Made by a program: the position numbers and the translations under genes. Below are positions 1 through 64,000 of a stretch of DNA of 64,000 bases, piece after piece. The first letter of the stretch is position 1, and every line of letters begins with the position of its first letter. Origin of the DNA: Bacteroidota bacterium (lineage in GTDB: Bacteria; Bacteroidota; Bacteroidia; 2-12-FULL-35-15); NCBI GenBank assembly GCA_025963725.1, contig JAOQAE010000003.1, positions 124,001 through 188,000 on the forward strand. Reading direction: 5' to 3'. Below the pieces are notes generated by a model. It ran no database searches and was not told where the DNA came from. It worked only from the letters and a program-made list of their open reading frames with translations.

Positions 1-1
1 G

Positions 2-1120
2 CCTTATGAGTATCGCCTGATGCAAGCTGCGGGACAAACGGGAACGCTTTCATTTGCGCCTGTTCCGGGAGCTTCCTACACATATCCCGCCTACTGGCAG
101 CTTACGGATACTGGATTTGTAGCTACTGGCCTCAACACCCAGAGCTCTGCATACACCTATCGTGTTGACTTCTACAGCAACGGAATTTTCAAAGGCTCGA
201 CGCATACGGCATCCTCCGTATTGCTCAGCTCATCGCCAAGCGATAATAAAGTAACACTTACCTGGAACGAGGTTGTGCCATGGATCAACGATGAATACTT
301 TATTTACAAAGAGGTTCCTTCGGGATCTTCCACGTTCATCCTGCTCGACAGCACCTTAACGCATGCATACGTTGATACCGGCCTTGTGAATGGCGCCACG
401 TATTGCTACAAGGTGCAGAGCCGCGGACAATATTCCGACACGGCATTGCCGCGCCCGCTGTACAATACGTCGCAGGTAAAATGCGAAACGCCGGTCGACC
501 TTGTGCCTCCCTGCCAGCCCACCTTTACGGTTACGCCGGATTGCGCCGGCATGCAGGATGTGATCTCCTGGACCAACCCGAATACCTATTGCAGCGATGA
601 TGCGGTGAAGTACATCATTTATTTTGCAAGGACAACGGAGGAAGCGCTGATCCCGATCGCAACCATCACCGATATCAATACCACTTCATTCATTCACCTC
701 GACAATTACGAAGGCATTCCATCGATCGCCGGCTGCTACGCTGTTACGGCGGTAGATTCCTTCGGCAATGAAAGCCCTGTGGTGACGAAGCTCTGTGTCG
801 ACAACTGCCCCGTTTATGAATTACCGAACGTATTTACACCGAACGGCGATAATGTGAACGACCTGTTCACCCCGCTGCCGTACCGCTATGTAAAAGATGT
901 AGATATTAAAATTTACGACCGCTGGGGACTGCTCATGTTTGAAACCACCAACCCCGATGTAAGATGGGATGGCACAAGCAGGGACAGCAAACAACAATGC
1001 CCCGACGGAACGTATTTCTATCTCTGCACGGTGAATGAGATCCGCGTGGAAGGAATTAAGCCGCGGGTGCTGAAAGGCTTCATCCAGCTGATCAATACCA
1101 AAACATTACCGAACAGGTAA
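2..1120 (+). CDS. T9SS type B sorted surface protein, 5' end outside window
   Basis: The reading frame is open from base 2 (P-Y-E-Y-R-L...) with no start nearby, so this is the C-terminal ~372 residues of a longer gene. It is a close paralog of the downstream 1209-3905 gene, whose same region starts with nearly the same residues. Visible parts are fibronectin-III-like segments followed by a C-terminal gliding-motility-associated (type B) sorting domain containing NVFTPNGDNVNDLF, IYDRWGLLMFET and a final beta strand near KGFIQLI. By family knowledge this domain directs export through the type IX system and attachment at, or release from, the cell surface. Function beyond a secreted or surface role is unknown. 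The product ends at TAA 1118-1120, 88 bp before its paralog. Confidence 0.9.
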   Translation, partial: PYEYRLMQAAGQTGTLSFAPVPGASYTYPAYWQLTDTGFVATGLNTQSSAYTYRVDFYSNGIFKGSTHTASSVLLSSSPSDNKVTLTWNEVVPWINDEYFIYKEVPSGSSTFILLDSTLTHAYVDTGLVNGATYCYKVQSRGQYSDTALPRPLYNTSQVKCETPVDLVPPCQPTFTVTPDCAGMQDVISWTNPNTYCSDDAVKYIIYFARTTEEALIPIATITDINTTSFIHLDNYEGIPSIAGCYAVTAVDSFGNESPVVTKLCVDNCPVYELPNVFTPNGDNVNDLFTPLPYRYVKDVDIKIYDRWGLLMFETTNPDVRWDGTSRDSKQQCPDGTYFYLCTVNEIRVEGIKPRVLKGFIQLINTKTLPNR

Positions 1121-1208
1121 TTTCCCGGCATCCTTTAATTTCCCATTTATAAGGCTTTCTGAAATAAATTCCGTAATTTAGACTTCCTATTTTTCTGATG
1201 ATTCCGAA

Positions 1209-3905
1209 ATGAAGAAGTACATACTTTCCCTTGTTGTTTTAATTGCCGGGCTTTCCAACGTATCCGCCACGCATAACCGTGCGGGAGAGATCACCTACAG
1301 GTGGATCTCCGGCTATACCTACGAAGTTACAGCCACCACCTATACCAATACTTACGCTACAACCGCCGACCGCTGCGAGGTAACAATTTATTTCGGCGAC
1401 GGCGACAGCGCCGTAGCGCCAAGGATCAACGGGCCCTTTCCGGGAACCCTCTGCCCTTCCACTGCCGATGGCGCAATGATCACGCCCAACACCAAGCTCA
1501 ACGTTTATAAAACCTCACACACCTACCACGGCCCGAACCTCTATGTGATCACCATGGAGGATCCCAACAGGAACGCCGGCATCTGTAACATTCCAAACTC
1601 TGTGAACACCTCGTTCTTCCTGCGAACCGAATTAAACATCAATCCTTTTTTAAGCCCCAACAGCTCACCCGTTCTTCTCAACGAGCCGATCGATCTTGCC
1701 TGTGTGGGCGAATGCTTTGAGCACAACCCCGGCGCTTACGATGCCGATGGCGACAGCCTTTATTACCGCTTATCAACTTCCTATGCAGGCGGCTCACCGA
1801 TCCCCGGCTGGACATTTCCTCCGAACATGGGGCCTGCAAGCATCGACCACCAGACCGGCGACCTTGTATGGTGCACGCCTACCGTGATCTGCCAGTACAA
1901 CGTTGCCATTGTGATCGAAGAGTGGAAGCTGCTCCTGACAACACACACGCGCTATTATGCAGGATCAGTGCTGCGCGATATGCAGATAGATGTGGCTACC
2001 TGCCTGAATACACCCCCCGGCATCACCAGCCTGCCCGACACCTGCATCGTGGCCGGATCGCCGCTTACATTCAACGTAACCGCTACCGATGCCGAAGCAA
2101 ACGTAGTTACCTTATCGGCTTCCGGCGGGCCATTCCTCTTAACACCGGGCGCTTCATTCCCAACCGTTTCGGGCGTTAGCAGCGTTACGGGCACATTCAG
2201 CTGGACACCCAACTGCGCGGAAGTACAATTGCTGCCTTACCTCGTTACCTTTAGATCGGAAGATAATAACCCTACCGTGTCGCTTGTAAATTTCGAATCG
2301 GTTTTCATCACCGTGGTGGCACCTGCTCCAACAGGCCTAACCGCAACGCCAAGCGGCTCGAGCATTATCGTGAACTGGTCGCCGCCCGCATGTGCCGGCA
2401 CCGGCGGCGCAAACCCGCTCAAAGGCTATTACATCTACCGCAAGGAAAGCTGCGACCCATGGGTGCACAGCCTCTGCGAAACCGGCGTGCCTTCCTACAC
2501 CGGCTATACGCTTGTAGGCACGGTGAATGCCTCCACCAATACATTTACCGATACCAACGGCGGGCTCGGATTGCTTCACGGCGTTGATTATTCCTACATC
2601 GTAGTGGCGTATTACAGCGACGGGTCACAAAGCTATGCATCCGGCAACGTTTGTGCGCAGCTGGTCCGCGATGTGCCCATTATTACAAACGTGAGCGTGC
2701 TTTCTACATCGGCAGCAAGCGGAAGCATCTGGACGCACTGGGTGAAGCCATTGGGTGTAAGCCCTAACCTTGACACAGTCGCTAATCCCGGCCCGTATGA
2801 ATACCGCCTGCTCCAGGCTACCGGACAAACGGGGCCGCTGTCGTTTGGCCTCGTCGCAACCTATACTTATCCTGCATACTGGCAGCTTACCGACACGGGC
2901 TTTGTAAGCACCGGGCTGAACACGCAGGACAATGCTTTTACCTACCGCGTTGATTTTTACAGCAACGGGATCTTCAAAGGCTCCACGCATACGGCCTCTT
3001 CGGTATTCCTCAGCTCATCGCCAAGCGATAACAAGGTAACGCTTACCTGGAACGAGCTTGTGCCATGGATCAACAATGAATATTTTATTTACAAGGAAGT
3101 GCCTTCAGGATCTTCCACGTTTGTGCTGATCGACAGCACAAGCCTGCAAACCTATGTGGATACAGGCCTTGTGAACGGCGCCACCTATTGTTATAAGGTG
3201 CAGAGCCGCGGACAATATTCCGATCCCGCATTGCCGCGCCCCCTGTACAACACATCGCAGGTAAAATGTGAATCGCCGATCGACCAGGTACCGCCCTGCC
3301 AGCCGGCCTTTACAGTGAACCCTGATTGCGGCCTGATGCAGGATGTGCTTTCATGGACCAACCCGAACACCTATTGCAGCGATGATGCCGTACGGTACAT
3401 TATTTATTTTGCACGGACAACGGAAGAAGAGCTGGTCCCCCTCACCACCATTACCGACATGAATACCACAAGCTATACGCATCTCGACAATTACGAAGGC
3501 GTGCCTTCCATTGCAGGATGCTATGCGGTTACGGCAGTGGATTCATTCGGGAACGAAAGCCCGATCGTGAATAAGATCTGTGTCGACAACTGCCCTGTAT
3601 ATGAATTACCAAACGTATTTACACCGAACGGCGATAACGTGAACGACCTCTTCACGGCGCTTCCATACCGCTATGTAAAGGATGTGGATATTAAGATCTA
3701 CGACCGCTGGGGACTGCTCATGTTTGAGACCACCGACCCGGATGTAAGATGGGACGGCACAAGCAAGGACAGTAAAAAGCAATGCTCCGACGGAACATAT
3801 TTCTATCTCTGCACCGTGAACGAGATCCGCGTGGAAGGCATCAAGCCGAGGGTCCTCAAAGGATTCATACAGCTGATCAATACCAAAACAGCACCTAACC
3901 ATTAG
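1209..3905 (+). CDS. T9SS type B sorted surface protein (tandem paralog)
   Basis: This 898-residue secreted protein has a signal peptide at residues 1-20 (MKKYILSLVV...NVSA). A conserved N-terminal region beginning THNRAGEITYRW is typical of Bacteroidota type B cargo; the same family start, in the form THIVGGSLTYEQ, is seen in the 19113 gene. A fibronectin-III-like domain lies at about 372-475, followed by further Ig-like segments. A gliding-motility-associated C-terminal domain covers about 796-898 (NVFTPNGDNVNDLF, YDRWGLLMFET). The C-terminal ~370 residues are almost the same as the partial gene just upstream, so this is a tandem duplication. A surface or adhesin role is inferred from the domains; no enzymatic domain is seen. 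Riboflavin synthase follows after 9 bp, so the two may be co-transcribed. Confidence 0.93.
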   Translation: MKKYILSLVVLIAGLSNVSATHNRAGEITYRWISGYTYEVTATTYTNTYATTADRCEVTIYFGDGDSAVAPRINGPFPGTLCPSTADGAMITPNTKLNVYKTSHTYHGPNLYVITMEDPNRNAGICNIPNSVNTSFFLRTELNINPFLSPNSSPVLLNEPIDLACVGECFEHNPGAYDADGDSLYYRLSTSYAGGSPIPGWTFPPNMGPASIDHQTGDLVWCTPTVICQYNVAIVIEEWKLLLTTHTRYYAGSVLRDMQIDVATCLNTPPGITSLPDTCIVAGSPLTFNVTATDAEANVVTLSASGGPFLLTPGASFPTVSGVSSVTGTFSWTPNCAEVQLLPYLVTFRSEDNNPTVSLVNFESVFITVVAPAPTGLTATPSGSSIIVNWSPPACAGTGGANPLKGYYIYRKESCDPWVHSLCETGVPSYTGYTLVGTVNASTNTFTDTNGGLGLLHGVDYSYIVVAYYSDGSQSYASGNVCAQLVRDVPIITNVSVLSTSAASGSIWTHWVKPLGVSPNLDTVANPGPYEYRLLQATGQTGPLSFGLVATYTYPAYWQLTDTGFVSTGLNTQDNAFTYRVDFYSNGIFKGSTHTASSVFLSSSPSDNKVTLTWNELVPWINNEYFIYKEVPSGSSTFVLIDSTSLQTYVDTGLVNGATYCYKVQSRGQYSDPALPRPLYNTSQVKCESPIDQVPPCQPAFTVNPDCGLMQDVLSWTNPNTYCSDDAVRYIIYFARTTEEELVPLTTITDMNTTSYTHLDNYEGVPSIAGCYAVTAVDSFGNESPIVNKICVDNCPVYELPNVFTPNGDNVNDLFTALPYRYVKDVDIKIYDRWGLLMFETTDPDVRWDGTSKDSKKQCSDGTYFYLCTVNEIRVEGIKPRVLKGFIQLINTKTAPNH

Positions 3906-3914
3906 TCAGCGTTT

Positions 3915-4499
3915 ATGTTCTCAGGCATTATCGAAGCTTTAGGCGAAATTGTACTTTTAAAAAAAGAGCAAAGCAATCTTCACATTTCTGTTAAAGCAGA
4001 TTTCACACACGAATTAAAGATCGACCAGAGCGTTGCGCACAATGGCGTATGCCTTACGGTGATTGATACTGCGGGCGATACATACACCGTTACCGCCATT
4101 GACGAAACGCTGAAGAAAACAAATCTCGGACTGCTGAACAAGGGCGATGAAGTAAACCTGGAACGCTGCATGAAGCTTGGCGACAGGCTCGACGGGCATA
4201 TTGTGCAGGGGCATGTGGACCAGACCGCAACCTGCATTTCCGTGGAAGAAAGCAATGGCAGCTGGACCTATACATTTGATTACGATGCTTCGCAAAACAA
4301 CATCACGGTTGAAAAAGGTTCTGTTTGTGTGAACGGCGTAAGCCTTACGGTAGTCAATTCAAAAGAGCATTCCTTCTCTGTGTGCATTATTCCATACACA
4401 CACGAACATACAAATTTCAAACACATGAAGGCCGGCACTGTTGTAAACCTGGAATTTGATATTTTAGGGAAGTATATCAGTAAGCTGGTAAGAGGGTAA
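3915..4499 (+). CDS. ribE: riboflavin synthase, alpha subunit
   Basis: At 194 residues this is close to the usual size. The enzyme dismutates two 6,7-dimethyl-8-ribityllumazine molecules to riboflavin plus a pyrimidine by-product in the cytoplasm. The start MFSGIIEALG is the family's hallmark N-terminus. Two lumazine-binding beta-barrel halves are visible, each with its own motif (GVCLTV near residue 46 and GVSLTV near 140), matching the internal duplication of the family. Only 9 bp separate it from the preceding surface-protein gene, so there is no room for an FMN riboswitch; expression may come by read-through. It ends convergently with metF across a palindromic repeat. Confidence 0.97.
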   Translation: MFSGIIEALGEIVLLKKEQSNLHISVKADFTHELKIDQSVAHNGVCLTVIDTAGDTYTVTAIDETLKKTNLGLLNKGDEVNLERCMKLGDRLDGHIVQGHVDQTATCISVEESNGSWTYTFDYDASQNNITVEKGSVCVNGVSLTVVNSKEHSFSVCIIPYTHEHTNFKHMKAGTVVNLEFDILGKYISKLVRG

Positions 4500-4525
4500 A
4501 CTGGCATAAGATAGCAGGATGATCC

Positions 4526-4630
4526 GTCATCCCGTGCTCCGACACGGGATCTCTCTCAGATCATGAGGTGAAACCGATTACTGCACGCCGGAACATTGCG
4601 TAGAGATGCCGTGTCGTGGCACGGCATGAC
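4526..4630. repeat. paired REP-like hairpins between ribE and metF
   Basis: Two 28-base arms at 4526-4553 and 4603-4630 are inverted copies of each other (24 of 28 positions match). Each arm also folds on itself: the left as ATCCCGTG/CACGGGAT and the right as ATGCCGTG/CACGGCAT. The arm-to-arm C/G difference occurs on both sides of the stem, so pairing is kept. The element lies between convergent genes and ends 22 bp before the metF stop, where it may act as a transcription barrier. Confidence 0.8.
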
Positions 4631-4651
4631 AATAGCATTCACGTAAAATTC

Positions 4652-5605
4652 TCAGAACACCTTGCTCGCAACTCTCCTCGTTACCTCCGATGTCCCCATC
4701 GTATAGTAATGCAAACAAGGCGCACCCGCTTTGATCAGCTCCTTCGACTGGTTGATGCACCACTCGATCCCAACTTCCTTCACCTCTGCATCTGTTGTGC
4801 ATTTTTCGATCTCTTCCAGCAGGTCCTGCGGCACATCGATCTTGAATATTTTCGGAAGTATGGTCGCCTGCTTTTTGGTCGTGATAATTTTTAATCCCGG
4901 GATCACCGGCACATCGATGCCCATCTCCTTGCATTTTTTGAGGTACTCGAAATATTGCGCATTGTCGAAGAACATCTGCGTTACAATGTATTCAGCACCC
5001 GCATCTATCTTTAGTTTCAGGTGCTTCATATCGGAGATCATGTTCGGCGCTTCAAAATGCTTTTCAGGATAACCCGCAACACCCACGCAGAAATTGGTAG
5101 GCGCAACATCCGCCAGGTCATCCTCCATGTACTTTCCTTTGTTCATCTGCTTCACCTGCTTCACCAGGTCGATCGCATAAGCATGCCCGTTAGGCTCGGG
5201 AACAAATTCGGGTTCGCTTTTAATGGAATCGCCGCGCAGGGCAAGCACATTGTCGATCCCGAGGAAATGCAGGTCGATCAATGCATTCTCCGTTTCTTCC
5301 TTGCTAAAGCCGCCGCAGATGATGTGAGGCACTGCATCAACATGATATTTGTTCATGATGGCCGCACAAATTCCAACTGTTCCCGGACGCTTGCGGATGC
5401 TCACCTTTTCGAGATAGCCGCCCTCACGCTTCTTGTATAAATATTCCTCGCGGTGATAGGTAACATCCACGAACGATGGCTTGAATTCCATCAATGGATC
5501 AATACCGTCGAAAATAGACTGGATGCTTTTTCCTTTCAGGGGAGGCAATATCTCGATAGAGAACAGGGTGGATTTCGCCTGTTTGATGTGGTCGGTAACT
5601 TTCAT
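4652..5605 (-). CDS. metF: methylenetetrahydrofolate reductase
   Basis: This 317-residue flavoprotein reduces 5,10-methylenetetrahydrofolate to 5-methyltetrahydrofolate for methionine synthesis. Family features are the N-terminal FSIEILPP (the catalytic Glu region), VDVTYH, HIICGG, NVLALRGD and the C-terminal TQMFFDN and PVIPGLKII segments of the TIM barrel. Length is close to the E. coli enzyme. The ATG at 5603-5605 gives the expected N-terminus. It is transcribed alone on the minus strand, converging on ribE, with a likely promoter at 5643-5673. Confidence 0.96.
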   Translation of the reverse strand: MKVTDHIKQAKSTLFSIEILPPLKGKSIQSIFDGIDPLMEFKPSFVDVTYHREEYLYKKREGGYLEKVSIRKRPGTVGICAAIMNKYHVDAVPHIICGGFSKEETENALIDLHFLGIDNVLALRGDSIKSEPEFVPEPNGHAYAIDLVKQVKQMNKGKYMEDDLADVAPTNFCVGVAGYPEKHFEAPNMISDMKHLKLKIDAGAEYIVTQMFFDNAQYFEYLKKCKEMGIDVPVIPGLKIITTKKQATILPKIFKIDVPQDLLEEIEKCTTDAEVKEVGIEWCINQSKELIKAGAPCLHYYTMGTSEVTRRVASKVF

Positions 5606-5642
5606 AAATCAGCTTACAGGTTTAATTCTGCGATTGAGCGTG

Positions 5643-5673
5643 CAAAGTAACGGCTTGGCACATTAAAAACCAA
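5643..5673 (-). promoter_or_regulatory. candidate promoter of metF
   Basis: On the minus strand, TTG (5671-5673) is followed after 20 bp by TTACTTTG (5643-5650). This is one mismatch from the Bacteroidota -7 element TAnnTTTG at the expected spacing, 37 bp ahead of the metF ATG. Confidence 0.5.
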
Positions 5674-5768
5674 ATAAATATAGGCATGCCCGCGGAAGGA
5701 GGCGGATTAGATGCTTTTATTCGCCGGATTTTTAGTAAATTCGCAGTCCTTAAGAAGAAAACACAGAA

Positions 5769-7559
5769 ATGGAGAATATCAGGAATTTTTGCATCATTGC
5801 GCACATCGACCACGGCAAAAGCACACTTGCCGATCGCTTATTAGAATACACCAATACCATCAGCAAACGTGATATGCAGGCGCAGGTCCTCGACGACATG
5901 GACCTCGAGAAAGAGCGCGGCATCACCATCAAAAGCCATGCGATCCAGATGGATTACGAGCTGAACGGCAAAAAATACGTACTCAATTTAATTGACACTC
6001 CCGGCCACGTCGACTTCTCCTACGAAGTTTCCCGCTCCATTGCAGCCTGTGAAGGCGCTTTGCTCATCGTGGATGCAGCGCAGGGAATCCAGGCACAAAC
6101 CATTTCCAACCTTTACCTTGCGCTCGGGAGCGACCTCGAGATCATCCCGGTGCTCAACAAGATCGACCTTCCAAGCGCAGAGCCGGAAGCCGTGAAGGAC
6201 CAGATCGTGGAATTATTAGGCTGCAAGCGTGAAGAGATCATTTCTGCATCGGGAAAAACCGGCCTGGGCGTGCATGACATTTTAGCTGCCATCGTTGAAC
6301 GCGTACCGGCGCCGAAAGGAAATCCTTCAGGGCCTTTACAGGCATTGATCTTCGATTCGGTGTACAACTCGTTCAGGGGGATTATCGCTTATTTCAAGGT
6401 AACGAACGGCACCATCAAAAAAGGCGACAAAGTAAAATTCGTTGCAACGGAAAAAGAATACAACGCCGATGAGATCGGGGTGCTGCGCTTAAAGCAGGAG
6501 CCGCGCAATGAAGTGAAGACCGGCGATGTAGGCTATATCATCTCAGGAATTAAAGATGCCCGCGAAGTAAAGGTGGGCGATACGATCACCACCGTTGCCA
6601 ATCCATGCGAAGGCGGGATCCAGGGATTCGAAGAGGTGAAGCCGATGGTATTTGCCGGGATCTATCCCGTGGATACCGAAGATTTTGAAGAGCTGCGCTA
6701 CTCCATGGAAAAGCTTCAGCTGAATGATGCATCCCTTACCTGGGAGCCGGAATCTTCGGCTGCGTTAGGATTTGGGTTCCGCTGCGGGTTCCTCGGCATG
6801 CTCCACATGGAGATCATCCAGGAGCGTTTGGAGCGTGAGTTCAACATGACCGTGATCACCACGGTTCCCAACGTATCGTATCATGCATACGATACCAAGA
6901 ACGAATTGCTGATCGTAAACAATCCTTCCGACCTTCCCGACCCGAGCAAGCTCGACAGGGTGGAAGAGCCGTATATCAAGGCGCAGATCATCACTAAATC
7001 CGAATACGTAGGGAACATCATGAGCCTGTGCATCGGCAAGCGCGGCATCATCACCAACCAGATCTACCTTACCACCGACCGCGTAGAGCTGATGTTCGAC
7101 CTGCCTTTGGGCGAGATCGTATTCGATTTTTACGACCGCCTCAAAACCATTTCAAAAGGTTATGCTTCTTTCGATTACCAGCCTTTGGACTACCGCCAGA
7201 GCTACCTCGTGAAGCTCGACATCCTGCTGAATGCAGAGCCTGTGGATGCATTGTCATCATTGATCCACCGCGATAATGCATACGAGTTCGGCAAGAAGAT
7301 GTGTGAAAAATTAAAAGAGCTCATTCCGCGCCAGCAGTTCGAGATCCCTATCCAGGCTGCGATCGGCGCTAAGATCATTGCGCGTGAAACCATTAAGGCA
7401 ATGCGTAAGGATGTTACCGCGAAATGTTATGGCGGTGATATTTCCCGGAAGCGCAAGCTCCTCGAGAAGCAGAAAGAAGGAAAGAAACGCATGCGCTCTG
7501 TAGGCAGCGTGGAGATCCCGCAAAGCGCCTTCATGGCGGTATTGAAGCTGAATGATTAA
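5769..7559 (+). CDS. lepA: elongation factor 4 (back-translocating GTPase)
   Basis: At 596 residues this is the standard LepA length. LepA is a ribosome-binding translational GTPase acting on stalled or mistranslocated ribosomes. GTPase motifs are clear: [15 protein letters not shown] (P-loop), [11 protein letters not shown] (G3), NKIDLPSA (G4) and the SASGKTGLG region (G5). The EF-G-like domains follow, and the LepA-specific C-terminus ends with [19 protein letters not shown] and the basic [18 protein letters not shown]. The ATG at 5769 is preceded by a weak -7-like TAAATTCG at 5736-5743. Its TAA stop shares bases with the stop of the convergent peroxidase gene (TTAA at 7556-7559). Confidence 0.98.
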
Positions 7560-8629
7560 TTCCGCTCCGTTTTTAAAAATGGATTGCTGAATTCTTTATT
7601 GCTGATGAACACCGAATCGGTCAGTGTTTTTAAAAAGGCAATAACCTCCTTCTTTTCAGTTTCCGTAAGCTTTATGCCTTTCTGATACGCATAGCTCATT
7701 TTCGAATCCACATTCACGCTGGTATGCACGCCGCTGCTGTAAAAGTCCAGCACCTCCTCCAGCGTTTTAAAGCGTCCGTCGTGCATGTAAGGAGCCGTGA
7801 GCGCAATGTTCCTCAGTGAAGGGATCATAAATTTTCCGTTGTCCTTCTTGTTTCCCGTTACCCCGCCCCTGCCCTTATCTTTGTAATCTTCGGCATTGTA
7901 AACCTCATCAAGGCCGTTATCGCTGAATCGCAACGTCGTGATAAGGCCGTTGCCGTCGGTGGGATGACAATGCAGGCAGTCTCCCCGTGTCTGGTTATTC
8001 ATCAGGCGGAAGCCGTTGAACTCTTCGGTAGTGAATTTAGCTTTGCCCTGCGCCACCTGATCATATTTCGACTCATGCGAAATGAGCGTGCGTAAAAACT
8101 GCGCAAGCACATTCTTTACCATGCTGCTGTCGATCTTCCCGCTCCCATACACTTTCCTGAATTTCGTCACATACAGCTTACTGGAATTTAAGCGGGAGAG
8201 CAGCAGCCTCCAATTCATGTTCATTTCATTCTTCGCGGTGATCGGGTGAGAAACCTGGTCTTCCAGCGTGCCTGCACGGCCGTCATAAAAAAAAGAAGGA
8301 TGCCATGCCAGGTTAAAGAGCGGCATGGCATTCCTGCTTGTTATTCCATTGTTCACGCCAATGCTGAAACCGCGCTGCGCATCGCTGAATGCCGATCGCT
8401 GGTTGTGGCATCCGGAGCAGGAAAGAGTGCTGTCGGAGCTCAGCGCCGGGTCATAAAACAAATACCTGCCAATAGCAGCGCCTTCAATGGTTACCGGGTT
8501 CTGCGTCGAAACCGGCATCTTCGGAAAAAACATCAGCTCCCGGAAAGGATAAGGCGTAGTGGAGGTCCTCCCGCATATAAATACAATGCAGGCGGCAGAT
8601 AAAAGTATGATCAGCTTGCTTTTCTTCAT
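7556..8629 (-). CDS. dihaem cytochrome c peroxidase (MauG/CcpA family)
   Basis: This 357-residue exported protein has two haem-binding CXXCH motifs, CSGCH at about residue 70 and CLHCH at about 218. This is the arrangement of bacterial dihaem cytochrome c peroxidases and MauG-like enzymes, which reduce hydrogen peroxide or carry out haem-based oxidations outside the cytoplasmic membrane. Other family pieces are [21 protein letters not shown], and the C-terminal [19 protein letters not shown] with TLEEVLDFY. The N-terminus is hydrophobic with a Cys at 19, so it is a secreted protein or possibly a lipoprotein. It starts 12 bp after a T9SS cargo gene and is probably co-transcribed with it. Confidence 0.93.
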
Positions 8630-8641
8630 CGCGATATTCCG

Positions 8642-9568
8642 CTATTTCATGATCGTTACAGGAATGGTCTTCGATCGTAAGTTGGTCTTGATCTTCAGGT
8701 AATACACGCCGCTTGGAAATTTTTCCGTATCGAACCAGTACCTCACAGGGATGTTCTTCCACTCCTGCATCAGCTTTCCTTCGGAGTTGTACAGCTCCAT
8801 GTGCTCGATGATATGATATTCATGGGTATCCTTCAGCTGAATGTTGATAATATTCCTTGCAGGATTCGGGTAAACATTGAAGTAGTCGCCGGTAGTCACT
8901 TCCTTCACCGGGTGGATCATAGTAACATGCGCATTCATGTTATCGATCATCCAGCCTTCTTTGTTGTTGTTCACAGAGTCCGACTTAAATGTAAAGCGCA
9001 CTTTAATGCTATCCACCACAGTGCTGATCCAGCTCATGTCATAGCACAGCCACACATCGCGCCAGGTGGAATCGGTGCCGCTGAAGGCATATTCGCCTGT
9101 CGATAGTGTGTCCTGGTTCTGCGGATCGTACCCGAAAAAATTATACACATGCGGGTTGTTAAACGCATTCTGCCAGGTTACGCCATAGTCGATCGAAAAT
9201 TCAACCATGCCGCCATCCGCTTTTTTATCCATGTCGAGCTTCTGCTGCCACTGGATCCCAAGAATGCCATGCGTCATGAACGGCACCACATTAAAATAAA
9301 AGGACGATGTATTATTTACCGGGTAATTATTAATGGTATCCGTAACAATGGCATTGGGCACTGTCCCGGCGCTGTCGAATATTATTTTCTGCGGCTTTCC
9401 TACCTGCCAGATATTGCCGGCTGTAGGTTCGATGTGAACGAAAAGTGAATTGTAATAGGAGGAATCAGCCCCGTCAAAATATTGCGAGTAGCTCCACTGG
9501 CTGTATGAATTGATGGTGAAGCAGGCAAAAAGAAAAGAAAGGAATGCGGCTTGTAGCTGTTTTTTCAT
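8642..9568 (-). CDS. secreted protein with T9SS type A sorting domain
   Basis: This 308-residue protein has a signal peptide at about 1-23 (ends INSYSQ) and a C-terminal type A sorting domain of about 80 residues (FNVYPNPARNIINIQL, then FPSGVYYLKIKT). The middle is beta-rich, with phrases such as SIDYGVTWQNAFNNPHVYNF and GWMIDNMNAHVTM. These resemble carbohydrate-binding or MAM-like jelly-roll folds often found in Bacteroidota exoproteins, but no catalytic motif is recognised. It is upstream of the dihaem peroxidase by 12 bp. Function is unknown apart from secretion. Confidence 0.88.
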   Translation of the reverse strand: MKKQLQAAFLSFLFACFTINSYSQWSYSQYFDGADSSYYNSLFVHIEPTAGNIWQVGKPQKIIFDSAGTVPNAIVTDTINNYPVNNTSSFYFNVVPFMTHGILGIQWQQKLDMDKKADGGMVEFSIDYGVTWQNAFNNPHVYNFFGYDPQNQDTLSTGEYAFSGTDSTWRDVWLCYDMSWISTVVDSIKVRFTFKSDSVNNNKEGWMIDNMNAHVTMIHPVKEVTTGDYFNVYPNPARNIINIQLKDTHEYHIIEHMELYNSEGKLMQEWKNIPVRYWFDTEKFPSGVYYLKIKTNLRSKTIPVTIMK

Positions 9569-9708
9569 GGTTCATAATTTAGGTGAAATTGAACAAAAAG
9601 TTTCCGCCCGGTAGTTCTGTGAATCTCCGGATTGCGTTTTTAACAGTAAGTAAGTTGGATCGTAGAGTTGTTACATAGGCGCTTGTTTTTAGGTTTAAAT
9701 TATGGTGA

Positions 9709-10680
9709 TCATTGCTTTACAATTTTTTTCGTAACGGAATTTCCTTGTGACTCGCTTACTTTCAGGAAATAGACTCCTGCCGGCTGGCTCATGAGGTCGA
9801 TATCAGTGGAAAGGCTGTTAAGCTTCATATCCAGGATTGGCTTTCCGAACACATCTCTTACTTCCATGCTCATGTTTTCCTTTAAAAAGCTCATGCTTAA
9901 TTTAAAGTTCCCGCTGCCGGGATTCGGATACACATACACTGCCTGTTCCAGGTCATTAAGCTTAGCTACCGTTAATGCAAGGTTGCTGCATCCCAGTCCG
10001 CCGGAAGGCTGATAAGCCAGTGTATCGTGCAACTTAAAGCAGTCGAGCACGCTTTGCATTTCGAACGGCGGTGTCAAATATCCAAGAAAGCCATAAGTTG
10101 AACCGACTCCTTCCACCAGGGAAACATACGTGCTGCCCCCGTCATTAATATTGAATCGCTTGTGGTACACACTACCTACCAGCACCGAATCAACCGAAGC
10201 CACGATATTTTTATAATACATTTTATCGCTTACATAGCTATCGGGCAGGGTATCTCCAACACTTAAATTAAAATCATACAATAATGTATCTGTTGTGCTA
10301 TCCGGCTCAATAAAATAGATCCGCTTGTTCAAAACATCCTCCCTGAAGCCGCCGGCATAAAATGTTGCAATGGAGCTGCTCAGGTAAGCCATGGATGGCG
10401 GGGGAGTGGAAACGCAACCCCAGTAAGATCCTCCTACATACGGTACATTCGGATCACCATAAACGATCCCCGACCATTTCAGCCGGTGATACGTATAGCT
10501 TCCTATCGTAGTATCGCCATTGATGGAATATTGATAATCACGACAACAGTTACAGAAATACTCACCTGAGCTTTCGCGCCACAATGCATCCGATGACGGG
10601 AAAGGATGATACACACCGGACTGAGCTTCCAGGCCTTCTAAACATCCGGTAAATAACAGGAGAAGTAAGACTTTTTTCAT
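9709..10680 (-). CDS. secreted T9SS type A protein, paralog 1 of a tandem pair
   Basis: This 323-residue protein has a signal peptide (MKKVLLLLLFTGCLEGLEAQ) and a C-terminal type A sorting domain (VYVYPNPGSGNFKLSM, then QPAGVYFLKVSES). Its mature N-terminus (SGVYHPFPSSDALWR) matches that of the next gene (SWVYHPFPTDSAVWT). Both share a middle layout with DTxIGSxxY, a yFIePDST segment and LLYDFxxxxGDT, so they are paralogs. The pair is spaced by 24 bp and is likely one operon reading from 11613 to 9709. The function of this family is not recognised. Confidence 0.87.
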   Translation of the reverse strand: MKKVLLLLLFTGCLEGLEAQSGVYHPFPSSDALWRESSGEYFCNCCRDYQYSINGDTTIGSYTYHRLKWSGIVYGDPNVPYVGGSYWGCVSTPPPSMAYLSSSIATFYAGGFREDVLNKRIYFIEPDSTTDTLLYDFNLSVGDTLPDSYVSDKMYYKNIVASVDSVLVGSVYHKRFNINDGGSTYVSLVEGVGSTYGFLGYLTPPFEMQSVLDCFKLHDTLAYQPSGGLGCSNLALTVAKLNDLEQAVYVYPNPGSGNFKLSMSFLKENMSMEVRDVFGKPILDMKLNSLSTDIDLMSQPAGVYFLKVSESQGNSVTKKIVKQ

Positions 10681-10704
10681 ATTAAGAGATTTAAGTTTTT
10701 AATA

Positions 10705-11613
10705 TTATTGCTTCACTATTTTCTTTACATAATAATTTCCCTTCGCATCTTCCATCCTCACAAAATAAAGATCGGCTGCTAAACCTGAAAGATCAAGCTC
10801 GCAGGAAATATTCCCTACATTATTTTTTGAAATGAGAATATTTCCGAGAATGTCCGTCACCTTCACCCTGCTTATTAATTGTGTAGTGGTTATTTGCAGC
10901 AAGCCGCCGGTTGGATTTGGATACATTGCTATTTCTTCTGCCTGCAGCGGTGCGGAAATTCCGGCTGTTAACGAGCAGCCGCCCGCCGAATAGCTCGGAT
11001 AGATGGTAGTATCATCCTGGCTCATGCAATCGAGATTACTGTAAAAATAGGAAACATTTGCCCAGACATTCCGGAATAAACCGAGGCTGCAACCGATCCC
11101 TTCCACCCATACACCGGGTTCGCCATTAAAATTTACTCTCTTTCTATAGGAGCCGTTTACCATTACCGAATCAATAAGCCCTGCCTTAAGGTCAACACGG
11201 TGAAAGTCAAAAGAGTAAAAATCCTGCTCGTAAACATGGGCGGTATCACCTGTACCTACCGTAAAATCATAGATCAGCAATTCATTTGTTGAATCGGGCG
11301 GAATGAAATAAACCTTTCCTGCGCCATCATCCCTGAGAGCGCCGGCATATCCGATGCCGCAGCGGAACAGCTCAGAATACGCTATTGAGCCTATGACTGT
11401 ATCAGTAGCCGGCATACAGTATAATTCCGGGGGATCGTACTGTACATAAGGCGCAGGCCAGGGAACTGTTGGCCATCCCGGCGGAATCATCCATGTGCCC
11501 CTGGCGTTTGTCCAGACAGCGCTATCAGTCGGAAAAGGATGATACACCCATGACTGGGCTTCCGATTTTGAAAATTGAATAACAAGAAGGGTAAGAAGTA
11601 GCAGTTTCTTCAT
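10705..11613 (-). CDS. secreted T9SS type A protein, paralog 2 of a tandem pair
   Basis: This 302-residue protein has a signal peptide (MKKLLLLTLLVIQFSKSEAQ) and a C-terminal sorting domain (EIAMYPNPTGGLLQIT, then AADLYFVRMEDAKGNY). It shares the body plan of its downstream neighbour: SWVYHPFPTDSAVW at the mature start, VYFIPPDSTNELLIYDFT in the middle and the conserved DDTTIYPSY before the sorting domain. It is the first gene of the pair on the minus strand. No catalytic motif is recognised, so only secretion or cell-surface display is supported. Confidence 0.87.
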   Translation of the reverse strand: MKKLLLLTLLVIQFSKSEAQSWVYHPFPTDSAVWTNARGTWMIPPGWPTVPWPAPYVQYDPPELYCMPATDTVIGSIAYSELFRCGIGYAGALRDDGAGKVYFIPPDSTNELLIYDFTVGTGDTAHVYEQDFYSFDFHRVDLKAGLIDSVMVNGSYRKRVNFNGEPGVWVEGIGCSLGLFRNVWANVSYFYSNLDCMSQDDTTIYPSYSAGGCSLTAGISAPLQAEEIAMYPNPTGGLLQITTTQLISRVKVTDILGNILISKNNVGNISCELDLSGLAADLYFVRMEDAKGNYYVKKIVKQ

Positions 11614-11706
11614 GCGCGAAGGATTTGATATTACTAATTTATAATTATTTAACTGATAAGCGAACCTGATTTATTAAACGGCAGGTTTTAGCGATTAAAC
11701 GGTATT

Positions 11707-11738
11707 TTGAAAAAAAAGCTAAAAAGCCTGTAACTTTG
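11707..11738 (+). promoter_or_regulatory. promoter of the ECF sigma operon
   Basis: TTG at 11707-11709, a 21 bp spacer, then TAACTTTG at 11731-11738. This is an exact match to the Bacteroidota housekeeping promoter pattern (TTG, 19-23 bp, TAnnTTTG), 47 bp upstream of the sigma-factor ATG. It suggests the operon is at least partly transcribed by the main sigma factor. Confidence 0.75.
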
Positions 11739-11785
11739 CCGGAACTTATGCGTCCTAAACCCGAAATTGCACCAAAAACGCTACT

Positions 11786-12271
11786 ATGACAGCCGAGGAA
11801 TTCAACAACTGTGTTGACCTGTACGCCGATAACCTGTACCGCTTTATCCTGAAAAACATAAAGGATGAAGAAAAAGCACGCGACGTTGTGCAGGATACTT
11901 ATGAAAAGCTCTGGCTGAAAGTGTCGGAAGTGGAAAGCACCAATGCAAAATCATACATGTTCACCACTGCTTACCGCACCATGATCGACCGGATCAGGCG
12001 GGATAAAAAGCAGGGAGAGATGACCGAAGCCAGCCTGTACAGCCTCAGCACCAGCCGGCAGTACAGCGACCTGAAGGAGATCCTGAACGAAGCATTGAAC
12101 AAATTACCGGAGATCCAGCGCTCCGTGATCCTCCTGAGGGATTATGAAGGCTACAACTACGCTGAGATCGGCGAAATAACCGGGCTGAACGAATCTCAGG
12201 TTAAAGTATATATTTTCAGGGCAAGGGGCTTTCTGAAAAATTACATCGGTGCAATGGAAAATGTAATATAA
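11786..12271 (+). CDS. ECF-type RNA polymerase sigma factor
   Basis: This 161-residue sigma-70 family protein has only regions 2 and 4. Region 2 includes LYRFILKNIKDEEKARDVVQ, DTYEKLWLKV and the following AYRTMIDRIRRDKK. Region 4 is the helix-turn-helix near residues 105-155 (LNKLPEIQRSVILLRDYEG, then YAEIGEITGLNESQVKVYIF). By family knowledge it redirects RNA polymerase in response to an envelope or stress signal held by an anti-sigma factor. The next gene begins 2 bp after its stop and encodes a membrane protein in the anti-sigma position, so the pair is probably a regulatory unit. Its target promoters cannot be read from this window. Confidence 0.95.
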   Translation: MTAEEFNNCVDLYADNLYRFILKNIKDEEKARDVVQDTYEKLWLKVSEVESTNAKSYMFTTAYRTMIDRIRRDKKQGEMTEASLYSLSTSRQYSDLKEILNEALNKLPEIQRSVILLRDYEGYNYAEIGEITGLNESQVKVYIFRARGFLKNYIGAMENVI

Positions 12272-12273
12272 AC

Positions 12274-13578
12274 ATGAACATCAATAAACATAACTACGAA
12301 GCTTTTTTCCTCGATTACCACGAAGGAAACTTAACACCGCAAGAGGTGGCTGAGCTGCTTTTGTTTGTTGAACAGCACCCGGAGCTGAAAGAAGAATTTG
12401 AATGCTTCGAGAACTTCACCCTTGAAGATTACTCCGCCTATAACTTTGAAAACAAGGAAGGCCTGAAAAAGCAGATCACGGAAACGAACAGGGAAGATTA
12501 TTTTATCCGCGCTGTTGATGGCACCCTCACAAACACCGAAAACGGATTATTAGATCAATTTTTAAAGCAACATCCCCAATACGCCCTTGAATTTGAGCTT
12601 TTCCGGAAAACAAAGCTTGTCCCGGACCTTAACATCGTATTTGAGCACAAGGCGCAATTAAAGCGCGTTCCTGAAACCGCAGAAAACCTCCTTATTTCAG
12701 CAATGGAAGGGCTTCTTTCAAAAGAAGAAAATACGCTACTGGATCGGCAACTGGCTGTTGACCCGGAGCTGCGCCGCGACTTTACACTTTATAAACAAAC
12801 AAAGCTGAGCGCCGACACTTCTGTTGTGTATGAGAACAAGGAAGAGCTGAAACGCCGCGAAAGGAAGATCATTCCCTTCTATTATTATGCTTCTGCAATC
12901 GCCGCCGCAGTGCTCCTGCTGTTCGGCCTGTTCTTCGTGTTCAACAATGCAACTGATACGGAGCAGGACATGGCTCACAATCACACAACCGCTCCAAAAG
13001 AAGCACCTGCTCCTGCGGCTGTTAAGGAAGAATCACCTGCTGTGGAGGAAATGCGGAATGTAGCTGTTCAGCCCCTTACCGCTTCTGTTGCGAAAAACGA
13101 AAGCAGGAAACAAAAGAACCATTCTCCTGAAAAGGATTCATTAAAAGCACATCCTGTCATTAACCCGGCACCTCAGAACATCGCGCAGAACATTCCTGAG
13201 AACAAACAGGATGCGCCGCAGGAACAGATCGCCCCGCTGAACAACGTGCAGGATAATAACACAGCCTCCAATCCTGTTGCGAAAGCAGATGATACGGAGA
13301 AAGCGCCTTCAAAGGAATTCTTATCCCTGGGACAGATCGCCGCAGCGAAGCTCAAGGAGAAAACACTCGATCCTGAAGTGCTTGCGATGGAAAAGAAAAA
13401 CGGCAAACTGAAAAAGATCAGCGGATGGGATGTATTGCAGATGGTAGCCAAAGGCGCCAGCAGGCTTACCGGCAAAAAAGTGGAAGCAAAGCCTACCTAT
13501 AACGAAGAAGGTGAAATAACCGCCTATGCTTTGGGAGCAGGCAGCTTCCAGTTCTCAAAAGGGAAAAAATCAAATTAA
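12274..13578 (+). CDS. membrane anti-sigma-like protein with triplicated N-terminal module
   Basis: This 434-residue protein begins 2 bp after the ECF sigma stop. The cytoplasmic N-terminus holds three degenerate repeats of about 65 residues (about 1-67, 68-131, 132-197). Each has the pattern hydrophobic-x-G-x-L-(S/T)-x-E...hP-(E/Q)-(L/Y), and the second and third each close with (V/F)(Y/F)E(N/H)K-x-x-LKR. A single membrane segment follows at about 203-225 (ASAIAAAVLLLFGLFFVF). Then comes a long Pro/Ala/Glu/Lys/Asn-rich stretch, and a C-terminal conserved-looking patch (KKISGWDVLQMVAKGASRL, then ITAYALGAGSFQFS). The position and topology fit an anti-sigma factor, but no classic zinc-binding HxxxCxxC motif is seen. 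The function is inferred. Confidence 0.8.
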   Translation: MNINKHNYEAFFLDYHEGNLTPQEVAELLLFVEQHPELKEEFECFENFTLEDYSAYNFENKEGLKKQITETNREDYFIRAVDGTLTNTENGLLDQFLKQHPQYALEFELFRKTKLVPDLNIVFEHKAQLKRVPETAENLLISAMEGLLSKEENTLLDRQLAVDPELRRDFTLYKQTKLSADTSVVYENKEELKRRERKIIPFYYYASAIAAAVLLLFGLFFVFNNATDTEQDMAHNHTTAPKEAPAPAAVKEESPAVEEMRNVAVQPLTASVAKNESRKQKNHSPEKDSLKAHPVINPAPQNIAQNIPENKQDAPQEQIAPLNNVQDNNTASNPVAKADDTEKAPSKEFLSLGQIAAAKLKEKTLDPEVLAMEKKNGKLKKISGWDVLQMVAKGASRLTGKKVEAKPTYNEEGEITAYALGAGSFQFSKGKKSN

Positions 13579-13599
13579 TTTTATTGACATCTTCTTCTT

Positions 13600-13694
13600 G
13601 TCATGCTGACGAAGGAAGCATCTCAGGAAACACATTATTATCAGGTAGTTTTGAAAAAGATTCTTCGACTCCATTTCATTTCGCTCGGAATGAC
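13600..13694. repeat. GTCAT...ATGAC palindromic intergenic repeat
   Basis: An imperfect inverted repeat runs from GTCATGCTGACGAAGGAAGC through GATTCTTCGACT to CGGAATGAC. It fills most of the gap between the convergent anti-sigma and nadB genes. Repeats of this general type (GTCATGCTGA...) are common between genes in Bacteroidota. It may serve as a bidirectional 3' end structure. Confidence 0.65.
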
Positions 13695-13733
13695 ATCCTA
13701 ATATAACACTGCTGATTCGTAAATTCGTACAGA

Positions 13734-15305
13734 TCAGTGATCCGTACCTTTAGGATAATTCACCGTATAATGCAATCCCCTGCTTTCCTTCCGTTGTCTT
13801 GCATGCTTGATGATGATGTATGCTACATTGATGATGTTCCTCAGCTCGCACAATTTAGGAGAGATCGTGGTTTTTAAATAGAGTGCCTCGTTTTCCTTGT
13901 AGAGGATCTCCAGCCTGTCGAAGGCGCGCTGCAGGCGGATATCGGAGCGCACAATGCCTACATAGTTGGTCATGATCGCCTGCACCTCGCGTAAGCTCTG
14001 GATCAGCAATACCATCTCCTCCGGATGATGCGTTCCTTCCGCATTCCAATCAGGTATCGCTTCACAAAAGCTTATTTTCTTCCTGCTCTCGACCGCGTCC
14101 ATCGCGGCATGATGCGCATACACAACGGCTTCAAGAAGCGAATTGGATGCAAGGCGGTTGGCGCCATGCAATCCTGTGGAAGAGCATTCGCCGATGGCGT
14201 ATAAATTCTTTATGCTGCTTTTCCCCTTTTTATCCACCTTGATCCCACCGCACATGTAATGCGCAGCAGGCACTACGGGCACGTAGTCCGTCATCATGTC
14301 TATTCCGAGGCTTAGGCATTTCTGGTAGATGTTCGGAAAATGTTTGATCAGCTCCTTCTTATCGAGGTGCCTGCAATCGAGGTACACATAATCATCGCCG
14401 CGGATCTTCATTTCATTATCGATGGCGCGTGCAACAATATCACGCGGCGCCAGCGATCGGCGCTCATCGTATTTCTGCATGAACTCTTTTCCGTCGATCG
14501 TTTTCAGGATGCCCCCGAATCCGCGCACGGCTTCCGAGATCAGGTAGGATGGGCTTTCACCGGGATTGTAAAGCGAAGTGGGATGAAACTGGTAGAACTC
14601 CATTCCTTCCACCCTGCCTTTTGCGCGGTATACCATGGCCACGCCATCGCCTGTTGCGATCGTGGGGTTGGTGGTGGTGCTGTACACATGCCCCGCACCG
14701 CCGGTCGCCATTAAAATGGTTCTTGCCAGCACAGTCTCGATGCTGTTGCTGCGCAGGTTCAGCACATAGGCGCCATAGCACTCGATGCCCGGCGTGCGGC
14801 TGTTCACCTCTATTCCAAGGTGATGCTGCGTGAGTATGTCTATGGCGAAATGATGGTCAAGGATCTCGATGTTCGGATGCGTATGCACCGCTGCAAGCAA
14901 AGCGCGTTCGATCTCAAAGCCGGTATTGTCTTTATGATGAAGGATACGGTGCTCCGAATGTCCGCCTTCTTTTGCAAGGTCATACTCGCCGCTTTCCGTT
15001 TTATCAAATTCAGCTCCCCAGGCGATCAGCTCGTTAATGCGGTCGGTAGACTCGGTGATCACCATTCTTACCACCTCTTCATCGCACATGCCGTCACCCG
15101 CGATGAGCGTATCCTTAATATGCTTTTCGTAGCTGTCGGGACTATACATCACCGCAGCGATGCCGCCCTGTGCGTACTTGGTGTTACTCTCGTCCTCGTT
15201 CGCTTTCGTGATCATGCATACTTTACCATGCTGCGCCACTTTCAGGGCATAGCTTAAGCCGGCTATTCCCGAACCGATAATTAAAAAATCAACCTGTTTC
15301 TTCAT
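13734..15305 (-). CDS. nadB: L-aspartate oxidase
   Basis: This is the FAD enzyme that oxidises L-aspartate to iminoaspartate, the first step of de novo NAD synthesis. The 523-residue product has the N-terminal dinucleotide-binding motif (IIGSGIAGLSYALKV), then TKYAQGGIAAV, the HHKDNTGFEIE region, FYQFHPTSLY and the C-terminal SSTGLHGANRLASNSLLEAV, all typical of NadB and its fumarate-reductase-like relatives. A longer open frame begins at 15326, but that start lies inside an exact -7 promoter box, so the ATG at 15303-15305 (MKKQVDFLIIG) is preferred. The partner genes nadA and nadC are not in the window. Confidence 0.96.
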   Translation of the reverse strand: MKKQVDFLIIGSGIAGLSYALKVAQHGKVCMITKANEDESNTKYAQGGIAAVMYSPDSYEKHIKDTLIAGDGMCDEEVVRMVITESTDRINELIAWGAEFDKTESGEYDLAKEGGHSEHRILHHKDNTGFEIERALLAAVHTHPNIEILDHHFAIDILTQHHLGIEVNSRTPGIECYGAYVLNLRSNSIETVLARTILMATGGAGHVYSTTTNPTIATGDGVAMVYRAKGRVEGMEFYQFHPTSLYNPGESPSYLISEAVRGFGGILKTIDGKEFMQKYDERRSLAPRDIVARAIDNEMKIRGDDYVYLDCRHLDKKELIKHFPNIYQKCLSLGIDMMTDYVPVVPAAHYMCGGIKVDKKGKSSIKNLYAIGECSSTGLHGANRLASNSLLEAVVYAHHAAMDAVESRKKISFCEAIPDWNAEGTHHPEEMVLLIQSLREVQAIMTNYVGIVRSDIRLQRAFDRLEILYKENEALYLKTTISPKLCELRNIINVAYIIIKHARQRKESRGLHYTVNYPKGTDH

Positions 15306-15325
15306 AGTATGTTCTGCGGATCGCA

Positions 15326-15333
15326 CAAAATTA
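15326..15333 (-). promoter_or_regulatory. -7 element upstream of nadB
   Basis: The minus strand reads TAATTTTG here, an exact TAnnTTTG match, 20 bp from the preferred nadB ATG. No clear -33 TTG is seen at the usual spacing. Confidence 0.5.
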
Positions 15334-15371
15334 AGGCTTTTTGCGGAACATACGTATATGGCTTATCTGTT

Positions 15372-15693
15372 CACCACCCCTGGCCCCTCCTGCAAGGAGG
15401 AGAATGGATCCTGCATGAAATGATAATTCCGAAAACACATCAACAATAGAAGTTTAATTTAAAAGATAGCAGGGTCTGCTCCCTCCTCTCAGGAGGGTCG
15501 GGGTGGTACAGCACTCACCACCCCTAACCCCTCCTCGAAGGAGGGGAATGGATCCTACACGAAATGCTAATTTGGAAAACACATCAACAATAGAAATTTA
15601 AATTTAAAAGATAGCAGGGTCTGCTCCCTCCTCTTAGGAGGGTTGGGGTGGTCCAATACTAACCACCCCTAACCCCTCCTGCGAGGAGGGGAA
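15372..15693. repeat. tandem CACCCC/TAACCCC palindromic repeat, two full copies and one partial
   Basis: Copy 1 is 15372-15507 and copy 2 is 15515-15652, with a period of 143 bp. A partial third copy (left end only) is at about 15661-15693. Each full copy begins CACCCCT(GG/AA)CCCCTCCT, followed by a short hairpin and GGATCCT, and ends CTCCCTCCT-CT-(C/T)-AGGAGGG-T-(C/T)-GGGGTGGT. The ends are inverted repeats of each other. The array fills most of the 400 bp nadB-nfu gap; nothing else but the two -7 boxes is seen there. Related single copies lie at 55457-55598, 28049-28082 and 51352-51386. Confidence 0.85.
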
Positions 15694-15718
15694 GTTTCCA
15701 ATAATGAACAGGAATGCG

Positions 15719-15726
15719 TACCTTTG
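15719..15726 (+). promoter_or_regulatory. -7 element upstream of the NifU-like gene
   Basis: TACCTTTG is an exact TAnnTTTG match, with its last base 22 bp before the ATG at 15749. The longer open frame's start at 15704 lies upstream of this box, which favours 15749. No TTG is seen at -33. Confidence 0.6.
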
Positions 15727-15748
15727 TAACATAACAGAATCACACAAA

Positions 15749-16372
15749 ATGGAAACACTCGTAAAAAGACCGGTCATTATATACGCGGAAAGCACCCCGA
15801 ACCCCTCCTCTATGAAATTCGTCGCGAACCAGCTGATGATCATGGATGGGGCAACAGCTCAGTTTTTATCCAAAGCAGAAACCAAAGGCTCGCCGCTTGC
15901 CGCGAAATTATTTGAGTTCCCTTTCGTGAAAGCTGTTTTTCTTGCCTCTAATTTTGTGACGATCAACAAAACGGATAACATCCAGTGGGATGATATTATC
16001 CTCGAGCTGCGCGAATTTATCCGCGTGTTCCTTACAGAAGGCAACACGGTGATCACCGAGCTTCCGAAAGCGGAAGTGGCGATCGACAGCACCTTCAAGG
16101 AAAAGAAGGAAGTGTACACGGAGCATACGGCACCCACAACAGATATTGAAGTGAAGATCGTGGAAACGCTCGAGCAATATATTCGTCCGGCTGTGGAAGG
16201 CGACGGCGGAAGCATTACATTCAAAAGCTTTAAGGATGGCATTGTAACCGTTCAGCTTCGCGGCGCCTGCAGCGGATGCCCCTCGTCGACGCTTACCTTA
16301 AAGGCCGGCATCGAAGGCCTGCTGAAGCGCATGATCCCGGAAGTGAAGGAAGTTGTGTCGGAGGCGATGTAA
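15749..16372 (+). CDS. NifU family Fe-S cluster carrier
   Basis: This 207-residue protein (counting from METLVKRP) has two domains. The N-terminal Nfu/NifU domain (YAESTPNPSSMKFVANQ to about residue 95) and a C-terminal NifU-like domain at about 130-205 with the cluster-binding CSGCPSS motif. By family knowledge it accepts and delivers [4Fe-4S] clusters to apo-enzymes in the cytoplasm. Client enzymes that need such clusters include IspG, encoded in this window. The ATG at 15749 is chosen because the next upstream start lies before the promoter box. A strong terminator-like hairpin follows 37 bp after the stop. Confidence 0.94.
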   Translation: METLVKRPVIIYAESTPNPSSMKFVANQLMIMDGATAQFLSKAETKGSPLAAKLFEFPFVKAVFLASNFVTINKTDNIQWDDIILELREFIRVFLTEGNTVITELPKAEVAIDSTFKEKKEVYTEHTAPTTDIEVKIVETLEQYIRPAVEGDGGSITFKSFKDGIVTVQLRGACSGCPSSTLTLKAGIEGLLKRMIPEVKEVVSEAM

Positions 16373-16408
16373 CGGATGGCCTCGCACCAGTGACGCAGTT
16401 TAATTCAT

Positions 16409-16443
16409 AAAAAAAACCGAACACAAAATGTTCGGTTTTTTAA
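16409..16443. terminator. bidirectional terminator, nfu / SBBP protein
   Basis: A perfect 13 bp stem (AAAAAACCGAACA / TGTTCGGTTTTTT) with a CAAAA loop has an A-run on one side and a T-run on the other. It lies between two convergent genes and can act on both strands. Confidence 0.85.
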
Positions 16444-16463
16444 TTTTCTCAATCTTCAATTAA

Positions 16464-18971
16464 CTAATTCTTAATGATCTTCTTATTCATTACTTCCTCA
16501 TCGGTGATCACCTGTAAATAGTAAATTCCTTTTGCGAGCTCCTTCAGGCTGAGCTGTTTCTTGTATGTTCCGTTCCGCTGGCTGAGCTCTTCTGAATACA
16601 CTTCCTGTCCTGCAATATTTACAATGCTGATCTTCACGCTTCCGGCTTTTGCAAGCTCCAGCTCAATCGTTACATCTTCGTTAAAAGGGTTCGGATACAC
16701 ATTCAGCGCAGCAGCGTAAGCCGCTTCAGAGATTCCCACATCGTTGATATTAATAATGGTTGAAACCGTGGAGCAGCCCAGCGCATTGGTTACCTGCACA
16801 TAGTAATTCCCGTTGGTCACATACACTAACGTTTGATTGGTTTCGCCCGGTAGCGGCGATCCTGCAAGGTACCACTGGTAAGAGAATGCCGGTGTGCTGT
16901 ACAATGTATCGTGCGACTTTGCGATGGAAGGCAAGGGAGGATTTCCGAGCACGGTAACCCTTACCGTATCCGAGCTTACGCAACCTGCTGAAGAAGTTCC
17001 GATCACGGTATAGGTGGTGGAAACCACGGGCCCTGCGATCGGGTTAACAATGGTTGAATCGCTTAATGATGTTCCCGGATGCCATACGTATGTTGTACCG
17101 CCGCTTGCCGTGAGGTTCACATTTGTGCTTAAGCAGGTGCTGTCGTTCATGCCCGCATCAATGGTTGGCAATGGCAATACATTTACCGATTGCGAACTGG
17201 ATGCAGAGCAGCCGTTCGTATCAGTCACCATTACGGTGTATGTTCCGGAAGCGGATACAGTGATGGACGATAGCGTATCGGCAGCAGCTGTACTCCATTG
17301 GTACTGATCCGACGGGCTTGATGTAAGTGTTACCGAGCCGCCGATGCAGAAAGTAGTAGGGCCGCTTGCGGTGATTCCCGGCGAAGGCAATGGAACAACA
17401 GTTACCACAACCGTATCCACATCCACGCAGCCGCTCGTGTTCGTGATAGCCACGTAATAAGCGGTTGTTGTTGTTGGATTGGCAACAGGAGTGGCCGATG
17501 TTACGCTGCTCAGCGTTCCGTCGTTCGGAAGCCATGCATAGCTTGCAGCGCCCGGTGCGCTTGCGTTAAGCGTGGTGCTGGCGCCGTTGCAGATGGTTAC
17601 ATCCGTTCCTGCGCTGGCAGTAAGCTGGCAATATTTGATCGTTTCAAAATCCTCGTTTGTTCCGGCACCCTTGCTCATCCCGGCAATGTAAATATTCCCG
17701 ATGTTATCCACGGAGATGGCAACAGCCTGGTCGGCATTGTTACCTGTTCCGTTGTATTTGGTGATCCATTGCTGAACACCTGCGGTATCGTATTTTATGG
17801 TGGTGAAATCATTGTTCAACCCGCTCGTGTAGCTGTAGCCTGTTACATATACATTTCCGGCAGCATCCAGCGCAAGCGCTTTTCCTTCATCATAGCCGTT
17901 GGAAGGCCCGTTATAACGCGTGAGCCATTTCTGAACACCCGTGCTGTCGTATTTAATCGTTACAATGTCTTCCGCCGAAGGGGAAACGCCGATGCTCCTC
18001 CCGGTGATGTACACATTTTTCGCGGCATCTATTTTAATTGCATTGGCGCGGTCGTAATCGTTGCCGGTGCCGTTGTATGTTTTCGACCATTGCTCCACGC
18101 CTGCGGAGTTGTATTTTACAGTTGCATAATCATAATTGGTAAGCACCGCGGTTTGCGTATAGCCTGTTACATATACATTTCCGGAAGCGTCGATGGTGAT
18201 CGCGCGGGCCTCATCATAATTGTTGGAAGGCCCGTTGTATTGCGATGCCCAGAGCTGTGTTCCGGCTGCATCGTACTTCAGGGTAATAAAATCGAAATCC
18301 GCGGAAGCGCTTTGAAAAGTATATCCCGCAACGTACACGACAGAGGTGGCCGGATCAACATAAATGGCGTAGCCGGCATCAATGTCCCCGCCAGCGCCGT
18401 TGAAGCGCTTCGCATACTGCTGAACTCCTGCCGCATCGTATTTGATGGTAGTGGCTGCGCTGTTCGTTCCCGATGCATCGCTTGTACCGGTCACATAGGT
18501 ATTGCCGGCGTAATCGGTTGCAATGTCCCATGCCTCATCCGTACCGTTGGTGGTGTTATTATAGCGGGTGGCCCATTGCTGAACGCCTGCGGAATTGTAT
18601 TTAACAGTAGCGTAATCGAAGCCTGTGGTTGCGCCGCCGTAGCTCCATCCCGTAACGTACACATTTCCCAGCGTATCAATGGCGATGGCATGCGCTTCAT
18701 CGAGGCCGTTGCCGGTACCGTTGTATTGCGCGATCCATTGCTGAACGCCTGCCGAATTGTATTTTATGGTGATGTAATCGAAGTTGGTGCTGGTGCCAAC
18801 GCCCAGGCCGGTCACATATACATTGCCCGCCGCGTCCATTACCATGTCCTCCGCCCTGTCAACATTGCTGCCCGAGCTTGTGTAACGGGTTTGCCACTGG
18901 ATATTTATCTGTGCGTATGAACTGATAAACAAAAGGATCAAAAAGCTAAAAGAGAGTAATTTTTTTTTCAT
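16464..18971 (-). CDS. SBBP-repeat beta-propeller-like secreted protein with T9SS type A domain
   Basis: This 835-residue protein has a signal peptide (MKKKLLSFSFLILLFISSYA). About eight consecutive repeats of ~50 residues follow to residue ~430, each built as ITIKYNSAGVQQW, then YNGTGN..DEA.AIAID..GNVYVTG. This is the SBBP-type pattern that probably forms a beta-propeller. The next ~300 residues are Ig/PKD-like segments with Cys (ASAGTDVTICNGASTTLNAS). A type A sorting domain ends the protein (NVYPNPFNEDVTIELE, ELAKGIYYLQVITDEE). A GTG start 6 bp upstream is possible, but the ATG at 18971 directly begins the signal peptide. A role in surface binding is inferred. Confidence 0.9.
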   Translation of the reverse strand: MKKKLLSFSFLILLFISSYAQINIQWQTRYTSSGSNVDRAEDMVMDAAGNVYVTGLGVGTSTNFDYITIKYNSAGVQQWIAQYNGTGNGLDEAHAIAIDTLGNVYVTGWSYGGATTGFDYATVKYNSAGVQQWATRYNNTTNGTDEAWDIATDYAGNTYVTGTSDASGTNSAATTIKYDAAGVQQYAKRFNGAGGDIDAGYAIYVDPATSVVYVAGYTFQSASADFDFITLKYDAAGTQLWASQYNGPSNNYDEARAITIDASGNVYVTGYTQTAVLTNYDYATVKYNSAGVEQWSKTYNGTGNDYDRANAIKIDAAKNVYITGRSIGVSPSAEDIVTIKYDSTGVQKWLTRYNGPSNGYDEGKALALDAAGNVYVTGYSYTSGLNNDFTTIKYDTAGVQQWITKYNGTGNNADQAVAISVDNIGNIYIAGMSKGAGTNEDFETIKYCQLTASAGTDVTICNGASTTLNASAPGAASYAWLPNDGTLSSVTSATPVANPTTTTAYYVAITNTSGCVDVDTVVVTVVPLPSPGITASGPTTFCIGGSVTLTSSPSDQYQWSTAAADTLSSITVSASGTYTVMVTDTNGCSASSSQSVNVLPLPTIDAGMNDSTCLSTNVNLTASGGTTYVWHPGTSLSDSTIVNPIAGPVVSTTYTVIGTSSAGCVSSDTVRVTVLGNPPLPSIAKSHDTLYSTPAFSYQWYLAGSPLPGETNQTLVYVTNGNYYVQVTNALGCSTVSTIININDVGISEAAYAAALNVYPNPFNEDVTIELELAKAGSVKISIVNIAGQEVYSEELSQRNGTYKKQLSLKELAKGIYYLQVITDEEVMNKKIIKN

Positions 18972-18993
18972 GCTCACGTGAATATTATCAAGT

Positions 18994-19001
18994 CAAAACT
19001 A
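18994..19001 (-). promoter_or_regulatory. -7 element upstream of the SBBP gene
   Basis: The minus strand reads TAGTTTTG, an exact TAnnTTTG match, 22 bp ahead of the ATG. No good -33 TTG is seen. Confidence 0.45.
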
Positions 19002-19042
19002 ATCTTTTTTCTCCTAAAGAGCATCTTTTTCACGATAAAAAT

Positions 19043-19071
19043 TTGCGTGTACAAAAAAATTATTACATTTA
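19043..19071 (+). promoter_or_regulatory. candidate promoter of the PKD adhesin - PorP - OmpA unit
   Basis: TTG at 19043-19045 and TACATTTA at 19064-19071 (one mismatch to TAnnTTTG) are separated by 18 bp, 41 bp upstream of the ATG. Confidence 0.45.
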
Positions 19072-19112
19072 CGATTGATAAAATAGTTATATAAACACAT
19101 TACTAACACAGA

Positions 19113-22100
19113 ATGAAGAATAAACTATTACTCCTTTTCATAATTATTTTCTTTGTTCCTTTTACTTCATTCGCTACACACATTGTCGGTGGTTCGTTAA
19201 CGTATGAACAGCTGAGCGGCTCCACCTACCGGATCACGCTGAAGCTGTACCGTGACTGTAAGCCGGGAAGCGCCGCATTCCCTAACCCTGTTACCATTGC
19301 TATCCGCGATAACTGCGGCGCCAGCTTAATGAATGTCAACATTCCTTTCCCGGGTGCCAGCCTTGTTCCGCCGAATATCGATACCTGCGCCGTTAACCCG
19401 GGGATCTGCCTCGAGGAAGCGGTATACACCAAGATCGTAAGCGGGCTTCCACCCCGTCCGGGCGGGTACCACCTGTATTTCCAGTACTGCTGCCGTAACT
19501 CCACCTTAATGAACATTGTAAGCCCTTTAACAACGGGTGAAACATGGTATGCCCACATCCCGGATAACGGCGTGGTGATCTCCAACAGCAGCCCGAAATG
19601 GATCAATCCGCCGCCAGTGTTCGTCTGCCAGGGAAACAACATGGTAGTGGATCACAGCGCAACGGATTCCGATGGCGATTCGCTTGTTTATTCACTTTAT
19701 ACGCCTTACAGCGACCAGGCGATCACCTATCCCGGCTGCGTATTTACAACGGCACCCGTCACATGGTCGAGCACCTACGGCGCCAACAATCCGCTGAACC
19801 CCGCGGTACCAAACTCATTAACCATTTCGCCTTCAGGGATCATCAACGGCGTTCCGCCTACGCTCGGGCAGTTTGTGGCCGGCGTACGCTGTGAAGAGTG
19901 GAGGAACGGCGTGAAGATCGGTGAGATCCTCCGCGATTTCCAGTTCAACGTAGTGAATTGTCCGCCCCTTGCCGTAGCCAGCTTTAACTCCAGCGGCGCC
20001 TGCAACGGATTGACCATTTCATTCACCAACACCACCACACCTTCCGCAAATAACTACTTCTGGGATTTCGGCGATGGCTCCACCACTGCCGATACAACCA
20101 GCGCATACAGCCCAAGCTATACCTACCCTTCACTGGGTGTTTACACGGCAACGCTTATCATCAACAACGGCACTCCCTGCGCCGATACTTCCATACAGGT
20201 CGTCAACCTCTCATACGTGGATGCCGGCTTTTCCAGCGATGCGCCCGCATGTAAAGGCGTGCCCATCAACTTTACCGACACCTCGGATGTAGACCCGGGC
20301 AGCACGATCACCAACTGGGCCTGGACCTTCGGCGATGGCTTCAATTCCACCACACAGAATCCGAGCCACCCTTACAGTGCCGGCGGCTCCTATACGGTTA
20401 CTCTCATTACCACCACGGCAGCGGGCTGTACCGATACCGCGCAGCATGTGGTGAACATACAGGGACTGCCGATCGCGAACGCAGGTAACGATACCAGCAG
20501 CTGTACAAACAACCCTTCGATCAACTTAGGCGGAACGGTGCTGAATGCCGGCGGCGGACAATGGTTCGCAAACGGATCGTTCAACCCGAATGCATTTGCG
20601 CTGAACCCCACCTACACGCCGTCCGCTTCTGCGGTAAGCAACGGCGCCGATACGCTGATGCTGATCACAACAAGCAATGCGCTTTGTCCGGCCGATACGG
20701 ACGTAGTGATCGTTAACTTCTATCCCGGCCCTACGGTGAATGCAGGAGGCGATATCTCCGTCTGCAAGGATACGGTAAGCGTGCCTGTTTGTGCCGCAGT
20801 TACGGTAGCCTCCGGCGGAACATGGCAAACGATGGGCTCAGGGACATTTGTAAACCCTGCGGCCACCTGCACGCAATACATTCCAAGCAGCGCGGATACA
20901 ACGGCCGGCACGGTGATGGTTTACATCACATCCACCGGCAACGGCAACTGTTTCGCCGCAAGCGATACGATCACGATCTTCTTTACCTCTACGCCGTATG
21001 CAACCATTACATCGAACGACAGCACCTGCGCAAGCAACCCGTTCAACCTCGGCGTGAACATCACCACCGGCTCCGGCGTATGGAGCAGCAGCGGAACAGG
21101 AAGCTTCGCTCCGAATGATACCACGCTGAATGGCGTGTATTATCCAAGCCCGGCCGATGATGCTGCAGGCAGCGTGAGCATTTACTTTGTATCCACCAAC
21201 AATGGCGGATGCCGCTCCGTGCACGACACGATCGATGTTACGATCATTCCTTCGCCAACAGCCGCATACAGCAGTGTTCCGGCATGCCCTTCATTCCCGG
21301 TTGCATTTACCGATGCCTCCACATCCACCGGCAGCGTTACCGCATGGAACTGGAATTTCGGCGATGGCAGCGCCAACAGCACTTCACAGAACCCGACACA
21401 TGTTTACGGTGCCGGCGGGCCTTACAACGTAATGCTGATCGCAACCTCGAACAACGGCTGCGTGGATACGGTGACACAGGTGGTGAATGTATTTTACAAG
21501 CCGGTTGCAGGATTCGATGCGAACGGCATCTGCTTAAGCGACGGAACACAATTCACGGATACATCTTCGGTAACAGGATCAACCATCACCGGATGGAGCT
21601 GGAACTTCGGCGACGGAACCGCGCTGAACACCACGCAGAACCCTGTACACAATTTCCCTTCCGCCAACATCTGGAACTCTACGCTGATCGTTCAATCGGC
21701 ACAGGGCTGCATCGATACGGTCAGCAACCCGATCACTGTATTGCCGGGGCCATTTGCAAGCTTCGGAGTAGATGACCCTACCGCGAACATCAACCAGACG
21801 GTTCAGTTCACCGACCAGTCTACAAACGGCCCTGTTTCCTGGTTCTGGGATTTTGGCGACTCGCAGACGGATTCAACATCCACAGCGCAAAACCCTACCC
21901 ACATTTACGGAACAGGCGGATATTATGATGTGTGCCTGATTGTAACGGATGTGAACGGATGTACCGATACCACCTGCAGGCAGGAGATCATTTCATTGCC
22001 ACCTGCGGTGCCTTCAGGGTTTACCCCGAACGGCGACGGTGAGAACGATATTTTCTACGTGTACGGCGGCCCGTTCAAAACCCTTGAATTCAAGATCTAC

Positions 22101-22268
22101 AACAACTGGGGCGAGCTCATCTACATTTCCGACAAGCAATCGGAAGGCTGGGATGGCAGGCGCAAAGGCATTGACCAGCCCATTGGAGTGTATGTGTACA
22201 TTGTATATGCCGTAACGGAAGATGGTGAAGAGCATCATTTATCCGGCGATGTGACTTTATTACGATAA
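19113..22268 (+). CDS. large PKD-domain surface protein with T9SS type B sorting domain
   Basis: This 1051-residue protein has a signal peptide ending SFA (residue ~21) and the type-B-cargo N-terminal region (THIVGGSLTYEQLSGSTYR). It has at least five PKD domains, near 289, 370, 720, 797 and 880, each with a W-x-FGD(G/S) signature such as YFWDFGDGS. Cys-containing Ig-like repeats separate the second and third. The last ~90 residues are the gliding-motility-associated domain (SGFTPNGDGENDIFYVYGG, IYNNWGELIY, GWDGRRKG). A PorP/SprF gene follows after 7 bp and an OmpA-family gene after that. This layout recalls the sprB-sprF arrangement of gliding Flavobacterium, where the SprF-type protein is needed for secretion of the adhesin. 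An adhesin role is inferred. Confidence 0.92.
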   Translation: MKNKLLLLFIIIFFVPFTSFATHIVGGSLTYEQLSGSTYRITLKLYRDCKPGSAAFPNPVTIAIRDNCGASLMNVNIPFPGASLVPPNIDTCAVNPGICLEEAVYTKIVSGLPPRPGGYHLYFQYCCRNSTLMNIVSPLTTGETWYAHIPDNGVVISNSSPKWINPPPVFVCQGNNMVVDHSATDSDGDSLVYSLYTPYSDQAITYPGCVFTTAPVTWSSTYGANNPLNPAVPNSLTISPSGIINGVPPTLGQFVAGVRCEEWRNGVKIGEILRDFQFNVVNCPPLAVASFNSSGACNGLTISFTNTTTPSANNYFWDFGDGSTTADTTSAYSPSYTYPSLGVYTATLIINNGTPCADTSIQVVNLSYVDAGFSSDAPACKGVPINFTDTSDVDPGSTITNWAWTFGDGFNSTTQNPSHPYSAGGSYTVTLITTTAAGCTDTAQHVVNIQGLPIANAGNDTSSCTNNPSINLGGTVLNAGGGQWFANGSFNPNAFALNPTYTPSASAVSNGADTLMLITTSNALCPADTDVVIVNFYPGPTVNAGGDISVCKDTVSVPVCAAVTVASGGTWQTMGSGTFVNPAATCTQYIPSSADTTAGTVMVYITSTGNGNCFAASDTITIFFTSTPYATITSNDSTCASNPFNLGVNITTGSGVWSSSGTGSFAPNDTTLNGVYYPSPADDAAGSVSIYFVSTNNGGCRSVHDTIDVTIIPSPTAAYSSVPACPSFPVAFTDASTSTGSVTAWNWNFGDGSANSTSQNPTHVYGAGGPYNVMLIATSNNGCVDTVTQVVNVFYKPVAGFDANGICLSDGTQFTDTSSVTGSTITGWSWNFGDGTALNTTQNPVHNFPSANIWNSTLIVQSAQGCIDTVSNPITVLPGPFASFGVDDPTANINQTVQFTDQSTNGPVSWFWDFGDSQTDSTSTAQNPTHIYGTGGYYDVCLIVTDVNGCTDTTCRQEIISLPPAVPSGFTPNGDGENDIFYVYGGPFKTLEFKIYNNWGELIYISDKQSEGWDGRRKGIDQPIGVYVYIVYAVTEDGEEHHLSGDVTLLR

Positions 22269-22275
22269 GGTTTTC

Positions 22276-23316
22276 ATGAAAGAAAGAGAAACGTTTATGA
22301 AGCTATTCTATACCACATTTAAATTTTTACCGGGTGCATTGCTGATCGCAGTCACATTGCTGCTTTCCCCGAATGCGGCCCGTGCACAGGATTTTCACCT
22401 TTCCCAGTACGATGCGCCGCCGCTGTTCCTTAACCCGGCGATGACAGGGATGTTTGACGGAAAATTCCGCATCCATGCGCATTACCGCACGCAGTGGGCG
22501 GCTGTTGCAACCAAGCCATTCACAACCACCGGACTTTCATTCGACATGCCGGTAAAGAAATTCGGCATCGGGCTGCAGGTGATGAACTACCGCGCAGGCG
22601 CAGGAAATTTTAACGTGCTGAGCGCATTGCTTTCTGTAGGATACGATGTGGTTTTCGACAAGGCAAAAAACCATCATCTCGCATTAGGCGTGCAGGGCGG
22701 CATTGTTCACAAGAGCGTTGACATGAACAAGCTTACCTTCGGGAACCAGTATACCACCGCAGGCGACGGAACATTCGACACCTCCATTCCCAACGGTGAA
22801 ACATTCACAAACCCAAGCATCCTGATCCACGATATCAATGCCGGGCTTCTTTATTATTACGCAAAGGAGAATGTAAGGATCAACCCTTTCATAGGCTTCT
22901 CGGCCTTCCACTTAACGCAGCCTAATGAATCGTTCTATGATAAAGCGAACAGGCTTCCTTTACGGTATTATGTTCACGGCGGACTGAAGATCAACATCAA
23001 TGAAAAGATCCAGCTTCTTCCGAAAGGAATTTACATGCGCGAGGTTAATGCAAGCGAGTACACTGCCACCTTATTGCTGCACTACTACCTGAAGGACGAT
23101 ACCTACCTGATCTTCGGGCCAACATACAGGAGCAAGGATGCGGGAATTATTGAAGCGGGAATTAAAAAAGGACAGTACACCTGTCGCGTAAGCTATGACG
23201 TGAACACATCCTCACTGAAGGAAGTGTCGAACCACCGCGGCGGATTTGAAATATCATTCACCTACATTGCACGCAGAAGCAAACCAAACCCATTAGCTAA
23301 TTGTCCGAGATTATAA
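22276..23316 (+). CDS. PorP/SprF family type IX secretion outer membrane protein
   Basis: This protein is 346 residues from the first ATG, or 339 from the ATG at 22297, which starts the signal peptide MKLFYTTFKFLPGALL. The mature start, QDFHLSQYDAPPLFLNPAMT, is the family signature, followed by GMFDGKFRIHAHYRTQW and FDMPVKKFGIGLQV. The remainder is beta-barrel-like with alternating hydrophobic strands. By family knowledge PorP/SprF proteins sit in the outer membrane and are needed for secretion or attachment of particular type B cargo. The gene sits between the cargo gene and the OmpA gene with gaps of 7 and 2 bp, so all three are almost certainly co-transcribed. Confidence 0.95.
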   Translation: MKERETFMKLFYTTFKFLPGALLIAVTLLLSPNAARAQDFHLSQYDAPPLFLNPAMTGMFDGKFRIHAHYRTQWAAVATKPFTTTGLSFDMPVKKFGIGLQVMNYRAGAGNFNVLSALLSVGYDVVFDKAKNHHLALGVQGGIVHKSVDMNKLTFGNQYTTAGDGTFDTSIPNGETFTNPSILIHDINAGLLYYYAKENVRINPFIGFSAFHLTQPNESFYDKANRLPLRYYVHGGLKININEKIQLLPKGIYMREVNASEYTATLLLHYYLKDDTYLIFGPTYRSKDAGIIEAGIKKGQYTCRVSYDVNTSSLKEVSNHRGGFEISFTYIARRSKPNPLANCPRL

Positions 23317-23318
23317 TT

Positions 23319-25385
23319 ATGATAAAGCGTAGTCTACTATTATTATTCTTATGTGCCTTATCTGTAAGCACCTTTTCTCAGAGCAAGAGAGAATGGATGG
23401 GATACGGGGATATCGCATTCAAAAATGAAGATTATAAATCGGCGATCAGTTATTACCTGAAGGTGCTTGACAAGAGCACCAGCGTTGACCTTGTTTACCC
23501 GTACACGCCGAAGCCCTACATCAGGCCGCGCAAGGTGAATAAAGACAGCCTCGAGGCCACACAGAAAGATACGCTGAGAAAGATCTCCCCGGTAAGCCCG
23601 ATGGAGCAATACGTTACGCACCAGGTGGCGGATGCTTACCGCCTGAACCGCGATTATGCAAACGCCGAGATCTGGTTCAAAAAATCGGTGGAGAACAAGC
23701 CGGTTGATTATCCGTATGAGCGTTTCTGGTATGGCGATGCGCTGATGAAGAACAGGAAATACCCTGCAGCGCTGATCGAGTTTGATGCCGTGATGAGCGA
23801 AGCGGAGAAAAAAGATTCTACCTATTTTAAGCTGGCCCAGGTAAAAACTGCGGGCTGCTACCTTGCAACAGATACAACTTATATCCGGAAAGAGATCCTG
23901 ATCAAGGAGCTTGACTCAGTTTTCAACTCGGGAACTTCCACATTTGCCGTGAATTATTATGGCGATGCAAGCACGGTGCAGTTCACATCGGGACGTAACT
24001 CCAACACAGTAGGCGATCCGAAAAAGGATGCCGATAAGGCAAAATACACCGCTGATATTTACACGCTGAAAAAAGCGAACGACGGCTGGACAGAACTGAA
24101 AAAAGTAGATGGCCCTGCCAACACGGAGATGAATGAAGGCGCGGGATTCCTCACGCTGGATAAGGCTAATTATTATTTCACCCGCTGGTCGACCACCAAC
24201 AAGAACGAATGCGCTATTTATCTTTCGAAATTGTTCAACGACAAATGGGCGCCTGCAGAAAAGCTGAACGACAACATCAACCTGGAAGGCTACAAATCCA
24301 TGCACCCGGCATTATCGCCCGACGGAAGCATTTTGTATTTCTCCTCCAACCGCCCGGGCGGCTTCGGCAAGATGGACCTCTGGTATGTAAACATTGATGA
24401 GGAAGGCAAGCCATCCGGCAAGCCGATCAACATGGGCAAGATGTTCAATACGGCTGAGGATGAGGTAACGCCATTTTTTCACTACTATACTTCCACACTG
24501 TATTTCAGCTCGAATGGCTTAGCGGGTTACGGCGGACTGGATGTTTTCAAATCCTCCTTCAACAGCGATTCACTGTGGAGCGCACCAAAGAACATGGGAG
24601 CGCCGGTAAACTCTGCGAAGGATGATGCTTATTTTGTAATGGAGCGCAGCCAGCGCCAGGGGTTTGTTACATCCGACAGAAAGGACTGCGCTGATTGCGG
24701 AGGAACCTGCTACAAAGTGTACGCGCTGGATAAAGAGCCGAACGTGTACGACCTTTCGGGAACTGTATACAATGCAGATAACAATCAGGTGATCCCGAAT
24801 GCTTTATTAACGTTCAAGGACATCCGTGGTGATAAAGAACCGTTTTACCTGATCACCGATTCGCTTGGTAACTATGCCACTCCGCTGGAAGAAGGCTGGG
24901 AGCTTTACATCAAGGCACAGAAGAATAAATATTTCGGTGATGCCGGAAATATTTCAACGCTTGGCTTAACAGAATCGCAGCACTTTGTGAAGGACTTTTT
25001 CCTTTCACCAATTCCGCAGGGAGATATTGTGATCCCGGGGATCGAGTACGATTACGACAAGGCAACATTACGCCCGGCTTCAAAAAAGATCCTGGACGAC
25101 CTGGTTGACTTCCTTAACCTGAACAACAACTTAAGCGTGGAGATCAGCTCGCATACGGATGCACGAGGAAGCGATGTGTACAACCTGAAACTTTCACAGG
25201 ACCGTGCTAAAGCCGTAGTGGATTACCTGGTCGAAAAAGGCATTAAGGCAGAACGCCTCATTGCGCAGGGTTACGGCGAAAGCAAGCTGCTGATCCCGAA
25301 TGCACAAACGGAGGAAGAGCACCAGAAGAACCGCCGCACGGCATTCCGTCCGATCAAGGAAGGCGCTATCCAGGAGAAATGGTAA
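23319..25385 (+). CDS. OmpA-family protein with TPR and PD40 domains
   Basis: This is a 688-residue exported protein (signal peptide MIKRSLLLLFLCALSVSTFS). Domains in order: TPR-like helices at about 20-200, WD40-like PD40 repeats at about 270-450 (LSPDGSILYFSSNRPGGFG, YFSSNGLAGYGGLDVF), a carboxypeptidase-regulatory-like beta sandwich at about 470-560, and an OmpA peptidoglycan-binding domain at about 575-688 (EYDYDKATLRPASKKILD, SSHTDARGSDVYNLKLSQDR). The architecture matches PorE-like and other T9SS-associated OmpA proteins, which link the secretion apparatus to the cell wall. The frame is open from a TTG at 23301 inside porP, but the ATG at 23319, 2 bp after the porP stop, begins the signal peptide. 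Confidence 0.94.
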   Translation: MIKRSLLLLFLCALSVSTFSQSKREWMGYGDIAFKNEDYKSAISYYLKVLDKSTSVDLVYPYTPKPYIRPRKVNKDSLEATQKDTLRKISPVSPMEQYVTHQVADAYRLNRDYANAEIWFKKSVENKPVDYPYERFWYGDALMKNRKYPAALIEFDAVMSEAEKKDSTYFKLAQVKTAGCYLATDTTYIRKEILIKELDSVFNSGTSTFAVNYYGDASTVQFTSGRNSNTVGDPKKDADKAKYTADIYTLKKANDGWTELKKVDGPANTEMNEGAGFLTLDKANYYFTRWSTTNKNECAIYLSKLFNDKWAPAEKLNDNINLEGYKSMHPALSPDGSILYFSSNRPGGFGKMDLWYVNIDEEGKPSGKPINMGKMFNTAEDEVTPFFHYYTSTLYFSSNGLAGYGGLDVFKSSFNSDSLWSAPKNMGAPVNSAKDDAYFVMERSQRQGFVTSDRKDCADCGGTCYKVYALDKEPNVYDLSGTVYNADNNQVIPNALLTFKDIRGDKEPFYLITDSLGNYATPLEEGWELYIKAQKNKYFGDAGNISTLGLTESQHFVKDFFLSPIPQGDIVIPGIEYDYDKATLRPASKKILDDLVDFLNLNNNLSVEISSHTDARGSDVYNLKLSQDRAKAVVDYLVEKGIKAERLIAQGYGESKLLIPNAQTEEEHQKNRRTAFRPIKEGAIQEKW

Positions 25386-25408
25386 GCTGAATTTTAAAGC
25401 AAACACAT

Positions 25409-25449
25409 AAAAAAAGGAAAGAGTTCAAAATGAATTTTTTCCTTTTTTA
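25409..25449 (+). terminator. terminator after the adhesin-PorP-OmpA unit
   Basis: AAAAAAAGGAAA pairs with TTTTTTCCTTTTTT around a ~14-base AT-rich loop, 23 bp after the OmpA stop. It is an A/T-flanked hairpin of the intrinsic type. Confidence 0.65.
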
Positions 25450-25494
25450 ATTCACACTATTCATCACAATTTTTTCTGATAATTTCCTGAGATA

Positions 25495-25694
25495 ACAGGC
25501 CGCTCCTACGGAGCTTGGAATTGGTTATCATTAATCTTTCAATAAACAGGTCGCTCCTACGGAGCTGTACCGCCTAAAAACGATGAAGTGCCAAAATAAG
25601 GTCCCCATACAACCAACTATATACAGCCCCAGCGGGGCGGCCTGTTTGTTGCATGTTCTTCCACTTTATTTCAAGCTCCGTAGGAGCGGCCTGT
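25495..25694. repeat. cluster of four GCTCCGTAGGAGC-type palindromic units
   Basis: Units A (25495-25516) and B (25546-25565) read ACAGG-(C/T)-CGCTCCTACGGAGCT. Units C (25625-25645) and D (25672-25694) are in the opposite orientation (AGC...GCGGCCTGT), so the block is one large inverted array. Unit C carries GCCCC/GGGGC in place of GCTCC/GGAGC, so the small stem is kept with a paired change. Together with the terminator and the TonB promoter this accounts for the 425 bp gap between the OmpA and TonB genes; no gene is seen in it. Confidence 0.8.
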
Positions 25695-25751
25695 TCATTC
25701 CCACTTAAAACGCATGGCCTCCATAGGATCACACATTTTTCTAAAATAAAT

Positions 25752-25782
25752 TTGGTTTATATTATAAACCAGTTTATATTTG
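25752..25782 (+). promoter_or_regulatory. promoter of the TonB receptor cluster
   Basis: TTG at 25752-25754, a 20 bp spacer and TATATTTG at 25775-25782 match the Bacteroidota promoter consensus exactly. The last base of the -7 box is 28 bp from the ATG at 25811. Confidence 0.8.
25754..25778. promoter_or_regulatory. operator-like palindrome inside the TonB receptor promoter
   Basis: GGTTTATA-T-TATAAACC (25754-25770) is a perfect 8 bp inverted repeat. A third half-site, AGTTTATA (25771-25778), follows directly, so there are three consecutive half-sites. They fill the spacer between the -33 and -7 elements and overlap both. A repressor bound here would block transcription. The winged-helix regulator at 29381 in the same gene cluster is the obvious candidate, but this is inference. 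Confidence 0.6.
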
Positions 25783-25810
25783 CGACATATTTATAACATT
25801 TACTATTGAT

Positions 25811-27973
25811 ATGAAACGAATCCTTACGCTGAGTGCATTGATTACACTGCTGTTCCAGGGACTTATCGCACAAACGAAAATCTCCGGGAGAATAACCGAT
25901 CAGAAGAAACAACCGGTACCGGGAGTGAACATTTTGATAAAGGACAGCTATGACGGATCCACAACAGACGCGAACGGGAATTATTCATTCACGGCCAGCG
26001 ATACCGGTGAAGTAACATTGGTTGCGACCATGATCGGCTTTGAGCCGATAGAGAAAAAAGTGCATCTGAAAGGCGGCGAGTTCAGCTACAGCCCGGTGAT
26101 GAAAGAATCGCTCAACGAATTAAAGGTGGTGACCATCTCCGCAGGAACCATTGAAGCCAGCGATGAAAAAAGAACCACCGTATTGAAGCCTCTCGACATT
26201 GTAACCACTGCCAGCGCGCAGGGCGACATTGTAGGCGCATTGAAGACATTACCCGGAGCACAGCAGGTGGGCGAATCGGAAGGCCTCTTCGTACGGGGAG
26301 GCACCGGCACCGAAACAAAAACCATGATCGACGGAATGGTGGTGAATAATCCATTCTTCAGCTCCGTACCCGACATCGCCACACGCGGCCGCTTCTCCCC
26401 TTTTCTTTTTAAAGGCACGATCTTCAGCACGGGCGGTTATTCCGCGCAATACGGACAAGGCATCTCCTCCGTGCTTGCATTGGAAACGCAGGACCTTGCC
26501 GACAGGACCTCCTCCACGCTCGCCATTTCTTCGGTTGGCGTAGGCGGCGGATACAACAAGCTCTGGAAGGAAAAGAACATGAGCGCGGGCTTTGATGTAA
26601 ATTACACCAACCTGCTCCCCTATTTTCAGCTGGTGAAGCAAACACCGGAATACACCCGCGCCCCGCAGTTTTCCGGAGGCTCAATGAACTTCCGTAAGAA
26701 AACCTCCCCTACCGGGATCATCAAGTTTTACGGCTATTTTAACTATGGCGATATGGGAATTAAAACACTCAGCATCGACAGCACCAACGGCTTTAAGAAC
26801 CTGTTCGACCTGAACAACAATAATATTTATACGAACCTCACCTACAAGGAGCGTCTCGGCGAAAAGTTCGTGATCAACATTGGCGCATCCTACAGCACCA
26901 ACATTGATAAAATAAAAACATGGACAGATACCATCCGGTCACAAAGCGACCTTACACAGGGCCGCGTGGTGCTGAGCCGCGGCATCGGAAGGCTTTCCAT
27001 TATCCGCGTTGGCGCAGAATACCAGTATGCATTCGACGGGTTTAAGATCAGCAGCGGAAATGCCTATTATCATTTCCAAAAAACGGTGAACGTGTTTGAT
27101 AACTACACTGCCGGATTCACTGAGGCCGATATTTACATCACGCCAAGGCTGGTGTGGCGTGCCGGAGTACGCGCAGAGAACTCAACGCTGATCAAGAAGC
27201 TGGTGGTTTCCCCGAGGACATCTATGGCTTATAAGATCGGGGAGTTCAGCCAGCTATCCGTTGCTTACGGACAGTTTTACCAGAAGCCCGACCGCGATTA
27301 TTTATTCTACCCGAAGGTTCCGGGATACAGCAAAGCAAGCCATTACATTTTCAACATCCAGCGCGTGGATGATTACCATACGCTGCGTGGGGAGGTCTAT
27401 TATAAAAAATACGACAACCTCACAAGCACGCTTACCGATACTTCCAACAGCGGAAGAGGATATGCGCAGGGACTCGATATTTTCTGGAGGGATAAAAAAA
27501 CTTTTAAAGGCGTTGATTACTGGATTTCCTATACCTATCTCGATACAAAGCGCAAATGGCTGAACTATCCGAAGGAAGTAACTCCTCCGTTTGCAGCAAC
27601 ACATACTGCAACACTGGTGTTCAAGAAGTTTTTCACCAAGCTGAACTTAAGCACAGGATTAACCTACAGCTACGCAACAGGCAGGCCTTATTACAATCCT
27701 AACAACACGGATTTTATGAGCGACCGCACCATCGACTTTCACACAGTGGGTGTGAATGCCGCTTACCTGCGCCAGATCGGCAGATGCTTTGCGGTGCTTG
27801 CCGTATCAGTTGGCAACGTGATCGGAAATGAGCAGGTGTACAGCTACCGCTATTCGTATGACGGAATGCGCAGGAGCGCTGTAGGCCCGCCTGCCAAACG
27901 CTTCTTCTTCGTTGGCTTGTTCCTCTCGTTCGGACAGGACAGGTCGAAGGAAGTGATCGATAATAATAATTAG
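25811..27973 (+). CDS. TonB-dependent outer membrane receptor (carboxypeptidase-regulatory N-terminus)
   Basis: This 720-residue protein has a signal peptide ending in LIAQ (residue ~21). An N-terminal CarboxypepD-regulatory-like domain covers about 24-105 (ISGRITDQKKQPVPGVNILI, TTDANGNYSF). A plug domain follows at about 120-230 (GALKTLPGAQQVGESEGLFV, MIDGMVVNNPFF), then a beta-barrel ending in FFFVGLFLSFGQDR. By family knowledge it imports a substrate across the outer membrane using TonB energy. No SusD partner follows, so a polysaccharide-utilisation role is not supported. The substrate is unknown. It has its own consensus promoter with an embedded palindrome. Confidence 0.92.
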   Translation: MKRILTLSALITLLFQGLIAQTKISGRITDQKKQPVPGVNILIKDSYDGSTTDANGNYSFTASDTGEVTLVATMIGFEPIEKKVHLKGGEFSYSPVMKESLNELKVVTISAGTIEASDEKRTTVLKPLDIVTTASAQGDIVGALKTLPGAQQVGESEGLFVRGGTGTETKTMIDGMVVNNPFFSSVPDIATRGRFSPFLFKGTIFSTGGYSAQYGQGISSVLALETQDLADRTSSTLAISSVGVGGGYNKLWKEKNMSAGFDVNYTNLLPYFQLVKQTPEYTRAPQFSGGSMNFRKKTSPTGIIKFYGYFNYGDMGIKTLSIDSTNGFKNLFDLNNNNIYTNLTYKERLGEKFVINIGASYSTNIDKIKTWTDTIRSQSDLTQGRVVLSRGIGRLSIIRVGAEYQYAFDGFKISSGNAYYHFQKTVNVFDNYTAGFTEADIYITPRLVWRAGVRAENSTLIKKLVVSPRTSMAYKIGEFSQLSVAYGQFYQKPDRDYLFYPKVPGYSKASHYIFNIQRVDDYHTLRGEVYYKKYDNLTSTLTDTSNSGRGYAQGLDIFWRDKKTFKGVDYWISYTYLDTKRKWLNYPKEVTPPFAATHTATLVFKKFFTKLNLSTGLTYSYATGRPYYNPNNTDFMSDRTIDFHTVGVNAAYLRQIGRCFAVLAVSVGNVIGNEQVYSYRYSYDGMRRSAVGPPAKRFFFVGLFLSFGQDRSKEVIDNNN

Positions 27974-28048
27974 TACGGATCGCGGTACGGATCGCGAATC
28001 TCTACGAATGTTGCGAATCTGTGTGTGTTAAAAAAAACCCAAATGTCC

Positions 28049-28082
28049 TGCTCCCCTCCTCTTAGGAGGGGTCGGGGGCGGT
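28049..28082. repeat. solo end of the CACCCC/TAACCCC element
   Basis: TGCTCCCCTCCTCTTAGGAG and the following GGGTCGGGGGCGGT match the right end of the tandem element at 15372-15693. Only this end is present. It lies between the TonB receptor and the next gene, which starts at 28123. Confidence 0.6.
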
Positions 28083-28122
28083 AATATTTAATTTTATAAT
28101 CTACAATCTAAACCAATAAACC

Positions 28123-28764
28123 ATGAAAAAAACAATCTTCATCGCGCTTCTCTCCCTTGCAGGATTCAGCGCTTCAGCACAAAATAAAAAATACATCGCA
28201 GCAATGGAAAAGAACGTTGCAGAGCTTGACACTACAAGGGACGGCTCGAAGCTTCAAAACCTCGCCAACAACTTTGAGCGGATTGCAGGCGCCGAGAAAT
28301 CGGAATGGCTGCCGAGCTATTATGCAGCGTATTGCTATGTGAACATGACCTACACCACCAAAGGCGACATGATCGACACGTATTGCGACAAAGCAGAAAC
28401 ATTCATCAAAAGGGCAGATTCCATCTCTCCGAACAACTCAGAGATCTACACGCTGAAAGCACAGATCGCTTCGGCACGCATCAGCGTAAATCCTATGTCG
28501 CGCGGACAAAAATACGGCATGGAATCGGCCGAGCTGCGTGAAAAGGCGAAATCGCTCGACAAGACAAACCCACGCCCGTACTACCTGGAAGGCACCGCTT
28601 ATTTTTATACTCCCCCGATGTTCGGCGGCGGAAAGGACAAAGCAAAACCATCTTTCGAGAAAGCGCTGGCGATGTTTGAAACCTTCAAGCCTGCAAGCAG
28701 CATCGCACCAAACTGGGGCAAGCGCTCTACCATGTATTTCTTAAATGAATGCGATAAAAAATAG
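28123..28764 (+). CDS. secreted helical (TPR-like) protein of unknown function
   Basis: This 213-residue protein has a signal peptide (MKKTIFIALLSLAGFSASAQ). The mature part looks helical with TPR-like spacing: WLPSYYAAYCYVNMTY, AETFIKRADSISPNNSEIYT, and DKTNPRPYYLEGTAYFYTP. The last third has a Gly/Lys motif, MFGGGKDKAKPSFEKALAMF. Small exported proteins of this form are frequent in Bacteroidota, but I recognise no assigned role. It is followed at 11 bp by a membrane protein and then by regulator genes, so it is probably part of that unit. Two TAAACC repeats lie just before its start (28109-28122). Confidence 0.8.
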   Translation: MKKTIFIALLSLAGFSASAQNKKYIAAMEKNVAELDTTRDGSKLQNLANNFERIAGAEKSEWLPSYYAAYCYVNMTYTTKGDMIDTYCDKAETFIKRADSISPNNSEIYTLKAQIASARISVNPMSRGQKYGMESAELREKAKSLDKTNPRPYYLEGTAYFYTPPMFGGGKDKAKPSFEKALAMFETFKPASSIAPNWGKRSTMYFLNECDKK

Positions 28765-28775
28765 TAACAGGAAAC

Positions 28776-29351
28776 ATGGAAACCGAAGAAAAACAATTAA
28801 CGCAGGAAGAAAGCCTGAGGATCATTCACGAGATGATCAGCGCAGCAAAGAATGATGTTAAAGCGGATGCCTTTATATTTTTGCTCTGGGGCTGGCTGGT
28901 GTTCATTGCCAGCATCGCACAGTTCGTTCTCGCGAACATGGAGGTCAAATGGAATTCCGCTCCATGGCTGCTGATGCCGCTTGGCGGTGTGGTCACCGTG
29001 ATCTATTCCATCCGGAAAGGAAAAAAGGACAAGACAAAAACCAACGTCACCGAATCGCTGAAGTATACCTGGATCGCATTCACCGCGGCCATGCTCATCA
29101 TCATGTTCTTTAACTCCATGGAATACCTGCAGATCCTTCCGTGCATCATGGTATTGTATGGCATGGGCCTGTTCCTTTCCGGAGGGGCATTGCGCTTTAA
29201 GCCACTGATCTACGGCGGCATTTTCTGCTGGATCTGCGCCATTGCAGGATTTGAAGTGCAGAACATGTACCTGCTGCTGATCCTTGCTGTTGCGGTGCTT
29301 GGCGGGTATATCATTCCAGGGTATTTGCTGAAGATGAATAACAGGAAGTAA
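28776..29351 (+). CDS. six-helix integral membrane protein of unknown function
   Basis: This 191-residue protein has a soluble N-terminal ~28 residues (EEKQLTQEESLRIIHEMISA) and six hydrophobic segments: FIFLLWGWLVFIASIAQFVL, WLLMPLGGVVTVIY, WIAFTAAMLIIMFF, LPCIMVLYGMGLFLSGG, LIYGGIFCWICAIAGF and LLLILAVAVLGGYIIPGYLL. A similar gene is often found beside a winged-helix regulator in Bacteroidota, which fits the next gene here. No catalytic motif is seen. It could act as a membrane partner or target of the regulator, but that is only inferred from position. Confidence 0.78.
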   Translation: METEEKQLTQEESLRIIHEMISAAKNDVKADAFIFLLWGWLVFIASIAQFVLANMEVKWNSAPWLLMPLGGVVTVIYSIRKGKKDKTKTNVTESLKYTWIAFTAAMLIIMFFNSMEYLQILPCIMVLYGMGLFLSGGALRFKPLIYGGIFCWICAIAGFEVQNMYLLLILAVAVLGGYIIPGYLLKMNNRK

Positions 29352-29380
29352 GATAAAACATCAATAAGGAGTTTTCACTC

Positions 29381-29668
29381 ATGTTCAAGGACCTCGATCC
29401 GATATTACATTCACAATTGCGCCTGTCGGTAATGAGCCTGCTGATCAGCGTAAAGGAGGCGGACTTTTCCTTTTTAAAGGAGAAGACGGGCGCCACCGCG
29501 GGAAACCTGAGCGTACAGATCTCCAAATTAGCGGAGGCCGATTACATTACCGTTAAAAAGGAGTTCAGGGATAACTACCCGCTTACCAGCTGCATCATTA
29601 CAAAAAAAGGTATCAAAGCTTTCGAAGATTATGTTGCGGCATTACAGGCCTACATTAAAAAGAATTAG
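29381..29668 (+). CDS. winged-helix DNA-binding transcriptional regulator (HTH_34 type)
   Basis: This 95-residue protein closely follows the winged-helix HTH_34 (PF13601) pattern: LDPILHSQLRLSVMSLL, then ADFSFLKEKTGATAGNLSVQ and ISKLAEADYITVKKEF, with a wing and the C-terminal helix KKGIKAFEDYVAALQAYI. It is related to the MarR/ArsR/PadR group and has no obvious ligand or metal site. It sits 29 bp after the membrane-protein gene. In this setting it is the likely regulator of the cluster; the palindrome in the TonB receptor promoter is a plausible target. Confidence 0.88.
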   Translation: MFKDLDPILHSQLRLSVMSLLISVKEADFSFLKEKTGATAGNLSVQISKLAEADYITVKKEFRDNYPLTSCIITKKGIKAFEDYVAALQAYIKKN

Positions 29669-29729
29669 AGAATTGATGAAGGAGAAATTGGAGAAGGTGA
29701 CGAAATTTAATATTAACCTCAAAACTAAA

Positions 29730-30014
29730 ATGGAAAACAGGGACGAACAATTATGGCGCATTGCGAAAAAGCGTGCGAACTTTAAAAAGCAGCTGGCATC
29801 CTACCTTATCATCAACGGGTTCCTGTGGGCGCTCTGGTTCTTTACTACGGGTGAGCATGATTCCGATAGCCACGAAGTGCCATGGCCAATCTGGAGCACG
29901 CTGGGCTGGGGGATCGGGCTCGCATTCAGCTATTACAATGCATACATGGATAACCGCGAGAGCGATACCATGCGCGAATACCAAAAGCTGAAAGACAAGG
30001 AAGAAGGAAGATAA
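29730..30014 (+). CDS. 2TM domain protein
   Basis: This 94-residue protein (from MENRDEQLWRIAKKRANFK) has two close membrane helices (YLIINGFLWALWFFT and WPIWSTLGWGIGLAFSYYNA) separated by a short polar loop. A basic N-terminus and a charged tail (YQKLKDKEEGR) flank them. This is the 2TM (PF13239) layout, often found next to winged-helix or LytTR regulators in Bacteroidota. The frame is open further upstream and overlaps the regulator gene, but the conserved family start is at the ATG 29730. The role is unknown, possibly membrane tethering or sensing. Confidence 0.85.
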   Translation: MENRDEQLWRIAKKRANFKKQLASYLIINGFLWALWFFTTGEHDSDSHEVPWPIWSTLGWGIGLAFSYYNAYMDNRESDTMREYQKLKDKEEGR

Positions 30015-30042
30015 CCTTGCTCTTATTAATGGGTAGCGGCTT

Positions 30043-32433
30043 CTATACTTTCAGTGACAGCTGCAGTGCAAATGTACGTGGCGATTCGATCTTCAGTGGG
30101 CGCAGCGAATAGCTGAGGTTCATTACATTGTTCACCACGAACGCCACCCTGAAGCTCTTGCTTACATCCACGGCGATCCTTGCGTCGAACACATGCGTAT
30201 CTGCATGATGCCTGTTCCTGTATTTTTCGATCCCGCTGTGCAGCACAGGCTCGAGGCGGTAGAACGTTAGATCGATATTCTGCATAAAGGTGTAATACCG
30301 CCAGCTTCCGCCGATCGAGATCCTTTTGTAGCTTACCTGCAGATCGGCCTTCGCAATGTGCCTGAACCGGTATTTTAATACATTGTTGGTGGTGTCGGTG
30401 CTGGTGAACGTGTAGGTCATCTGTTGCGGTGTGCTGTCGATCGCGAACACCTGGTGCGGATACACAGCCTGCGGAAGCACATACGTATAGCCTCCAAGAA
30501 TGCTTACCGTAAGGTCCTTCGTAATTTTACCCTCTGCCGCCAGCGATCCTTCGATCCCTCTCACACGCGTATCGCCGGTATTTACGAACTTGAACCCCGC
30601 TGAGAGGCTGTCGTCACCGAACTGATCTTTGTTCTTGTCCCAGAACCCATAAATAAATTCGATCGTATTCCCGTATTCCTGCCAGAAGGCGGCTACATCA
30701 ATAAAGCCCACGAAGTTATTTATTTTAAAGCCCTGCTTAACGCCCACTTCCGTATTCCAGCTGGTTTCAGGCTTCAGCTGCGGGTTTGCGAACACATCCA
30801 GCCCGCCCGTGCGGGTGCGGATGAACTTTTCGGTGATGGTGGGGAAGCGGTATCCCTGCCCGTAGGAATAACGCAGGTAAGTTGCCTGCGCGATCTTTAA
30901 ATTCAACCCCGAGCGGAAGATCGGCTTTGCAACGTATTCCTCATCATTCATTTTAAAGTACTCGCCCCTGAATCCCAGCGAAGCATTCAGCACCCTGAAC
31001 AACTTTTTATCGAGCTGCGTATAGGCCGCATAATTCTGCAGGCGGTTATCGGGTGATACGCCATTGTTGTAAAGATCGGCATGCGAAAAGGTCTGGTTCA
31101 TTACAATGCCGCCTGTTACATTGAGGCCTTCCACATAATTTAATTTTTTGCTGAACTGGTATTCGCTGAAAAGAATACTGGTTTCGTTCGATTGGTTATT
31201 TCCATTGATATTGTTTGCGTACAAGTAACGCGCACGCAGGCTGTGCTTCAGTCCGCCCTTCGCAAAATAATTAATGAAGGGGTCGACGTACAGGATGGTT
31301 TGATCCTGCAGCGTCATTGTTTTCGGGAATGCGCGGTAAATGCCGGAAGTATCGTTGTCCCACACGAGCGAGAAATTGTTGGTCGACTTCATGAAATTCC
31401 CGTTGATCCCGTAATTCAGTGCAGGAATTTTTTTAGGCCGGTACCGCAGGTTAAAATTAACGCGTCCTGTTTTCTCGCCCACCTGCGCCTCGCTGATCGT
31501 GTCGTTCCCCGATCCGAAGGCCGGGTGAATGGATGGCGGCCCGATGTACCCGTGATCATAAATTCCCATTCCGCCAACAACAACATCGAACTGCCCGAAT
31601 TTTTGCGAATGCAGGAAGCTGAGATTTGAAAAATTAGCTGTTCCCTTCCACCACTTCGCGCTGTCGACGGAAGGCGCATCGTACACGCCGGAAGAAACAT
31701 TTACCTTCGTAAGCGGCTTGTCGCGCGGATATGCCGTGCGGATGTTAATGCTGCCGCTCAGGGCGGATGAGCCGTACGTGACTGATGAAGCGCCTTTGAT
31801 GATCTCCACCTGCTCCACATTTTCAACGGGAATAAAATTCCATTCGGGCCGGCCGGCATCACCTGCCAGCACCGGTAATCCATCGAGCAGGATCGCAACG
31901 CGGCTGCCTACCCCAAAGCTGAAACCGCTGCCGCCCCTGATCTGCGGCTCGCCATCAAGGATGTTCAGGCCGGGAGCCTGGTCCAGCGCCGATTTAATAT
32001 TCGCTGAATTTTTATTCTCGATCAGCGCCGGCTTGATCACTTCCATTGAAACGGTGATCTCCTCGAGCCGCTGCTCATACTTACCTGCTGAAATAACGGT
32101 GGTTTGCAGCTGTATGGAATTTGATCTTAGCATTACATTGTATTCCGACACTTTGGAAGAATCGATGTAGACGGTAAATGTATCGGGCTTCATGCCGATG
32201 AATGAGCAGATCATGCGGTGCTTCCCGAGGCTCATCCGCAGCTCATACATGCCGTTCACATCGCTGGCCACGCCGCGCGTCATATCATCGGCATCATAAA
32301 TGGCGGCACCGGTGATCGCTTCCTTTGTGGCCGCTTCCATCACCGTGCCTTTCAGGATGCCGTACGACTGTGCCTGTGCGGGTAATGAAAGGAAGGGAAG
32401 AACGATAAGCAGAAGAAAGAAACTGTTTTTCAT
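30043..32433 (-). CDS. TonB-dependent outer membrane receptor
   Basis: This 796-residue protein has a signal peptide (MKNSFFLLLIVLPFLSLPAQAQ). A carboxypeptidase-regulatory-like N-terminal domain follows (GILKGTVMEAATKEAITGA, DVNGMYELRMS). The plug domain has QIRGGSGFSFGVGSRVAIL, LLDGLPVLAGDAGRPEW and EQVEIIKGASSVTYGSSALS, and the 22-strand-type barrel ends in RTFALQLSLKV. The plug resembles cobalamin/siderophore-type receptors more than SusC, but the substrate is not identifiable. The frame extends 20 codons upstream to 32493, but that part is encoded by a palindromic repeat, so the ATG at 32433 is used. It ends convergently with the 2TM gene, 28 bp apart. Confidence 0.93.
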   Translation of the reverse strand: MKNSFFLLLIVLPFLSLPAQAQSYGILKGTVMEAATKEAITGAAIYDADDMTRGVASDVNGMYELRMSLGKHRMICSFIGMKPDTFTVYIDSSKVSEYNVMLRSNSIQLQTTVISAGKYEQRLEEITVSMEVIKPALIENKNSANIKSALDQAPGLNILDGEPQIRGGSGFSFGVGSRVAILLDGLPVLAGDAGRPEWNFIPVENVEQVEIIKGASSVTYGSSALSGSINIRTAYPRDKPLTKVNVSSGVYDAPSVDSAKWWKGTANFSNLSFLHSQKFGQFDVVVGGMGIYDHGYIGPPSIHPAFGSGNDTISEAQVGEKTGRVNFNLRYRPKKIPALNYGINGNFMKSTNNFSLVWDNDTSGIYRAFPKTMTLQDQTILYVDPFINYFAKGGLKHSLRARYLYANNINGNNQSNETSILFSEYQFSKKLNYVEGLNVTGGIVMNQTFSHADLYNNGVSPDNRLQNYAAYTQLDKKLFRVLNASLGFRGEYFKMNDEEYVAKPIFRSGLNLKIAQATYLRYSYGQGYRFPTITEKFIRTRTGGLDVFANPQLKPETSWNTEVGVKQGFKINNFVGFIDVAAFWQEYGNTIEFIYGFWDKNKDQFGDDSLSAGFKFVNTGDTRVRGIEGSLAAEGKITKDLTVSILGGYTYVLPQAVYPHQVFAIDSTPQQMTYTFTSTDTTNNVLKYRFRHIAKADLQVSYKRISIGGSWRYYTFMQNIDLTFYRLEPVLHSGIEKYRNRHHADTHVFDARIAVDVSKSFRVAFVVNNVMNLSYSLRPLKIESPRTFALQLSLKV

Positions 32434-32466
32434 AAGGTCTAAATAAAATGGCAATCTTATTCTTTC

Positions 32467-32498
32467 GGCAGATTGCTTCGCAGACGCTCGCAATGACG
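32467..32498. repeat. half copy of the GTCATTGCGA repeat
   Basis: CGGCAGATTGCTTCGCAGAC and GCTCGCAATGACG match the right half of the complete element at 59946-60024. It lies just upstream of the TonB receptor gene and creates a false N-terminal extension of its frame. Confidence 0.65.
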
Positions 32499-32533
32499 CT
32501 CCGCATTAAGCCCGATACAACAGCCTAAGAAAT

Positions 32534-32574
32534 TAAAAAGCTGTTCTTAAACATACGTTCATGAACAGCTTTTC
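32534..32574 (-). terminator. terminator of the T9SS cargo gene at 32591
   Basis: The minus strand reads AAAAGCTGTTC, a 16-base loop, then GAACAGCTTTTT, giving an 11 bp stem with a T-run. It starts 17 bp after the stop. Confidence 0.75.
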
Positions 32575-32590
32575 ACATTAAAAAATATTT

Positions 32591-33481
32591 TTATTTCTGT
32601 ACAATTACTTTCCCCGTCTTCATGAGCTTTTTCGACTCATCGGAAATGGCGTACATGTATAATCCCTGCGGAAGCGCTGCAATTTCAATAGTTGCAGAAG
32701 TATTTTCCACCTGCTGTTCGATCACAACACGGCCGGTAACATCATACATTTTTACAAGCAGCTTTTTAGCATCCGGGTTTTTCACCAGGATGAAATTTAC
32801 AGCCGGGTTAGGCCCGACCGACAATTCCGATTTGGAAGGCTCGTTAATAGCTGTCGGATTCGTTACGATCGAAATGTCATCCGCCCACAGGCTGCTGCCT
32901 ACGAAATGTGTAACGGCATCCTTGCTGGATGAAAGGATCCAGATCGATTTCACAACAGGGTTTGAATTACGGTACACCACAGCTTTCGAAAAGCGCGTGT
33001 ATGTTCCTACACTGGAAGAAGGCGTTACAAATCTTACATAGCCTACCGTGTCGGTATCTCCGCCTGCACCCAGCAGCTGCAGCTCCACAAATCCATTATC
33101 ACCGGAAACGGAAGTGTATTTGTAAAATCCTGCTATGCTGTCGGGACGGCCGGTATAAGCGATCCCGCCGCCGATGGTCTGCGTGGTTGTGTTTATGGTC
33201 CCTGTAGTTACGATCCCGTTAGCGGTTTGCCCGAAAACAGATTTGGTGATCAGCTTCACTGCCGCTGAGCCGCTGTGAATATCGGCAGCAGCGGTAGCCT
33301 TGAAACAGGTGAATACACCGAGCGAGCCGGTGGAAGGATTCAGGTTATCCCAGCTGTTGGGCGTATCATAGCTGGGAAAGGAATTGTGTGTCCATGTTTC
33401 AAAGCCCGCATTGGGAGTGGCCTGCGCAAATGCGGCTACGGAGATCGAGATCATTGAAATGACAGCGTAAATTTTTTTCAT
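32591..33481 (-). CDS. secreted T9SS type A protein
   Basis: This 296-residue protein has a signal peptide (MKKIYAVISMISISVAAFAQ). The mature start, ATPNAGFETWTHNSFPSYDT, is typical of a Bacteroidota exoprotein carbohydrate-binding-like (PCMD) fold: NxGFExW, PxxWxxL, then a jelly-roll region including WADDISIV. A type A sorting domain follows (LSVGPNPAVNFILVKN, LPQGLYMYAISDE). The frame is open 22 codons upstream, but the ATG at 33481 begins the signal peptide. No catalytic motif is recognised; binding of glycan is possible but unproven. Confidence 0.88.
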   Translation of the reverse strand: MKKIYAVISMISISVAAFAQATPNAGFETWTHNSFPSYDTPNSWDNLNPSTGSLGVFTCFKATAAADIHSGSAAVKLITKSVFGQTANGIVTTGTINTTTQTIGGGIAYTGRPDSIAGFYKYTSVSGDNGFVELQLLGAGGDTDTVGYVRFVTPSSSVGTYTRFSKAVVYRNSNPVVKSIWILSSSKDAVTHFVGSSLWADDISIVTNPTAINEPSKSELSVGPNPAVNFILVKNPDAKKLLVKMYDVTGRVVIEQQVENTSATIEIAALPQGLYMYAISDESKKLMKTGKVIVQK

Positions 33482-33544
33482 GTATAGGGTTTTATAAGCG
33501 GAATAACTTTTTTGGGGAAGCTCCGCTCTGTTAGTTCTGTATAA

Positions 33545-33552
33545 CAAATATA
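33545..33552 (-). promoter_or_regulatory. -7 element upstream of the 33481 cargo gene
   Basis: The minus strand reads TATATTTG, an exact TAnnTTTG match, 63 bp before the ATG. No clear -33 TTG is seen. Confidence 0.45.
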
Positions 33553-33571
33553 GAAAAAAATGAATAACGGG

Positions 33572-35674
33572 TTATATTTTCACGCCGATGATGAGGATGT
33601 CGTCGATCTGCTCATGGTTGCCTTTCCAGCTTTCGATCGCCTGGTCGAGGCGCTGGCGCTGCTCCTCCATGGGAAGCTGGTGAATGGAAATCAATAATTG
33701 CTGAAGGGATTTGTATTTGAATTTTTTCCCTTTTTCGCCGCCGAACTGATCGGCGTAGCCATCGGTAAATGTGTACACGATATCATCTTTTTTCAGGGCG
33801 ATGGTTTGCAGCCGGAACTCACGCTGGTCTTCAAAATATTTTCCTACCGGCATTTTATCGGCTGCAAATTCGAGGATCTCATTGTCGCGCATCAGCCACA
33901 GCGGATTATTGGCAGCTGCAAACTGCAGCTCCATATTTACAAAGTCGAAGCTGCAGAGCACGCCGTCCATTCCGTCCCTTCCTTCGGTTTCGGTACCTTC
34001 AGGGTTGAGCGCATCAATGATATGCTTTCTCAGCTGGTCGAGGATCTTATGAGGCTGAACGATCTGCTTCCCGGTGATGATCTCGTTCAGGAAGTTCACC
34101 CCGAGCAGGCTCATGAAGGCTCCGGGTACGCCGTGGCCTGTGCAATCGGCAGTAGCCAGCAGGAACCGGCCTTCCTGCGTTTTCGCCGCCCAGTAAAAAT
34201 CGCCGCTTACAATATCCTTTGGCTTATACAGGATGAAATGATCGCGTAAATTCTTTTTCAAGAAAGCATCGGAAGCAAGGAGGGCACCCTGGATTCTTTT
34301 TGCATACTGAATGCTGTCGGTGATCTCCTTCTGCTTTTCCTCGATGATCTCCTTTTGCTTTTCCACTTCCTGCTTCTGGCGGCTGATGACCTCGTTGGCG
34401 TTCCGCTTGAGGCGGTATCCGCGGTAAATATAAAATGCGAAGAACAGCAGGAGCAGTATGCCGATGAGCGCGGCCCAGATGATCACGGATTTCCTTTTAA
34501 GATCGGCTTCCTGCACTTCCTTGTTTTTATTTAAGAGCAGGATCTCCGCATCTTTCTTCCCGGTTTCATATTCGGTTTGCAGCTGTGCGATCTGCATGCT
34601 TTCATTCTCGTTCAGCATAGAATCCTTGAGATCGCTGTATTTCTTATGGTATTCGAGGGAAGTTTTGTATTGGGTAGATGCCGCGTAATTTTCGGAAAGC
34701 GAAAGATAGATCTCCTTCAGCATGTCCTTGTGCTGGATCTCGATCGCTATTACCTTCGCCTTTTCCAGGTTAGCGATCGCCTGCGCAAACTTTTCCTGCT
34801 TCGTGTACACTGCGCTTATATTGATCAGCGATGTTGCAAAGCCTTTTTTATCATTGATCTTTTGCTGGATCTCGATCGCTTTCTGGTGATATTGAAGCGA
34901 CATCTGGTAATCGTCCATCGCGTTGTATTCACAGGCGATGTTATCGTAGGAGTTGGCAACGCTGCGGTGCAGGGCAAGGCTGTCGCGCATCCTGAGCGCC
35001 ATGAAGAAATACTCCAGCGCCTTCCTGTGCACTTTCTTATCGGAATACACGAGCCCGAGGTTATTCAGCGCCATTGCCTTTGCTGTGGGGTTGCCCGACT
35101 TATTGAACTCTGTAAGCGCTTCGGAATAGTATTTTTCAGCAAGCACAAGGTTGTTCTTCTGCCTGTAAATATTTCCGATCGATAGCTTGCAATTTCCGCT
35201 CAGGGTTGTATAATTGATCTTCTCGGAATACTTCAGGGCAGTGATCAGGCAGTTAAGCGCTTCCGACCAGTTGCCCAGCTGGCGGTAGGCGATCCCCAGG
35301 TTAGAGTAGCATACGGCAATGCCCCTTGTATCGTTTACCTCTTTGAAGATGGCGAGCGCTTTCTTATAATTAACAAGCGAGGAATCCATCTGCCCAATGT
35401 TAAAATAGGCGATGGCCTTGCTCTGTGTGGCATCTCCCTCGCCAGCTCTATAACCGATCTTCGCTGCCAGCGCAATTGCCGAATTGTAATAATAAAGGGA
35501 AGTGCTGTCGCTCGAGCTCTCGTATTGAATGCCCAGGTCATTGAGCGCTTTTACCGCGGTAGTGTCGGCCGTATGCACCTTCAATACCTGCCGGAGGGAA
35601 TCCACCTGCTTTTGATCCTGTGCGGAAGCCTGTAAAAAGAGAAAGAAAAAAATCGGGAGTATCAGCCGTTTCAT
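33572..35674 (-). CDS. TPR sensor - membrane anchor - SpoIIE (PP2C) phosphatase
   Basis: This 700-residue protein has a signal peptide (MKRLILPIFFFLFLQASAQ). About seven TPR units cover ~30-390 (for example ALNNLGLVYSDKKVHRKALE). A membrane helix lies at about 395-420 (IIWAALIGILLLLFFAFYIY). A coiled coil follows (VISRQKQEVEKQKEIIEEKQ). A cytoplasmic SpoIIE/PP2C phosphatase domain covers ~460-700, with metal-binding Asp in YKPKDIVSGDFYWA, ATADCTGHGVPGAFMSLLG and VYTFTDGYADQFGG. Such proteins are thought to dephosphorylate anti-sigma antagonists, reading an external signal through the TPR part. It starts 7 bp after the ispG stop, so the two share an operon. Confidence 0.93.
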   Translation of the reverse strand: MKRLILPIFFFLFLQASAQDQKQVDSLRQVLKVHTADTTAVKALNDLGIQYESSSDSTSLYYYNSAIALAAKIGYRAGEGDATQSKAIAYFNIGQMDSSLVNYKKALAIFKEVNDTRGIAVCYSNLGIAYRQLGNWSEALNCLITALKYSEKINYTTLSGNCKLSIGNIYRQKNNLVLAEKYYSEALTEFNKSGNPTAKAMALNNLGLVYSDKKVHRKALEYFFMALRMRDSLALHRSVANSYDNIACEYNAMDDYQMSLQYHQKAIEIQQKINDKKGFATSLINISAVYTKQEKFAQAIANLEKAKVIAIEIQHKDMLKEIYLSLSENYAASTQYKTSLEYHKKYSDLKDSMLNENESMQIAQLQTEYETGKKDAEILLLNKNKEVQEADLKRKSVIIWAALIGILLLLFFAFYIYRGYRLKRNANEVISRQKQEVEKQKEIIEEKQKEITDSIQYAKRIQGALLASDAFLKKNLRDHFILYKPKDIVSGDFYWAAKTQEGRFLLATADCTGHGVPGAFMSLLGVNFLNEIITGKQIVQPHKILDQLRKHIIDALNPEGTETEGRDGMDGVLCSFDFVNMELQFAAANNPLWLMRDNEILEFAADKMPVGKYFEDQREFRLQTIALKKDDIVYTFTDGYADQFGGEKGKKFKYKSLQQLLISIHQLPMEEQRQRLDQAIESWKGNHEQIDDILIIGVKI

Positions 35675-35681
35675 AGATCAG

Positions 35682-37619
35682 TTAAGCATTTTCCTTCTCT
35701 ACCCAGTCGCCATGTTTCTTGATCAGCTCAATAAGCGCATCCACAGCCTTTTCCGAGCTGATGTTGCGCTCCACCACTTCGCGGCCCTTGTACAGCGTGA
35801 TCTTCCCGATGCCGGTCCCCACATAGCCGTAATCGGCATCCGCCATTTCGCCGGGGCCGTTCACGATGCAGCCCATGATGCCGATCTTCACGCCTTTCAG
35901 GTGATCGGTCCTTACGCGTATTTTAGCGGTTGTTTCCTGCAGGTCGAACAAGGTCCTGCCGCAGGAAGGGCATGAAATGTATTCCGTTTTTGAAATCCGT
36001 GTGCGGGTGGCCTGTAAAATTCCGAAGGCGGTTGAGTTCACATTTTTGGAAGGGATACCTGCAGCTTTGAACCAAAGTCCATCGCCAAAGCCATCGAGCA
36101 ATAATGCGCCGGCATCGGTGGAAGCATGCAGCTGAAATTTATCTTCGCTGAGATCCGTATAATTCCTTTTGATGATAACAGGCGTACCGCTCTGCAGCGC
36201 CATCAGCTCTATGAAGGCCCTGCGCTGCTCAGCCATGCCGTGTTCGTTAGATGTTTCAAGCACGAAAACAAGGTAATCTTTAAATTCCAGGAGCCCGGAT
36301 CTCTTCAGTTCAAAAACATTATCAATGCTCAGCCTTACAAAGTTCAGCTCGTCCGAGCGTTCGGAAGCATTGATAAATCCTTCGAAAGAGAAGAGCGGGT
36401 AGCTTCTTGTTTTATCGGCAAGCGAACTCCACTTCTCCGCATTGTAGATCAGTCCGAGCGTTCCCGGGATCGCAAAATCCACAACGTTATCACCCACAAA
36501 AATATAATCGCAGGCCTGGTCTGTAATATTCCATTTATCGAGGGGAACCGAATAATTATATCCCACCGCAAAAAGCGAAGCGGCGCTGATGGCCTGCTTC
36601 TCACCGAAATCGGCGATCACTCTCGGTACATTGCTGCTGCCGATGTTCAGCGCCTCGTTGCTTTTTCTTCGCTGGTAATCGTATGGTGAATATGGAAGCG
36701 TGATCACTTCCCTGATCTCCCTGTGGTCTGTTCTATTGCTGTACCTGTCGACCAGCGCCTTTGCCACGGGGATCTCGAATTCAGGATCTTCCGTAAGGGA
36801 AACGCGCACGGTATCGCCGACGCCGTCTTCGAGCAAGGTGCCGATGCCCACAGCCGATTTGATGCGCCCGTCCTCGCCTTCGCCGGCTTCGGTAACACCG
36901 AGGTGCAAAGGGTAATTCATATTCAGCTCCTGCATTTTCCGGATCAGCAAACGGTACGCCTGCACCATTACCTGCGGGTTGCTGGCCTTCATGGAAAGCA
37001 CAATGTTGTAGTAATTATTGTCTTCACAGATCCGCAGGAATTCGAGCGCGCTCTCCACCATTCCGAGCGGCGTATCGCCGTAACGGCTTAAAATGCGGTC
37101 GCTCAGGGAGCCGTGGTTGGTGCCGATGCGCATGGCAGTGCCGTATTCCTTGCAGATCTTCACAAGCGGCGTAAAGCGCTGGCGGATGCGGTCGAGCTCC
37201 GCAACATAAGCATCATCGGTATATTCGAGCGTTTCAAATTTTTTCTTGTCGGCATAGTTTCCCGGGTTCACGCGCACCTTTTCCACGATGCGTGCCGCCA
37301 GCTCAGCGGCATTCGGGGTAAAATGAATATCCGCTATCAATGGCGCCTTATATCCTCTTTTACGCAATTCATTCTTTATATTCTCCAGGTTCTGCGCTTC
37401 TTTCAGGCTGGGTGCCGTGATCCTGACGTATTCGCAGCCCGCCTCGATCATGCGGATGCTTTGCTCCACCGTTGCGAGCGTATCCATTGTATCGGTGGTG
37501 GTCATGGATTGCAGGCGAATCGGGTGATCGCCGCCAAGAGGCACATCTCCGATATTAACGACGCGGGTTTTGTATCTTGAATACCGTGTAAGGCTGTTGC
37601 AATAAGGCTGAACGTTCAT
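35682..37619 (-). CDS. ispG: 4-hydroxy-3-methylbut-2-en-1-yl diphosphate synthase, long form
   Basis: This 645-residue enzyme of the non-mevalonate (MEP) isoprenoid pathway converts MEcPP to HMBPP using a [4Fe-4S] cluster. The N-terminal TIM barrel is recognised by RVVNIGDVPLGGDHPIRLQS, PLIADIHFTPNAA and KVRVNPGNYADKK. The cluster ligands lie in the C-terminal domain: SCPSCGRTLFDLQ near 553 and GCIVNGPGEMADADYGYVG near 580. It is about 270 residues longer than the E. coli enzyme because of an extra domain between the barrel and cluster domain, as is known for Bacteroidota, plants and Chlamydia. It is first in an operon with the SpoIIE gene. Confidence 0.97.
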   Translation of the reverse strand: MNVQPYCNSLTRYSRYKTRVVNIGDVPLGGDHPIRLQSMTTTDTMDTLATVEQSIRMIEAGCEYVRITAPSLKEAQNLENIKNELRKRGYKAPLIADIHFTPNAAELAARIVEKVRVNPGNYADKKKFETLEYTDDAYVAELDRIRQRFTPLVKICKEYGTAMRIGTNHGSLSDRILSRYGDTPLGMVESALEFLRICEDNNYYNIVLSMKASNPQVMVQAYRLLIRKMQELNMNYPLHLGVTEAGEGEDGRIKSAVGIGTLLEDGVGDTVRVSLTEDPEFEIPVAKALVDRYSNRTDHREIREVITLPYSPYDYQRRKSNEALNIGSSNVPRVIADFGEKQAISAASLFAVGYNYSVPLDKWNITDQACDYIFVGDNVVDFAIPGTLGLIYNAEKWSSLADKTRSYPLFSFEGFINASERSDELNFVRLSIDNVFELKRSGLLEFKDYLVFVLETSNEHGMAEQRRAFIELMALQSGTPVIIKRNYTDLSEDKFQLHASTDAGALLLDGFGDGLWFKAAGIPSKNVNSTAFGILQATRTRISKTEYISCPSCGRTLFDLQETTAKIRVRTDHLKGVKIGIMGCIVNGPGEMADADYGYVGTGIGKITLYKGREVVERNISSEKAVDALIELIKKHGDWVEKENA

Positions 37620-37679
37620 GAAGGATGAGTTGTAACTGCAAAGTTATGATAAATGCTGCGAACCAATCCATAAAATTCA

Positions 37680-37687
37680 TATTTTTG
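37680..37687 (+). promoter_or_regulatory. -7 element upstream of the PKD cargo gene
   Basis: TATTTTTG is an exact TAnnTTTG match, with its last base 27 bp before the ATG at 37715. The -33 region has only CTG at a similar spacing. Confidence 0.5.
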
Positions 37688-37714
37688 ATCTGATAAAACC
37701 TAATCCAGAACTTC

Positions 37715-39034
37715 ATGAAAAAAATTTACATGCTCCTGCTGCTGGCAGTAACGGCAGCTTTCTCCGCCAGCGAAATCAAGGCGCAGTGCGCCGCTAACTT
37801 TTCATATACCGCTGCCGGGAACACGGCAACCTTCACCGACCTTTCCACGGCAAGCCCCGGGTCGGTTGTTACCTGGGGATGGAACTTCGGCGACGGCGGC
37901 TTCAGCGGCTCTCAAAATCCAACGCATACCTACGCGACATGCGGCGTTTACAACGTTTCCCTCACGATCGGCACCAGCGCTTTTTGCACCAACACCTACA
38001 CCGGAACTGTAACTGTGAATGGCGGGATCACTCCAACATTTACCTATACCGTAGATACTACGAACGGCAATGTAACGTACCAGGCATCACCGCTCGGACT
38101 GAACCTTAATTACGTGTGGAGCTTCGGCGACGGCACTTACGACAGCGCCGCATTTGTGAACCATACCTACCCGGCAGGCGTTTACAATGTATGCCTCACA
38201 GTAGCCGACAACAGCGGCATCTGCAGCGCCACCGTATGCGATACGGTGACGGTAACCGTAACCCCTCCGCCCTGCACCACTACATTCACCTGGACCGACA
38301 ATGGCAACGGGAACATCAGCTTCCAGGTGGCGCCATTCAATTTCGGGATGACCTACAACTGGAACTACGGCGATGGCAGCAACGGCACAGGCGGATTTGC
38401 GATCCATACCTATCCGACCTACGGAACGTATATTGTTTGCTTAACCGCAGTTGATTCGGCTACCATGTGCACCAGCACCTTCTGCGATACGCTTGTGCTT
38501 GCGCAGGACACTGCAAGCTGCAATGTAGGCTTCAATAATTTCGACAACAACGGGCAGGTTGGATTCATAGTGAACTCAACTTCCACCAACAATTCCTACA
38601 CATGGGATTTCGGCGACGGGAACACAGGAACAGGCCCGGCAACTAGCAATACGTACATGACATCGGGAACATATTATGTTTGCTTAACGACCAACAACGC
38701 GTTTGATGCCTGCACGGCAACCTTCTGCGATTCGGTGGTGGTGGTGATCACCGGCATCGGGGAAAACCAGCAGAGCAGCTTTAACCTGTCGAGCGCACCG
38801 AACCCGGTGAGTAACACGGCACTGATCTCTTATTACCTTAGCACGGATGCCAACATTCAGCTAACGGTATCGGATGTGCTTGGAAAAACCATCAGCGTAA
38901 TCGAGAGCGGGAACAAAGCGAGAGGAAAACACAGCGCGCCGCTTGATGCAGGAAACCTCGAAAGCGGTATTTACCTGTTGCAGATCAGCGTGAATGGCAG
39001 AATGGAAACGAAGAAGATCGTGATCGCGAAATAA
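37715..39034 (+). CDS. PKD-repeat secreted protein with T9SS type A domain
   Basis: This 439-residue protein has a signal peptide (MKKIYMLLLLAVTAAFSASE...KAQ, about 1-24). Four PKD-type repeats have WGWNFGDGGFS, YVWSFGDGTYDS, YNWNYGDGSNG and YTWDFGDGNTG as their turn motifs. Each ends with a CLT/C..CD(T/S)V Cys-containing strand. The C-terminal sorting domain has LSSAPNPVSNTALISYYLS, then LESGIYLLQISV. The same overall plan is seen in the 41433 gene, with similar C-terminal sequence, so the two are paralogs. PKD domains usually mediate protein or glycan binding; the ligand is unknown. Confidence 0.92.
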   Translation: MKKIYMLLLLAVTAAFSASEIKAQCAANFSYTAAGNTATFTDLSTASPGSVVTWGWNFGDGGFSGSQNPTHTYATCGVYNVSLTIGTSAFCTNTYTGTVTVNGGITPTFTYTVDTTNGNVTYQASPLGLNLNYVWSFGDGTYDSAAFVNHTYPAGVYNVCLTVADNSGICSATVCDTVTVTVTPPPCTTTFTWTDNGNGNISFQVAPFNFGMTYNWNYGDGSNGTGGFAIHTYPTYGTYIVCLTAVDSATMCTSTFCDTLVLAQDTASCNVGFNNFDNNGQVGFIVNSTSTNNSYTWDFGDGNTGTGPATSNTYMTSGTYYVCLTTNNAFDACTATFCDSVVVVITGIGENQQSSFNLSSAPNPVSNTALISYYLSTDANIQLTVSDVLGKTISVIESGNKARGKHSAPLDAGNLESGIYLLQISVNGRMETKKIVIAK

Positions 39035-39064
39035 GAAACGCGAACACTCGAACTGACACACAAG

Positions 39065-39097
39065 AACGCCCCGGAACAATTCCGGGGCGTTTTTTTA
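39065..39097 (+). terminator. strong terminator after the PKD gene
   Basis: AACGCCCCGGAA and TTCCGGGGCGTT form a perfect 12 bp stem with a CAA loop, followed by a run of Ts. It lies 30 bp after the stop of the plus-strand gene and abuts the stop of the minus-strand gene at 39098. Confidence 0.9.
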
Positions 39098-40549
39098 TCA
39101 GCTTATTTTTTTCTTCAGCCAGTTGGAGTAACTCACAATGTCGGAATCCTGCGATTGCTCCTTGTCGGCGATAAGCAGCTGGATCTGCTTTAAGAGGGCC
39201 TTATCCCTTTTAATGCTTGCACAGCTTACCATCTTTTCGAGGATGGCGATCATCTGCAGCTGGTGCCTGTACTCCGGCTTTTTGAGGATGAGCCTGTATT
39301 CCTTTTTAAGGCGCTCGGTCTTGTGCTCCAGATAATCATAGTCATTCAGCTCATAGCGGATCATCAGCTCAAACACGGCGAGCTTGAAGCGGAATGCCTC
39401 GTCGAGATTGCCGAACGCATCTTCCAGCAGCGGCTTTACAAGATGCTTCAGGGCCTCCCTGAAATTTTCCTTTCCAAAATTAAGCACCGATAAGTTCAAA
39501 TGCACGAACACATTGTACATCGGCAGCTTTTTGATCACCTCGTTTCCTTTGGCCTCGTGCAGGATCTCGATGGCCTTGTCGATATTTTTCACCGAATAAT
39601 TGATCACCAGCGAATTGTAATAATAGAACTGGTACTTATCCTTCAGCATCCCGTTGAACTCCTGCATCGCCAGCTTCAGGCGCTGCGCATATTCCAGCGA
39701 AAGGTCCACCTTTCCGTTCTTGAACAGCGAATTAATGAGGTAGGTAAGCATCTGCAGCTTGGTATCGTGGTTGTTCCGCCCGAAAAGCTTTTCGCCCGAA
39801 AATTCATCGTATGTTTTCAGCAGGTATTTCTCAAGCGCTGCAAAGTTCTGCTGCTGCAGTAAAATGCGGCTTACGGAATCGTAGATCTTGAAGCGCAGCA
39901 CCGGGCTGGTCTTTACCTCTTTGCTTTTCGAGAAGTCGTTCACCGTTTTCTGCAGCAGCTCGAGGATCTCGGTATTCTGCTTTGCAAAATTCTGCGAGGA
40001 GCGGATCCTGTAGATGAGCGCGGCAAGGATATCATCGATCTCGTTTACCTTGTTCAGCTTCGAGCGGTTTGCCTTTCTTTTCCGGATGTATACTTCGGGA
40101 TTAATATCGAGCGTTTCATGCGACAGCTGGATGAAGTCACCGTAAATAATATCCAGCCAGTCGATGTTCTCCTTCTCTGTCGCCTTCTTCTCCGCCTTGT
40201 TCAGGTAATAGAACGCGATCCTGAATTGGCCCTTGCGACGGAACAGCCTTGCCAGCGCGAGGCTGGAGGAAATGTAATTGAGCACCGAATCGTCGTAATA
40301 ATTCAGCGTGAGGCTTTTGCCGATGTCTTCGAGCAGCCTGTTCTTCAGGCGGTACAAGGCATTCTTGTCATCTGTCTGGTAAAGCTTCCTTTGGATCTTT
40401 TCCTCGTCATACTCGGGGTATTGCTTCCGGATCTGATCAAACAGGATCTCATCCTTGCGGCTTTCTTTTTCGGTGCGGTTGATGAATAATTTGAAGTGCC
40501 TTACTTCTTCCTTGTTCATTACGCCGATGATATTCTGTAATATTTGCAT
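39098..40549 (-). CDS. conserved-looking helical protein of unknown function
   Basis: This 483-residue protein has no signal peptide or membrane segment. It is highly charged and helical throughout: HFKLFINRTEKESRKDEI, ALYRLKNRLLEDIGKSLTLN, LARLFRRKGQFRIAFYYLNK and HLVKPLLEDAFGNLDEAFRF. The helix pairs and YYLNKAEKKA-like units suggest a TPR/HAT-type superhelix. It lies alone on the minus strand between secreted-protein genes. I do not recognise a named family. A cytoplasmic scaffold or regulator is the most that can be said. An internal ATG (MNKEEVRHFK) at codon 11 could be the true start. Confidence 0.8.
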   Translation of the reverse strand: MQILQNIIGVMNKEEVRHFKLFINRTEKESRKDEILFDQIRKQYPEYDEEKIQRKLYQTDDKNALYRLKNRLLEDIGKSLTLNYYDDSVLNYISSSLALARLFRRKGQFRIAFYYLNKAEKKATEKENIDWLDIIYGDFIQLSHETLDINPEVYIRKRKANRSKLNKVNEIDDILAALIYRIRSSQNFAKQNTEILELLQKTVNDFSKSKEVKTSPVLRFKIYDSVSRILLQQQNFAALEKYLLKTYDEFSGEKLFGRNNHDTKLQMLTYLINSLFKNGKVDLSLEYAQRLKLAMQEFNGMLKDKYQFYYYNSLVINYSVKNIDKAIEILHEAKGNEVIKKLPMYNVFVHLNLSVLNFGKENFREALKHLVKPLLEDAFGNLDEAFRFKLAVFELMIRYELNDYDYLEHKTERLKKEYRLILKKPEYRHQLQMIAILEKMVSCASIKRDKALLKQIQLLIADKEQSQDSDIVSYSNWLKKKIS

Positions 40550-40590
40550 TTAAATTAAGGTTTGAACACGTAAGAAAATTACAACTTTTA

Positions 40591-40622
40591 TTGGAATTGG
40601 CACTATTAAATGGATACTTTTG
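40591..40622 (+). promoter_or_regulatory. promoter of the small T9SS cargo gene at 40645
   Basis: TTG at 40591-40593, a 21 bp spacer and TACTTTTG at 40615-40622 match the Bacteroidota promoter consensus. The -7 box ends 22 bp before the preferred ATG at 40645. Confidence 0.75.
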
Positions 40623-40644
40623 GTAGAGTATTAAAAAAATGACC

Positions 40645-41340
40645 ATGAAAAGGATCTTCTTCATCGCCATAATGCTGCTCTCACTGGGCAGCATGGCGCA
40701 AACAGGCATAGGAATCAGCAGCTTCGGATTTTTCAGCGCAAACGATACCGTTGCAGGCGGCTCGATGGATACATACGACGTTTGGGTAAAGAACTACGGC
40801 CCCGGGGTGTTCAGCGATGTGATGACAATAGTTACCGCAGTGCAGGATACGACGGCCCCTTCCATGCTCGACACCGTGGATAACCACTACACAGGAACGG
40901 TTACCACCCTTAATCCCGGCGACAGCGCGCTGTTCACGCTTACTGCCGATTACACCACTTCAACGGGCGGTTACCGCTACGGGATAGATGTGATCGTGAT
41001 CTGGCCGGTGGCAGCTTCGGCAAACACGGTAGATTCTCTCGAGTTCACAGTGTTCATAGAGAACCATACCGGCATCAGCGAGCTGGATGCAAGGGAGCTG
41101 ATAAAAGCTTACCCGAATCCCGCTCTGAGCACCCTGTCGATCAGCCACCCGGATGTTAACGCTATCAGGTCTATCACGATCTACGACCTTAGCGGCAGGC
41201 TCATCCTGGCAAACAGGGATGAAAGCGCCATTAACATTGAAGCGCTGCCTGCAGGAACTTACCAGGTGGAAGTGATCATGTCGGACAACAAGCGCTATAT
41301 GATAAAAGTTGTGAAGGGAAAAAGCCAGCTGGGTAAGTAA
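40645..41340 (+). CDS. small secreted T9SS type A protein
   Basis: This 231-residue protein has a signal peptide (MKRIFFIAIMLLSLGSMAQ). The middle is a single beta-sandwich-like domain resembling CARDB or DUF11-type folds (STVYDVWVKN-like strand DTYDVWVKNYGPGVFSDVM, LNPGDSALFTLTADYTT). A type A sorting domain follows (IKAYPNPALSTLSISHP, LPAGTYQVEVIMSDNKR). An ATG two codons earlier (40639) is also possible. It has a consensus promoter of its own and is divergent from the helical protein gene. The function is unknown. Confidence 0.87.
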   Translation: MKRIFFIAIMLLSLGSMAQTGIGISSFGFFSANDTVAGGSMDTYDVWVKNYGPGVFSDVMTIVTAVQDTTAPSMLDTVDNHYTGTVTTLNPGDSALFTLTADYTTSTGGYRYGIDVIVIWPVAASANTVDSLEFTVFIENHTGISELDARELIKAYPNPALSTLSISHPDVNAIRSITIYDLSGRLILANRDESAINIEALPAGTYQVEVIMSDNKRYMIKVVKGKSQLGK

Positions 41341-41432
41341 GAAAATCAGATTTTGATTTCCCTGTCGGATCTTTCCGCTCCATCTTTGTACCGTTAGATC
41401 AACTCATTAAAAAACAAATAAAAAAGCACGAT

Positions 41433-42881
41433 ATGAAAACAACACTTACACAAACCGGGAGCAGCCTGAAACTCAAATGGGTTTTTATGCTTGCAGCACT
41501 TTTGGGCTTTGGCGTTAAAGCAGGCGCACAATGCGCAGCAAACTTCAGCTCTGCAGCTGATCCTGCCAACAACGGAAACGTTGCCTTTACAAACACATCC
41601 AGCGCAGCAGCAGGGTCCTTTTATCAATGGTCGTTCGGTGATGGCGGATATTCGTATACAACATCTCCTTCCTACACCTATATGACCACCGGAACATACA
41701 ACGTATGCCTTACGGTGATCGACACGCTTTCACCCTGCTCCGACAGCATCTGTCACACGATCAGCGTTACGAACTCTTCTCCTGCCGGGGGATGCAGCGC
41801 AGCTTTCACGCCTGCATTCGACACATCGAACTATGTGCATTTTTATAACCTGTCGTCCGGCACAGGCTTAACCTCCACCTGGACCTTCGGCGACGGTACC
41901 GCTGCAACCACTACCGGTGACGCTACTCATTACTATTCATCCGGAGGATATTATTATGTATGCCTTTCCATTACAAATGCATTGGGAACCTGCACCGATT
42001 CGTACTGCGATTCCATTTACTTCAACCCTTCCTCAACGGGCATGTGCCTTGGCTCGGTGAACAGCACTTTCACACCGTATGATGCGGCGGGAACAACCTA
42101 TTTCAATAATACGCCTTCCGGAACCGGCCCTGTTTATTTCTGGGATTTCGGCGACGGGTCCAACAGCTCTGTTGTTGGAAATACATCGCATACCTATACT
42201 TCACCGGGAACCTATTATGTTTGCTTAACTGTTTATGAAACAGGCGGAACCTATGATTCCTGCCAATACTGCAGCTACGTGACCACCGGTGGCGCTCCAA
42301 CCGGCCCATGCGACGCATCGTTCACAGTGGTGCAGGATTCGAGCAACCTGTATAACTATTTTGTGTACAACAACTCAACAAGCGGCAGCCCTACAATGAC
42401 CTACTTATGGGATTTCGGCGACGGAACAACTTCCACTTCACAATTCCCGACGCATACCTACGCCGACACTGTTTCTTATTACCTCTGCTTAACGGTTACT
42501 GATTCATCTCCAATGCTCAGCTGCACCGACACGTATTGTGACACGATCGCAGCGGGACGCTCTTCATCGGGAATTACCGTGACTGTTGTAAATACAGCCA
42601 CAGGGATCAGCGAAGCAGTTATCGCTTCAACTCTTGAAAATTATCCGAACCCATTCAGCGGAAGCACTACGATCCGCTACTCGGTTGCAAAGGACGCTGC
42701 CGTGGAGCTGAATGTATTTGACCTCCTGGGAAATAAGATCGCTGAGATAGAAAGCGGCAAGAAATCATCCGGCAATTACTCCACGGTTTGGAATGCCGAC
42801 AACGTAGCCGGTGGCATGTACCTGCTGCAGATGAAAGTGAACAACCAGGTGAGCACTAAGAAGATCATCCTGAATAAATAA
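41433..42881 (+). CDS. PKD-repeat secreted protein with T9SS type A domain (paralog)
   Basis: This 482-residue protein has a slightly long N-terminus before the signal peptide core (WVFMLAALLGFGVKAGAQ). Four PKD repeats carry YQWSFGDGGYSY, STWTFGDGTAAT, YFWDFGDGSNSS and YLWDFGDGTTST. Each repeat ends with a Cys strand (YVCLTV or YLCLTV). The sorting domain has LENYPNPFSGSTTIRYSVA and VAGGMYLLQMKVN, close to the sorting domain of the 37715 gene. A CATCTTTG box (one mismatch to TAnnTTTG) lies at 41381-41388. Surface binding is the likely role. Confidence 0.92.
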   Translation: MKTTLTQTGSSLKLKWVFMLAALLGFGVKAGAQCAANFSSAADPANNGNVAFTNTSSAAAGSFYQWSFGDGGYSYTTSPSYTYMTTGTYNVCLTVIDTLSPCSDSICHTISVTNSSPAGGCSAAFTPAFDTSNYVHFYNLSSGTGLTSTWTFGDGTAATTTGDATHYYSSGGYYYVCLSITNALGTCTDSYCDSIYFNPSSTGMCLGSVNSTFTPYDAAGTTYFNNTPSGTGPVYFWDFGDGSNSSVVGNTSHTYTSPGTYYVCLTVYETGGTYDSCQYCSYVTTGGAPTGPCDASFTVVQDSSNLYNYFVYNNSTSGSPTMTYLWDFGDGTTSTSQFPTHTYADTVSYYLCLTVTDSSPMLSCTDTYCDTIAAGRSSSGITVTVVNTATGISEAVIASTLENYPNPFSGSTTIRYSVAKDAAVELNVFDLLGNKIAEIESGKKSSGNYSTVWNADNVAGGMYLLQMKVNNQVSTKKIILNK

Positions 42882-42890
42882 GAATACGGT

Positions 42891-42924
42891 TCCGGGTGAG
42901 AATGCTTTGATTTCTCACCCGGGA
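42891..42924 (+). terminator. terminator hairpin after the second PKD gene
   Basis: TCCGGGTGAGAA pairs with TTCTCACCCGGGA across a 9-base loop, 9 bp after the stop. The following T content is modest, so this could also be an mRNA-stabilising stem. Confidence 0.7.
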
Positions 42925-42970
42925 TCTTTATTCAAACTTTTACTTCACTTATAAAACATTGAACTCTTAT

Positions 42971-43059
42971 GTCAGTTCGAGTTTTCGCTTTTTAGCGAAA
43001 GTATCGAGAACTGGTCTACTTCTCGATACGCTTCACTACGTTACGCACTCGAAGTGACG
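42971..43059 (+). repeat. GTCAGTTCGAG palindromic element, copy 1
   Basis: The element runs GTCAGTTCGAG - hairpin - TATCGAGAACTGG - CTTCTCGATACG - hairpin region - CTCGAAGTGACG, with inverted terminal arms. It lies upstream of the SprB-repeat gene. A second copy in the opposite orientation follows that gene at 46251-46361. Confidence 0.8.
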
Positions 43060-43131
43060 CAGTATTAAAAATTACAATTAAATTCATCCAGTAAAACCCA
43101 ACTTCATCCCCGTCATTAAAAAACTCAAATC

Positions 43132-46100
43132 ATGAAACGTATAAGTTTATTGGTTTTCTCCTGCCTCTTAGGCTGGGGGATCACCGCACACGCGCAAACC
43201 GCGACAGGAACAACCACCGTAGTGCAGCAGCCCTGCAACGGGAATGGCGTGCTTGCCGTGAACATTACAGGTGGCCTCACGCTTCCCCTGACCTACTATT
43301 ATTACGATGTATATGGGAATAACGTCGCAACCCATTCAGGAGTAGCCTCGTTTTACGACACAGTTTTTTCTGTTTTCACCCCCATTGGGTCGGTGTACGT
43401 TACCAGCGCGTCCGGTGCATATTATTACAATACATCCACAGGAATGGTAGCGCCTTTTACAATTGATCCGCCGGTGATCACCGACGCTGTTTGCCCGAGC
43501 CTTACGGGAACAATACAATTAACCATCAACGGCGGTACAAGCCCCGTATCTGTTGACTGGTACAACTCGATGATGTTCGGCCCGGATGTTTACAATTCAA
43601 GCGGTAACCCGGTTACTTTGCCTCCCGGTAATTACAGCGCGATGGTCACGGATGCAAGCGGATGCACTGTATTTACAGAAGAGGACAGTTTGGTATGGTT
43701 CACGATCCATAATATTTCCGGGATCAATTTTTCAGTTGCCACCACCACAGCCAGCTGCACCAACGGAACAGCAACACTCAGCGGACTAAGCGGCGGCATG
43801 TCGCCTTATACGTACCTGTGGTCGAACGGTGCAAGCACCACATCCATCAGCGGTCTCAGCCAGGGAACATATTCCCTGACAGTCACGGATGCGCAGGGTT
43901 GCTATACTACAGAAAGCAATACTGTTCCTCAAAGCATCACGATCCCGGTTAATCCCGTTGTTACTGCCGCTACCTGCGTGCAAAACGACGGTAGCGTTAT
44001 TTCCTTCGGCTCCGGCGGAACTCCACCGTACACCTATCTTTACAGCAACGGCTTTGCCGGACAAACTGCAAGCGGCCTCAGCGGCAATACTTCACTGTAT
44101 GTAACCGCTACAGATGCAAACGGATGCACAGGACAGGGCTATGTATATATTCCTTCCAGCACACCGGTAGTAGTTACGTATTCTACAACTCCAAGCTTAT
44201 GCACTGCCGCAACGGGAAGCGCAACATTAGCGATCTCGGGCGGCACTGCGCCTTACACTGTCAGCTGGAGCACTTCGCCTGCATTATCAGGCAGCTCCAT
44301 CAGCGGAATGCCGGCAGGATCTTATCACTTTAATGTTACCGATGCAGCGGGATGTGTTCAGTCGGGCACAGTTGTTATTCCGCCTGCAAGCACGATCAAT
44401 TCCTTCATTAATGTTGTGAATCCTGTTTGCCCTGCAACTACCGGAACGGTGAGTGTTAGTGTTACAGGCTCCAGTCCGCCATTCACCTACATGTGGAATA
44501 CAGGCTCTACAGCAGCTTCGGTAACGGGCTCCGCGGGAAGCTACTACTGCACGATCACAGACAATGCCGGCTGCTCTGTCATAAAATACGGAAGTGTTTT
44601 TCCTGATAGTCCTATAAGCATTGGACTGAGCACAACACCTGCAAGCTGTATATATACGGCAGACGGGAGCATCGCATCAACCGTTACGGGAGGCACGGCA
44701 CCATACGTATACAACTGGAGCAACGGACAAACCACAGCTACAGCCACAGGCCTTGCCACCGGATATTATTCTCTTTCAGTAAGCGACGCGAACGGCTGTA
44801 CACAGAACAATTATTTTACGAACCTCGGTTATGACCCTGCCGGAACGTCCTGCTATTGCACCATCAGCGGAAAAGTATACACGGATGTGAACAGCAACTG
44901 CATCATGGATGCGGGTGAACAGGGCATCGAGCACATCATGATCCATTGCTCGGGGTTTGGCTATGCCTTCACGGATGCAAACGGCGATTATTCTTTCCTG
45001 GTGCCAACAGGAAGCTACACGCTTTCTGAATCGGTGCAGTATACATATCCGCTGGCCAGCTGCCAGAGCAACTCTATCCCCGTAAGCGTAACTGCGGCTT
45101 CAGGATGCAGTAACATTGTGAATTTCGCGAACAACGTGAACACGATCCACGACATTCACATCATCCGCACGAGCATGATGAATCCCGTTCCGGGAAATAC
45201 ATATACCGAAGCGCTGATCGTGCAGAACGATGGAACGGTGAATGAATCAGGCATCCAGCTCGGCTTCCGCCACGACGGGCAGCTGAATTACACAAGCTCT
45301 TCCCCGCTTGCATACACGCAGCAGAGCCCTGTTGCGGAGCCAAACTGGTACAGTGTTACTTCCGGATTCCCGGCGCTTGCTCCCGGCGCATCGCTTGCAT
45401 ATTACAACAGCTATTACGTGCCTACGTATGTGCCGCTTGCAACTGTGGTGAACATGAAGGATACAGCAACAGCTGCTGCACCGCTGAGCACATGGCTTAC
45501 GGATTACAGCCCATGGAACAATATCGGGCAATACCAGGCGACGGTTGTAGGCTCATACGATCCGAACTTTAAGGAAGTATCGCCGAAAGGCACAGGGCCG
45601 CAGGGCTATATTGCCACGAGTGATTCAGTGCTCGATTACGTAGTGCATTTCCAGAATACGGGATCGTACTACGCTCAAAAAGTAGTGGTGATCGATACGC
45701 TTGATGCGGACCTCGATTGGCAGTCGCTCCGCCCGGGATATGCCGATCATTCATACACCGCTTCCCTGAGCGAAGGCGGCGTGCTAACGCTTACATTCGA
45801 CAACATCCATCTCGACTGGGAATCGAACAACGACATGGCAAGCCGCGGCATGGTGACATACTCGATCATGCAAAAGCCAAACTTAGCTCCCGGCACGCAG
45901 ATCAAAAATTCGGCGGCGATCTATTTTGATTACAACGCGCCGGTGTTCACCAACCAAACGCTGAACACGATCCAGCTGCTTGCAGGCATTGAAGAGCAAA
46001 GCATTGCAGCAGACCTGCTGATCTACCCGAACCCTGCAAACGATGTGCTGAACGTGAACCTTGCCAGTGTAAATGCTGTTTCCGTTGCGATCTATGACCT

Positions 46101-46245
46101 GCAGGGCCGCATGATAAGCCGTGAAAGAACCGGCAATGCAGGCGTTCAGAAGCTGGACATCAGCAACCTTGTGAAAGGGCTTTACTTCGTGGTGATTGAA
46201 AATGCAGAAGGACAGAAAATGACGAAGAAGTTTGTAAAGAATTAA
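43132..46245 (+). CDS. SprB-repeat surface protein with SdrB-like, DUF7619-like and T9SS type A domains
   Basis: This 1037-residue protein has a signal peptide (MKRISLLVFSCLLGWGITAHA). Residues ~100-570 hold SprB-type repeats (ATLSGLSGGMSPYTYLWSNG, SISGLSQGTYSLTVTDAQGC) repeated about six times. An SdrB-like segment lies at about 580-640 (GKVYTDVNSNCIMDAGEQG, TDANGDYSF). A conserved DUF7619-type domain covers about 800-940 (DPNFKEVSPKG, YVVHFQNTGSYYAQKVVVID, IKNSAAIYFDYNAPVFTNQT). A sorting domain ends it (LLIYPNPANDVLNVNLAS, LVKGLYFVVIENAEG). SprB repeats are known from gliding adhesins. It is flanked by two inverted copies of one palindromic element. Confidence 0.92.
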   Translation: MKRISLLVFSCLLGWGITAHAQTATGTTTVVQQPCNGNGVLAVNITGGLTLPLTYYYYDVYGNNVATHSGVASFYDTVFSVFTPIGSVYVTSASGAYYYNTSTGMVAPFTIDPPVITDAVCPSLTGTIQLTINGGTSPVSVDWYNSMMFGPDVYNSSGNPVTLPPGNYSAMVTDASGCTVFTEEDSLVWFTIHNISGINFSVATTTASCTNGTATLSGLSGGMSPYTYLWSNGASTTSISGLSQGTYSLTVTDAQGCYTTESNTVPQSITIPVNPVVTAATCVQNDGSVISFGSGGTPPYTYLYSNGFAGQTASGLSGNTSLYVTATDANGCTGQGYVYIPSSTPVVVTYSTTPSLCTAATGSATLAISGGTAPYTVSWSTSPALSGSSISGMPAGSYHFNVTDAAGCVQSGTVVIPPASTINSFINVVNPVCPATTGTVSVSVTGSSPPFTYMWNTGSTAASVTGSAGSYYCTITDNAGCSVIKYGSVFPDSPISIGLSTTPASCIYTADGSIASTVTGGTAPYVYNWSNGQTTATATGLATGYYSLSVSDANGCTQNNYFTNLGYDPAGTSCYCTISGKVYTDVNSNCIMDAGEQGIEHIMIHCSGFGYAFTDANGDYSFLVPTGSYTLSESVQYTYPLASCQSNSIPVSVTAASGCSNIVNFANNVNTIHDIHIIRTSMMNPVPGNTYTEALIVQNDGTVNESGIQLGFRHDGQLNYTSSSPLAYTQQSPVAEPNWYSVTSGFPALAPGASLAYYNSYYVPTYVPLATVVNMKDTATAAAPLSTWLTDYSPWNNIGQYQATVVGSYDPNFKEVSPKGTGPQGYIATSDSVLDYVVHFQNTGSYYAQKVVVIDTLDADLDWQSLRPGYADHSYTASLSEGGVLTLTFDNIHLDWESNNDMASRGMVTYSIMQKPNLAPGTQIKNSAAIYFDYNAPVFTNQTLNTIQLLAGIEEQSIAADLLIYPNPANDVLNVNLASVNAVSVAIYDLQGRMISRERTGNAGVQKLDISNLVKGLYFVVIENAEGQKMTKKFVKN

Positions 46246-46250
46246 CGAAT

Positions 46251-46361
46251 GCGTCACTTCGAGTTCGACCAAAGGGAGAGTATCGAGAAGTGATTGAACA
46301 AAATTATATAACGTCAGTTCTCGATACGCCCTTCCAAAAGGAAGGCCACTCGAACTGACGC
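46251..46361 (-). repeat. GTCAGTTCGAG palindromic element, copy 2 (inverted)
   Basis: It begins GCGTCACTTCGAG and ends CTCGAACTGACGC. Its reverse complement aligns with the element at 42971-43059 over both terminal arms and the inner TATCGAGAACTG and CTTCTCGATAC arms. The loops differ but still form hairpins. It starts 5 bp after the stop of the SprB-repeat gene. Confidence 0.8.
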
Positions 46362-46391
46362 TATGGACAGAAGAGGACGAGATATCTAAAC

Positions 46392-46425
46392 AAAAAAAGC
46401 GCAGTAAGCAATTACTGCGCTTTTT
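46392..46425. terminator. bidirectional terminator overlapping the end of the EamA gene
   Basis: GCGCAGTAA/TTACTGCGC form a 9 bp stem with a GCAA loop, flanked by A- and T-runs. The last codons and the stop (46412-46414) of the EamA gene lie inside the hairpin. Confidence 0.8.
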
Positions 46426-47314
46426 CTATTTGACGTTTCAGGTAGCCTTTGAGCATGCCATTTCCAAATACGGTTGCGAGGATGATCAGCGTGCCGAGGT
46501 AAAAGCCCGGCGTCATGGCCTCGTTCTTTTTCCAGAGGATGAATGCAATGATGATCCCATAAACCGTTTCCAGGTTCACGGTAAGCGTCACCGTATAAGG
46601 ACTGATCCTCTTCATCAGGTTGACACTGGCGATAAAAGGATAAGCTGTTCCAATCACGGAAAGAATCGCGAGCCAGCCTAATCCTTCAGGAGTGAGCGCA
46701 AAAAACTCCGGCCGGAACTCCCCGCTTACAAATAAATACAGGCTGAGCGCCAAAAAGCCGCCCGAGAGCTCATAAAAGGCGATAAGCGGAGAAGAGATGC
46801 GCCTCACAAGCAAGCCATTGAACACGGTGAACAGCGAAGATGTAAGCGCAGCCAGCATCCCGAAAATGATCCCGAGCGCATACTGGGTTTCCACCTTAAA
46901 GATCATCGCGATGGCGCCAATGATCACCATCCCGAAAGCGATCTCGTAACGGATGATCTTCCGCTTGTAGAATAAAGGCTCGATAACGGAAGTGAACAAG
47001 GTGCCGGTTGCAAACGCCACAAGCGTTACAGACACATTTGAAACATTGATTGCGTTGTAAAAGCAGAACCAGTGAAAGGCAATGATGGCGCCCACGCCTA
47101 CAAGGATTAAAATATCTTTTCGCGGAAGGCGGATGCTTTGCCGTGTGATGAGCAAATAAATTGCAATGGTTGCCACCGTGATGAGCATGCGGAACCAGAC
47201 CAGCTGGTATGCAATGATGCCTTCCAGGTTAATGAGCTTTCCGAGGATCGGTGAAAAGCCCCAGATCAGTACAATAAAATGAAGTAAAAGAAGGTCCTTG
47301 TTCCTGGAGAGCAT
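46412..47314 (-). CDS. EamA/DMT-family transporter
   Basis: This 300-residue protein from MLSRNKDLLL has ten predicted membrane helices in two halves of five, the standard EamA arrangement. Motifs include LLLLHFIVLIWGFSPILGKL at the start, AFHWFCFYNAINVSNVSVTL, and a second-half IGTAYPFIASVNLMKRISPY. Drug/metabolite transporters of this group export or import small metabolites; the substrate cannot be told. The frame is open nine codons upstream, but the ATG at 47314 matches the family N-terminus. A -7 box lies 34 bp upstream. Confidence 0.92.
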   Translation of the reverse strand: MLSRNKDLLLLHFIVLIWGFSPILGKLINLEGIIAYQLVWFRMLITVATIAIYLLITRQSIRLPRKDILILVGVGAIIAFHWFCFYNAINVSNVSVTLVAFATGTLFTSVIEPLFYKRKIIRYEIAFGMVIIGAIAMIFKVETQYALGIIFGMLAALTSSLFTVFNGLLVRRISSPLIAFYELSGGFLALSLYLFVSGEFRPEFFALTPEGLGWLAILSVIGTAYPFIASVNLMKRISPYTVTLTVNLETVYGIIIAFILWKKNEAMTPGFYLGTLIILATVFGNGMLKGYLKRQIEKAQ

Positions 47315-47348
47315 AAAAAAAGCGCCTGCGATCGGTCGCAAAGCGCTG

Positions 47349-47356
47349 CAAATATA
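47349..47356 (-). promoter_or_regulatory. -7 element upstream of the EamA gene
   Basis: The minus strand reads TATATTTG, an exact TAnnTTTG match, 34 bp ahead of the ATG. It lies inside the 63 bp between the YwqK-like gene's stop and the EamA start. No TTG at -33. Confidence 0.5.
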
Positions 47357-47377
47357 CTAAATGTACGCGAGGGGCTT

Positions 47378-48133
47378 TTATTTTTTCAGCTCGCCGTTCT
47401 TATAGGTTTCCGTTTTTATCACCTTGCCCTCGGAATCCAGCTCTTTCCAGGCACCTTCCTTTTTGCCGTGCACATACTTCCCGGTGATCTTCAATTTTCC
47501 GTTCTCGTAAAACTCGTGGTACTCGCCTTCTTCCAGGCTGTTCACCGCATTCACCTCCGAATTGATATTTCCGTTCGGGAAGAACGTCTTCATCTTTCCG
47601 CTGATGTTTCCATCCACATACATGTATTCCACGCTCACATTTCCATCGGAAGTGTACCAGCGCGTAACGCCGTTGCGTACATTGTTCTTAAAATATCCTT
47701 CTTCCTGTTTCTTTCCGTCTGAATAATATAATCTCTTTAGTCCGTTCAGCACTCCCATCTTATATTCGATCTCGGAACGCAGCTTGGCGCCGGAGAAATA
47801 AGCTACCGACAAGCCGTTCAGCGTGTCGTTCACATAATAATCTTTCTGGTAGTAGAAGCCGGATTTATCTATTGCAATGCTGTACCCGTTCTTCCGTCCA
47901 TGCCTGTATTCCTCCATGTTGCTGATCACGCCGTTCGGATAATAGCCCAGCCAAAGCCCTTCGCGCTGGCCGTTCTCATAGGTGCCGTACCAATCGGTCT
48001 GCCCCGTTTTCTCTTTCCATATCCCCACTTTTTTGCCGGAAGCATCTGTTTTATTTGTGTCTGAAACCACGCCTGCAAAGCTGAATTTGCCCATGCAAAC
48101 AAGCATCAGCACTATGAACCCAATCTTTTTCAT
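47378..48133 (-). CDS. exported MORN-like / YwqK-family repeat protein
   Basis: This 251-residue protein has a signal peptide (MKKIGFIVLMLVCMGKFSFA). About eight repeats of ~23 residues follow the MORN-like pattern Y-x-N-G-x-x-x-x-x-x-Y-x-x-x-(D/N)G, for example YENGQREGLWLGYYPNGVIS, YYSDGKKQEEGYFKNN and EFYENGKLKITGKYVHG. These match the YwqK family. Some annotations call such proteins antitoxin components, but here there is no adjacent toxin and the protein is exported, so that label is not supported. The function is unknown; a structural or envelope-binding role is plausible. Confidence 0.88.
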   Translation of the reverse strand: MKKIGFIVLMLVCMGKFSFAGVVSDTNKTDASGKKVGIWKEKTGQTDWYGTYENGQREGLWLGYYPNGVISNMEEYRHGRKNGYSIAIDKSGFYYQKDYYVNDTLNGLSVAYFSGAKLRSEIEYKMGVLNGLKRLYYSDGKKQEEGYFKNNVRNGVTRWYTSDGNVSVEYMYVDGNISGKMKTFFPNGNINSEVNAVNSLEEGEYHEFYENGKLKITGKYVHGKKEGAWKELDSEGKVIKTETYKNGELKK

Positions 48134-48206
48134 ACTGTTATTTTTTCTGCAAATTTTTTAAATTCCGCGGAGCATTTCAAAACTGCGCTGTTAAAATTTG
48201 TTAAGC

Positions 48207-49253
48207 CTACAGCCATTTTTTCTTCCTGAAAAAGATCAGCAGGCACACAATGATCACGATCATCACCGCCCATGTAACAGGGTATCCCCATTTGCTGTGC
48301 AGCTCGGGCATGTAATCGAAATTCATCCCGTAAACCCCGGCGATAAATGTAACAGGAACAAAAATGGTGGTGATGATGGTGAGCACTTTCATGACCTCGT
48401 TCATCCTGTTGCTCACGCTCGAAAGGTAGATGTCCATCATGCCGGAAAGCAGGTCGCGGTACGTTTCCACGGTATCGATCACGCGCACCGTATGATCGTG
48501 CACATCGCGGAGGTAAACATCGGTGGTGGGCCTGATGAGCTCGGTTTCACTGCGCTCGAGGTTATTGATAAGCTCACGCATCGGCCACACGGCTTTGCGT
48601 ACGAAGATCATCTCCCGCTTCATGTGGTGCAGCTGCTGCATGGTTTCCTTTGTCGGATCGCTGATGAGCTCGTCTTCCAGCACCTCGATCTTATCGCCGA
48701 TCTTTTCGAGGATGGTGAAATAGCAATCCACCACCGCATCGATCAATGCATAGGCAAGATAATCGGCAGCCATCCTGCGGATGCGTCCTTTGCCCTGGCG
48801 AATGCGCGTGCGGATAAGGTCGAATGCATCGCCACCGTACACTTCCTGGAAGGAAATGACCATGCCTTCCATCAGCACTACCGACAATTGCTCGGAGCGC
48901 AGCTCAGTGTCGTAGTAGATCATTTTCATGATGGCCACTACGTAATTATCATAGTCTTCAAACTTCGGGCGCTGGTTCGTGTTCACAATATCCTCCAGCG
49001 TCAGCGGGTGAATATTGAACTGCTTCCCGATCTTCTCGATGAGCGATACATCATGGATCCCGTCTACGTTGATCCACTTCACCATATTCGGATTTACATG
49101 GTCGAGGCATTCGGAAAGGTCATAAAAATCCTTCTCAATGACCTCTCCTTCATTGTACTCGATGAGGGTGATCTTTACTTTATCGGTACGGTCCTCCCCG
49201 TAATACACGATGGTTCCCGGAGGCGCACCCAGCTTGTTTTTCAATTCGTTCAT
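48207..49253 (-). CDS. corA: CorA-family magnesium/cobalt transporter
   Basis: This 348-residue protein has a large cytoplasmic N-terminal funnel domain and two C-terminal membrane helices. The first helix ends with the signature YGMN: VLTIITTIFVPVTFIAGV, then YGMNFDYMPE. The second is WAVMIVIIVCLLIFF. The protein forms pentameric Mg2+ or Co2+ channels in the inner membrane. The ATG at 49253 is preferred over a TTG four codons earlier. It starts 21 bp after rsmI, so they are probably co-transcribed. Confidence 0.96.
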   Translation of the reverse strand: MNELKNKLGAPPGTIVYYGEDRTDKVKITLIEYNEGEVIEKDFYDLSECLDHVNPNMVKWINVDGIHDVSLIEKIGKQFNIHPLTLEDIVNTNQRPKFEDYDNYVVAIMKMIYYDTELRSEQLSVVLMEGMVISFQEVYGGDAFDLIRTRIRQGKGRIRRMAADYLAYALIDAVVDCYFTILEKIGDKIEVLEDELISDPTKETMQQLHHMKREMIFVRKAVWPMRELINNLERSETELIRPTTDVYLRDVHDHTVRVIDTVETYRDLLSGMMDIYLSSVSNRMNEVMKVLTIITTIFVPVTFIAGVYGMNFDYMPELHSKWGYPVTWAVMIVIIVCLLIFFRKKKWL

Positions 49254-49274
49254 CTGGATCAGCAAATATTAATA

Positions 49275-49985
49275 TTACTCTTCATCATCCTCCGCCTGCT
49301 CCTCTTTTCCTTTTTTGGCCCTGTCGCCTTCCACCACAATTACGATCTCTCCTTTTACGGTTTTGCTTTTAAAATAATCTGCCAGCTCTCTCAGCGTGCC
49401 TCTTTTATTTTCCTCGAACATTTTTGTGAGCTCGCGGGAAACAGAAGCCCTGCGCCCTTCTCCGAAATGCTCTGCAAACTGCTCCAGCGCTTTCACTAAG
49501 CGGTGCGGCGACTCATAAAAGATCATGGTACGCGATTCTTTTACCAGCGATCTTATTTTTGTCTGCCTGCCTTTTTTCTGTGGCAGAAAGCCCTCAAAGC
49601 AAAAGGTATCGTTCGGCAAACCGGAATTTACCAGCGCCGGAACAAATGCCGTTGGCCCCGGAAGGCATTCCACTTCAATGCCCTGCGCAATGCATTCCCT
49701 AACCAGTAAAAAGCCCGGATCCGAAATAGCAGGTGTTCCTGCATCGGTTACCAATGCTACCTTTTCGCCGTTCGCAATCCGCTCCGCGATCATCGCAACC
49801 GTTTTATGCTCGTTATGCTGGTGGTGCGCATACAGGCGTTTCTCGATCCCGAGATGCCGTAATAAATTCCCGCTTGTACGTGTATCCTCCGCAAGGATAA
49901 GATCCACTTCCTTTAGAATGCGGATCGCCCTGAGGGTAATGTCTTCAAGGTTTCCGATCGGAGTAGGGACGATGTATAATTTCAA
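49275..49985 (-). CDS. rsmI: 16S rRNA (cytidine-1402-2'-O)-methyltransferase
   Basis: This 236-residue protein of the tetrapyrrole-methylase-like fold has N-terminal LYIVPTPIGNLEDITLRAI, ILAEDTRTSGNLLRHLGI, VALVTDAGTPAISDPGFLL, the FCFEGFLPQKKGRQ region and MIFYESPHRLVKAL. RsmI methylates C1402 of 16S rRNA at the decoding site. The only start that fits is TTG at 49985, because the conserved LYIVPTP begins two residues later and no ATG or GTG is near. The C-terminus is acidic (EEQAEDDEE). Confidence 0.95.
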   Translation of the reverse strand: MKLYIVPTPIGNLEDITLRAIRILKEVDLILAEDTRTSGNLLRHLGIEKRLYAHHQHNEHKTVAMIAERIANGEKVALVTDAGTPAISDPGFLLVRECIAQGIEVECLPGPTAFVPALVNSGLPNDTFCFEGFLPQKKGRQTKIRSLVKESRTMIFYESPHRLVKALEQFAEHFGEGRRASVSRELTKMFEENKRGTLRELADYFKSKTVKGEIVIVVEGDRAKKGKEEQAEDDEE

Positions 49986-50059
49986 TTTATTTTGTCGGTT
50001 AGATGGTTAATTAAGTTAATTGGAAATTAAGGCCCGGCCTGATTTAACCAATCACCTAT

Positions 50060-51403
50060 TTACTGATTAACGGATTGCAGATAATCGCCAAACTTCGTAA
50101 TCAGCTTGAACAGGTCTTCAAATTCATTCAAAGGTAATGTTTCCGACCTGTCGTAAATATCATGATAAGCTTTGATGCCACCCATGGTGTATATAAAGAA
50201 AGCCTTCACGCCGTTTTCAGAAAAAAAGTAATGGTCGCTGTTGGCTGCCTTTCCGCGAATTTTCACATCCTGGATGTAACTGTTTGCTGTGTTGATCTCC
50301 TTCAGTTTCTCGAACTCATTTTTAAAGAGCGTGCCATTCACTACGGTGATGCCATCTTCGCCGGTTCCCATGATGTCCATGTTTAATAAGAACTTTATAT
50401 TCTTTAAGGGGAACAGCGGATGCTCCGTATAATACCTGGAGCCCAGCAAGCCGACTTCTTCTCCACCGAAAGCCATAAATACAACCGAACACTTTGGCTT
50501 ATGCTCCGGCATTGAATAATACTTAACAAGGTTAAGGAGCATGGCGCAGCCGCTGGCATTGTCGTTGGCGCCCGGAAAGTAAACCGACCTGCCCATCTGA
50601 CCGAGATGGTCGTAATGCGCGGAGAACACAACAAATGAATCGGGATACTGCGAGCCTTCTACATAGCCGATCACATTCTGTGATGGATAGCTGGAGATGC
50701 GCTCGTTCACAATGTCGAGGCTGATCGTTTTTGCATCCGGGGGAATCGAGTTCCTTAATATGGTCAGCGCCGGATATGATTGAGCTTCCATTGAAAAATC
50801 GCCCGTGAGCTTTGTTTCTTCCAGCTCTATGATCCCTTTTGCCTTGCAGGTATTGTTTTGCAGGGCTTCGGCAAGCTGCTTTGTTCTTTCATCCTTGAGA
50901 TCAGCGCCCTGCTTATCGATGATAATAAAGATATTGGAGAGGTCCCTTTTTGAGAAGCTTTTTAATTCCTTTTTATTGCCGGCAAGGTCTTTTACGACGA
51001 TCCGCTCCAAGGGAAATTCGCCTTTTACACTGCCACAGTCGCCACGCACAATGTAATCCTTTCCGCATACAAGCGGGCTTCCGATGCTTACGCTCATTTC
51101 GGAGGGAAAGGTGTTGATGGGAAATGAAAAGGATTGATAATACTCTTTTCCGAATGTTTTTAAACCGGCCTTTGTGTATTCCGATTTGATGTAGTTCGCG
51201 GCGATCTTCGTTCCGTAGTTGATGTAGCCCCTGCCGTGCATGCTTTGCGAAGTCATGGTATCAACCACTTTGCGGGCGTAGGTGTAAACTTCTCCTTTGG
51301 TAATCTCCTGCGAGAATGCGGAGGAGGTAAAAAAAAGCAAGAATAAAAATACCTCACCCTTAATCCCTCTCCGAAGGAGAGGGGCAAAACCCGACTTATA
51401 CAT
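50060..51403 (-). CDS. secreted M28-family zinc aminopeptidase
   Basis: This 447-residue protein has a long N-terminus (MYKSGFAPLLRRGIKGEVFL) leading into the signal core FLFLLFFTSSAFSQ. Zinc-ligand motifs of M28 peptidases are visible: FSAHYDHLG at about 262, PGANDNASG at about 280, FGGEEVGLLG at about 312, NMDIMGTG at about 340 and SDHYFFSENG at about 410. The family removes N-terminal amino acids from peptides. No T9SS sorting domain is present, so it probably stays periplasmic or membrane-bound. The first ~17 codons come from a palindromic repeat (51352-51386); a clean start without the repeat is not visible. Confidence 0.92.
   Translation of the reverse strand: MYKSGFAPLLRRGIKGEVFLFLLFFTSSAFSQEITKGEVYTYARKVVDTMTSQSMHGRGYINYGTKIAANYIKSEYTKAGLKTFGKEYYQSFSFPINTFPSEMSVSIGSPLVCGKDYIVRGDCGSVKGEFPLERIVVKDLAGNKKELKSFSKRDLSNIFIIIDKQGADLKDERTKQLAEALQNNTCKAKGIIELEETKLTGDFSMEAQSYPALTILRNSIPPDAKTISLDIVNERISSYPSQNVIGYVEGSQYPDSFVVFSAHYDHLGQMGRSVYFPGANDNASGCAMLLNLVKYYSMPEHKPKCSVVFMAFGGEEVGLLGSRYYTEHPLFPLKNIKFLLNMDIMGTGEDGITVVNGTLFKNEFEKLKEINTANSYIQDVKIRGKAANSDHYFFSENGVKAFFIYTMGGIKAYHDIYDRSETLPLNEFEDLFKLITKFGDYLQSVNQ
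51352..51386. repeat. CTCACCCTTAATCCCTCTCC repeat fragment inside the M28 gene
   Basis: CTCACCCTTAATCCCTCTCC-GAAGGAGAGGGG belongs to the CACCCC/TAACCCC family also seen at 15372-15693 and 55457-55598. It is read as coding sequence (GFAPLLRRGIKGE) at the N-terminus of the M28 peptidase. Confidence 0.7.
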
Positions 51404-51475
51404 TTGATTTATCACATTAATTTTTTAAAACCGAAATACAGAACACACAGCCTCCTTCCTCCCATCTCCCTTCTC

Positions 51476-52180
51476 CTAACTGTACCGCCGTTCCACAAGG
51501 TCAAACAACCGCTTCACTGTTTCATTCTCATTGTTCCAGCTGTAGAGCTGCTGGATGCTCATGAAATATTCCGTTGCCGAATCAATGGTTTCGGCAGTGT
51601 TCAGCTGCTGGACCGCAATTTCATACTCCTGCATGTTGCCGCCGAACAGCTCGTTTGCAAACTGGAATTTATCATTAATGCCGATCGCTGCACGGATGTC
51701 GCTGATCGGGGGCTTCTGGATGCTGATCACTTTTTCCTCTTTCTTCTCTTCCTTTTTCTCAGGCTTTTTTTCCTGCTTCGGCTTATCCGCAACAGGCGCT
51801 ACTTCCGCGCCGAACAAATCCACCGGCTTCACAGGCTCCTGCTTTGGTTCCGGTTTTATTTCCTGTTTGATCTCCGGCGTTATTTCCTGCTTCGCTTCTT
51901 CCTTCAACTCAGGCTTCGGTTCTTCCTTCTTCGGCGGCTCGGGCTTTGTTTCGGCCACAGGCGCTGCAACAACAGGCGCAGCTGTTTTATACACAGGCGC
52001 TTCTATCATTGAATTCAGGTGATTGTACACAATGGATTTCTGGTACAGCTTCTCGATCTTATGAAGGATGAGCTCCAGCTCCAGCTGCGGAATGTGCTCC
52101 TTTTCCCCGATATTATCGGAATGTTCCTTAATGCTGTTGATCAGGGCTGCGATCTCTTTTCTTATCTGACTTTTGTTCAT
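51476..52180 (-). CDS. conserved unknown protein with Pro/Glu/Lys-rich linker
   Basis: This 234-residue protein has no signal or membrane segment. It has three parts. N-terminal helices (1-60) include KEIAALINSIKEHSDN and LELELILHKIEKLYQKS. A low-complexity linker (about 60-150) is rich in Pro, Glu, Lys and Ala. A C-terminal compact part (about 150-234) has DIRAAIGINDKFQFANELFG and YFMSIQQLYSWNN. I recall a similar C-terminal domain in many Bacteroidota next to tdk or protease genes, but no function is attached to it. It is divergent from tdk. Confidence 0.85.
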   Translation of the reverse strand: MNKSQIRKEIAALINSIKEHSDNIGEKEHIPQLELELILHKIEKLYQKSIVYNHLNSMIEAPVYKTAAPVVAAPVAETKPEPPKKEEPKPELKEEAKQEITPEIKQEIKPEPKQEPVKPVDLFGAEVAPVADKPKQEKKPEKKEEKKEEKVISIQKPPISDIRAAIGINDKFQFANELFGGNMQEYEIAVQQLNTAETIDSATEYFMSIQQLYSWNNENETVKRLFDLVERRYS

Positions 52181-52223
52181 CCAAAATTATTTAAGCCGGC
52201 GAATATAACACCGCTTTTTTGAT

Positions 52224-52231
52224 TAGTTTTG
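52224..52231 (+). promoter_or_regulatory. -7 element in the tdk leader region
   Basis: TAGTTTTG is an exact TAnnTTTG match, 119 bp before the tdk ATG. If used, it gives a leader that contains the perfect hairpin CCGGGA-TACAT-TCCCGG at 52286-52302. Confidence 0.4.
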
Positions 52232-52350
52232 TCTAAGCTAAAAAATACGGTTGCTCCGAATAAAATGACTGTTTATTTTAGCTTTCCGGGATACATTCCC
52301 GGCCCGTTATTTACACTAAAAATACATTATTTTTTCCAGCTTTAAAAAAA

Positions 52351-52941
52351 ATGTTTCTCGAGAACACCATTCATCCACATAAACGCAGGGGCTGCATCGA
52401 GGTCATCTGCGGCTCCATGTTCTCGGGCAAAACGGAGGAGCTGATCCGCAGGATGAAGCGCGCGCAATTTGCCCGTCAGAAGGTAGAGATCTTTAAGCCA
52501 GCCATCGACACGCGGTACGATGAGATCAAGGTGGTTTCACACACCGGCACTTCCATTCACTCCACGCCTGTTCCTTCCTCCTCCAATATTTTACTGCTTG
52601 CCGCCGATTGTGATGTAGTGGGTATCGATGAAGCGCAATTCTTTGATGACGGCCTTATCGGCGTTTGCAACCAGCTCGCCGAAAGCGGCATCAGGGTTAT
52701 TGTTGCGGGGCTCGACATGGATTACCTCGGGAAGCCTTTCGGCCCGATCCCCGGACTGCTTGCCATTGCAGAATATGTAACAAAGGTGCATGCTATCTGC
52801 ATGCGCTGCGGCAACCTCGCCAACCACTCGCACAGGATCACCGACGAATCGGCGCTGGTGCTGCTCGGTGAAACCAACAACTACGAGCCTTTATGCAGGG
52901 ATTGTTTTACAGAAGCCCTTTCCGGCAACACACCAACATGA
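52351..52941 (+). CDS. tdk: thymidine kinase
   Basis: This 196-residue type II thymidine kinase phosphorylates thymidine to dTMP in the salvage pathway. Visible are the P-loop [20 protein letters not shown], the [10 protein letters not shown] Walker B/lasso region and the zinc-binding Cys pairs (CMRCGN and CRDCF). The ATG at 52351 gives the extended N-terminus common in Bacteroidota. murF-alr begins 13 bp after its stop, so the two are probably one operon. Confidence 0.97.
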
Positions 52942-52954
52942 TCCCGATACACTT

Positions 52955-55438
52955 ATGACCTACTCCATTGTCAATATAGCACAGATCATCAACGGCAGCG
53001 TTCAGGGAAACAATGGGAACAACATTGTGATCCGGAACCTGCTGATCGACAGCCGCAAGATCATCACGGCAGAGAGCTCGCTGTTCTTTGCCATTCGCGG
53101 CGAGCGGAACGACGGACATATTTTCATCGCCGACCTGTACGAAAAAGGCGTACGTTCCTTTGTTGTATCCACAGTGCCGCCCGACCTTTCGCTTTATAAA
53201 GATGCAGCCTTCATCCTTGTGAAGGATACGCTCTTCGCGCTGCAGCTGCTCTGCGGATACCACCGCAGCCGCTTTAAGATCCCGGTGATCGGCATCACGG
53301 GAAGCAACGGCAAAACGCTGGTGAAGGAATGGCTGTTCCAATTGATGCGGGAAGACAGGAATATTGTGCGCAGCCCGAAAAGCTTTAACTCACAGGTAGG
53401 CGTTCCCTTATCGGTGTGGCAGATGCAGGAGGAGCACGACATCGCCATTTTTGAAGCGGGGATTTCAAAGCCTAATGAAATGAGCCTTCTGCAGCAGATC
53501 ATTCAGCCCACTATCGGGTTGATCACCAACATCGGACAGGCACACGATGAAAATTTCGAGAACCAGAAGCAGAAGGTAACCGAAAAATTAAAGCTCTTTG
53601 CACATGCGGAGCTGCTTGTGTACTGCAAGGACTACCTGAGCATCCACGAGGAGATCAGCAATACAAAACATTTTCCCGACCTCGGCATTTTCACATGGTC
53701 GCGTAAATCGCGCGCCGACCTGCTGGTGGGCCGTATCACCAAAGAGGCTTCCGACACGGAGATCCAGGCGGTGTACCATAACGATTTCATCCGCATCCAT
53801 ATTCCTTTCACCGATGAAGCAAGCATCGAGAATGCCATTCACTGCTGGGCGATGATGCTGCACCTTGGCTATGAGAACAAGGTTATCGCGGAGCGCATGA
53901 AATTCCTGAGCCCTGTGGCGATGCGCCTCGAGCTGAAGGAAGGCATCAACAACTGCTCGATCATCAACGACAGCTACAATTCCGACCTGGGCTCGCTGAG
54001 CATCGCGCTCGATTTCCTCAACCAGCAAAAGCAACACCCGAAAAAAACGCTGATCCTTTCCGACATCCTGCAAAGCGGGAAGAACGAAGAGAACCTGTAT
54101 AAGGAAGTCGCGGAGAACATCCATAAAAAAGGCATCGCCCGCCTGATCGGCATCGGCGAAGCTATTTCAAGGCAGGCACACCTGTTCAACATCGAGAAAA
54201 CATTTTATAATTCCACCACCGAATTCTTACAGAGCTATAACAATTCCTTTTTCAGGGATGAGACCATCCTGCTGAAAGGCGCACGTGCATTCGGCTTTGA
54301 GGCCATCAGCAAAGTCATCCAGCAAAAAGCGCATGAAACGGTATTGGAGATCAACCTCAATGCGATCGTTAACAATCTCAACTATTACCGCTCCCGGATA
54401 AAAGCCGACACCAAAGTAATGGCGATGGTAAAGGCCTTCTCCTACGGCAGCGGCAGCTTCGAGATCGCGAACATCCTGCAGTTCCACCGCGTGGATTACC
54501 TCGCTGTGGCGTATGCCGATGAAGGCATCGAATTGCGCAAGGCCGGCATTACATTACCGATCATGGTGATGAACCCGGAAGAGCAGAGCTACGATTCCAT
54601 GATCCAGTACAACCTCGAGCCCGAAATCTACAGTTTCCGCGTGCTGAGCCTTTTTGAAGAAACGCTGAAGCGCAGCGAGCGGAACCTTAACAAGCAGATC
54701 CCTATCCACATCAAGCTCGACACGGGCATGCACCGCCTCGGCTTTTCACCGGAAGAGGTCAATGAGCTGATCGTGCGGATCAAGAATAACAAGCAGCTCA
54801 CGATCCGCTCTATCTTCTCCCACCTTGTTGCATCGGATGAAGCAGAGCACGATGAGTTCACCTGGCAGCAGATCCGAAAATTCACGGAGATGAGCGAGAG
54901 CATACAATCGCACGTGGATTATCCTGTGCTGAGGCACATCCTGAATTCCGCGGGCATCTCCCGCTTCCCGGATGCGCAGTTCGACATGGTAAGGCTTGGC
55001 ATCGGGCTGTACGGCATCGGCGTGAACGCTTCTGAGCAGGCGCATCTGCAGAATGTAAGCACATTAAAAACAAGCATCTCGCAGATCAAGAACATTCCGG
55101 CCAATGAAACCATCGGCTACAGCAGGAAAGGCGTTACCACACGCGATACGAAAATTGCCACCGTTCCTATCGGCTATGCCGACGGGCTCAGCCGGAAGCT
55201 CAGCAATGGGAAAGGAAAAATGTTCGTGAAAGGAAAACCGGCGCCGATCATCGGCAACGTATGCATGGACATGTGCATGATCGACATCACGGATATTAAC
55301 GTGAATGAAAATGATGAAGTGATCGTATTCGGTGAAACCTACCCCATTACAGAAGTGGCGAAGGATGTGGGAACCATCCCGTATGAAGTGCTGACGAATG
55401 TTTCGAGACGGGTGAAGCGGGTGTATTATCAAGAGTGA
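52955..55438 (+). CDS. murF-alr: bifunctional MurF ligase / alanine racemase
   Basis: This 827-residue fusion has two enzymes of peptidoglycan precursor synthesis. The N-terminal ~455 residues are MurF, the D-Ala-D-Ala-adding ligase, with the ATP motif GITGSNGKTLVKEWL and NDSYNSDLGS. The C-terminal ~370 residues are alanine racemase with the PLP lysine in MAMVKAFSYGSG (Lys near 492), HIKLDTGMHRLG, MVRLGIGLYG and the region AntigenicTyr-type GYSRKGV around 720. The fusion is a known Bacteroidota trait and couples D-Ala supply to its use. The frame is open upstream into tdk, but MTYSIVNIAQIINGS fits the family start. Confidence 0.97.
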   Translation: MTYSIVNIAQIINGSVQGNNGNNIVIRNLLIDSRKIITAESSLFFAIRGERNDGHIFIADLYEKGVRSFVVSTVPPDLSLYKDAAFILVKDTLFALQLLCGYHRSRFKIPVIGITGSNGKTLVKEWLFQLMREDRNIVRSPKSFNSQVGVPLSVWQMQEEHDIAIFEAGISKPNEMSLLQQIIQPTIGLITNIGQAHDENFENQKQKVTEKLKLFAHAELLVYCKDYLSIHEEISNTKHFPDLGIFTWSRKSRADLLVGRITKEASDTEIQAVYHNDFIRIHIPFTDEASIENAIHCWAMMLHLGYENKVIAERMKFLSPVAMRLELKEGINNCSIINDSYNSDLGSLSIALDFLNQQKQHPKKTLILSDILQSGKNEENLYKEVAENIHKKGIARLIGIGEAISRQAHLFNIEKTFYNSTTEFLQSYNNSFFRDETILLKGARAFGFEAISKVIQQKAHETVLEINLNAIVNNLNYYRSRIKADTKVMAMVKAFSYGSGSFEIANILQFHRVDYLAVAYADEGIELRKAGITLPIMVMNPEEQSYDSMIQYNLEPEIYSFRVLSLFEETLKRSERNLNKQIPIHIKLDTGMHRLGFSPEEVNELIVRIKNNKQLTIRSIFSHLVASDEAEHDEFTWQQIRKFTEMSESIQSHVDYPVLRHILNSAGISRFPDAQFDMVRLGIGLYGIGVNASEQAHLQNVSTLKTSISQIKNIPANETIGYSRKGVTTRDTKIATVPIGYADGLSRKLSNGKGKMFVKGKPAPIIGNVCMDMCMIDITDINVNENDEVIVFGETYPITEVAKDVGTIPYEVLTNVSRRVKRVYYQE

Positions 55439-55456
55439 TTTCCTGCATGTATAAGG

Positions 55457-55598
55457 ACACACCCCTGGCCCCTCTCAAGAGGGGAATGGATCCTGCTTAA
55501 TTCAAAATTTTTCAACCTTTAATTTATACTTACTGGTATAACTATAATCTCAATGCGAGCACTGTTAATTCCCCTCTTGAGAGGGGTTAGGGGTGTGT
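55457..55598. repeat. 142 bp MITE-like palindromic element (CACCCC/TAACCCC family)
   Basis: The ends are near-perfect 31 bp inverted repeats (ACACACCCCTGGCCCCTCTC and ATTCCCCTCTTGAGAGGGGT, two mismatches). Each end has an inner hairpin (CCCCTCT/AGAGGGG). The inner GGATCCTGC adjoining the left end matches the copies at 15372-15652. It lies between the convergent murF-alr and meaB genes. Confidence 0.85.
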
Positions 55599-55611
55599 AA
55601 TCAGCAAAACC

Positions 55612-56511
55612 TTACATCGATTTTACAAACTTGTATAAATTAAACCCCTCCCTCTCCATTGCAGCTTCGATCTTCTCTTTTAATTCCTGCTTTGATACAT
55701 CCTTCATTCTCCTGTTCTGAATGAGGCGATATGCCTTTTCGGCAAGCAGGTAAGAGCGCTTTGTATTTACAGCCGTTTTATTATGCAGCACAATTGCGGC
55801 GATCAGCTCATCCACGCCTTCATTTTTTGTGGCAACGGCCTTGATCACCGGGATGCTCCAGCCGCTGAGCGGCTTTGAATGCACCAGCTGCACAATGTTC
55901 TTAATGAACGTATTTGCCCCGTCGCGGTCGCTTTTGTTCACTACAAAAATATCCGCGATCTCCATCACGCCCGATTTTATTGCCTGCACATCATCACCCG
56001 ATTCGGGCACCAGCACCAGCACTGTTGTATCGGCGAGGCCTACCACTTCCACTTCGCTTTGACCGACGCCCACCGTTTCCACGATGATGTAATCGAATGC
56101 AAAGGCGCGCATCACATCCACGATCTCGATCGTTTTGGCCGACAATCCGCCCAGCGAGCCGCGTGTGGCAAGTGAGCGGATAAATACTTTTTCGTTGGTG
56201 AAATGTTCCGCCATGCGCAGCCTGTCACCCAGCAGCGAACCGTAATTGAACGGGGAAGTAGGATCGATGGCGATGATGCCGACTGATTGCCCTTCTTCCG
56301 TTAACCTCTTTATGAGTGAATTGATGAGCGTGCTTTTTCCGGCGCCGGGAGGGCCTGTAACGCCAACAACGGGAATATTTGTATTGAATGAAAGGGAAGT
56401 GAGCAGCTCCTCGTAGCCTTCGAGCTCATTCTCCACAATGGTGATGCAGCGTGCCAGCGCTTTCTTGTCGCCTTGCATCAATTGTGCCCGTAGGGTTTCT
56501 ATTACTGCCAT
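55612..56511 (-). CDS. meaB: MeaB/ArgK-type GTPase
   Basis: This 299-residue P-loop GTPase of the MeaB family has VGVTGPPGAGKSTLINSLI (Walker A), AIDPTSPFNYGSLLGDRLRM, the FIRSLATRGSLGGLSA switch region and VVNKSDRDGA (NKxD). By family knowledge it protects or loads cobalamin-dependent methylmalonyl-CoA mutase. No mutase gene lies in the window. The frame is open 22 codons further, but the ATG at 56511 (MAVIETLRAQLMQG) fits the family. An exact -7 box lies only 7 bp upstream of it. Confidence 0.94.
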   Translation of the reverse strand: MAVIETLRAQLMQGDKKALARCITIVENELEGYEELLTSLSFNTNIPVVGVTGPPGAGKSTLINSLIKRLTEEGQSVGIIAIDPTSPFNYGSLLGDRLRMAEHFTNEKVFIRSLATRGSLGGLSAKTIEIVDVMRAFAFDYIIVETVGVGQSEVEVVGLADTTVLVLVPESGDDVQAIKSGVMEIADIFVVNKSDRDGANTFIKNIVQLVHSKPLSGWSIPVIKAVATKNEGVDELIAAIVLHNKTAVNTKRSYLLAEKAYRLIQNRRMKDVSKQELKEKIEAAMEREGFNLYKFVKSM

Positions 56512-56518
56512 TGCATCA

Positions 56519-56526
56519 CAAATATA
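56519..56526 (-). promoter_or_regulatory. -7 element upstream of meaB
   Basis: The minus strand reads TATATTTG, an exact match, whose last base is 7 bp before the ATG. If it is used the mRNA would be almost leaderless. Confidence 0.4.
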
Positions 56527-56541
56527 GCAAGATAATTTTAG

Positions 56542-56549
56542 TACTTTTG
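56542..56549 (+). promoter_or_regulatory. -7 element upstream of the 56578 glycosyltransferase
   Basis: TACTTTTG is an exact TAnnTTTG match, 28 bp before the ATG. With the minus-strand box at 56519 it forms a compact divergent promoter region. TTG at 56511-56513 is too far (28 bp) to be a convincing -33. Confidence 0.5.
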
Positions 56550-56577
56550 TGGCTGCAAACAATTCCTTCAGCGCCAC

Positions 56578-57336
56578 ATGCCCCAGCTTTCTGTTGTGAT
56601 CATTACCTTCAACGAGGAAAAAAATATCGGGAGATGCCTCGAATCCATACAGGGTGTTGCCGACGACATCGTGGTGCTGGATTCATTCTCTACCGATGCA
56701 ACAGAAGCGATCTGCAAAAAGCATCAGGTGACCTTTATGCAGCGTGCATGGGAAGGTTATTCCGCAACAAAAAATTACGCGAATGCACAGGCAAAGCACG
56801 ACTGGATCCTTTCGCTGGATGCCGATGAAGCCTTATCGGAGGAGCTGAAAAAGTCGATCCTGCTCGTGAAGCAACAGTCTACACCAAAACCTTATAAATT
56901 TCACCGCCTCACCAATTACTGCGGCAAATGGATCAGGCATTGCGGCTGGTACCCCGATACAAAAGTGCGGATCTTCGACAGGCGTACTGCGGCATGGGAA
57001 GGCACCATCCATGAAAAGCTGGTGGTGAGGGAAGGCGTACCGGAGCTGCTGAAAGGCGACTGCCTGCATTACAGCTATTACACGATCGAAGAGCATTACA
57101 GGCAGAGCGATAAATTTTCGACACTCTCCGCGCAAAGCCTTTTTGCGCAGGGAAAAAAAGCATCGTTGCTGAAGCTGTGTTTCAGCCCTGTTGTTAAGTT
57201 CATCAGCTGCTATGTGATCAAGCTTGGATTCCTCGACGGCGTTGCGGGCTTTACGGTTTGTAAAATAGCGGCGAGCGCCACCTTTGGGAAGTACAGGAAG
57301 CTGCGGGCGCTTTATGCCCCGGGAACCATTTCCTGA
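56578..57336 (+). CDS. family 2 glycosyltransferase (WaaE/KdtX-like)
   Basis: This 252-residue protein has the GT-A fold of family 2 enzymes: LSVVIITFNEEKNIGRCLES at the N-terminus, DDIVVLDSFSTDATEAICKK and the nucleotide-sugar/metal-binding ILSLDADEALSEEL. Its C-terminal part (WYPDTKVRIFDRRTAAWEG, then VKFISCYVIKLGFLDGVAGF) matches the LPS core heptosyl/glucosyl-type WaaE/KdtX proteins. It probably adds a sugar to a cell-surface glycolipid. Its 3' end overlaps that of the next, convergent, glycosyltransferase gene by 25 bp. Confidence 0.93.
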   Translation: MPQLSVVIITFNEEKNIGRCLESIQGVADDIVVLDSFSTDATEAICKKHQVTFMQRAWEGYSATKNYANAQAKHDWILSLDADEALSEELKKSILLVKQQSTPKPYKFHRLTNYCGKWIRHCGWYPDTKVRIFDRRTAAWEGTIHEKLVVREGVPELLKGDCLHYSYYTIEEHYRQSDKFSTLSAQSLFAQGKKASLLKLCFSPVVKFISCYVIKLGFLDGVAGFTVCKIAASATFGKYRKLRALYAPGTIS

Positions 57337-58226
57337 GCTTTGATCCCGGCCATGATCCTCCTGATCACATTCTTGATCTTCACTCTTAAGGGAACGGATG
57401 CTTCCGGCAGGTAGCCGAGGAATTTTTCGCCGCGCTTCAGGTAATGCGTGGTAAGCGTGCTTGCGGTGATCCCCCATTTCATCAGGAAAGTATAATAGCC
57501 CGGATTTTTTTTAATGCGGTTCACCGACTTCGACCCGAAATGATACACGCGGCTTTTGCTCACGCCTTTAAAATAACGGATCCCGGCCTTCCAGAGCTTC
57601 ATTGAAAAGTCGGGGTCGGAATACATGCCCGGAGAAAACTCTGTGCTGTAGCCGCCAACCAAATCCCAAGTTTCCTTGTGCACAATGTTCGGCGGCCAGG
57701 TTGCGCCCTGCCAGTCGTGCATCGGCAGCTCCTTAAACTCGGCGAGCAGCTTTTGCTCATTGAAGCTGCGGACATCCCTGCCGTAATCTTTGTTTATCAT
57801 GCAGGTATTGCCCGAGAATGGCTCGATGCAGGTGGCGGAGATAAAGAACCTGTTATGGCCGATGTGCTCTATCTCTTCCGACAATGCTTCGTCCCAGCGG
57901 GGGCATACATACATGTCGTCATTCATATACAGCAGGTAATCGGCATCCATAAGCGAGCGGCAGCTGTTCAATGCATGGCAGATGCCGATATTCTCTTCGC
58001 TGTAGGAAAAATCAATATCGGGCTGCTGCCTCACCCATTCCAGCGTTCCATCGCTGCCCTGGTTCACATGAAGGATCACCTGGTGCCGGTGCGTTGAATT
58101 TTTACGGATGCTCTCCACGCACAATTTCAGGTACGAAAGATTATTCCAGGTGGGGATCAGGATGGAAAAGCGGGGATTGGCAAGGGTGCTTTTTTTAAAA
58201 ATTTTTATATCGGCATTCGCAGGCAT
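57312..58226 (-). CDS. family 2 glycosyltransferase
   Basis: This 304-residue protein starts its GT-A domain with FSILIPTWNNLSYLKLCVES. It has the DGTLEWVRQ and SEENIGICHALN segments and the metal-binding MNDDMYVCPRWDEAL. The C-terminus has SPGMYSDPDFSMKLWKAGI, typical of rhamnosyl- or related glycosyltransferases with a second acidic pocket. It is a cytoplasmic or membrane-associated sugar transferase of surface glycan assembly. It lies 39 bp downstream of the O-antigen ligase-like gene on the same strand, so they may be co-transcribed. Confidence 0.92.
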   Translation of the reverse strand: MPANADIKIFKKSTLANPRFSILIPTWNNLSYLKLCVESIRKNSTHRHQVILHVNQGSDGTLEWVRQQPDIDFSYSEENIGICHALNSCRSLMDADYLLYMNDDMYVCPRWDEALSEEIEHIGHNRFFISATCIEPFSGNTCMINKDYGRDVRSFNEQKLLAEFKELPMHDWQGATWPPNIVHKETWDLVGGYSTEFSPGMYSDPDFSMKLWKAGIRYFKGVSKSRVYHFGSKSVNRIKKNPGYYTFLMKWGITASTLTTHYLKRGEKFLGYLPEASVPLRVKIKNVIRRIMAGIKAQEMVPGA

Positions 58227-58265
58227 GGTCGGCTTCTTCTTACAGGCTGCAATTTAGGCATTTTT

Positions 58266-59840
58266 TTACAAGCCCGGTTCTTCCTTTGCAGGGAATGCAA
58301 ACAGGAAGAAGGCATTGAAGAAGGCATAAAAGGTAACTCCAACCTGCGTTTCGAGTGTGTCTTCGGTTAAAAAAGAGCAGGCTGCGACAACAAAGAATGT
58401 AAAATACAGGAAATCGGGAAAACGCTTCAGCCGGATGCCCGGGTAGATCAGCGAGAACAGGAACCATGCAAGCCCGAAAAAGCCGAAGCCCACGGCGATA
58501 GAAAGATACTGGTTGTGCGAGCGCAAGCGCCATTCCTTTGCCAGCGTTGTGCGGTTCTTTTCATACTGCGCTGTGAATGCAAGCTGGAGGTCGCCCGTGC
58601 CCACACCAAGCACCGGGTTCTCCGCAATGATGCCCGCGGCCGCTTTCCAGTACTCGAAGCGCTGCGTAAGGGAATGCCCGTTGGCATCGCCGGTTTTGGC
58701 GTACAGCCGGATCTCCCAGATGGTTTCGCAGATGCGGCCCTTCAGCCTCGACATGTAATCCACGTTTGCAATTCCTTTTTCGATCGCCCTGATCTCGGCA
58801 TCCGAAAGCTGCTTTACGCCTTCCGCATCCTTTCTCAGGTCCTTCGAGGCCATGAAGCGCGCAATAGTATAACTGAGCTTATCACCACGCATATTGTTAC
58901 CATCGAAAGGGAATGTGCTGCGCTTGTTCCATTCTTCCCTCAGTTCTTCCTCACAGTAGTACAGCCATACATAATGCCCGTTCTCTGTCGGAGCATCCCC
59001 GGTTATTGCATGGTAGTAAGTATGTCCCTGCGCAGTTACTTTTTCAAGCCCCGCCTCATCCACCACATCCGCAACAGCGTAACGCTGCCAGGTGGAATAA
59101 ATAAAATAGCCGGCCCCTGAAACACTGGCAATAATGAGAAGCACAACAGTATATTTCAACACCTGCCTGTCTGAACGCAGCAGTATATACAGCATGTACA
59201 GAGCAGTAGCGAAGAACAGCACCGAGATCCCGGTGATGGATTCAACGAGAATAAGAAATGTAAACAGCCAGGCGATCAATGCCGCATACGCCCATCTCCA
59301 TTTACGTTCCGAGGGTTGCATAAACAGCCAGGCGCAGGAGAAAATGACCAGGCAGATGAGAAGCGCAAGGCGCACATGGGAAATAAAAACGGACACATAC
59401 CGCACATCCGCAATTTCGCGGTGGATCACATCGGTTAAAATAAGCGTACTGATAATTGTGCTTAGCGTAACGGCAGCGGCAAGAAATTTCAGCACGAGCG
59501 CCCTCATTTTCAGCGTTAACGGCTCTGCAGTGGAAAAGATCAGCGGGAGAATCAACAGTGGGAGCTTGATGCGGATATCATTGAAACCAAACCGAAGATC
59601 GGAAGTATACAGCAAACCGATAAAATGAAGCAGGAGGATCGAGCTTGCCGCGAGTGCAGCCTTATTGCGGAAAAATGATCTGAATTTATTTTTGAGGTCG
59701 CCTTCAAGGATCCAGTTGACAAGCAGGATGATCTGGGAAAGGCTGAGCAGGAACTTCGACAAAGGCAGCCCGATCACCAGCAGGATGAGTGAAAAGATAT
59801 AGATGTATGAATGGTACTTCCGGGGTAAAAGTGATTTCAT
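58266..59840 (-). CDS. O-antigen ligase / Wzy-like membrane protein
   Basis: This 524-residue protein has about eleven hydrophobic segments. A long periplasmic loop (roughly residues 240-390) holds WLYYCEEELREEWNKRSTF. It also contains the Wzy_C signature (FEYWKAAAGIIAENPVLGVG, TGDLQLAFTAQYEKN, RSHNQYLSIAVGFGFFGLAW). Members ligate or polymerise O-antigen or other surface glycan units on the periplasmic side of the inner membrane. It shares a strand with a glycosyltransferase gene, which fits a small surface-polysaccharide locus. The frame is open 26 codons upstream, but the ATG at 59840 fits. Confidence 0.9.
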   Translation of the reverse strand: MKSLLPRKYHSYIYIFSLILLVIGLPLSKFLLSLSQIILLVNWILEGDLKNKFRSFFRNKAALAASSILLLHFIGLLYTSDLRFGFNDIRIKLPLLILPLIFSTAEPLTLKMRALVLKFLAAAVTLSTIISTLILTDVIHREIADVRYVSVFISHVRLALLICLVIFSCAWLFMQPSERKWRWAYAALIAWLFTFLILVESITGISVLFFATALYMLYILLRSDRQVLKYTVVLLIIASVSGAGYFIYSTWQRYAVADVVDEAGLEKVTAQGHTYYHAITGDAPTENGHYVWLYYCEEELREEWNKRSTFPFDGNNMRGDKLSYTIARFMASKDLRKDAEGVKQLSDAEIRAIEKGIANVDYMSRLKGRICETIWEIRLYAKTGDANGHSLTQRFEYWKAAAGIIAENPVLGVGTGDLQLAFTAQYEKNRTTLAKEWRLRSHNQYLSIAVGFGFFGLAWFLFSLIYPGIRLKRFPDFLYFTFFVVAACSFLTEDTLETQVGVTFYAFFNAFFLFAFPAKEEPGL

Positions 59841-59908
59841 TATCCTTGCCTGAACATTGAGCAACGCAAATGTTGGAAATAAATTGCTTATGTGCCGAAT
59901 TATTAAAT

Positions 59909-59939
59909 AAAAAAGCACCCGGGGTGCCGGATGCTTTTT
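59909..59939 (-). terminator. terminator of the hemD-rnpA-yidD-S41 operon
   Basis: The minus strand reads AAAAAGCATCCGG, CACC, CCGGGTGCTTTTTT, a 13 bp stem with one mismatch followed by a T-run. It lies downstream of the S41 gene and the repeat at 59946-60024. Confidence 0.7.
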
Positions 59940-59945
59940 GTTAAC

Positions 59946-60024
59946 GTCATTGCGATCCGCCGCGGCGGAGAAGCAATCTCATCTTATCGGCAGATTGCTT
60001 CGCTATCGGCGGATGGCAATGACG
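59946..60024. repeat. complete GTCATTGCGA...GGCAATGAC palindromic repeat
   Basis: Left arm: GTCATTGCGATCCGCCG, a hairpin and GAAGCAATCTC. Right arm: CGGCAGATTGCTTCG, a hairpin and GGATGGCAATGAC. The arms are inverted repeats. It lies 27 bp after the S41 stop. The half copy at 32467-32498 matches the right arm. Confidence 0.8.
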
Positions 60025-60050
60025 CCCTGTATTTAGCTTTATATTATCAA

Positions 60051-61790
60051 TTAATTCTGTCCTTCGCCGCTTCTTTTCTTATTCAGCTCTTCTTCTCTTT
60101 TTGAATCGTAGAAAGGCTTCTCGGCCTTTACAACCGTTGTGAGGATCTTTGTATAGCGGGCATTGTCGTTCAGCACAGCCAGCGCTTCCTTCAGCTCATC
60201 ATCATCCTTCATGGAGGCCTCAAGCCTTCCGTTCTGGAAATAATAGCGTGATGCGATCTCTTCCTCGAGGAACTGTTTGATCTCGGGCTTGTATTTCATG
60301 AGGTCATCCTTCTTGTTATGCGCGATCTTTGCCTTCAATGCTTCAAGGTCTGCATTGATCACATCCAGCGTCTTATCAGCCTTGGCATCCGCTTTCAGCT
60401 CTTCCAGCTTCTTTTCCGTTTTGGTGGTATAGTCGTATTCCTTGCCGTTAAGGAAGGCAACAAACTCATCATACTCCGCATCGCTCAGCCTGAAATCCTT
60501 TGCTGCGACAATGGTTGGGTGCGCGATCCTGTATTTGGTCGCATAATCGAAGATCAGGTTCTTCGATACAAGGCTTGCAAGGATATTGCTGTATTTACGC
60601 GCCTCTACGGTTACATCGGGTGTTACGCCGCCGCCGTCATACACGATCCTTCCGTTCTTTGTTTTGAATGCGGAGATGAGCGAATCCGGAACTTTATCCA
60701 CGCTGCCATCATCGTTGCGGTGCGAATAATCCAGCGCCTGGATGCACCTTCCGCTCGGAATGTAATATTTTGCAACGGTCACTTTCAGCTGTGCATTATA
60801 GCTCAGCGGCCTTGTTTGCTGCACCAGGCCTTTTCCATACGAACGCTGGCCGATCACTACTCCCCTGTCGAGATCCTGCAAAGCGCCGGAAACAATCTCC
60901 GAAGCGGATGCAGAGCCGCGGTCAACAAGTATGGTCATCGGGATGTTCAAATCCACGGGCGTATTCAACGCCTTGTGTGTTTTGTCCCAATCCTTCACCT
61001 TACCGCGTGTGCTTACGATCTCCGTTCCTTTTTCCTCGAATATGTTCACAATGTCGATCGCTTCTTTCAGCAATCCGCCGGGGTTTCCGCGCAGGTCGAA
61101 CACTACCGATTTCAGCTCGGGGTTCTTTTTCAATTCCAGCAGCGCTTCCTTCACTTCTCCCGCCGCATTTTCAGTAAAGCCGGTAAGCTTTATGTAGCCT
61201 GTATTCTGGCTGATCATCCCCGAGTACGATACGCTTTTGATCTTGATCTCCTCGCGGTTCACCACTTTCTCCAACGGCTTTTTTTCACCTTCACGCTCAA
61301 TGATCAGCTTGATCGCCGTGCTTGGCTGGCCTTTGAGGATCTTGCTGATGTCGTCCGTTTTTTTGCCTTTCGCATCGATGTCGTTTATCTTCAGGATCTT
61401 ATCGCCCGCACGCAGATCGGCTTTTTGTGCCGGGAAGCCTTCATAGGGCTCCGAGATCACCACGTAATCGCCCTGCTGGCGGATGAGCGCGCCCACGCCG
61501 CCGTACTGGCCCGTGGTCATGTAACGGTAATCCTCGATCTCCGATTCCGGGATATAATTTGTGTACGGGTCCAGCGAGCTGAGCATATCGTCGATGCCCT
61601 TTTTCATCAGGTCGCCGGGATTGGTCTCATCCACATAATAAATGTTCAGCTCCCTGAAAAGGGTTGCGAAAATATCGAGGTTCTTGGATACCTCGAAATA
61701 ATTGTCGACAAAGCTGTACGACAGAAATGCATAACCGCCGATAAGCCCGGTGATCATAACGATCTTGAATTTTTTTACGAATGTTTTCAT
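60051..61790 (-). CDS. S41-family carboxy-terminal processing protease
   Basis: This 579-residue protein has an N-terminal membrane/signal segment (VMITGLIGGYAFLSYSF). A PDZ domain lies at about 85-165 (YVVISEPYEGFPAQKADLRA, GDKILKINDIDAKG). The S41 protease core has the catalytic Ser in DRGSASASEIVSGAL (near 292) and the Lys in GQRSYGKGLVQQTR (near 317). The C-terminal ~200 residues are a helical extension. CtpA-type proteases cut the C-termini of periplasmic proteins. It is last in the operon with rnpA and yidD, 48 bp after yidD. Confidence 0.95.
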   Translation of the reverse strand: MKTFVKKFKIVMITGLIGGYAFLSYSFVDNYFEVSKNLDIFATLFRELNIYYVDETNPGDLMKKGIDDMLSSLDPYTNYIPESEIEDYRYMTTGQYGGVGALIRQQGDYVVISEPYEGFPAQKADLRAGDKILKINDIDAKGKKTDDISKILKGQPSTAIKLIIEREGEKKPLEKVVNREEIKIKSVSYSGMISQNTGYIKLTGFTENAAGEVKEALLELKKNPELKSVVFDLRGNPGGLLKEAIDIVNIFEEKGTEIVSTRGKVKDWDKTHKALNTPVDLNIPMTILVDRGSASASEIVSGALQDLDRGVVIGQRSYGKGLVQQTRPLSYNAQLKVTVAKYYIPSGRCIQALDYSHRNDDGSVDKVPDSLISAFKTKNGRIVYDGGGVTPDVTVEARKYSNILASLVSKNLIFDYATKYRIAHPTIVAAKDFRLSDAEYDEFVAFLNGKEYDYTTKTEKKLEELKADAKADKTLDVINADLEALKAKIAHNKKDDLMKYKPEIKQFLEEEIASRYYFQNGRLEASMKDDDELKEALAVLNDNARYTKILTTVVKAEKPFYDSKREEELNKKRSGEGQN

Positions 61791-61838
61791 AATCTGGTAT
61801 TTTACTGAAACGTATTTTATAAAATATCGTGCTCGCCA

Positions 61839-62078
61839 TCATGGAACGGGATCATGCCCGTGGCCTCCCCAGGGATGGCAGGAGGCAATTCGCCTGGCCG
61901 CAAGGTAGCCTCCTTTGAAGGGGCCGTGCTTCCTGATCGCTTCCAGGCCGTATTCCGAGCAGGAAGGCGTATACCTGCATGCAGGGCCCAGCAATGGGGA
62001 GATGCTGTACTGGTACACTTTGATCAGGCCAATGAACAGGTAATGTAAAGGAACTGTAATGATCTTAAGGTATTGCAT
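61839..62078 (-). CDS. yidD: membrane protein insertion efficiency factor
   Basis: This 79-residue protein starts [20 protein letters not shown] and has the family core [20 protein letters not shown] and [12 protein letters not shown]. YidD is a small membrane-associated protein helping insertion by YidC. Its first codon lies inside the end of rnpA (14 bp overlap, translational coupling likely), as in many bacteria. Confidence 0.97.
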
Positions 62079-62451
62079 CCGGGTTTATTTCCGCTGTTAA
62101 ACGCTGCAGCAGCTTTATTATTTTCTCTTCCACTTCTTTGTATTCCGCAATGTTCCTGCCTGTATAAAGCAGCACGAGGTAAATGGCCTTCGGGCTGATG
62201 GCCTCATACAACGATCCTTTATTCTTCCGGTAGGCCTCCCTGATCCTTCGCTTCAGCAGGTTGCGGTCCACCGCCCTCTTAAACGTCCTTTTCGGGACCG
62301 TGATCACCACCTGCGCGGGCTGCTCCGTCTTTTCAGCGGCTTCCAGCCAGATGAGCTTGAAGGATGGGCCCGCAATAATCCTGCCTGTTTCAAACACTTT
62401 ATCAATGATCACCTTGCTGCACAGGCGCTCGGATTTTGTAAATGTTTGCAT
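62065..62451 (-). CDS. rnpA: ribonuclease P protein component
   Basis: This 128-residue protein has [18 protein letters not shown] at the start and the RNR-type motif in [18 protein letters not shown] near residues 60-75. It is the protein subunit that binds RNase P RNA for 5' processing of tRNA. The gene lies between hemD and yidD, which is the usual order in Bacteroidota; rpmH is not beside it here. Confidence 0.97.
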
Positions 62452-62539
62452 GTTATAAAGGTAGAATTAATAAAGCGAAAAAACACAAAAATTGTGATGG
62501 ATGAGTATTGAATTACACAAGCGGTAAAAAGCAGGCTGG

Positions 62540-63292
62540 TTATTTGGCTGCCTTGTTAGCCGCTACAATGTACTGTTCCAGGGCCATGGTCATGGAAGGC
62601 GCCTTAGGGTTGGGCGCATGGATATCGAGGCGCAGGCCGGCTTCTTTTACCGCCTCTGCAGTGGTAGGCCCGAAGCAGGCAATGCGTGTTTTATTCTGCT
62701 TGAATTTAGGAAAGTTCTTGAAGAGGGAGCGGATCCCGGCCGGACTGAAAAACACCAGGATATCGTAGTTTACATTGGCAAGGTCGCTGAGGTCGCTCGC
62801 TACGGTGCGGAACATTACGGCCTTGGAATATTTGATCTTCTGCTCATCCAGCTTTTCCGCCATCTCTTCCTTAGCGATATCGGAGCAGGGCAGAAGGAAA
62901 TTTTCCTGCTTGTGCTTTTTTACAACTTCCATAAGGTCGACAATGGTTTGCTTTCCGTGGAAGATCTTGCGTTTGCGGTACAGTACGTATTTCTGGAGAT
63001 AATAAGCGGTGGATTCTGAAACACAGAAATATTTCATTGTTTCGGGAACTGCGAGGCGCATTTCCTGGCACATGCGAAAATAGTGATCGACGGCATTGCG
63101 GCTGGTCATGATCACTGCGGTGTGATCGAGGATGTTTACTTTATCTTTTCGGAAATCCTGTGCGGGCACGCCTTCCACGTGTATAAAAGGACGAAAATCG
63201 ATCTTTACGTTGCATTTCTTTGCAAGATCGAAGTATGGGGATTTGTCTCCCTCCGGCTTAGGCTGACTAACGAGTAAAGTTTTTACTTTCAA
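62540..63292 (-). CDS. hemD: uroporphyrinogen-III synthase
   Basis: This 250-residue protein of the HemD family closes and inverts hydroxymethylbilane to uroporphyrinogen III for haem and corrinoid synthesis. Family features in the Bacteroidota form are TLLVSQPKPEGDKSPYFDL, FRPFIHVEGVPAQDFRK and FFSPAGIRSLFKNFP, with CFGPTTAEAVKEAGLRLDIH near the C-terminus. The only start that fits this N-terminus is TTG at 63292. It lies between the DUF4271 gene and rnpA on the minus strand. Confidence 0.93.
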   Translation of the reverse strand: MKVKTLLVSQPKPEGDKSPYFDLAKKCNVKIDFRPFIHVEGVPAQDFRKDKVNILDHTAVIMTSRNAVDHYFRMCQEMRLAVPETMKYFCVSESTAYYLQKYVLYRKRKIFHGKQTIVDLMEVVKKHKQENFLLPCSDIAKEEMAEKLDEQKIKYSKAVMFRTVASDLSDLANVNYDILVFFSPAGIRSLFKNFPKFKQNKTRIACFGPTTAEAVKEAGLRLDIHAPNPKAPSMTMALEQYIVAANKAAK

Positions 63293-63345
63293 TTTTGTGC
63301 GTTTTATGTTTAAACAAACAAAACCTTTATCCTTTTTAACGGCCT

Positions 63346-63999
63346 CTATGCTGTATAGCGCATAAATAATTTCACCAGAATAACAAAAGGTACTATTTCA
63401 AGGGTGCAAAGATATAAAAATAAATAGAATTTAGAAACTCTATTGCTGCTAAAGCCAATTACAATTCCCCTCAGCAAGCGCATACACAGGAAACCCGCGA
63501 TAAAGAAAGCACCGGTATAAATGAACACGAGAGGGTTTACCTGCTTTACAAATTCGAGGCAGATCACCACCGGGAGCATGAACAGCCCGAGCATATTCAC
63601 GAAGATGAGCATGGCGGTGGAATAATCCTGCGCTTCCTTGCCCACCTTGAAGATAAAACCCGAAAGCCGGATGGTGATGTACTTCACAAGATACATGAGC
63701 GCAAGCCCGATCGAAATAGTACTGTACATGGCGATGCGGCTCATCCGGAGGTCGATCCCCGAATACTCGGTCACCTGGCCCAGGAACAATGGAATAGTAA
63801 AGAGGAACAGCAGCGATAACAGGAAGCCCACGCGGTTGGATGCGGAATATTCATCCCTGGTTTGCTGTCCGCCCGGGCGGTTCACATAAAAGCCCTTTAC
63901 CAGCTGGTTCAGCTTCTTCGCATTGGAAACATAAAGCCATACGAAGGTGCCGAAGGAAACAAAAAGGATGATCGCTACAAGATAATCATAGCCGGTAAG
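63346..63999 (-). CDS. DUF4271 membrane protein, 5' end outside window
   Basis: The reading frame continues without a stop to the window edge (upstream codons read LTGYDYLVAIILFVSFGTF, then VWLYVSNAKKLNQLVKGFYV), so the gene is cut. Visible are at least five membrane helices and the DUF4271 C-terminal part (YTGAFFIAGFLCMRLLRG, FYLFLYLCTLEIVPFVILVK). DUF4271 genes usually precede hemD in Bacteroidota. Its function is unknown. Confidence 0.88.
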   Translation of the reverse strand, partial: LTGYDYLVAIILFVSFGTFVWLYVSNAKKLNQLVKGFYVNRPGGQQTRDEYSASNRVGFLLSLLFLFTIPLFLGQVTEYSGIDLRMSRIAMYSTISIGLALMYLVKYITIRLSGFIFKVGKEAQDYSTAMLIFVNMLGLFMLPVVICLEFVKQVNPLVFIYTGAFFIAGFLCMRLLRGIVIGFSSNRVSKFYLFLYLCTLEIVPFVILVKLFMRYTA

Positions 64000-64000
64000 G

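Follow-up and report, generated by a model that had tools for sequence, protein, structure and literature searches.

A palindromic promoter element that accompanies an HTH_34 winged-helix regulator in Bacteroidota and varies with residue 45 of the regulator

Results

The gene run and its promoter

The window, by which we mean the whole stretch of 64,000 nucleotides of Bacteroidota DNA that was analysed, contains a run of genes on one strand that begins with a TonB-dependent-receptor-like gene (ATG at 25811) and includes a gene for an HTH_34 winged-helix regulator (Table 1). The receptor scores above the Pfam cut-off for CarbopepD_reg_2 and reaches 21.4 bits for Plug (cut-off 23.9), no Pfam beta-barrel model matched it at E ≤ 0.01, and relatives at E ≤ 1e-60 were found in 12 of 35 other genomes of the same genus. 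The 213-aa protein matched no family in Pfam or NCBIfam. For the membrane protein, whose family is present in 104 of 108 HTH_34 loci, the AlphaFold model (pLDDT 79.6) had no match in the PDB (best E 1.0). The regulator itself scores 100.9 bits against PF13601 (gathering cut-off 27), and its AlphaFold model (pLDDT 95.7) is a winged helix in which residues 40-52 form the recognition helix, which holds residue 45, with 1ub9 as the top Foldseek match (TM 0.85). The start of the 2TM-domain gene was picked by eye within a longer open reading frame (29631-30014).

Table 1. Features of the gene run and of its promoter, in window coordinates
Feature	Position	Strand	Basis or remark
-33 box TTTG	25751-25754	+	window sequence and column counts
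Core palindrome, predicted HTH_34 dimer site, GTTTAT-ATT-ATAAAC	25755-25769	.	conservation and covariation with residue 45
Half-site-like third copy AGTTTATA, overlapping the -7 box	25771-25778	+	window sequence
-7 box TATATTTG (consensus TAnnTTTG)	25775-25782	+	window sequence and column counts
TonB-dependent-receptor-like protein, 720 aa	25811-27973	+	Pfam CarbopepD_reg_2 plus weak Plug
Protein of 213 aa, TPR-like on visual inspection, with a start resembling a signal peptide	28123-28764	+	adjoins receptor gene in relatives
Membrane protein, 191 aa, six predicted helices	28776-29351	+	usual HTH_34 partner
HTH_34 winged-helix regulator, 95 aa, V45	29381-29668	+	Pfam PF13601, E 4.5e-29
2TM-domain protein, closing the run	29730-30014	+	Pfam PF13239, E 1.2e-13; neighbour in relatives

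Several other features surround or interrupt the run. A GC-rich inverted repeat, CCCCTCC...GGAGGGG at 28053-28071, separates the receptor gene from the 213-aa gene; no T run follows it directly, and it could influence read-through. Within 300 bases before the palindrome, GCTCCTACGGAGC occurs twice on the plus strand (25502 and 25553) and once inverted (25675), in the manner of REP elements, and in G018 the corresponding gene likewise has a similar GC-rich inverted repeat ahead of it. Beyond the last gene, a second TonB-dependent receptor (30043-32493, minus strand), with both plug and barrel above cut-off, is convergent with the run, and a homologue of it follows the operon in several relatives. 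Scans for sigma-70-type promoters and terminators stayed at chance level, and no known RNA element in the window reached its Rfam gathering score.

A preliminary description of this DNA had placed a palindrome within the -33/-7 promoter of the receptor gene and an HTH_34 gene downstream in the same direction, and the window sequence bears out both placements. The promoter at 25751-25782 reads TTTG-GTTTATATTATAAACCAGTT-TATATTTG; both of its boxes are those of the Bacteroidota sigma-A promoter, for which an excerpt of PMC7366714 gives the consensus TTTG/TAnnTTTG and an excerpt of PMC9723704 the TAnnTTTG element, and the 20 nt between them are here occupied by the core of the palindrome, whose full 17-mer stretch is GGTTTATATTATAAACC (25754-25770). 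Each base of the -33 TTTG is kept in 55-66 loci by column counts over 75 loci. The 17-mer has a single match in the window at ≤3 mismatches (0.21 expected), at least one such match arises in 17 of 100 shuffled windows, and half-sites are not enriched in the window (42 single half-sites at ≤1 mismatch against 39.5 expected). A comparison across genomes was therefore needed: taken from the window alone the palindrome is weak evidence for a regulatory site, and it is strong evidence once genomes are compared.

The core is retained with the membrane-protein/HTH_34 pair within the genus

The HTH_34 protein and the receptor were each sought in the same 59 genomes. All nine same-genus genomes that carry the receptor together with the membrane-protein/HTH_34 pair (G000, G018, G009, G028, G032, G003, G010, G016 and G026) hold the exact core GTTTAT-N3-ATAAAC at the same promoter place, with flanks that vary among them. 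The exact core is found in none of the four genomes that have the receptor and the 213-aa gene and lack the pair (G013, G021, G014 and G005; three of these also have the 2TM gene): the site is one base off in G014 and two bases off in G005, which retains an HTH_34 remnant, and no core-like site was found in G013 or G021. Among genomes with the pair and no intact receptor, the core is exact in G015 and G035 and has one mismatch in G027 and G023, while a contig end cuts the locus in G025. The HTH_34 gene of G028 is interrupted (L046, 6061-6257) beside an operator that is still intact, perhaps a recent loss.

The predicted operator and HTH_34 are linked across the class

A profile of 16 rows (E ≤ 1e-22) detected HTH_34 proteins of the close type in 103 of 395 class genomes. 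The preliminary description had named absence of the palindrome from loci that keep the regulator as the result that would speak against it, and the opposite was seen: at ≤1 mismatch the core is present in 84 of the 105 orthologous HTH_34 loci examined, some of them with short upstream sequence, and it is exact in 53, whereas 29 permuted half-sites reach at most nine loci at ≤1 mismatch and at most two exactly, and spacers other than 3 are found in 0-4 loci.

A separate search of the same number of class genomes (395) with the operator-promoter pattern (≤1 mismatch), which was blind to HTH_34, matched once in each of 61 genomes; 59 of these sites are on the HTH_34 strand, 613-5119 bp upstream of that gene, and 2 are elsewhere. 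The distance is under 900 bp at 38 of these loci, 900-2000 bp at 6 and greater at 15. The pattern occurs in 59 of 103 HTH_34-positive genomes versus 2 of the 292 other genomes (Fisher p 3e-39, relatedness ignored), and a reversed control pattern gave one match. Looser or variant sites account for many, not all, of the 44 of 103 HTH_34-positive genomes that the strict pattern leaves unmatched, and a convincing operator site was not found in G216, G052, G060, G066b or G363. With the patterns used there is one site per matching genome, and at ≤2 mismatches the palindrome occurs at one place only in the window's own genome; a large regulon is therefore rejected.

A second set of 80 loci, many of them from Chitinophagaceae and at least nine shared with the class set (L167-L172, L197, L217 and L245), gave an operator call in 72, at 0.6-5.9 kb upstream; the call at 2.85 kb in L185 is doubtful, an exact core lying there at 1.5 kb, and seven of the eight loci with no call hold less than 4.6 kb of upstream sequence.

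These gene orders bear on what the operator serves. It is quite possible, if not the reading we favour, that this is not an import unit at all and that regulation centres on the membrane-protein/HTH_34 pair, with the receptor as a passenger: in many families the membrane-protein gene follows the operator directly and no receptor is present, and at other loci a receptor and other genes intervene. Against this, 57 of the 72 second-set loci with a call have a receptor relative in the interval from operator to HTH_34, as do ten class genomes outside the window's genus. Moreover, in six f15 genomes only (L041, L078, L090, L105, L106 and L130), the gene that follows HTH_34 is preceded by a second operator copy; this copy lies some 300 bp beyond the HTH_34 start, has no TAnnTTTG box and, in five of the six, is separated by 11-12 bases from the ATG of the following gene. 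The gene behind it matches the 213-aa protein in three of the six (G189, G159 and G128), followed in G189 by a receptor match, and by this comparison the second operators connect the regulator with receptor-type genes through a different gene arrangement. The preliminary description's idea of an import unit that encodes the repressor regulating it is supported, the operator being tied to HTH_34 in place and in letters, with one correction: judged by its distribution, the predicted operator belongs to a two-gene unit of membrane protein and HTH_34, from many of whose operons the receptor is absent, and a TonB-type receptor is optional cargo.

Bases 4-5 of the predicted operator change together with residue 45

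Several loci that have no standard core carry symmetric variants of it at the equivalent promoter position, and bases 4-5 of both operator arms follow residue 45 of the regulator: GTTTA accompanies V, I, A or R, GTTAA or GTTAC accompanies L, and GTTTG accompanies H or T. Among 128 loci, 119 were scorable. All 11 with L45 have A at base 4 in both arms, and G stands at base 5 in both arms in 3 of 3 H45 loci and 1 of 1 T45 locus; of 104 loci with other residues, none is switched in both arms and 10 are altered in one. A scan over protein columns found that column 45 sorts 119 of 119 loci, with 0.652 bits of mutual information (next best column, 0.348 bits). The operator scan does not favour this rule, because bases 4-5 entered it only through symmetry.

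The rule was fixed before new genomes were searched. Among the loci found afterwards, 4 of 4 testable L45 loci and the single H45 locus agreed with it, and 17 of 17 scored loci with other residues were unswitched; a contig end cuts a fifth later L45 locus, and the later L45 loci include some that nearly duplicate ones found before: G813 closely repeats G127, and G675 the G136 group. Left out of this test were 13 new f11 loci (V45 or A45, ≤1.5 kb upstream) that gave no operator call, three further V45 loci with 1.5 kb upstream (L349, L358 and L360) gave none either, and searches of small orders for further switched loci brought few new genomes. On a tree built with column 45 left out, residue class and operator class each change four times, and the four independent pairs that bear on the code all agree (sign test p 0.125); the covariation comprises only three to four independent switches. 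G758 (V45, GTTTAC in both arms) sits inside the L45 group and would on that placement have reverted to the earlier state, but the AU test does not reject a tree with all L45 loci in one clade (p 0.13).

The third half-site and the TAAACC copies

What had been described as a triple half-site has a third member that is kept as xTTTA across the standard loci and overlaps the -7 box. This copy appears in switched form in none of the 15 loci whose arms have switched (11 L45, 4 H45 or T45), and it still reads xTTTA in 8 of these 15, whose arms are GTTAA, GTTAC or GTTTG. As an equal operator arm it is rejected on these counts, and because the switched form is absent from all 15, the third copy in the window-type promoter is more plausibly assigned to the -7 element. 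Given that (G/A)TTTA is kept at the corresponding place in all six f15 second operators, which have no TAnnTTTG box, it may also have a role outside the -7 box. The two TAAACC copies noted before 28123 do exist, at 28109-28114 and 28117-28122, but among ten same-genus orthologues examined only G018 keeps one of them, and as extra operators they are rejected for want of conservation.

Distant HTH_34 subfamilies

A 71-row profile (E ≤ 1e-18) matched HTH_34 proteins in 206 of 395 phylum genomes, and of 52 distant or paralogous loci scanned, 38 gave an operator call with a scan that prefers TTT cores. Common among them is CTTTG-N5-CAAAG, which has the arm spacing of the window type and lies, like it, upstream of HTH_34 before another gene, but begins with C where the window type begins with G. 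The HTH_34 paralogues of the window's genus (L048-L050) have CTTTG-N5-CAAAG-TA-CTTT sites upstream in 3 of 3 loci examined. When close and distant loci are pooled, C is the first base of both arms in 30 of 32 loci whose regulator has D40, and G in 115 of 124 with another residue; this apparent relation of residue 40 to base 1 is a lead only, since it is confounded with subfamily and, for the distant loci, depends on the 38 calls of that TTT-preferring scan. Ten distant V45-H46 proteins face TA/TA (3), TG/TG (3) or mixed (4) bases 4-5, three V45-S46 loci have TG/TA, and as stated the residue-45 rule fails outside the close family.

Discussion

We consider it very probable that the HTH_34 protein encoded at 29381 uses the palindrome at 25755-25769 as its operator, that this protein is a local autorepressor of its operon, and that its residue 45 reads bases 4-5. 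Comparison of sequences has established the place of the site, its genome-wide tie to HTH_34, its symmetry and its joint change with residue 45; the predicted operator lies in the promoter of the regulator's own gene run and is conserved with the regulator, which is the layout of an autorepressor. According to this model an HTH_34 dimer would bind GTTTAT-N3-ATAAAC between the -33 and -7 boxes, with recognition-helix residue 45 of the protein reading base pairs 4-5 of each half-site, and would keep RNA polymerase off, so repressing its own operon, a putative single transcript of the receptor, the 213-aa protein, the membrane protein, HTH_34 and probably the 2TM protein. The membrane partner may sense something and thereby relieve the repressor. 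We infer repression because the operator lies between the promoter boxes and the regulator gene is self-linked.

MerR-type activators also bind in the spacer between promoter boxes, and HTH_34 might bind the operator and activate instead, bending the 20-nt spacer as they do. We regard this as unlikely: the site is indeed in the spacer, but both boxes look like those of a normal promoter, the fold is a winged helix whose nearest solved relative is PH1061, followed mostly by MarR types, and no MerR model in Pfam or NCBIfam matched the protein at E ≤ 0.01. Still less probable, to the point of being hard to credit, is that the palindrome is bound by some global regulator other than HTH_34, with HTH_34 as a mere neighbour; the place of the site would suit any repressor, yet there is one site per genome, beside HTH_34, and its letters track HTH_34 residue 45 and no other column as well. 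That the palindrome is a coincidence of an AT-rich promoter, as its matches in 17 of 100 shuffled windows might allow, can practically be dismissed, being contradicted by the conservation, permutation and covariation results.

The proposed autorepressor belongs with HTH_34 (PF13601) proteins such as PH1061 of Pyrococcus horikoshii (1ub9), which it resembles in family match and fold and which, among solved structures, is closest to it in sequence (E 1e-5); what sets the window system apart is the proposed operator, the membrane partner and the specificity residue. Open-licence literature yielded no operator or regulon for the HTH_34 family, PF13601 or PH1061, nothing related to a CTTTG-type motif among the matches listed, and nothing relevant to winged helices, Bacteroidetes and palindromes among the matches listed. 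MarR repressors have palindromic operators and self-linked genes. The DNA-binding fold of MarR-type repressors, for example HpaR in complex with DNA (7el3), is similar, and MarR-type chains are among the Foldseek matches, but those among the matches listed are 128-180 aa long against 95 aa here, and, unlike MarR-type repressors, the window regulator has a membrane protein as its usual partner. No MarR family model matched the HTH_34 protein: at E ≤ 0.01 Pfam returned HTH_34 alone, and the one NCBIfam match, to an ArsR/SmtB model, scored far below that model's cut-off. Despite the MarR-like winged helix, we make no assignment to the MarR family.

More broadly, and this we hold to be doubtful, membrane-protein/HTH_34 modules across the phylum may share the operator layout and a code in which residues 45-46 specify bases 4-5 and residue 40 specifies base 1, D40 going with C. 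In such modules the membrane protein would be a sensor that holds or releases the repressor, in a one-site, membrane-coupled switch whose cargo varies by lineage and is here an outer-membrane receptor. The distant loci, in which residue 45 by itself does not account for bases 4-5, lower the probability of this reading.

For the close family, the predictions cover an operator, its place in the promoter, an autoregulated gene set and one base-linked residue, natural variants are available for either side, and a rule of protein-DNA recognition becomes testable by one point change. Receptor operons with no assigned substrate would thereby gain a defined, if predicted, switch.
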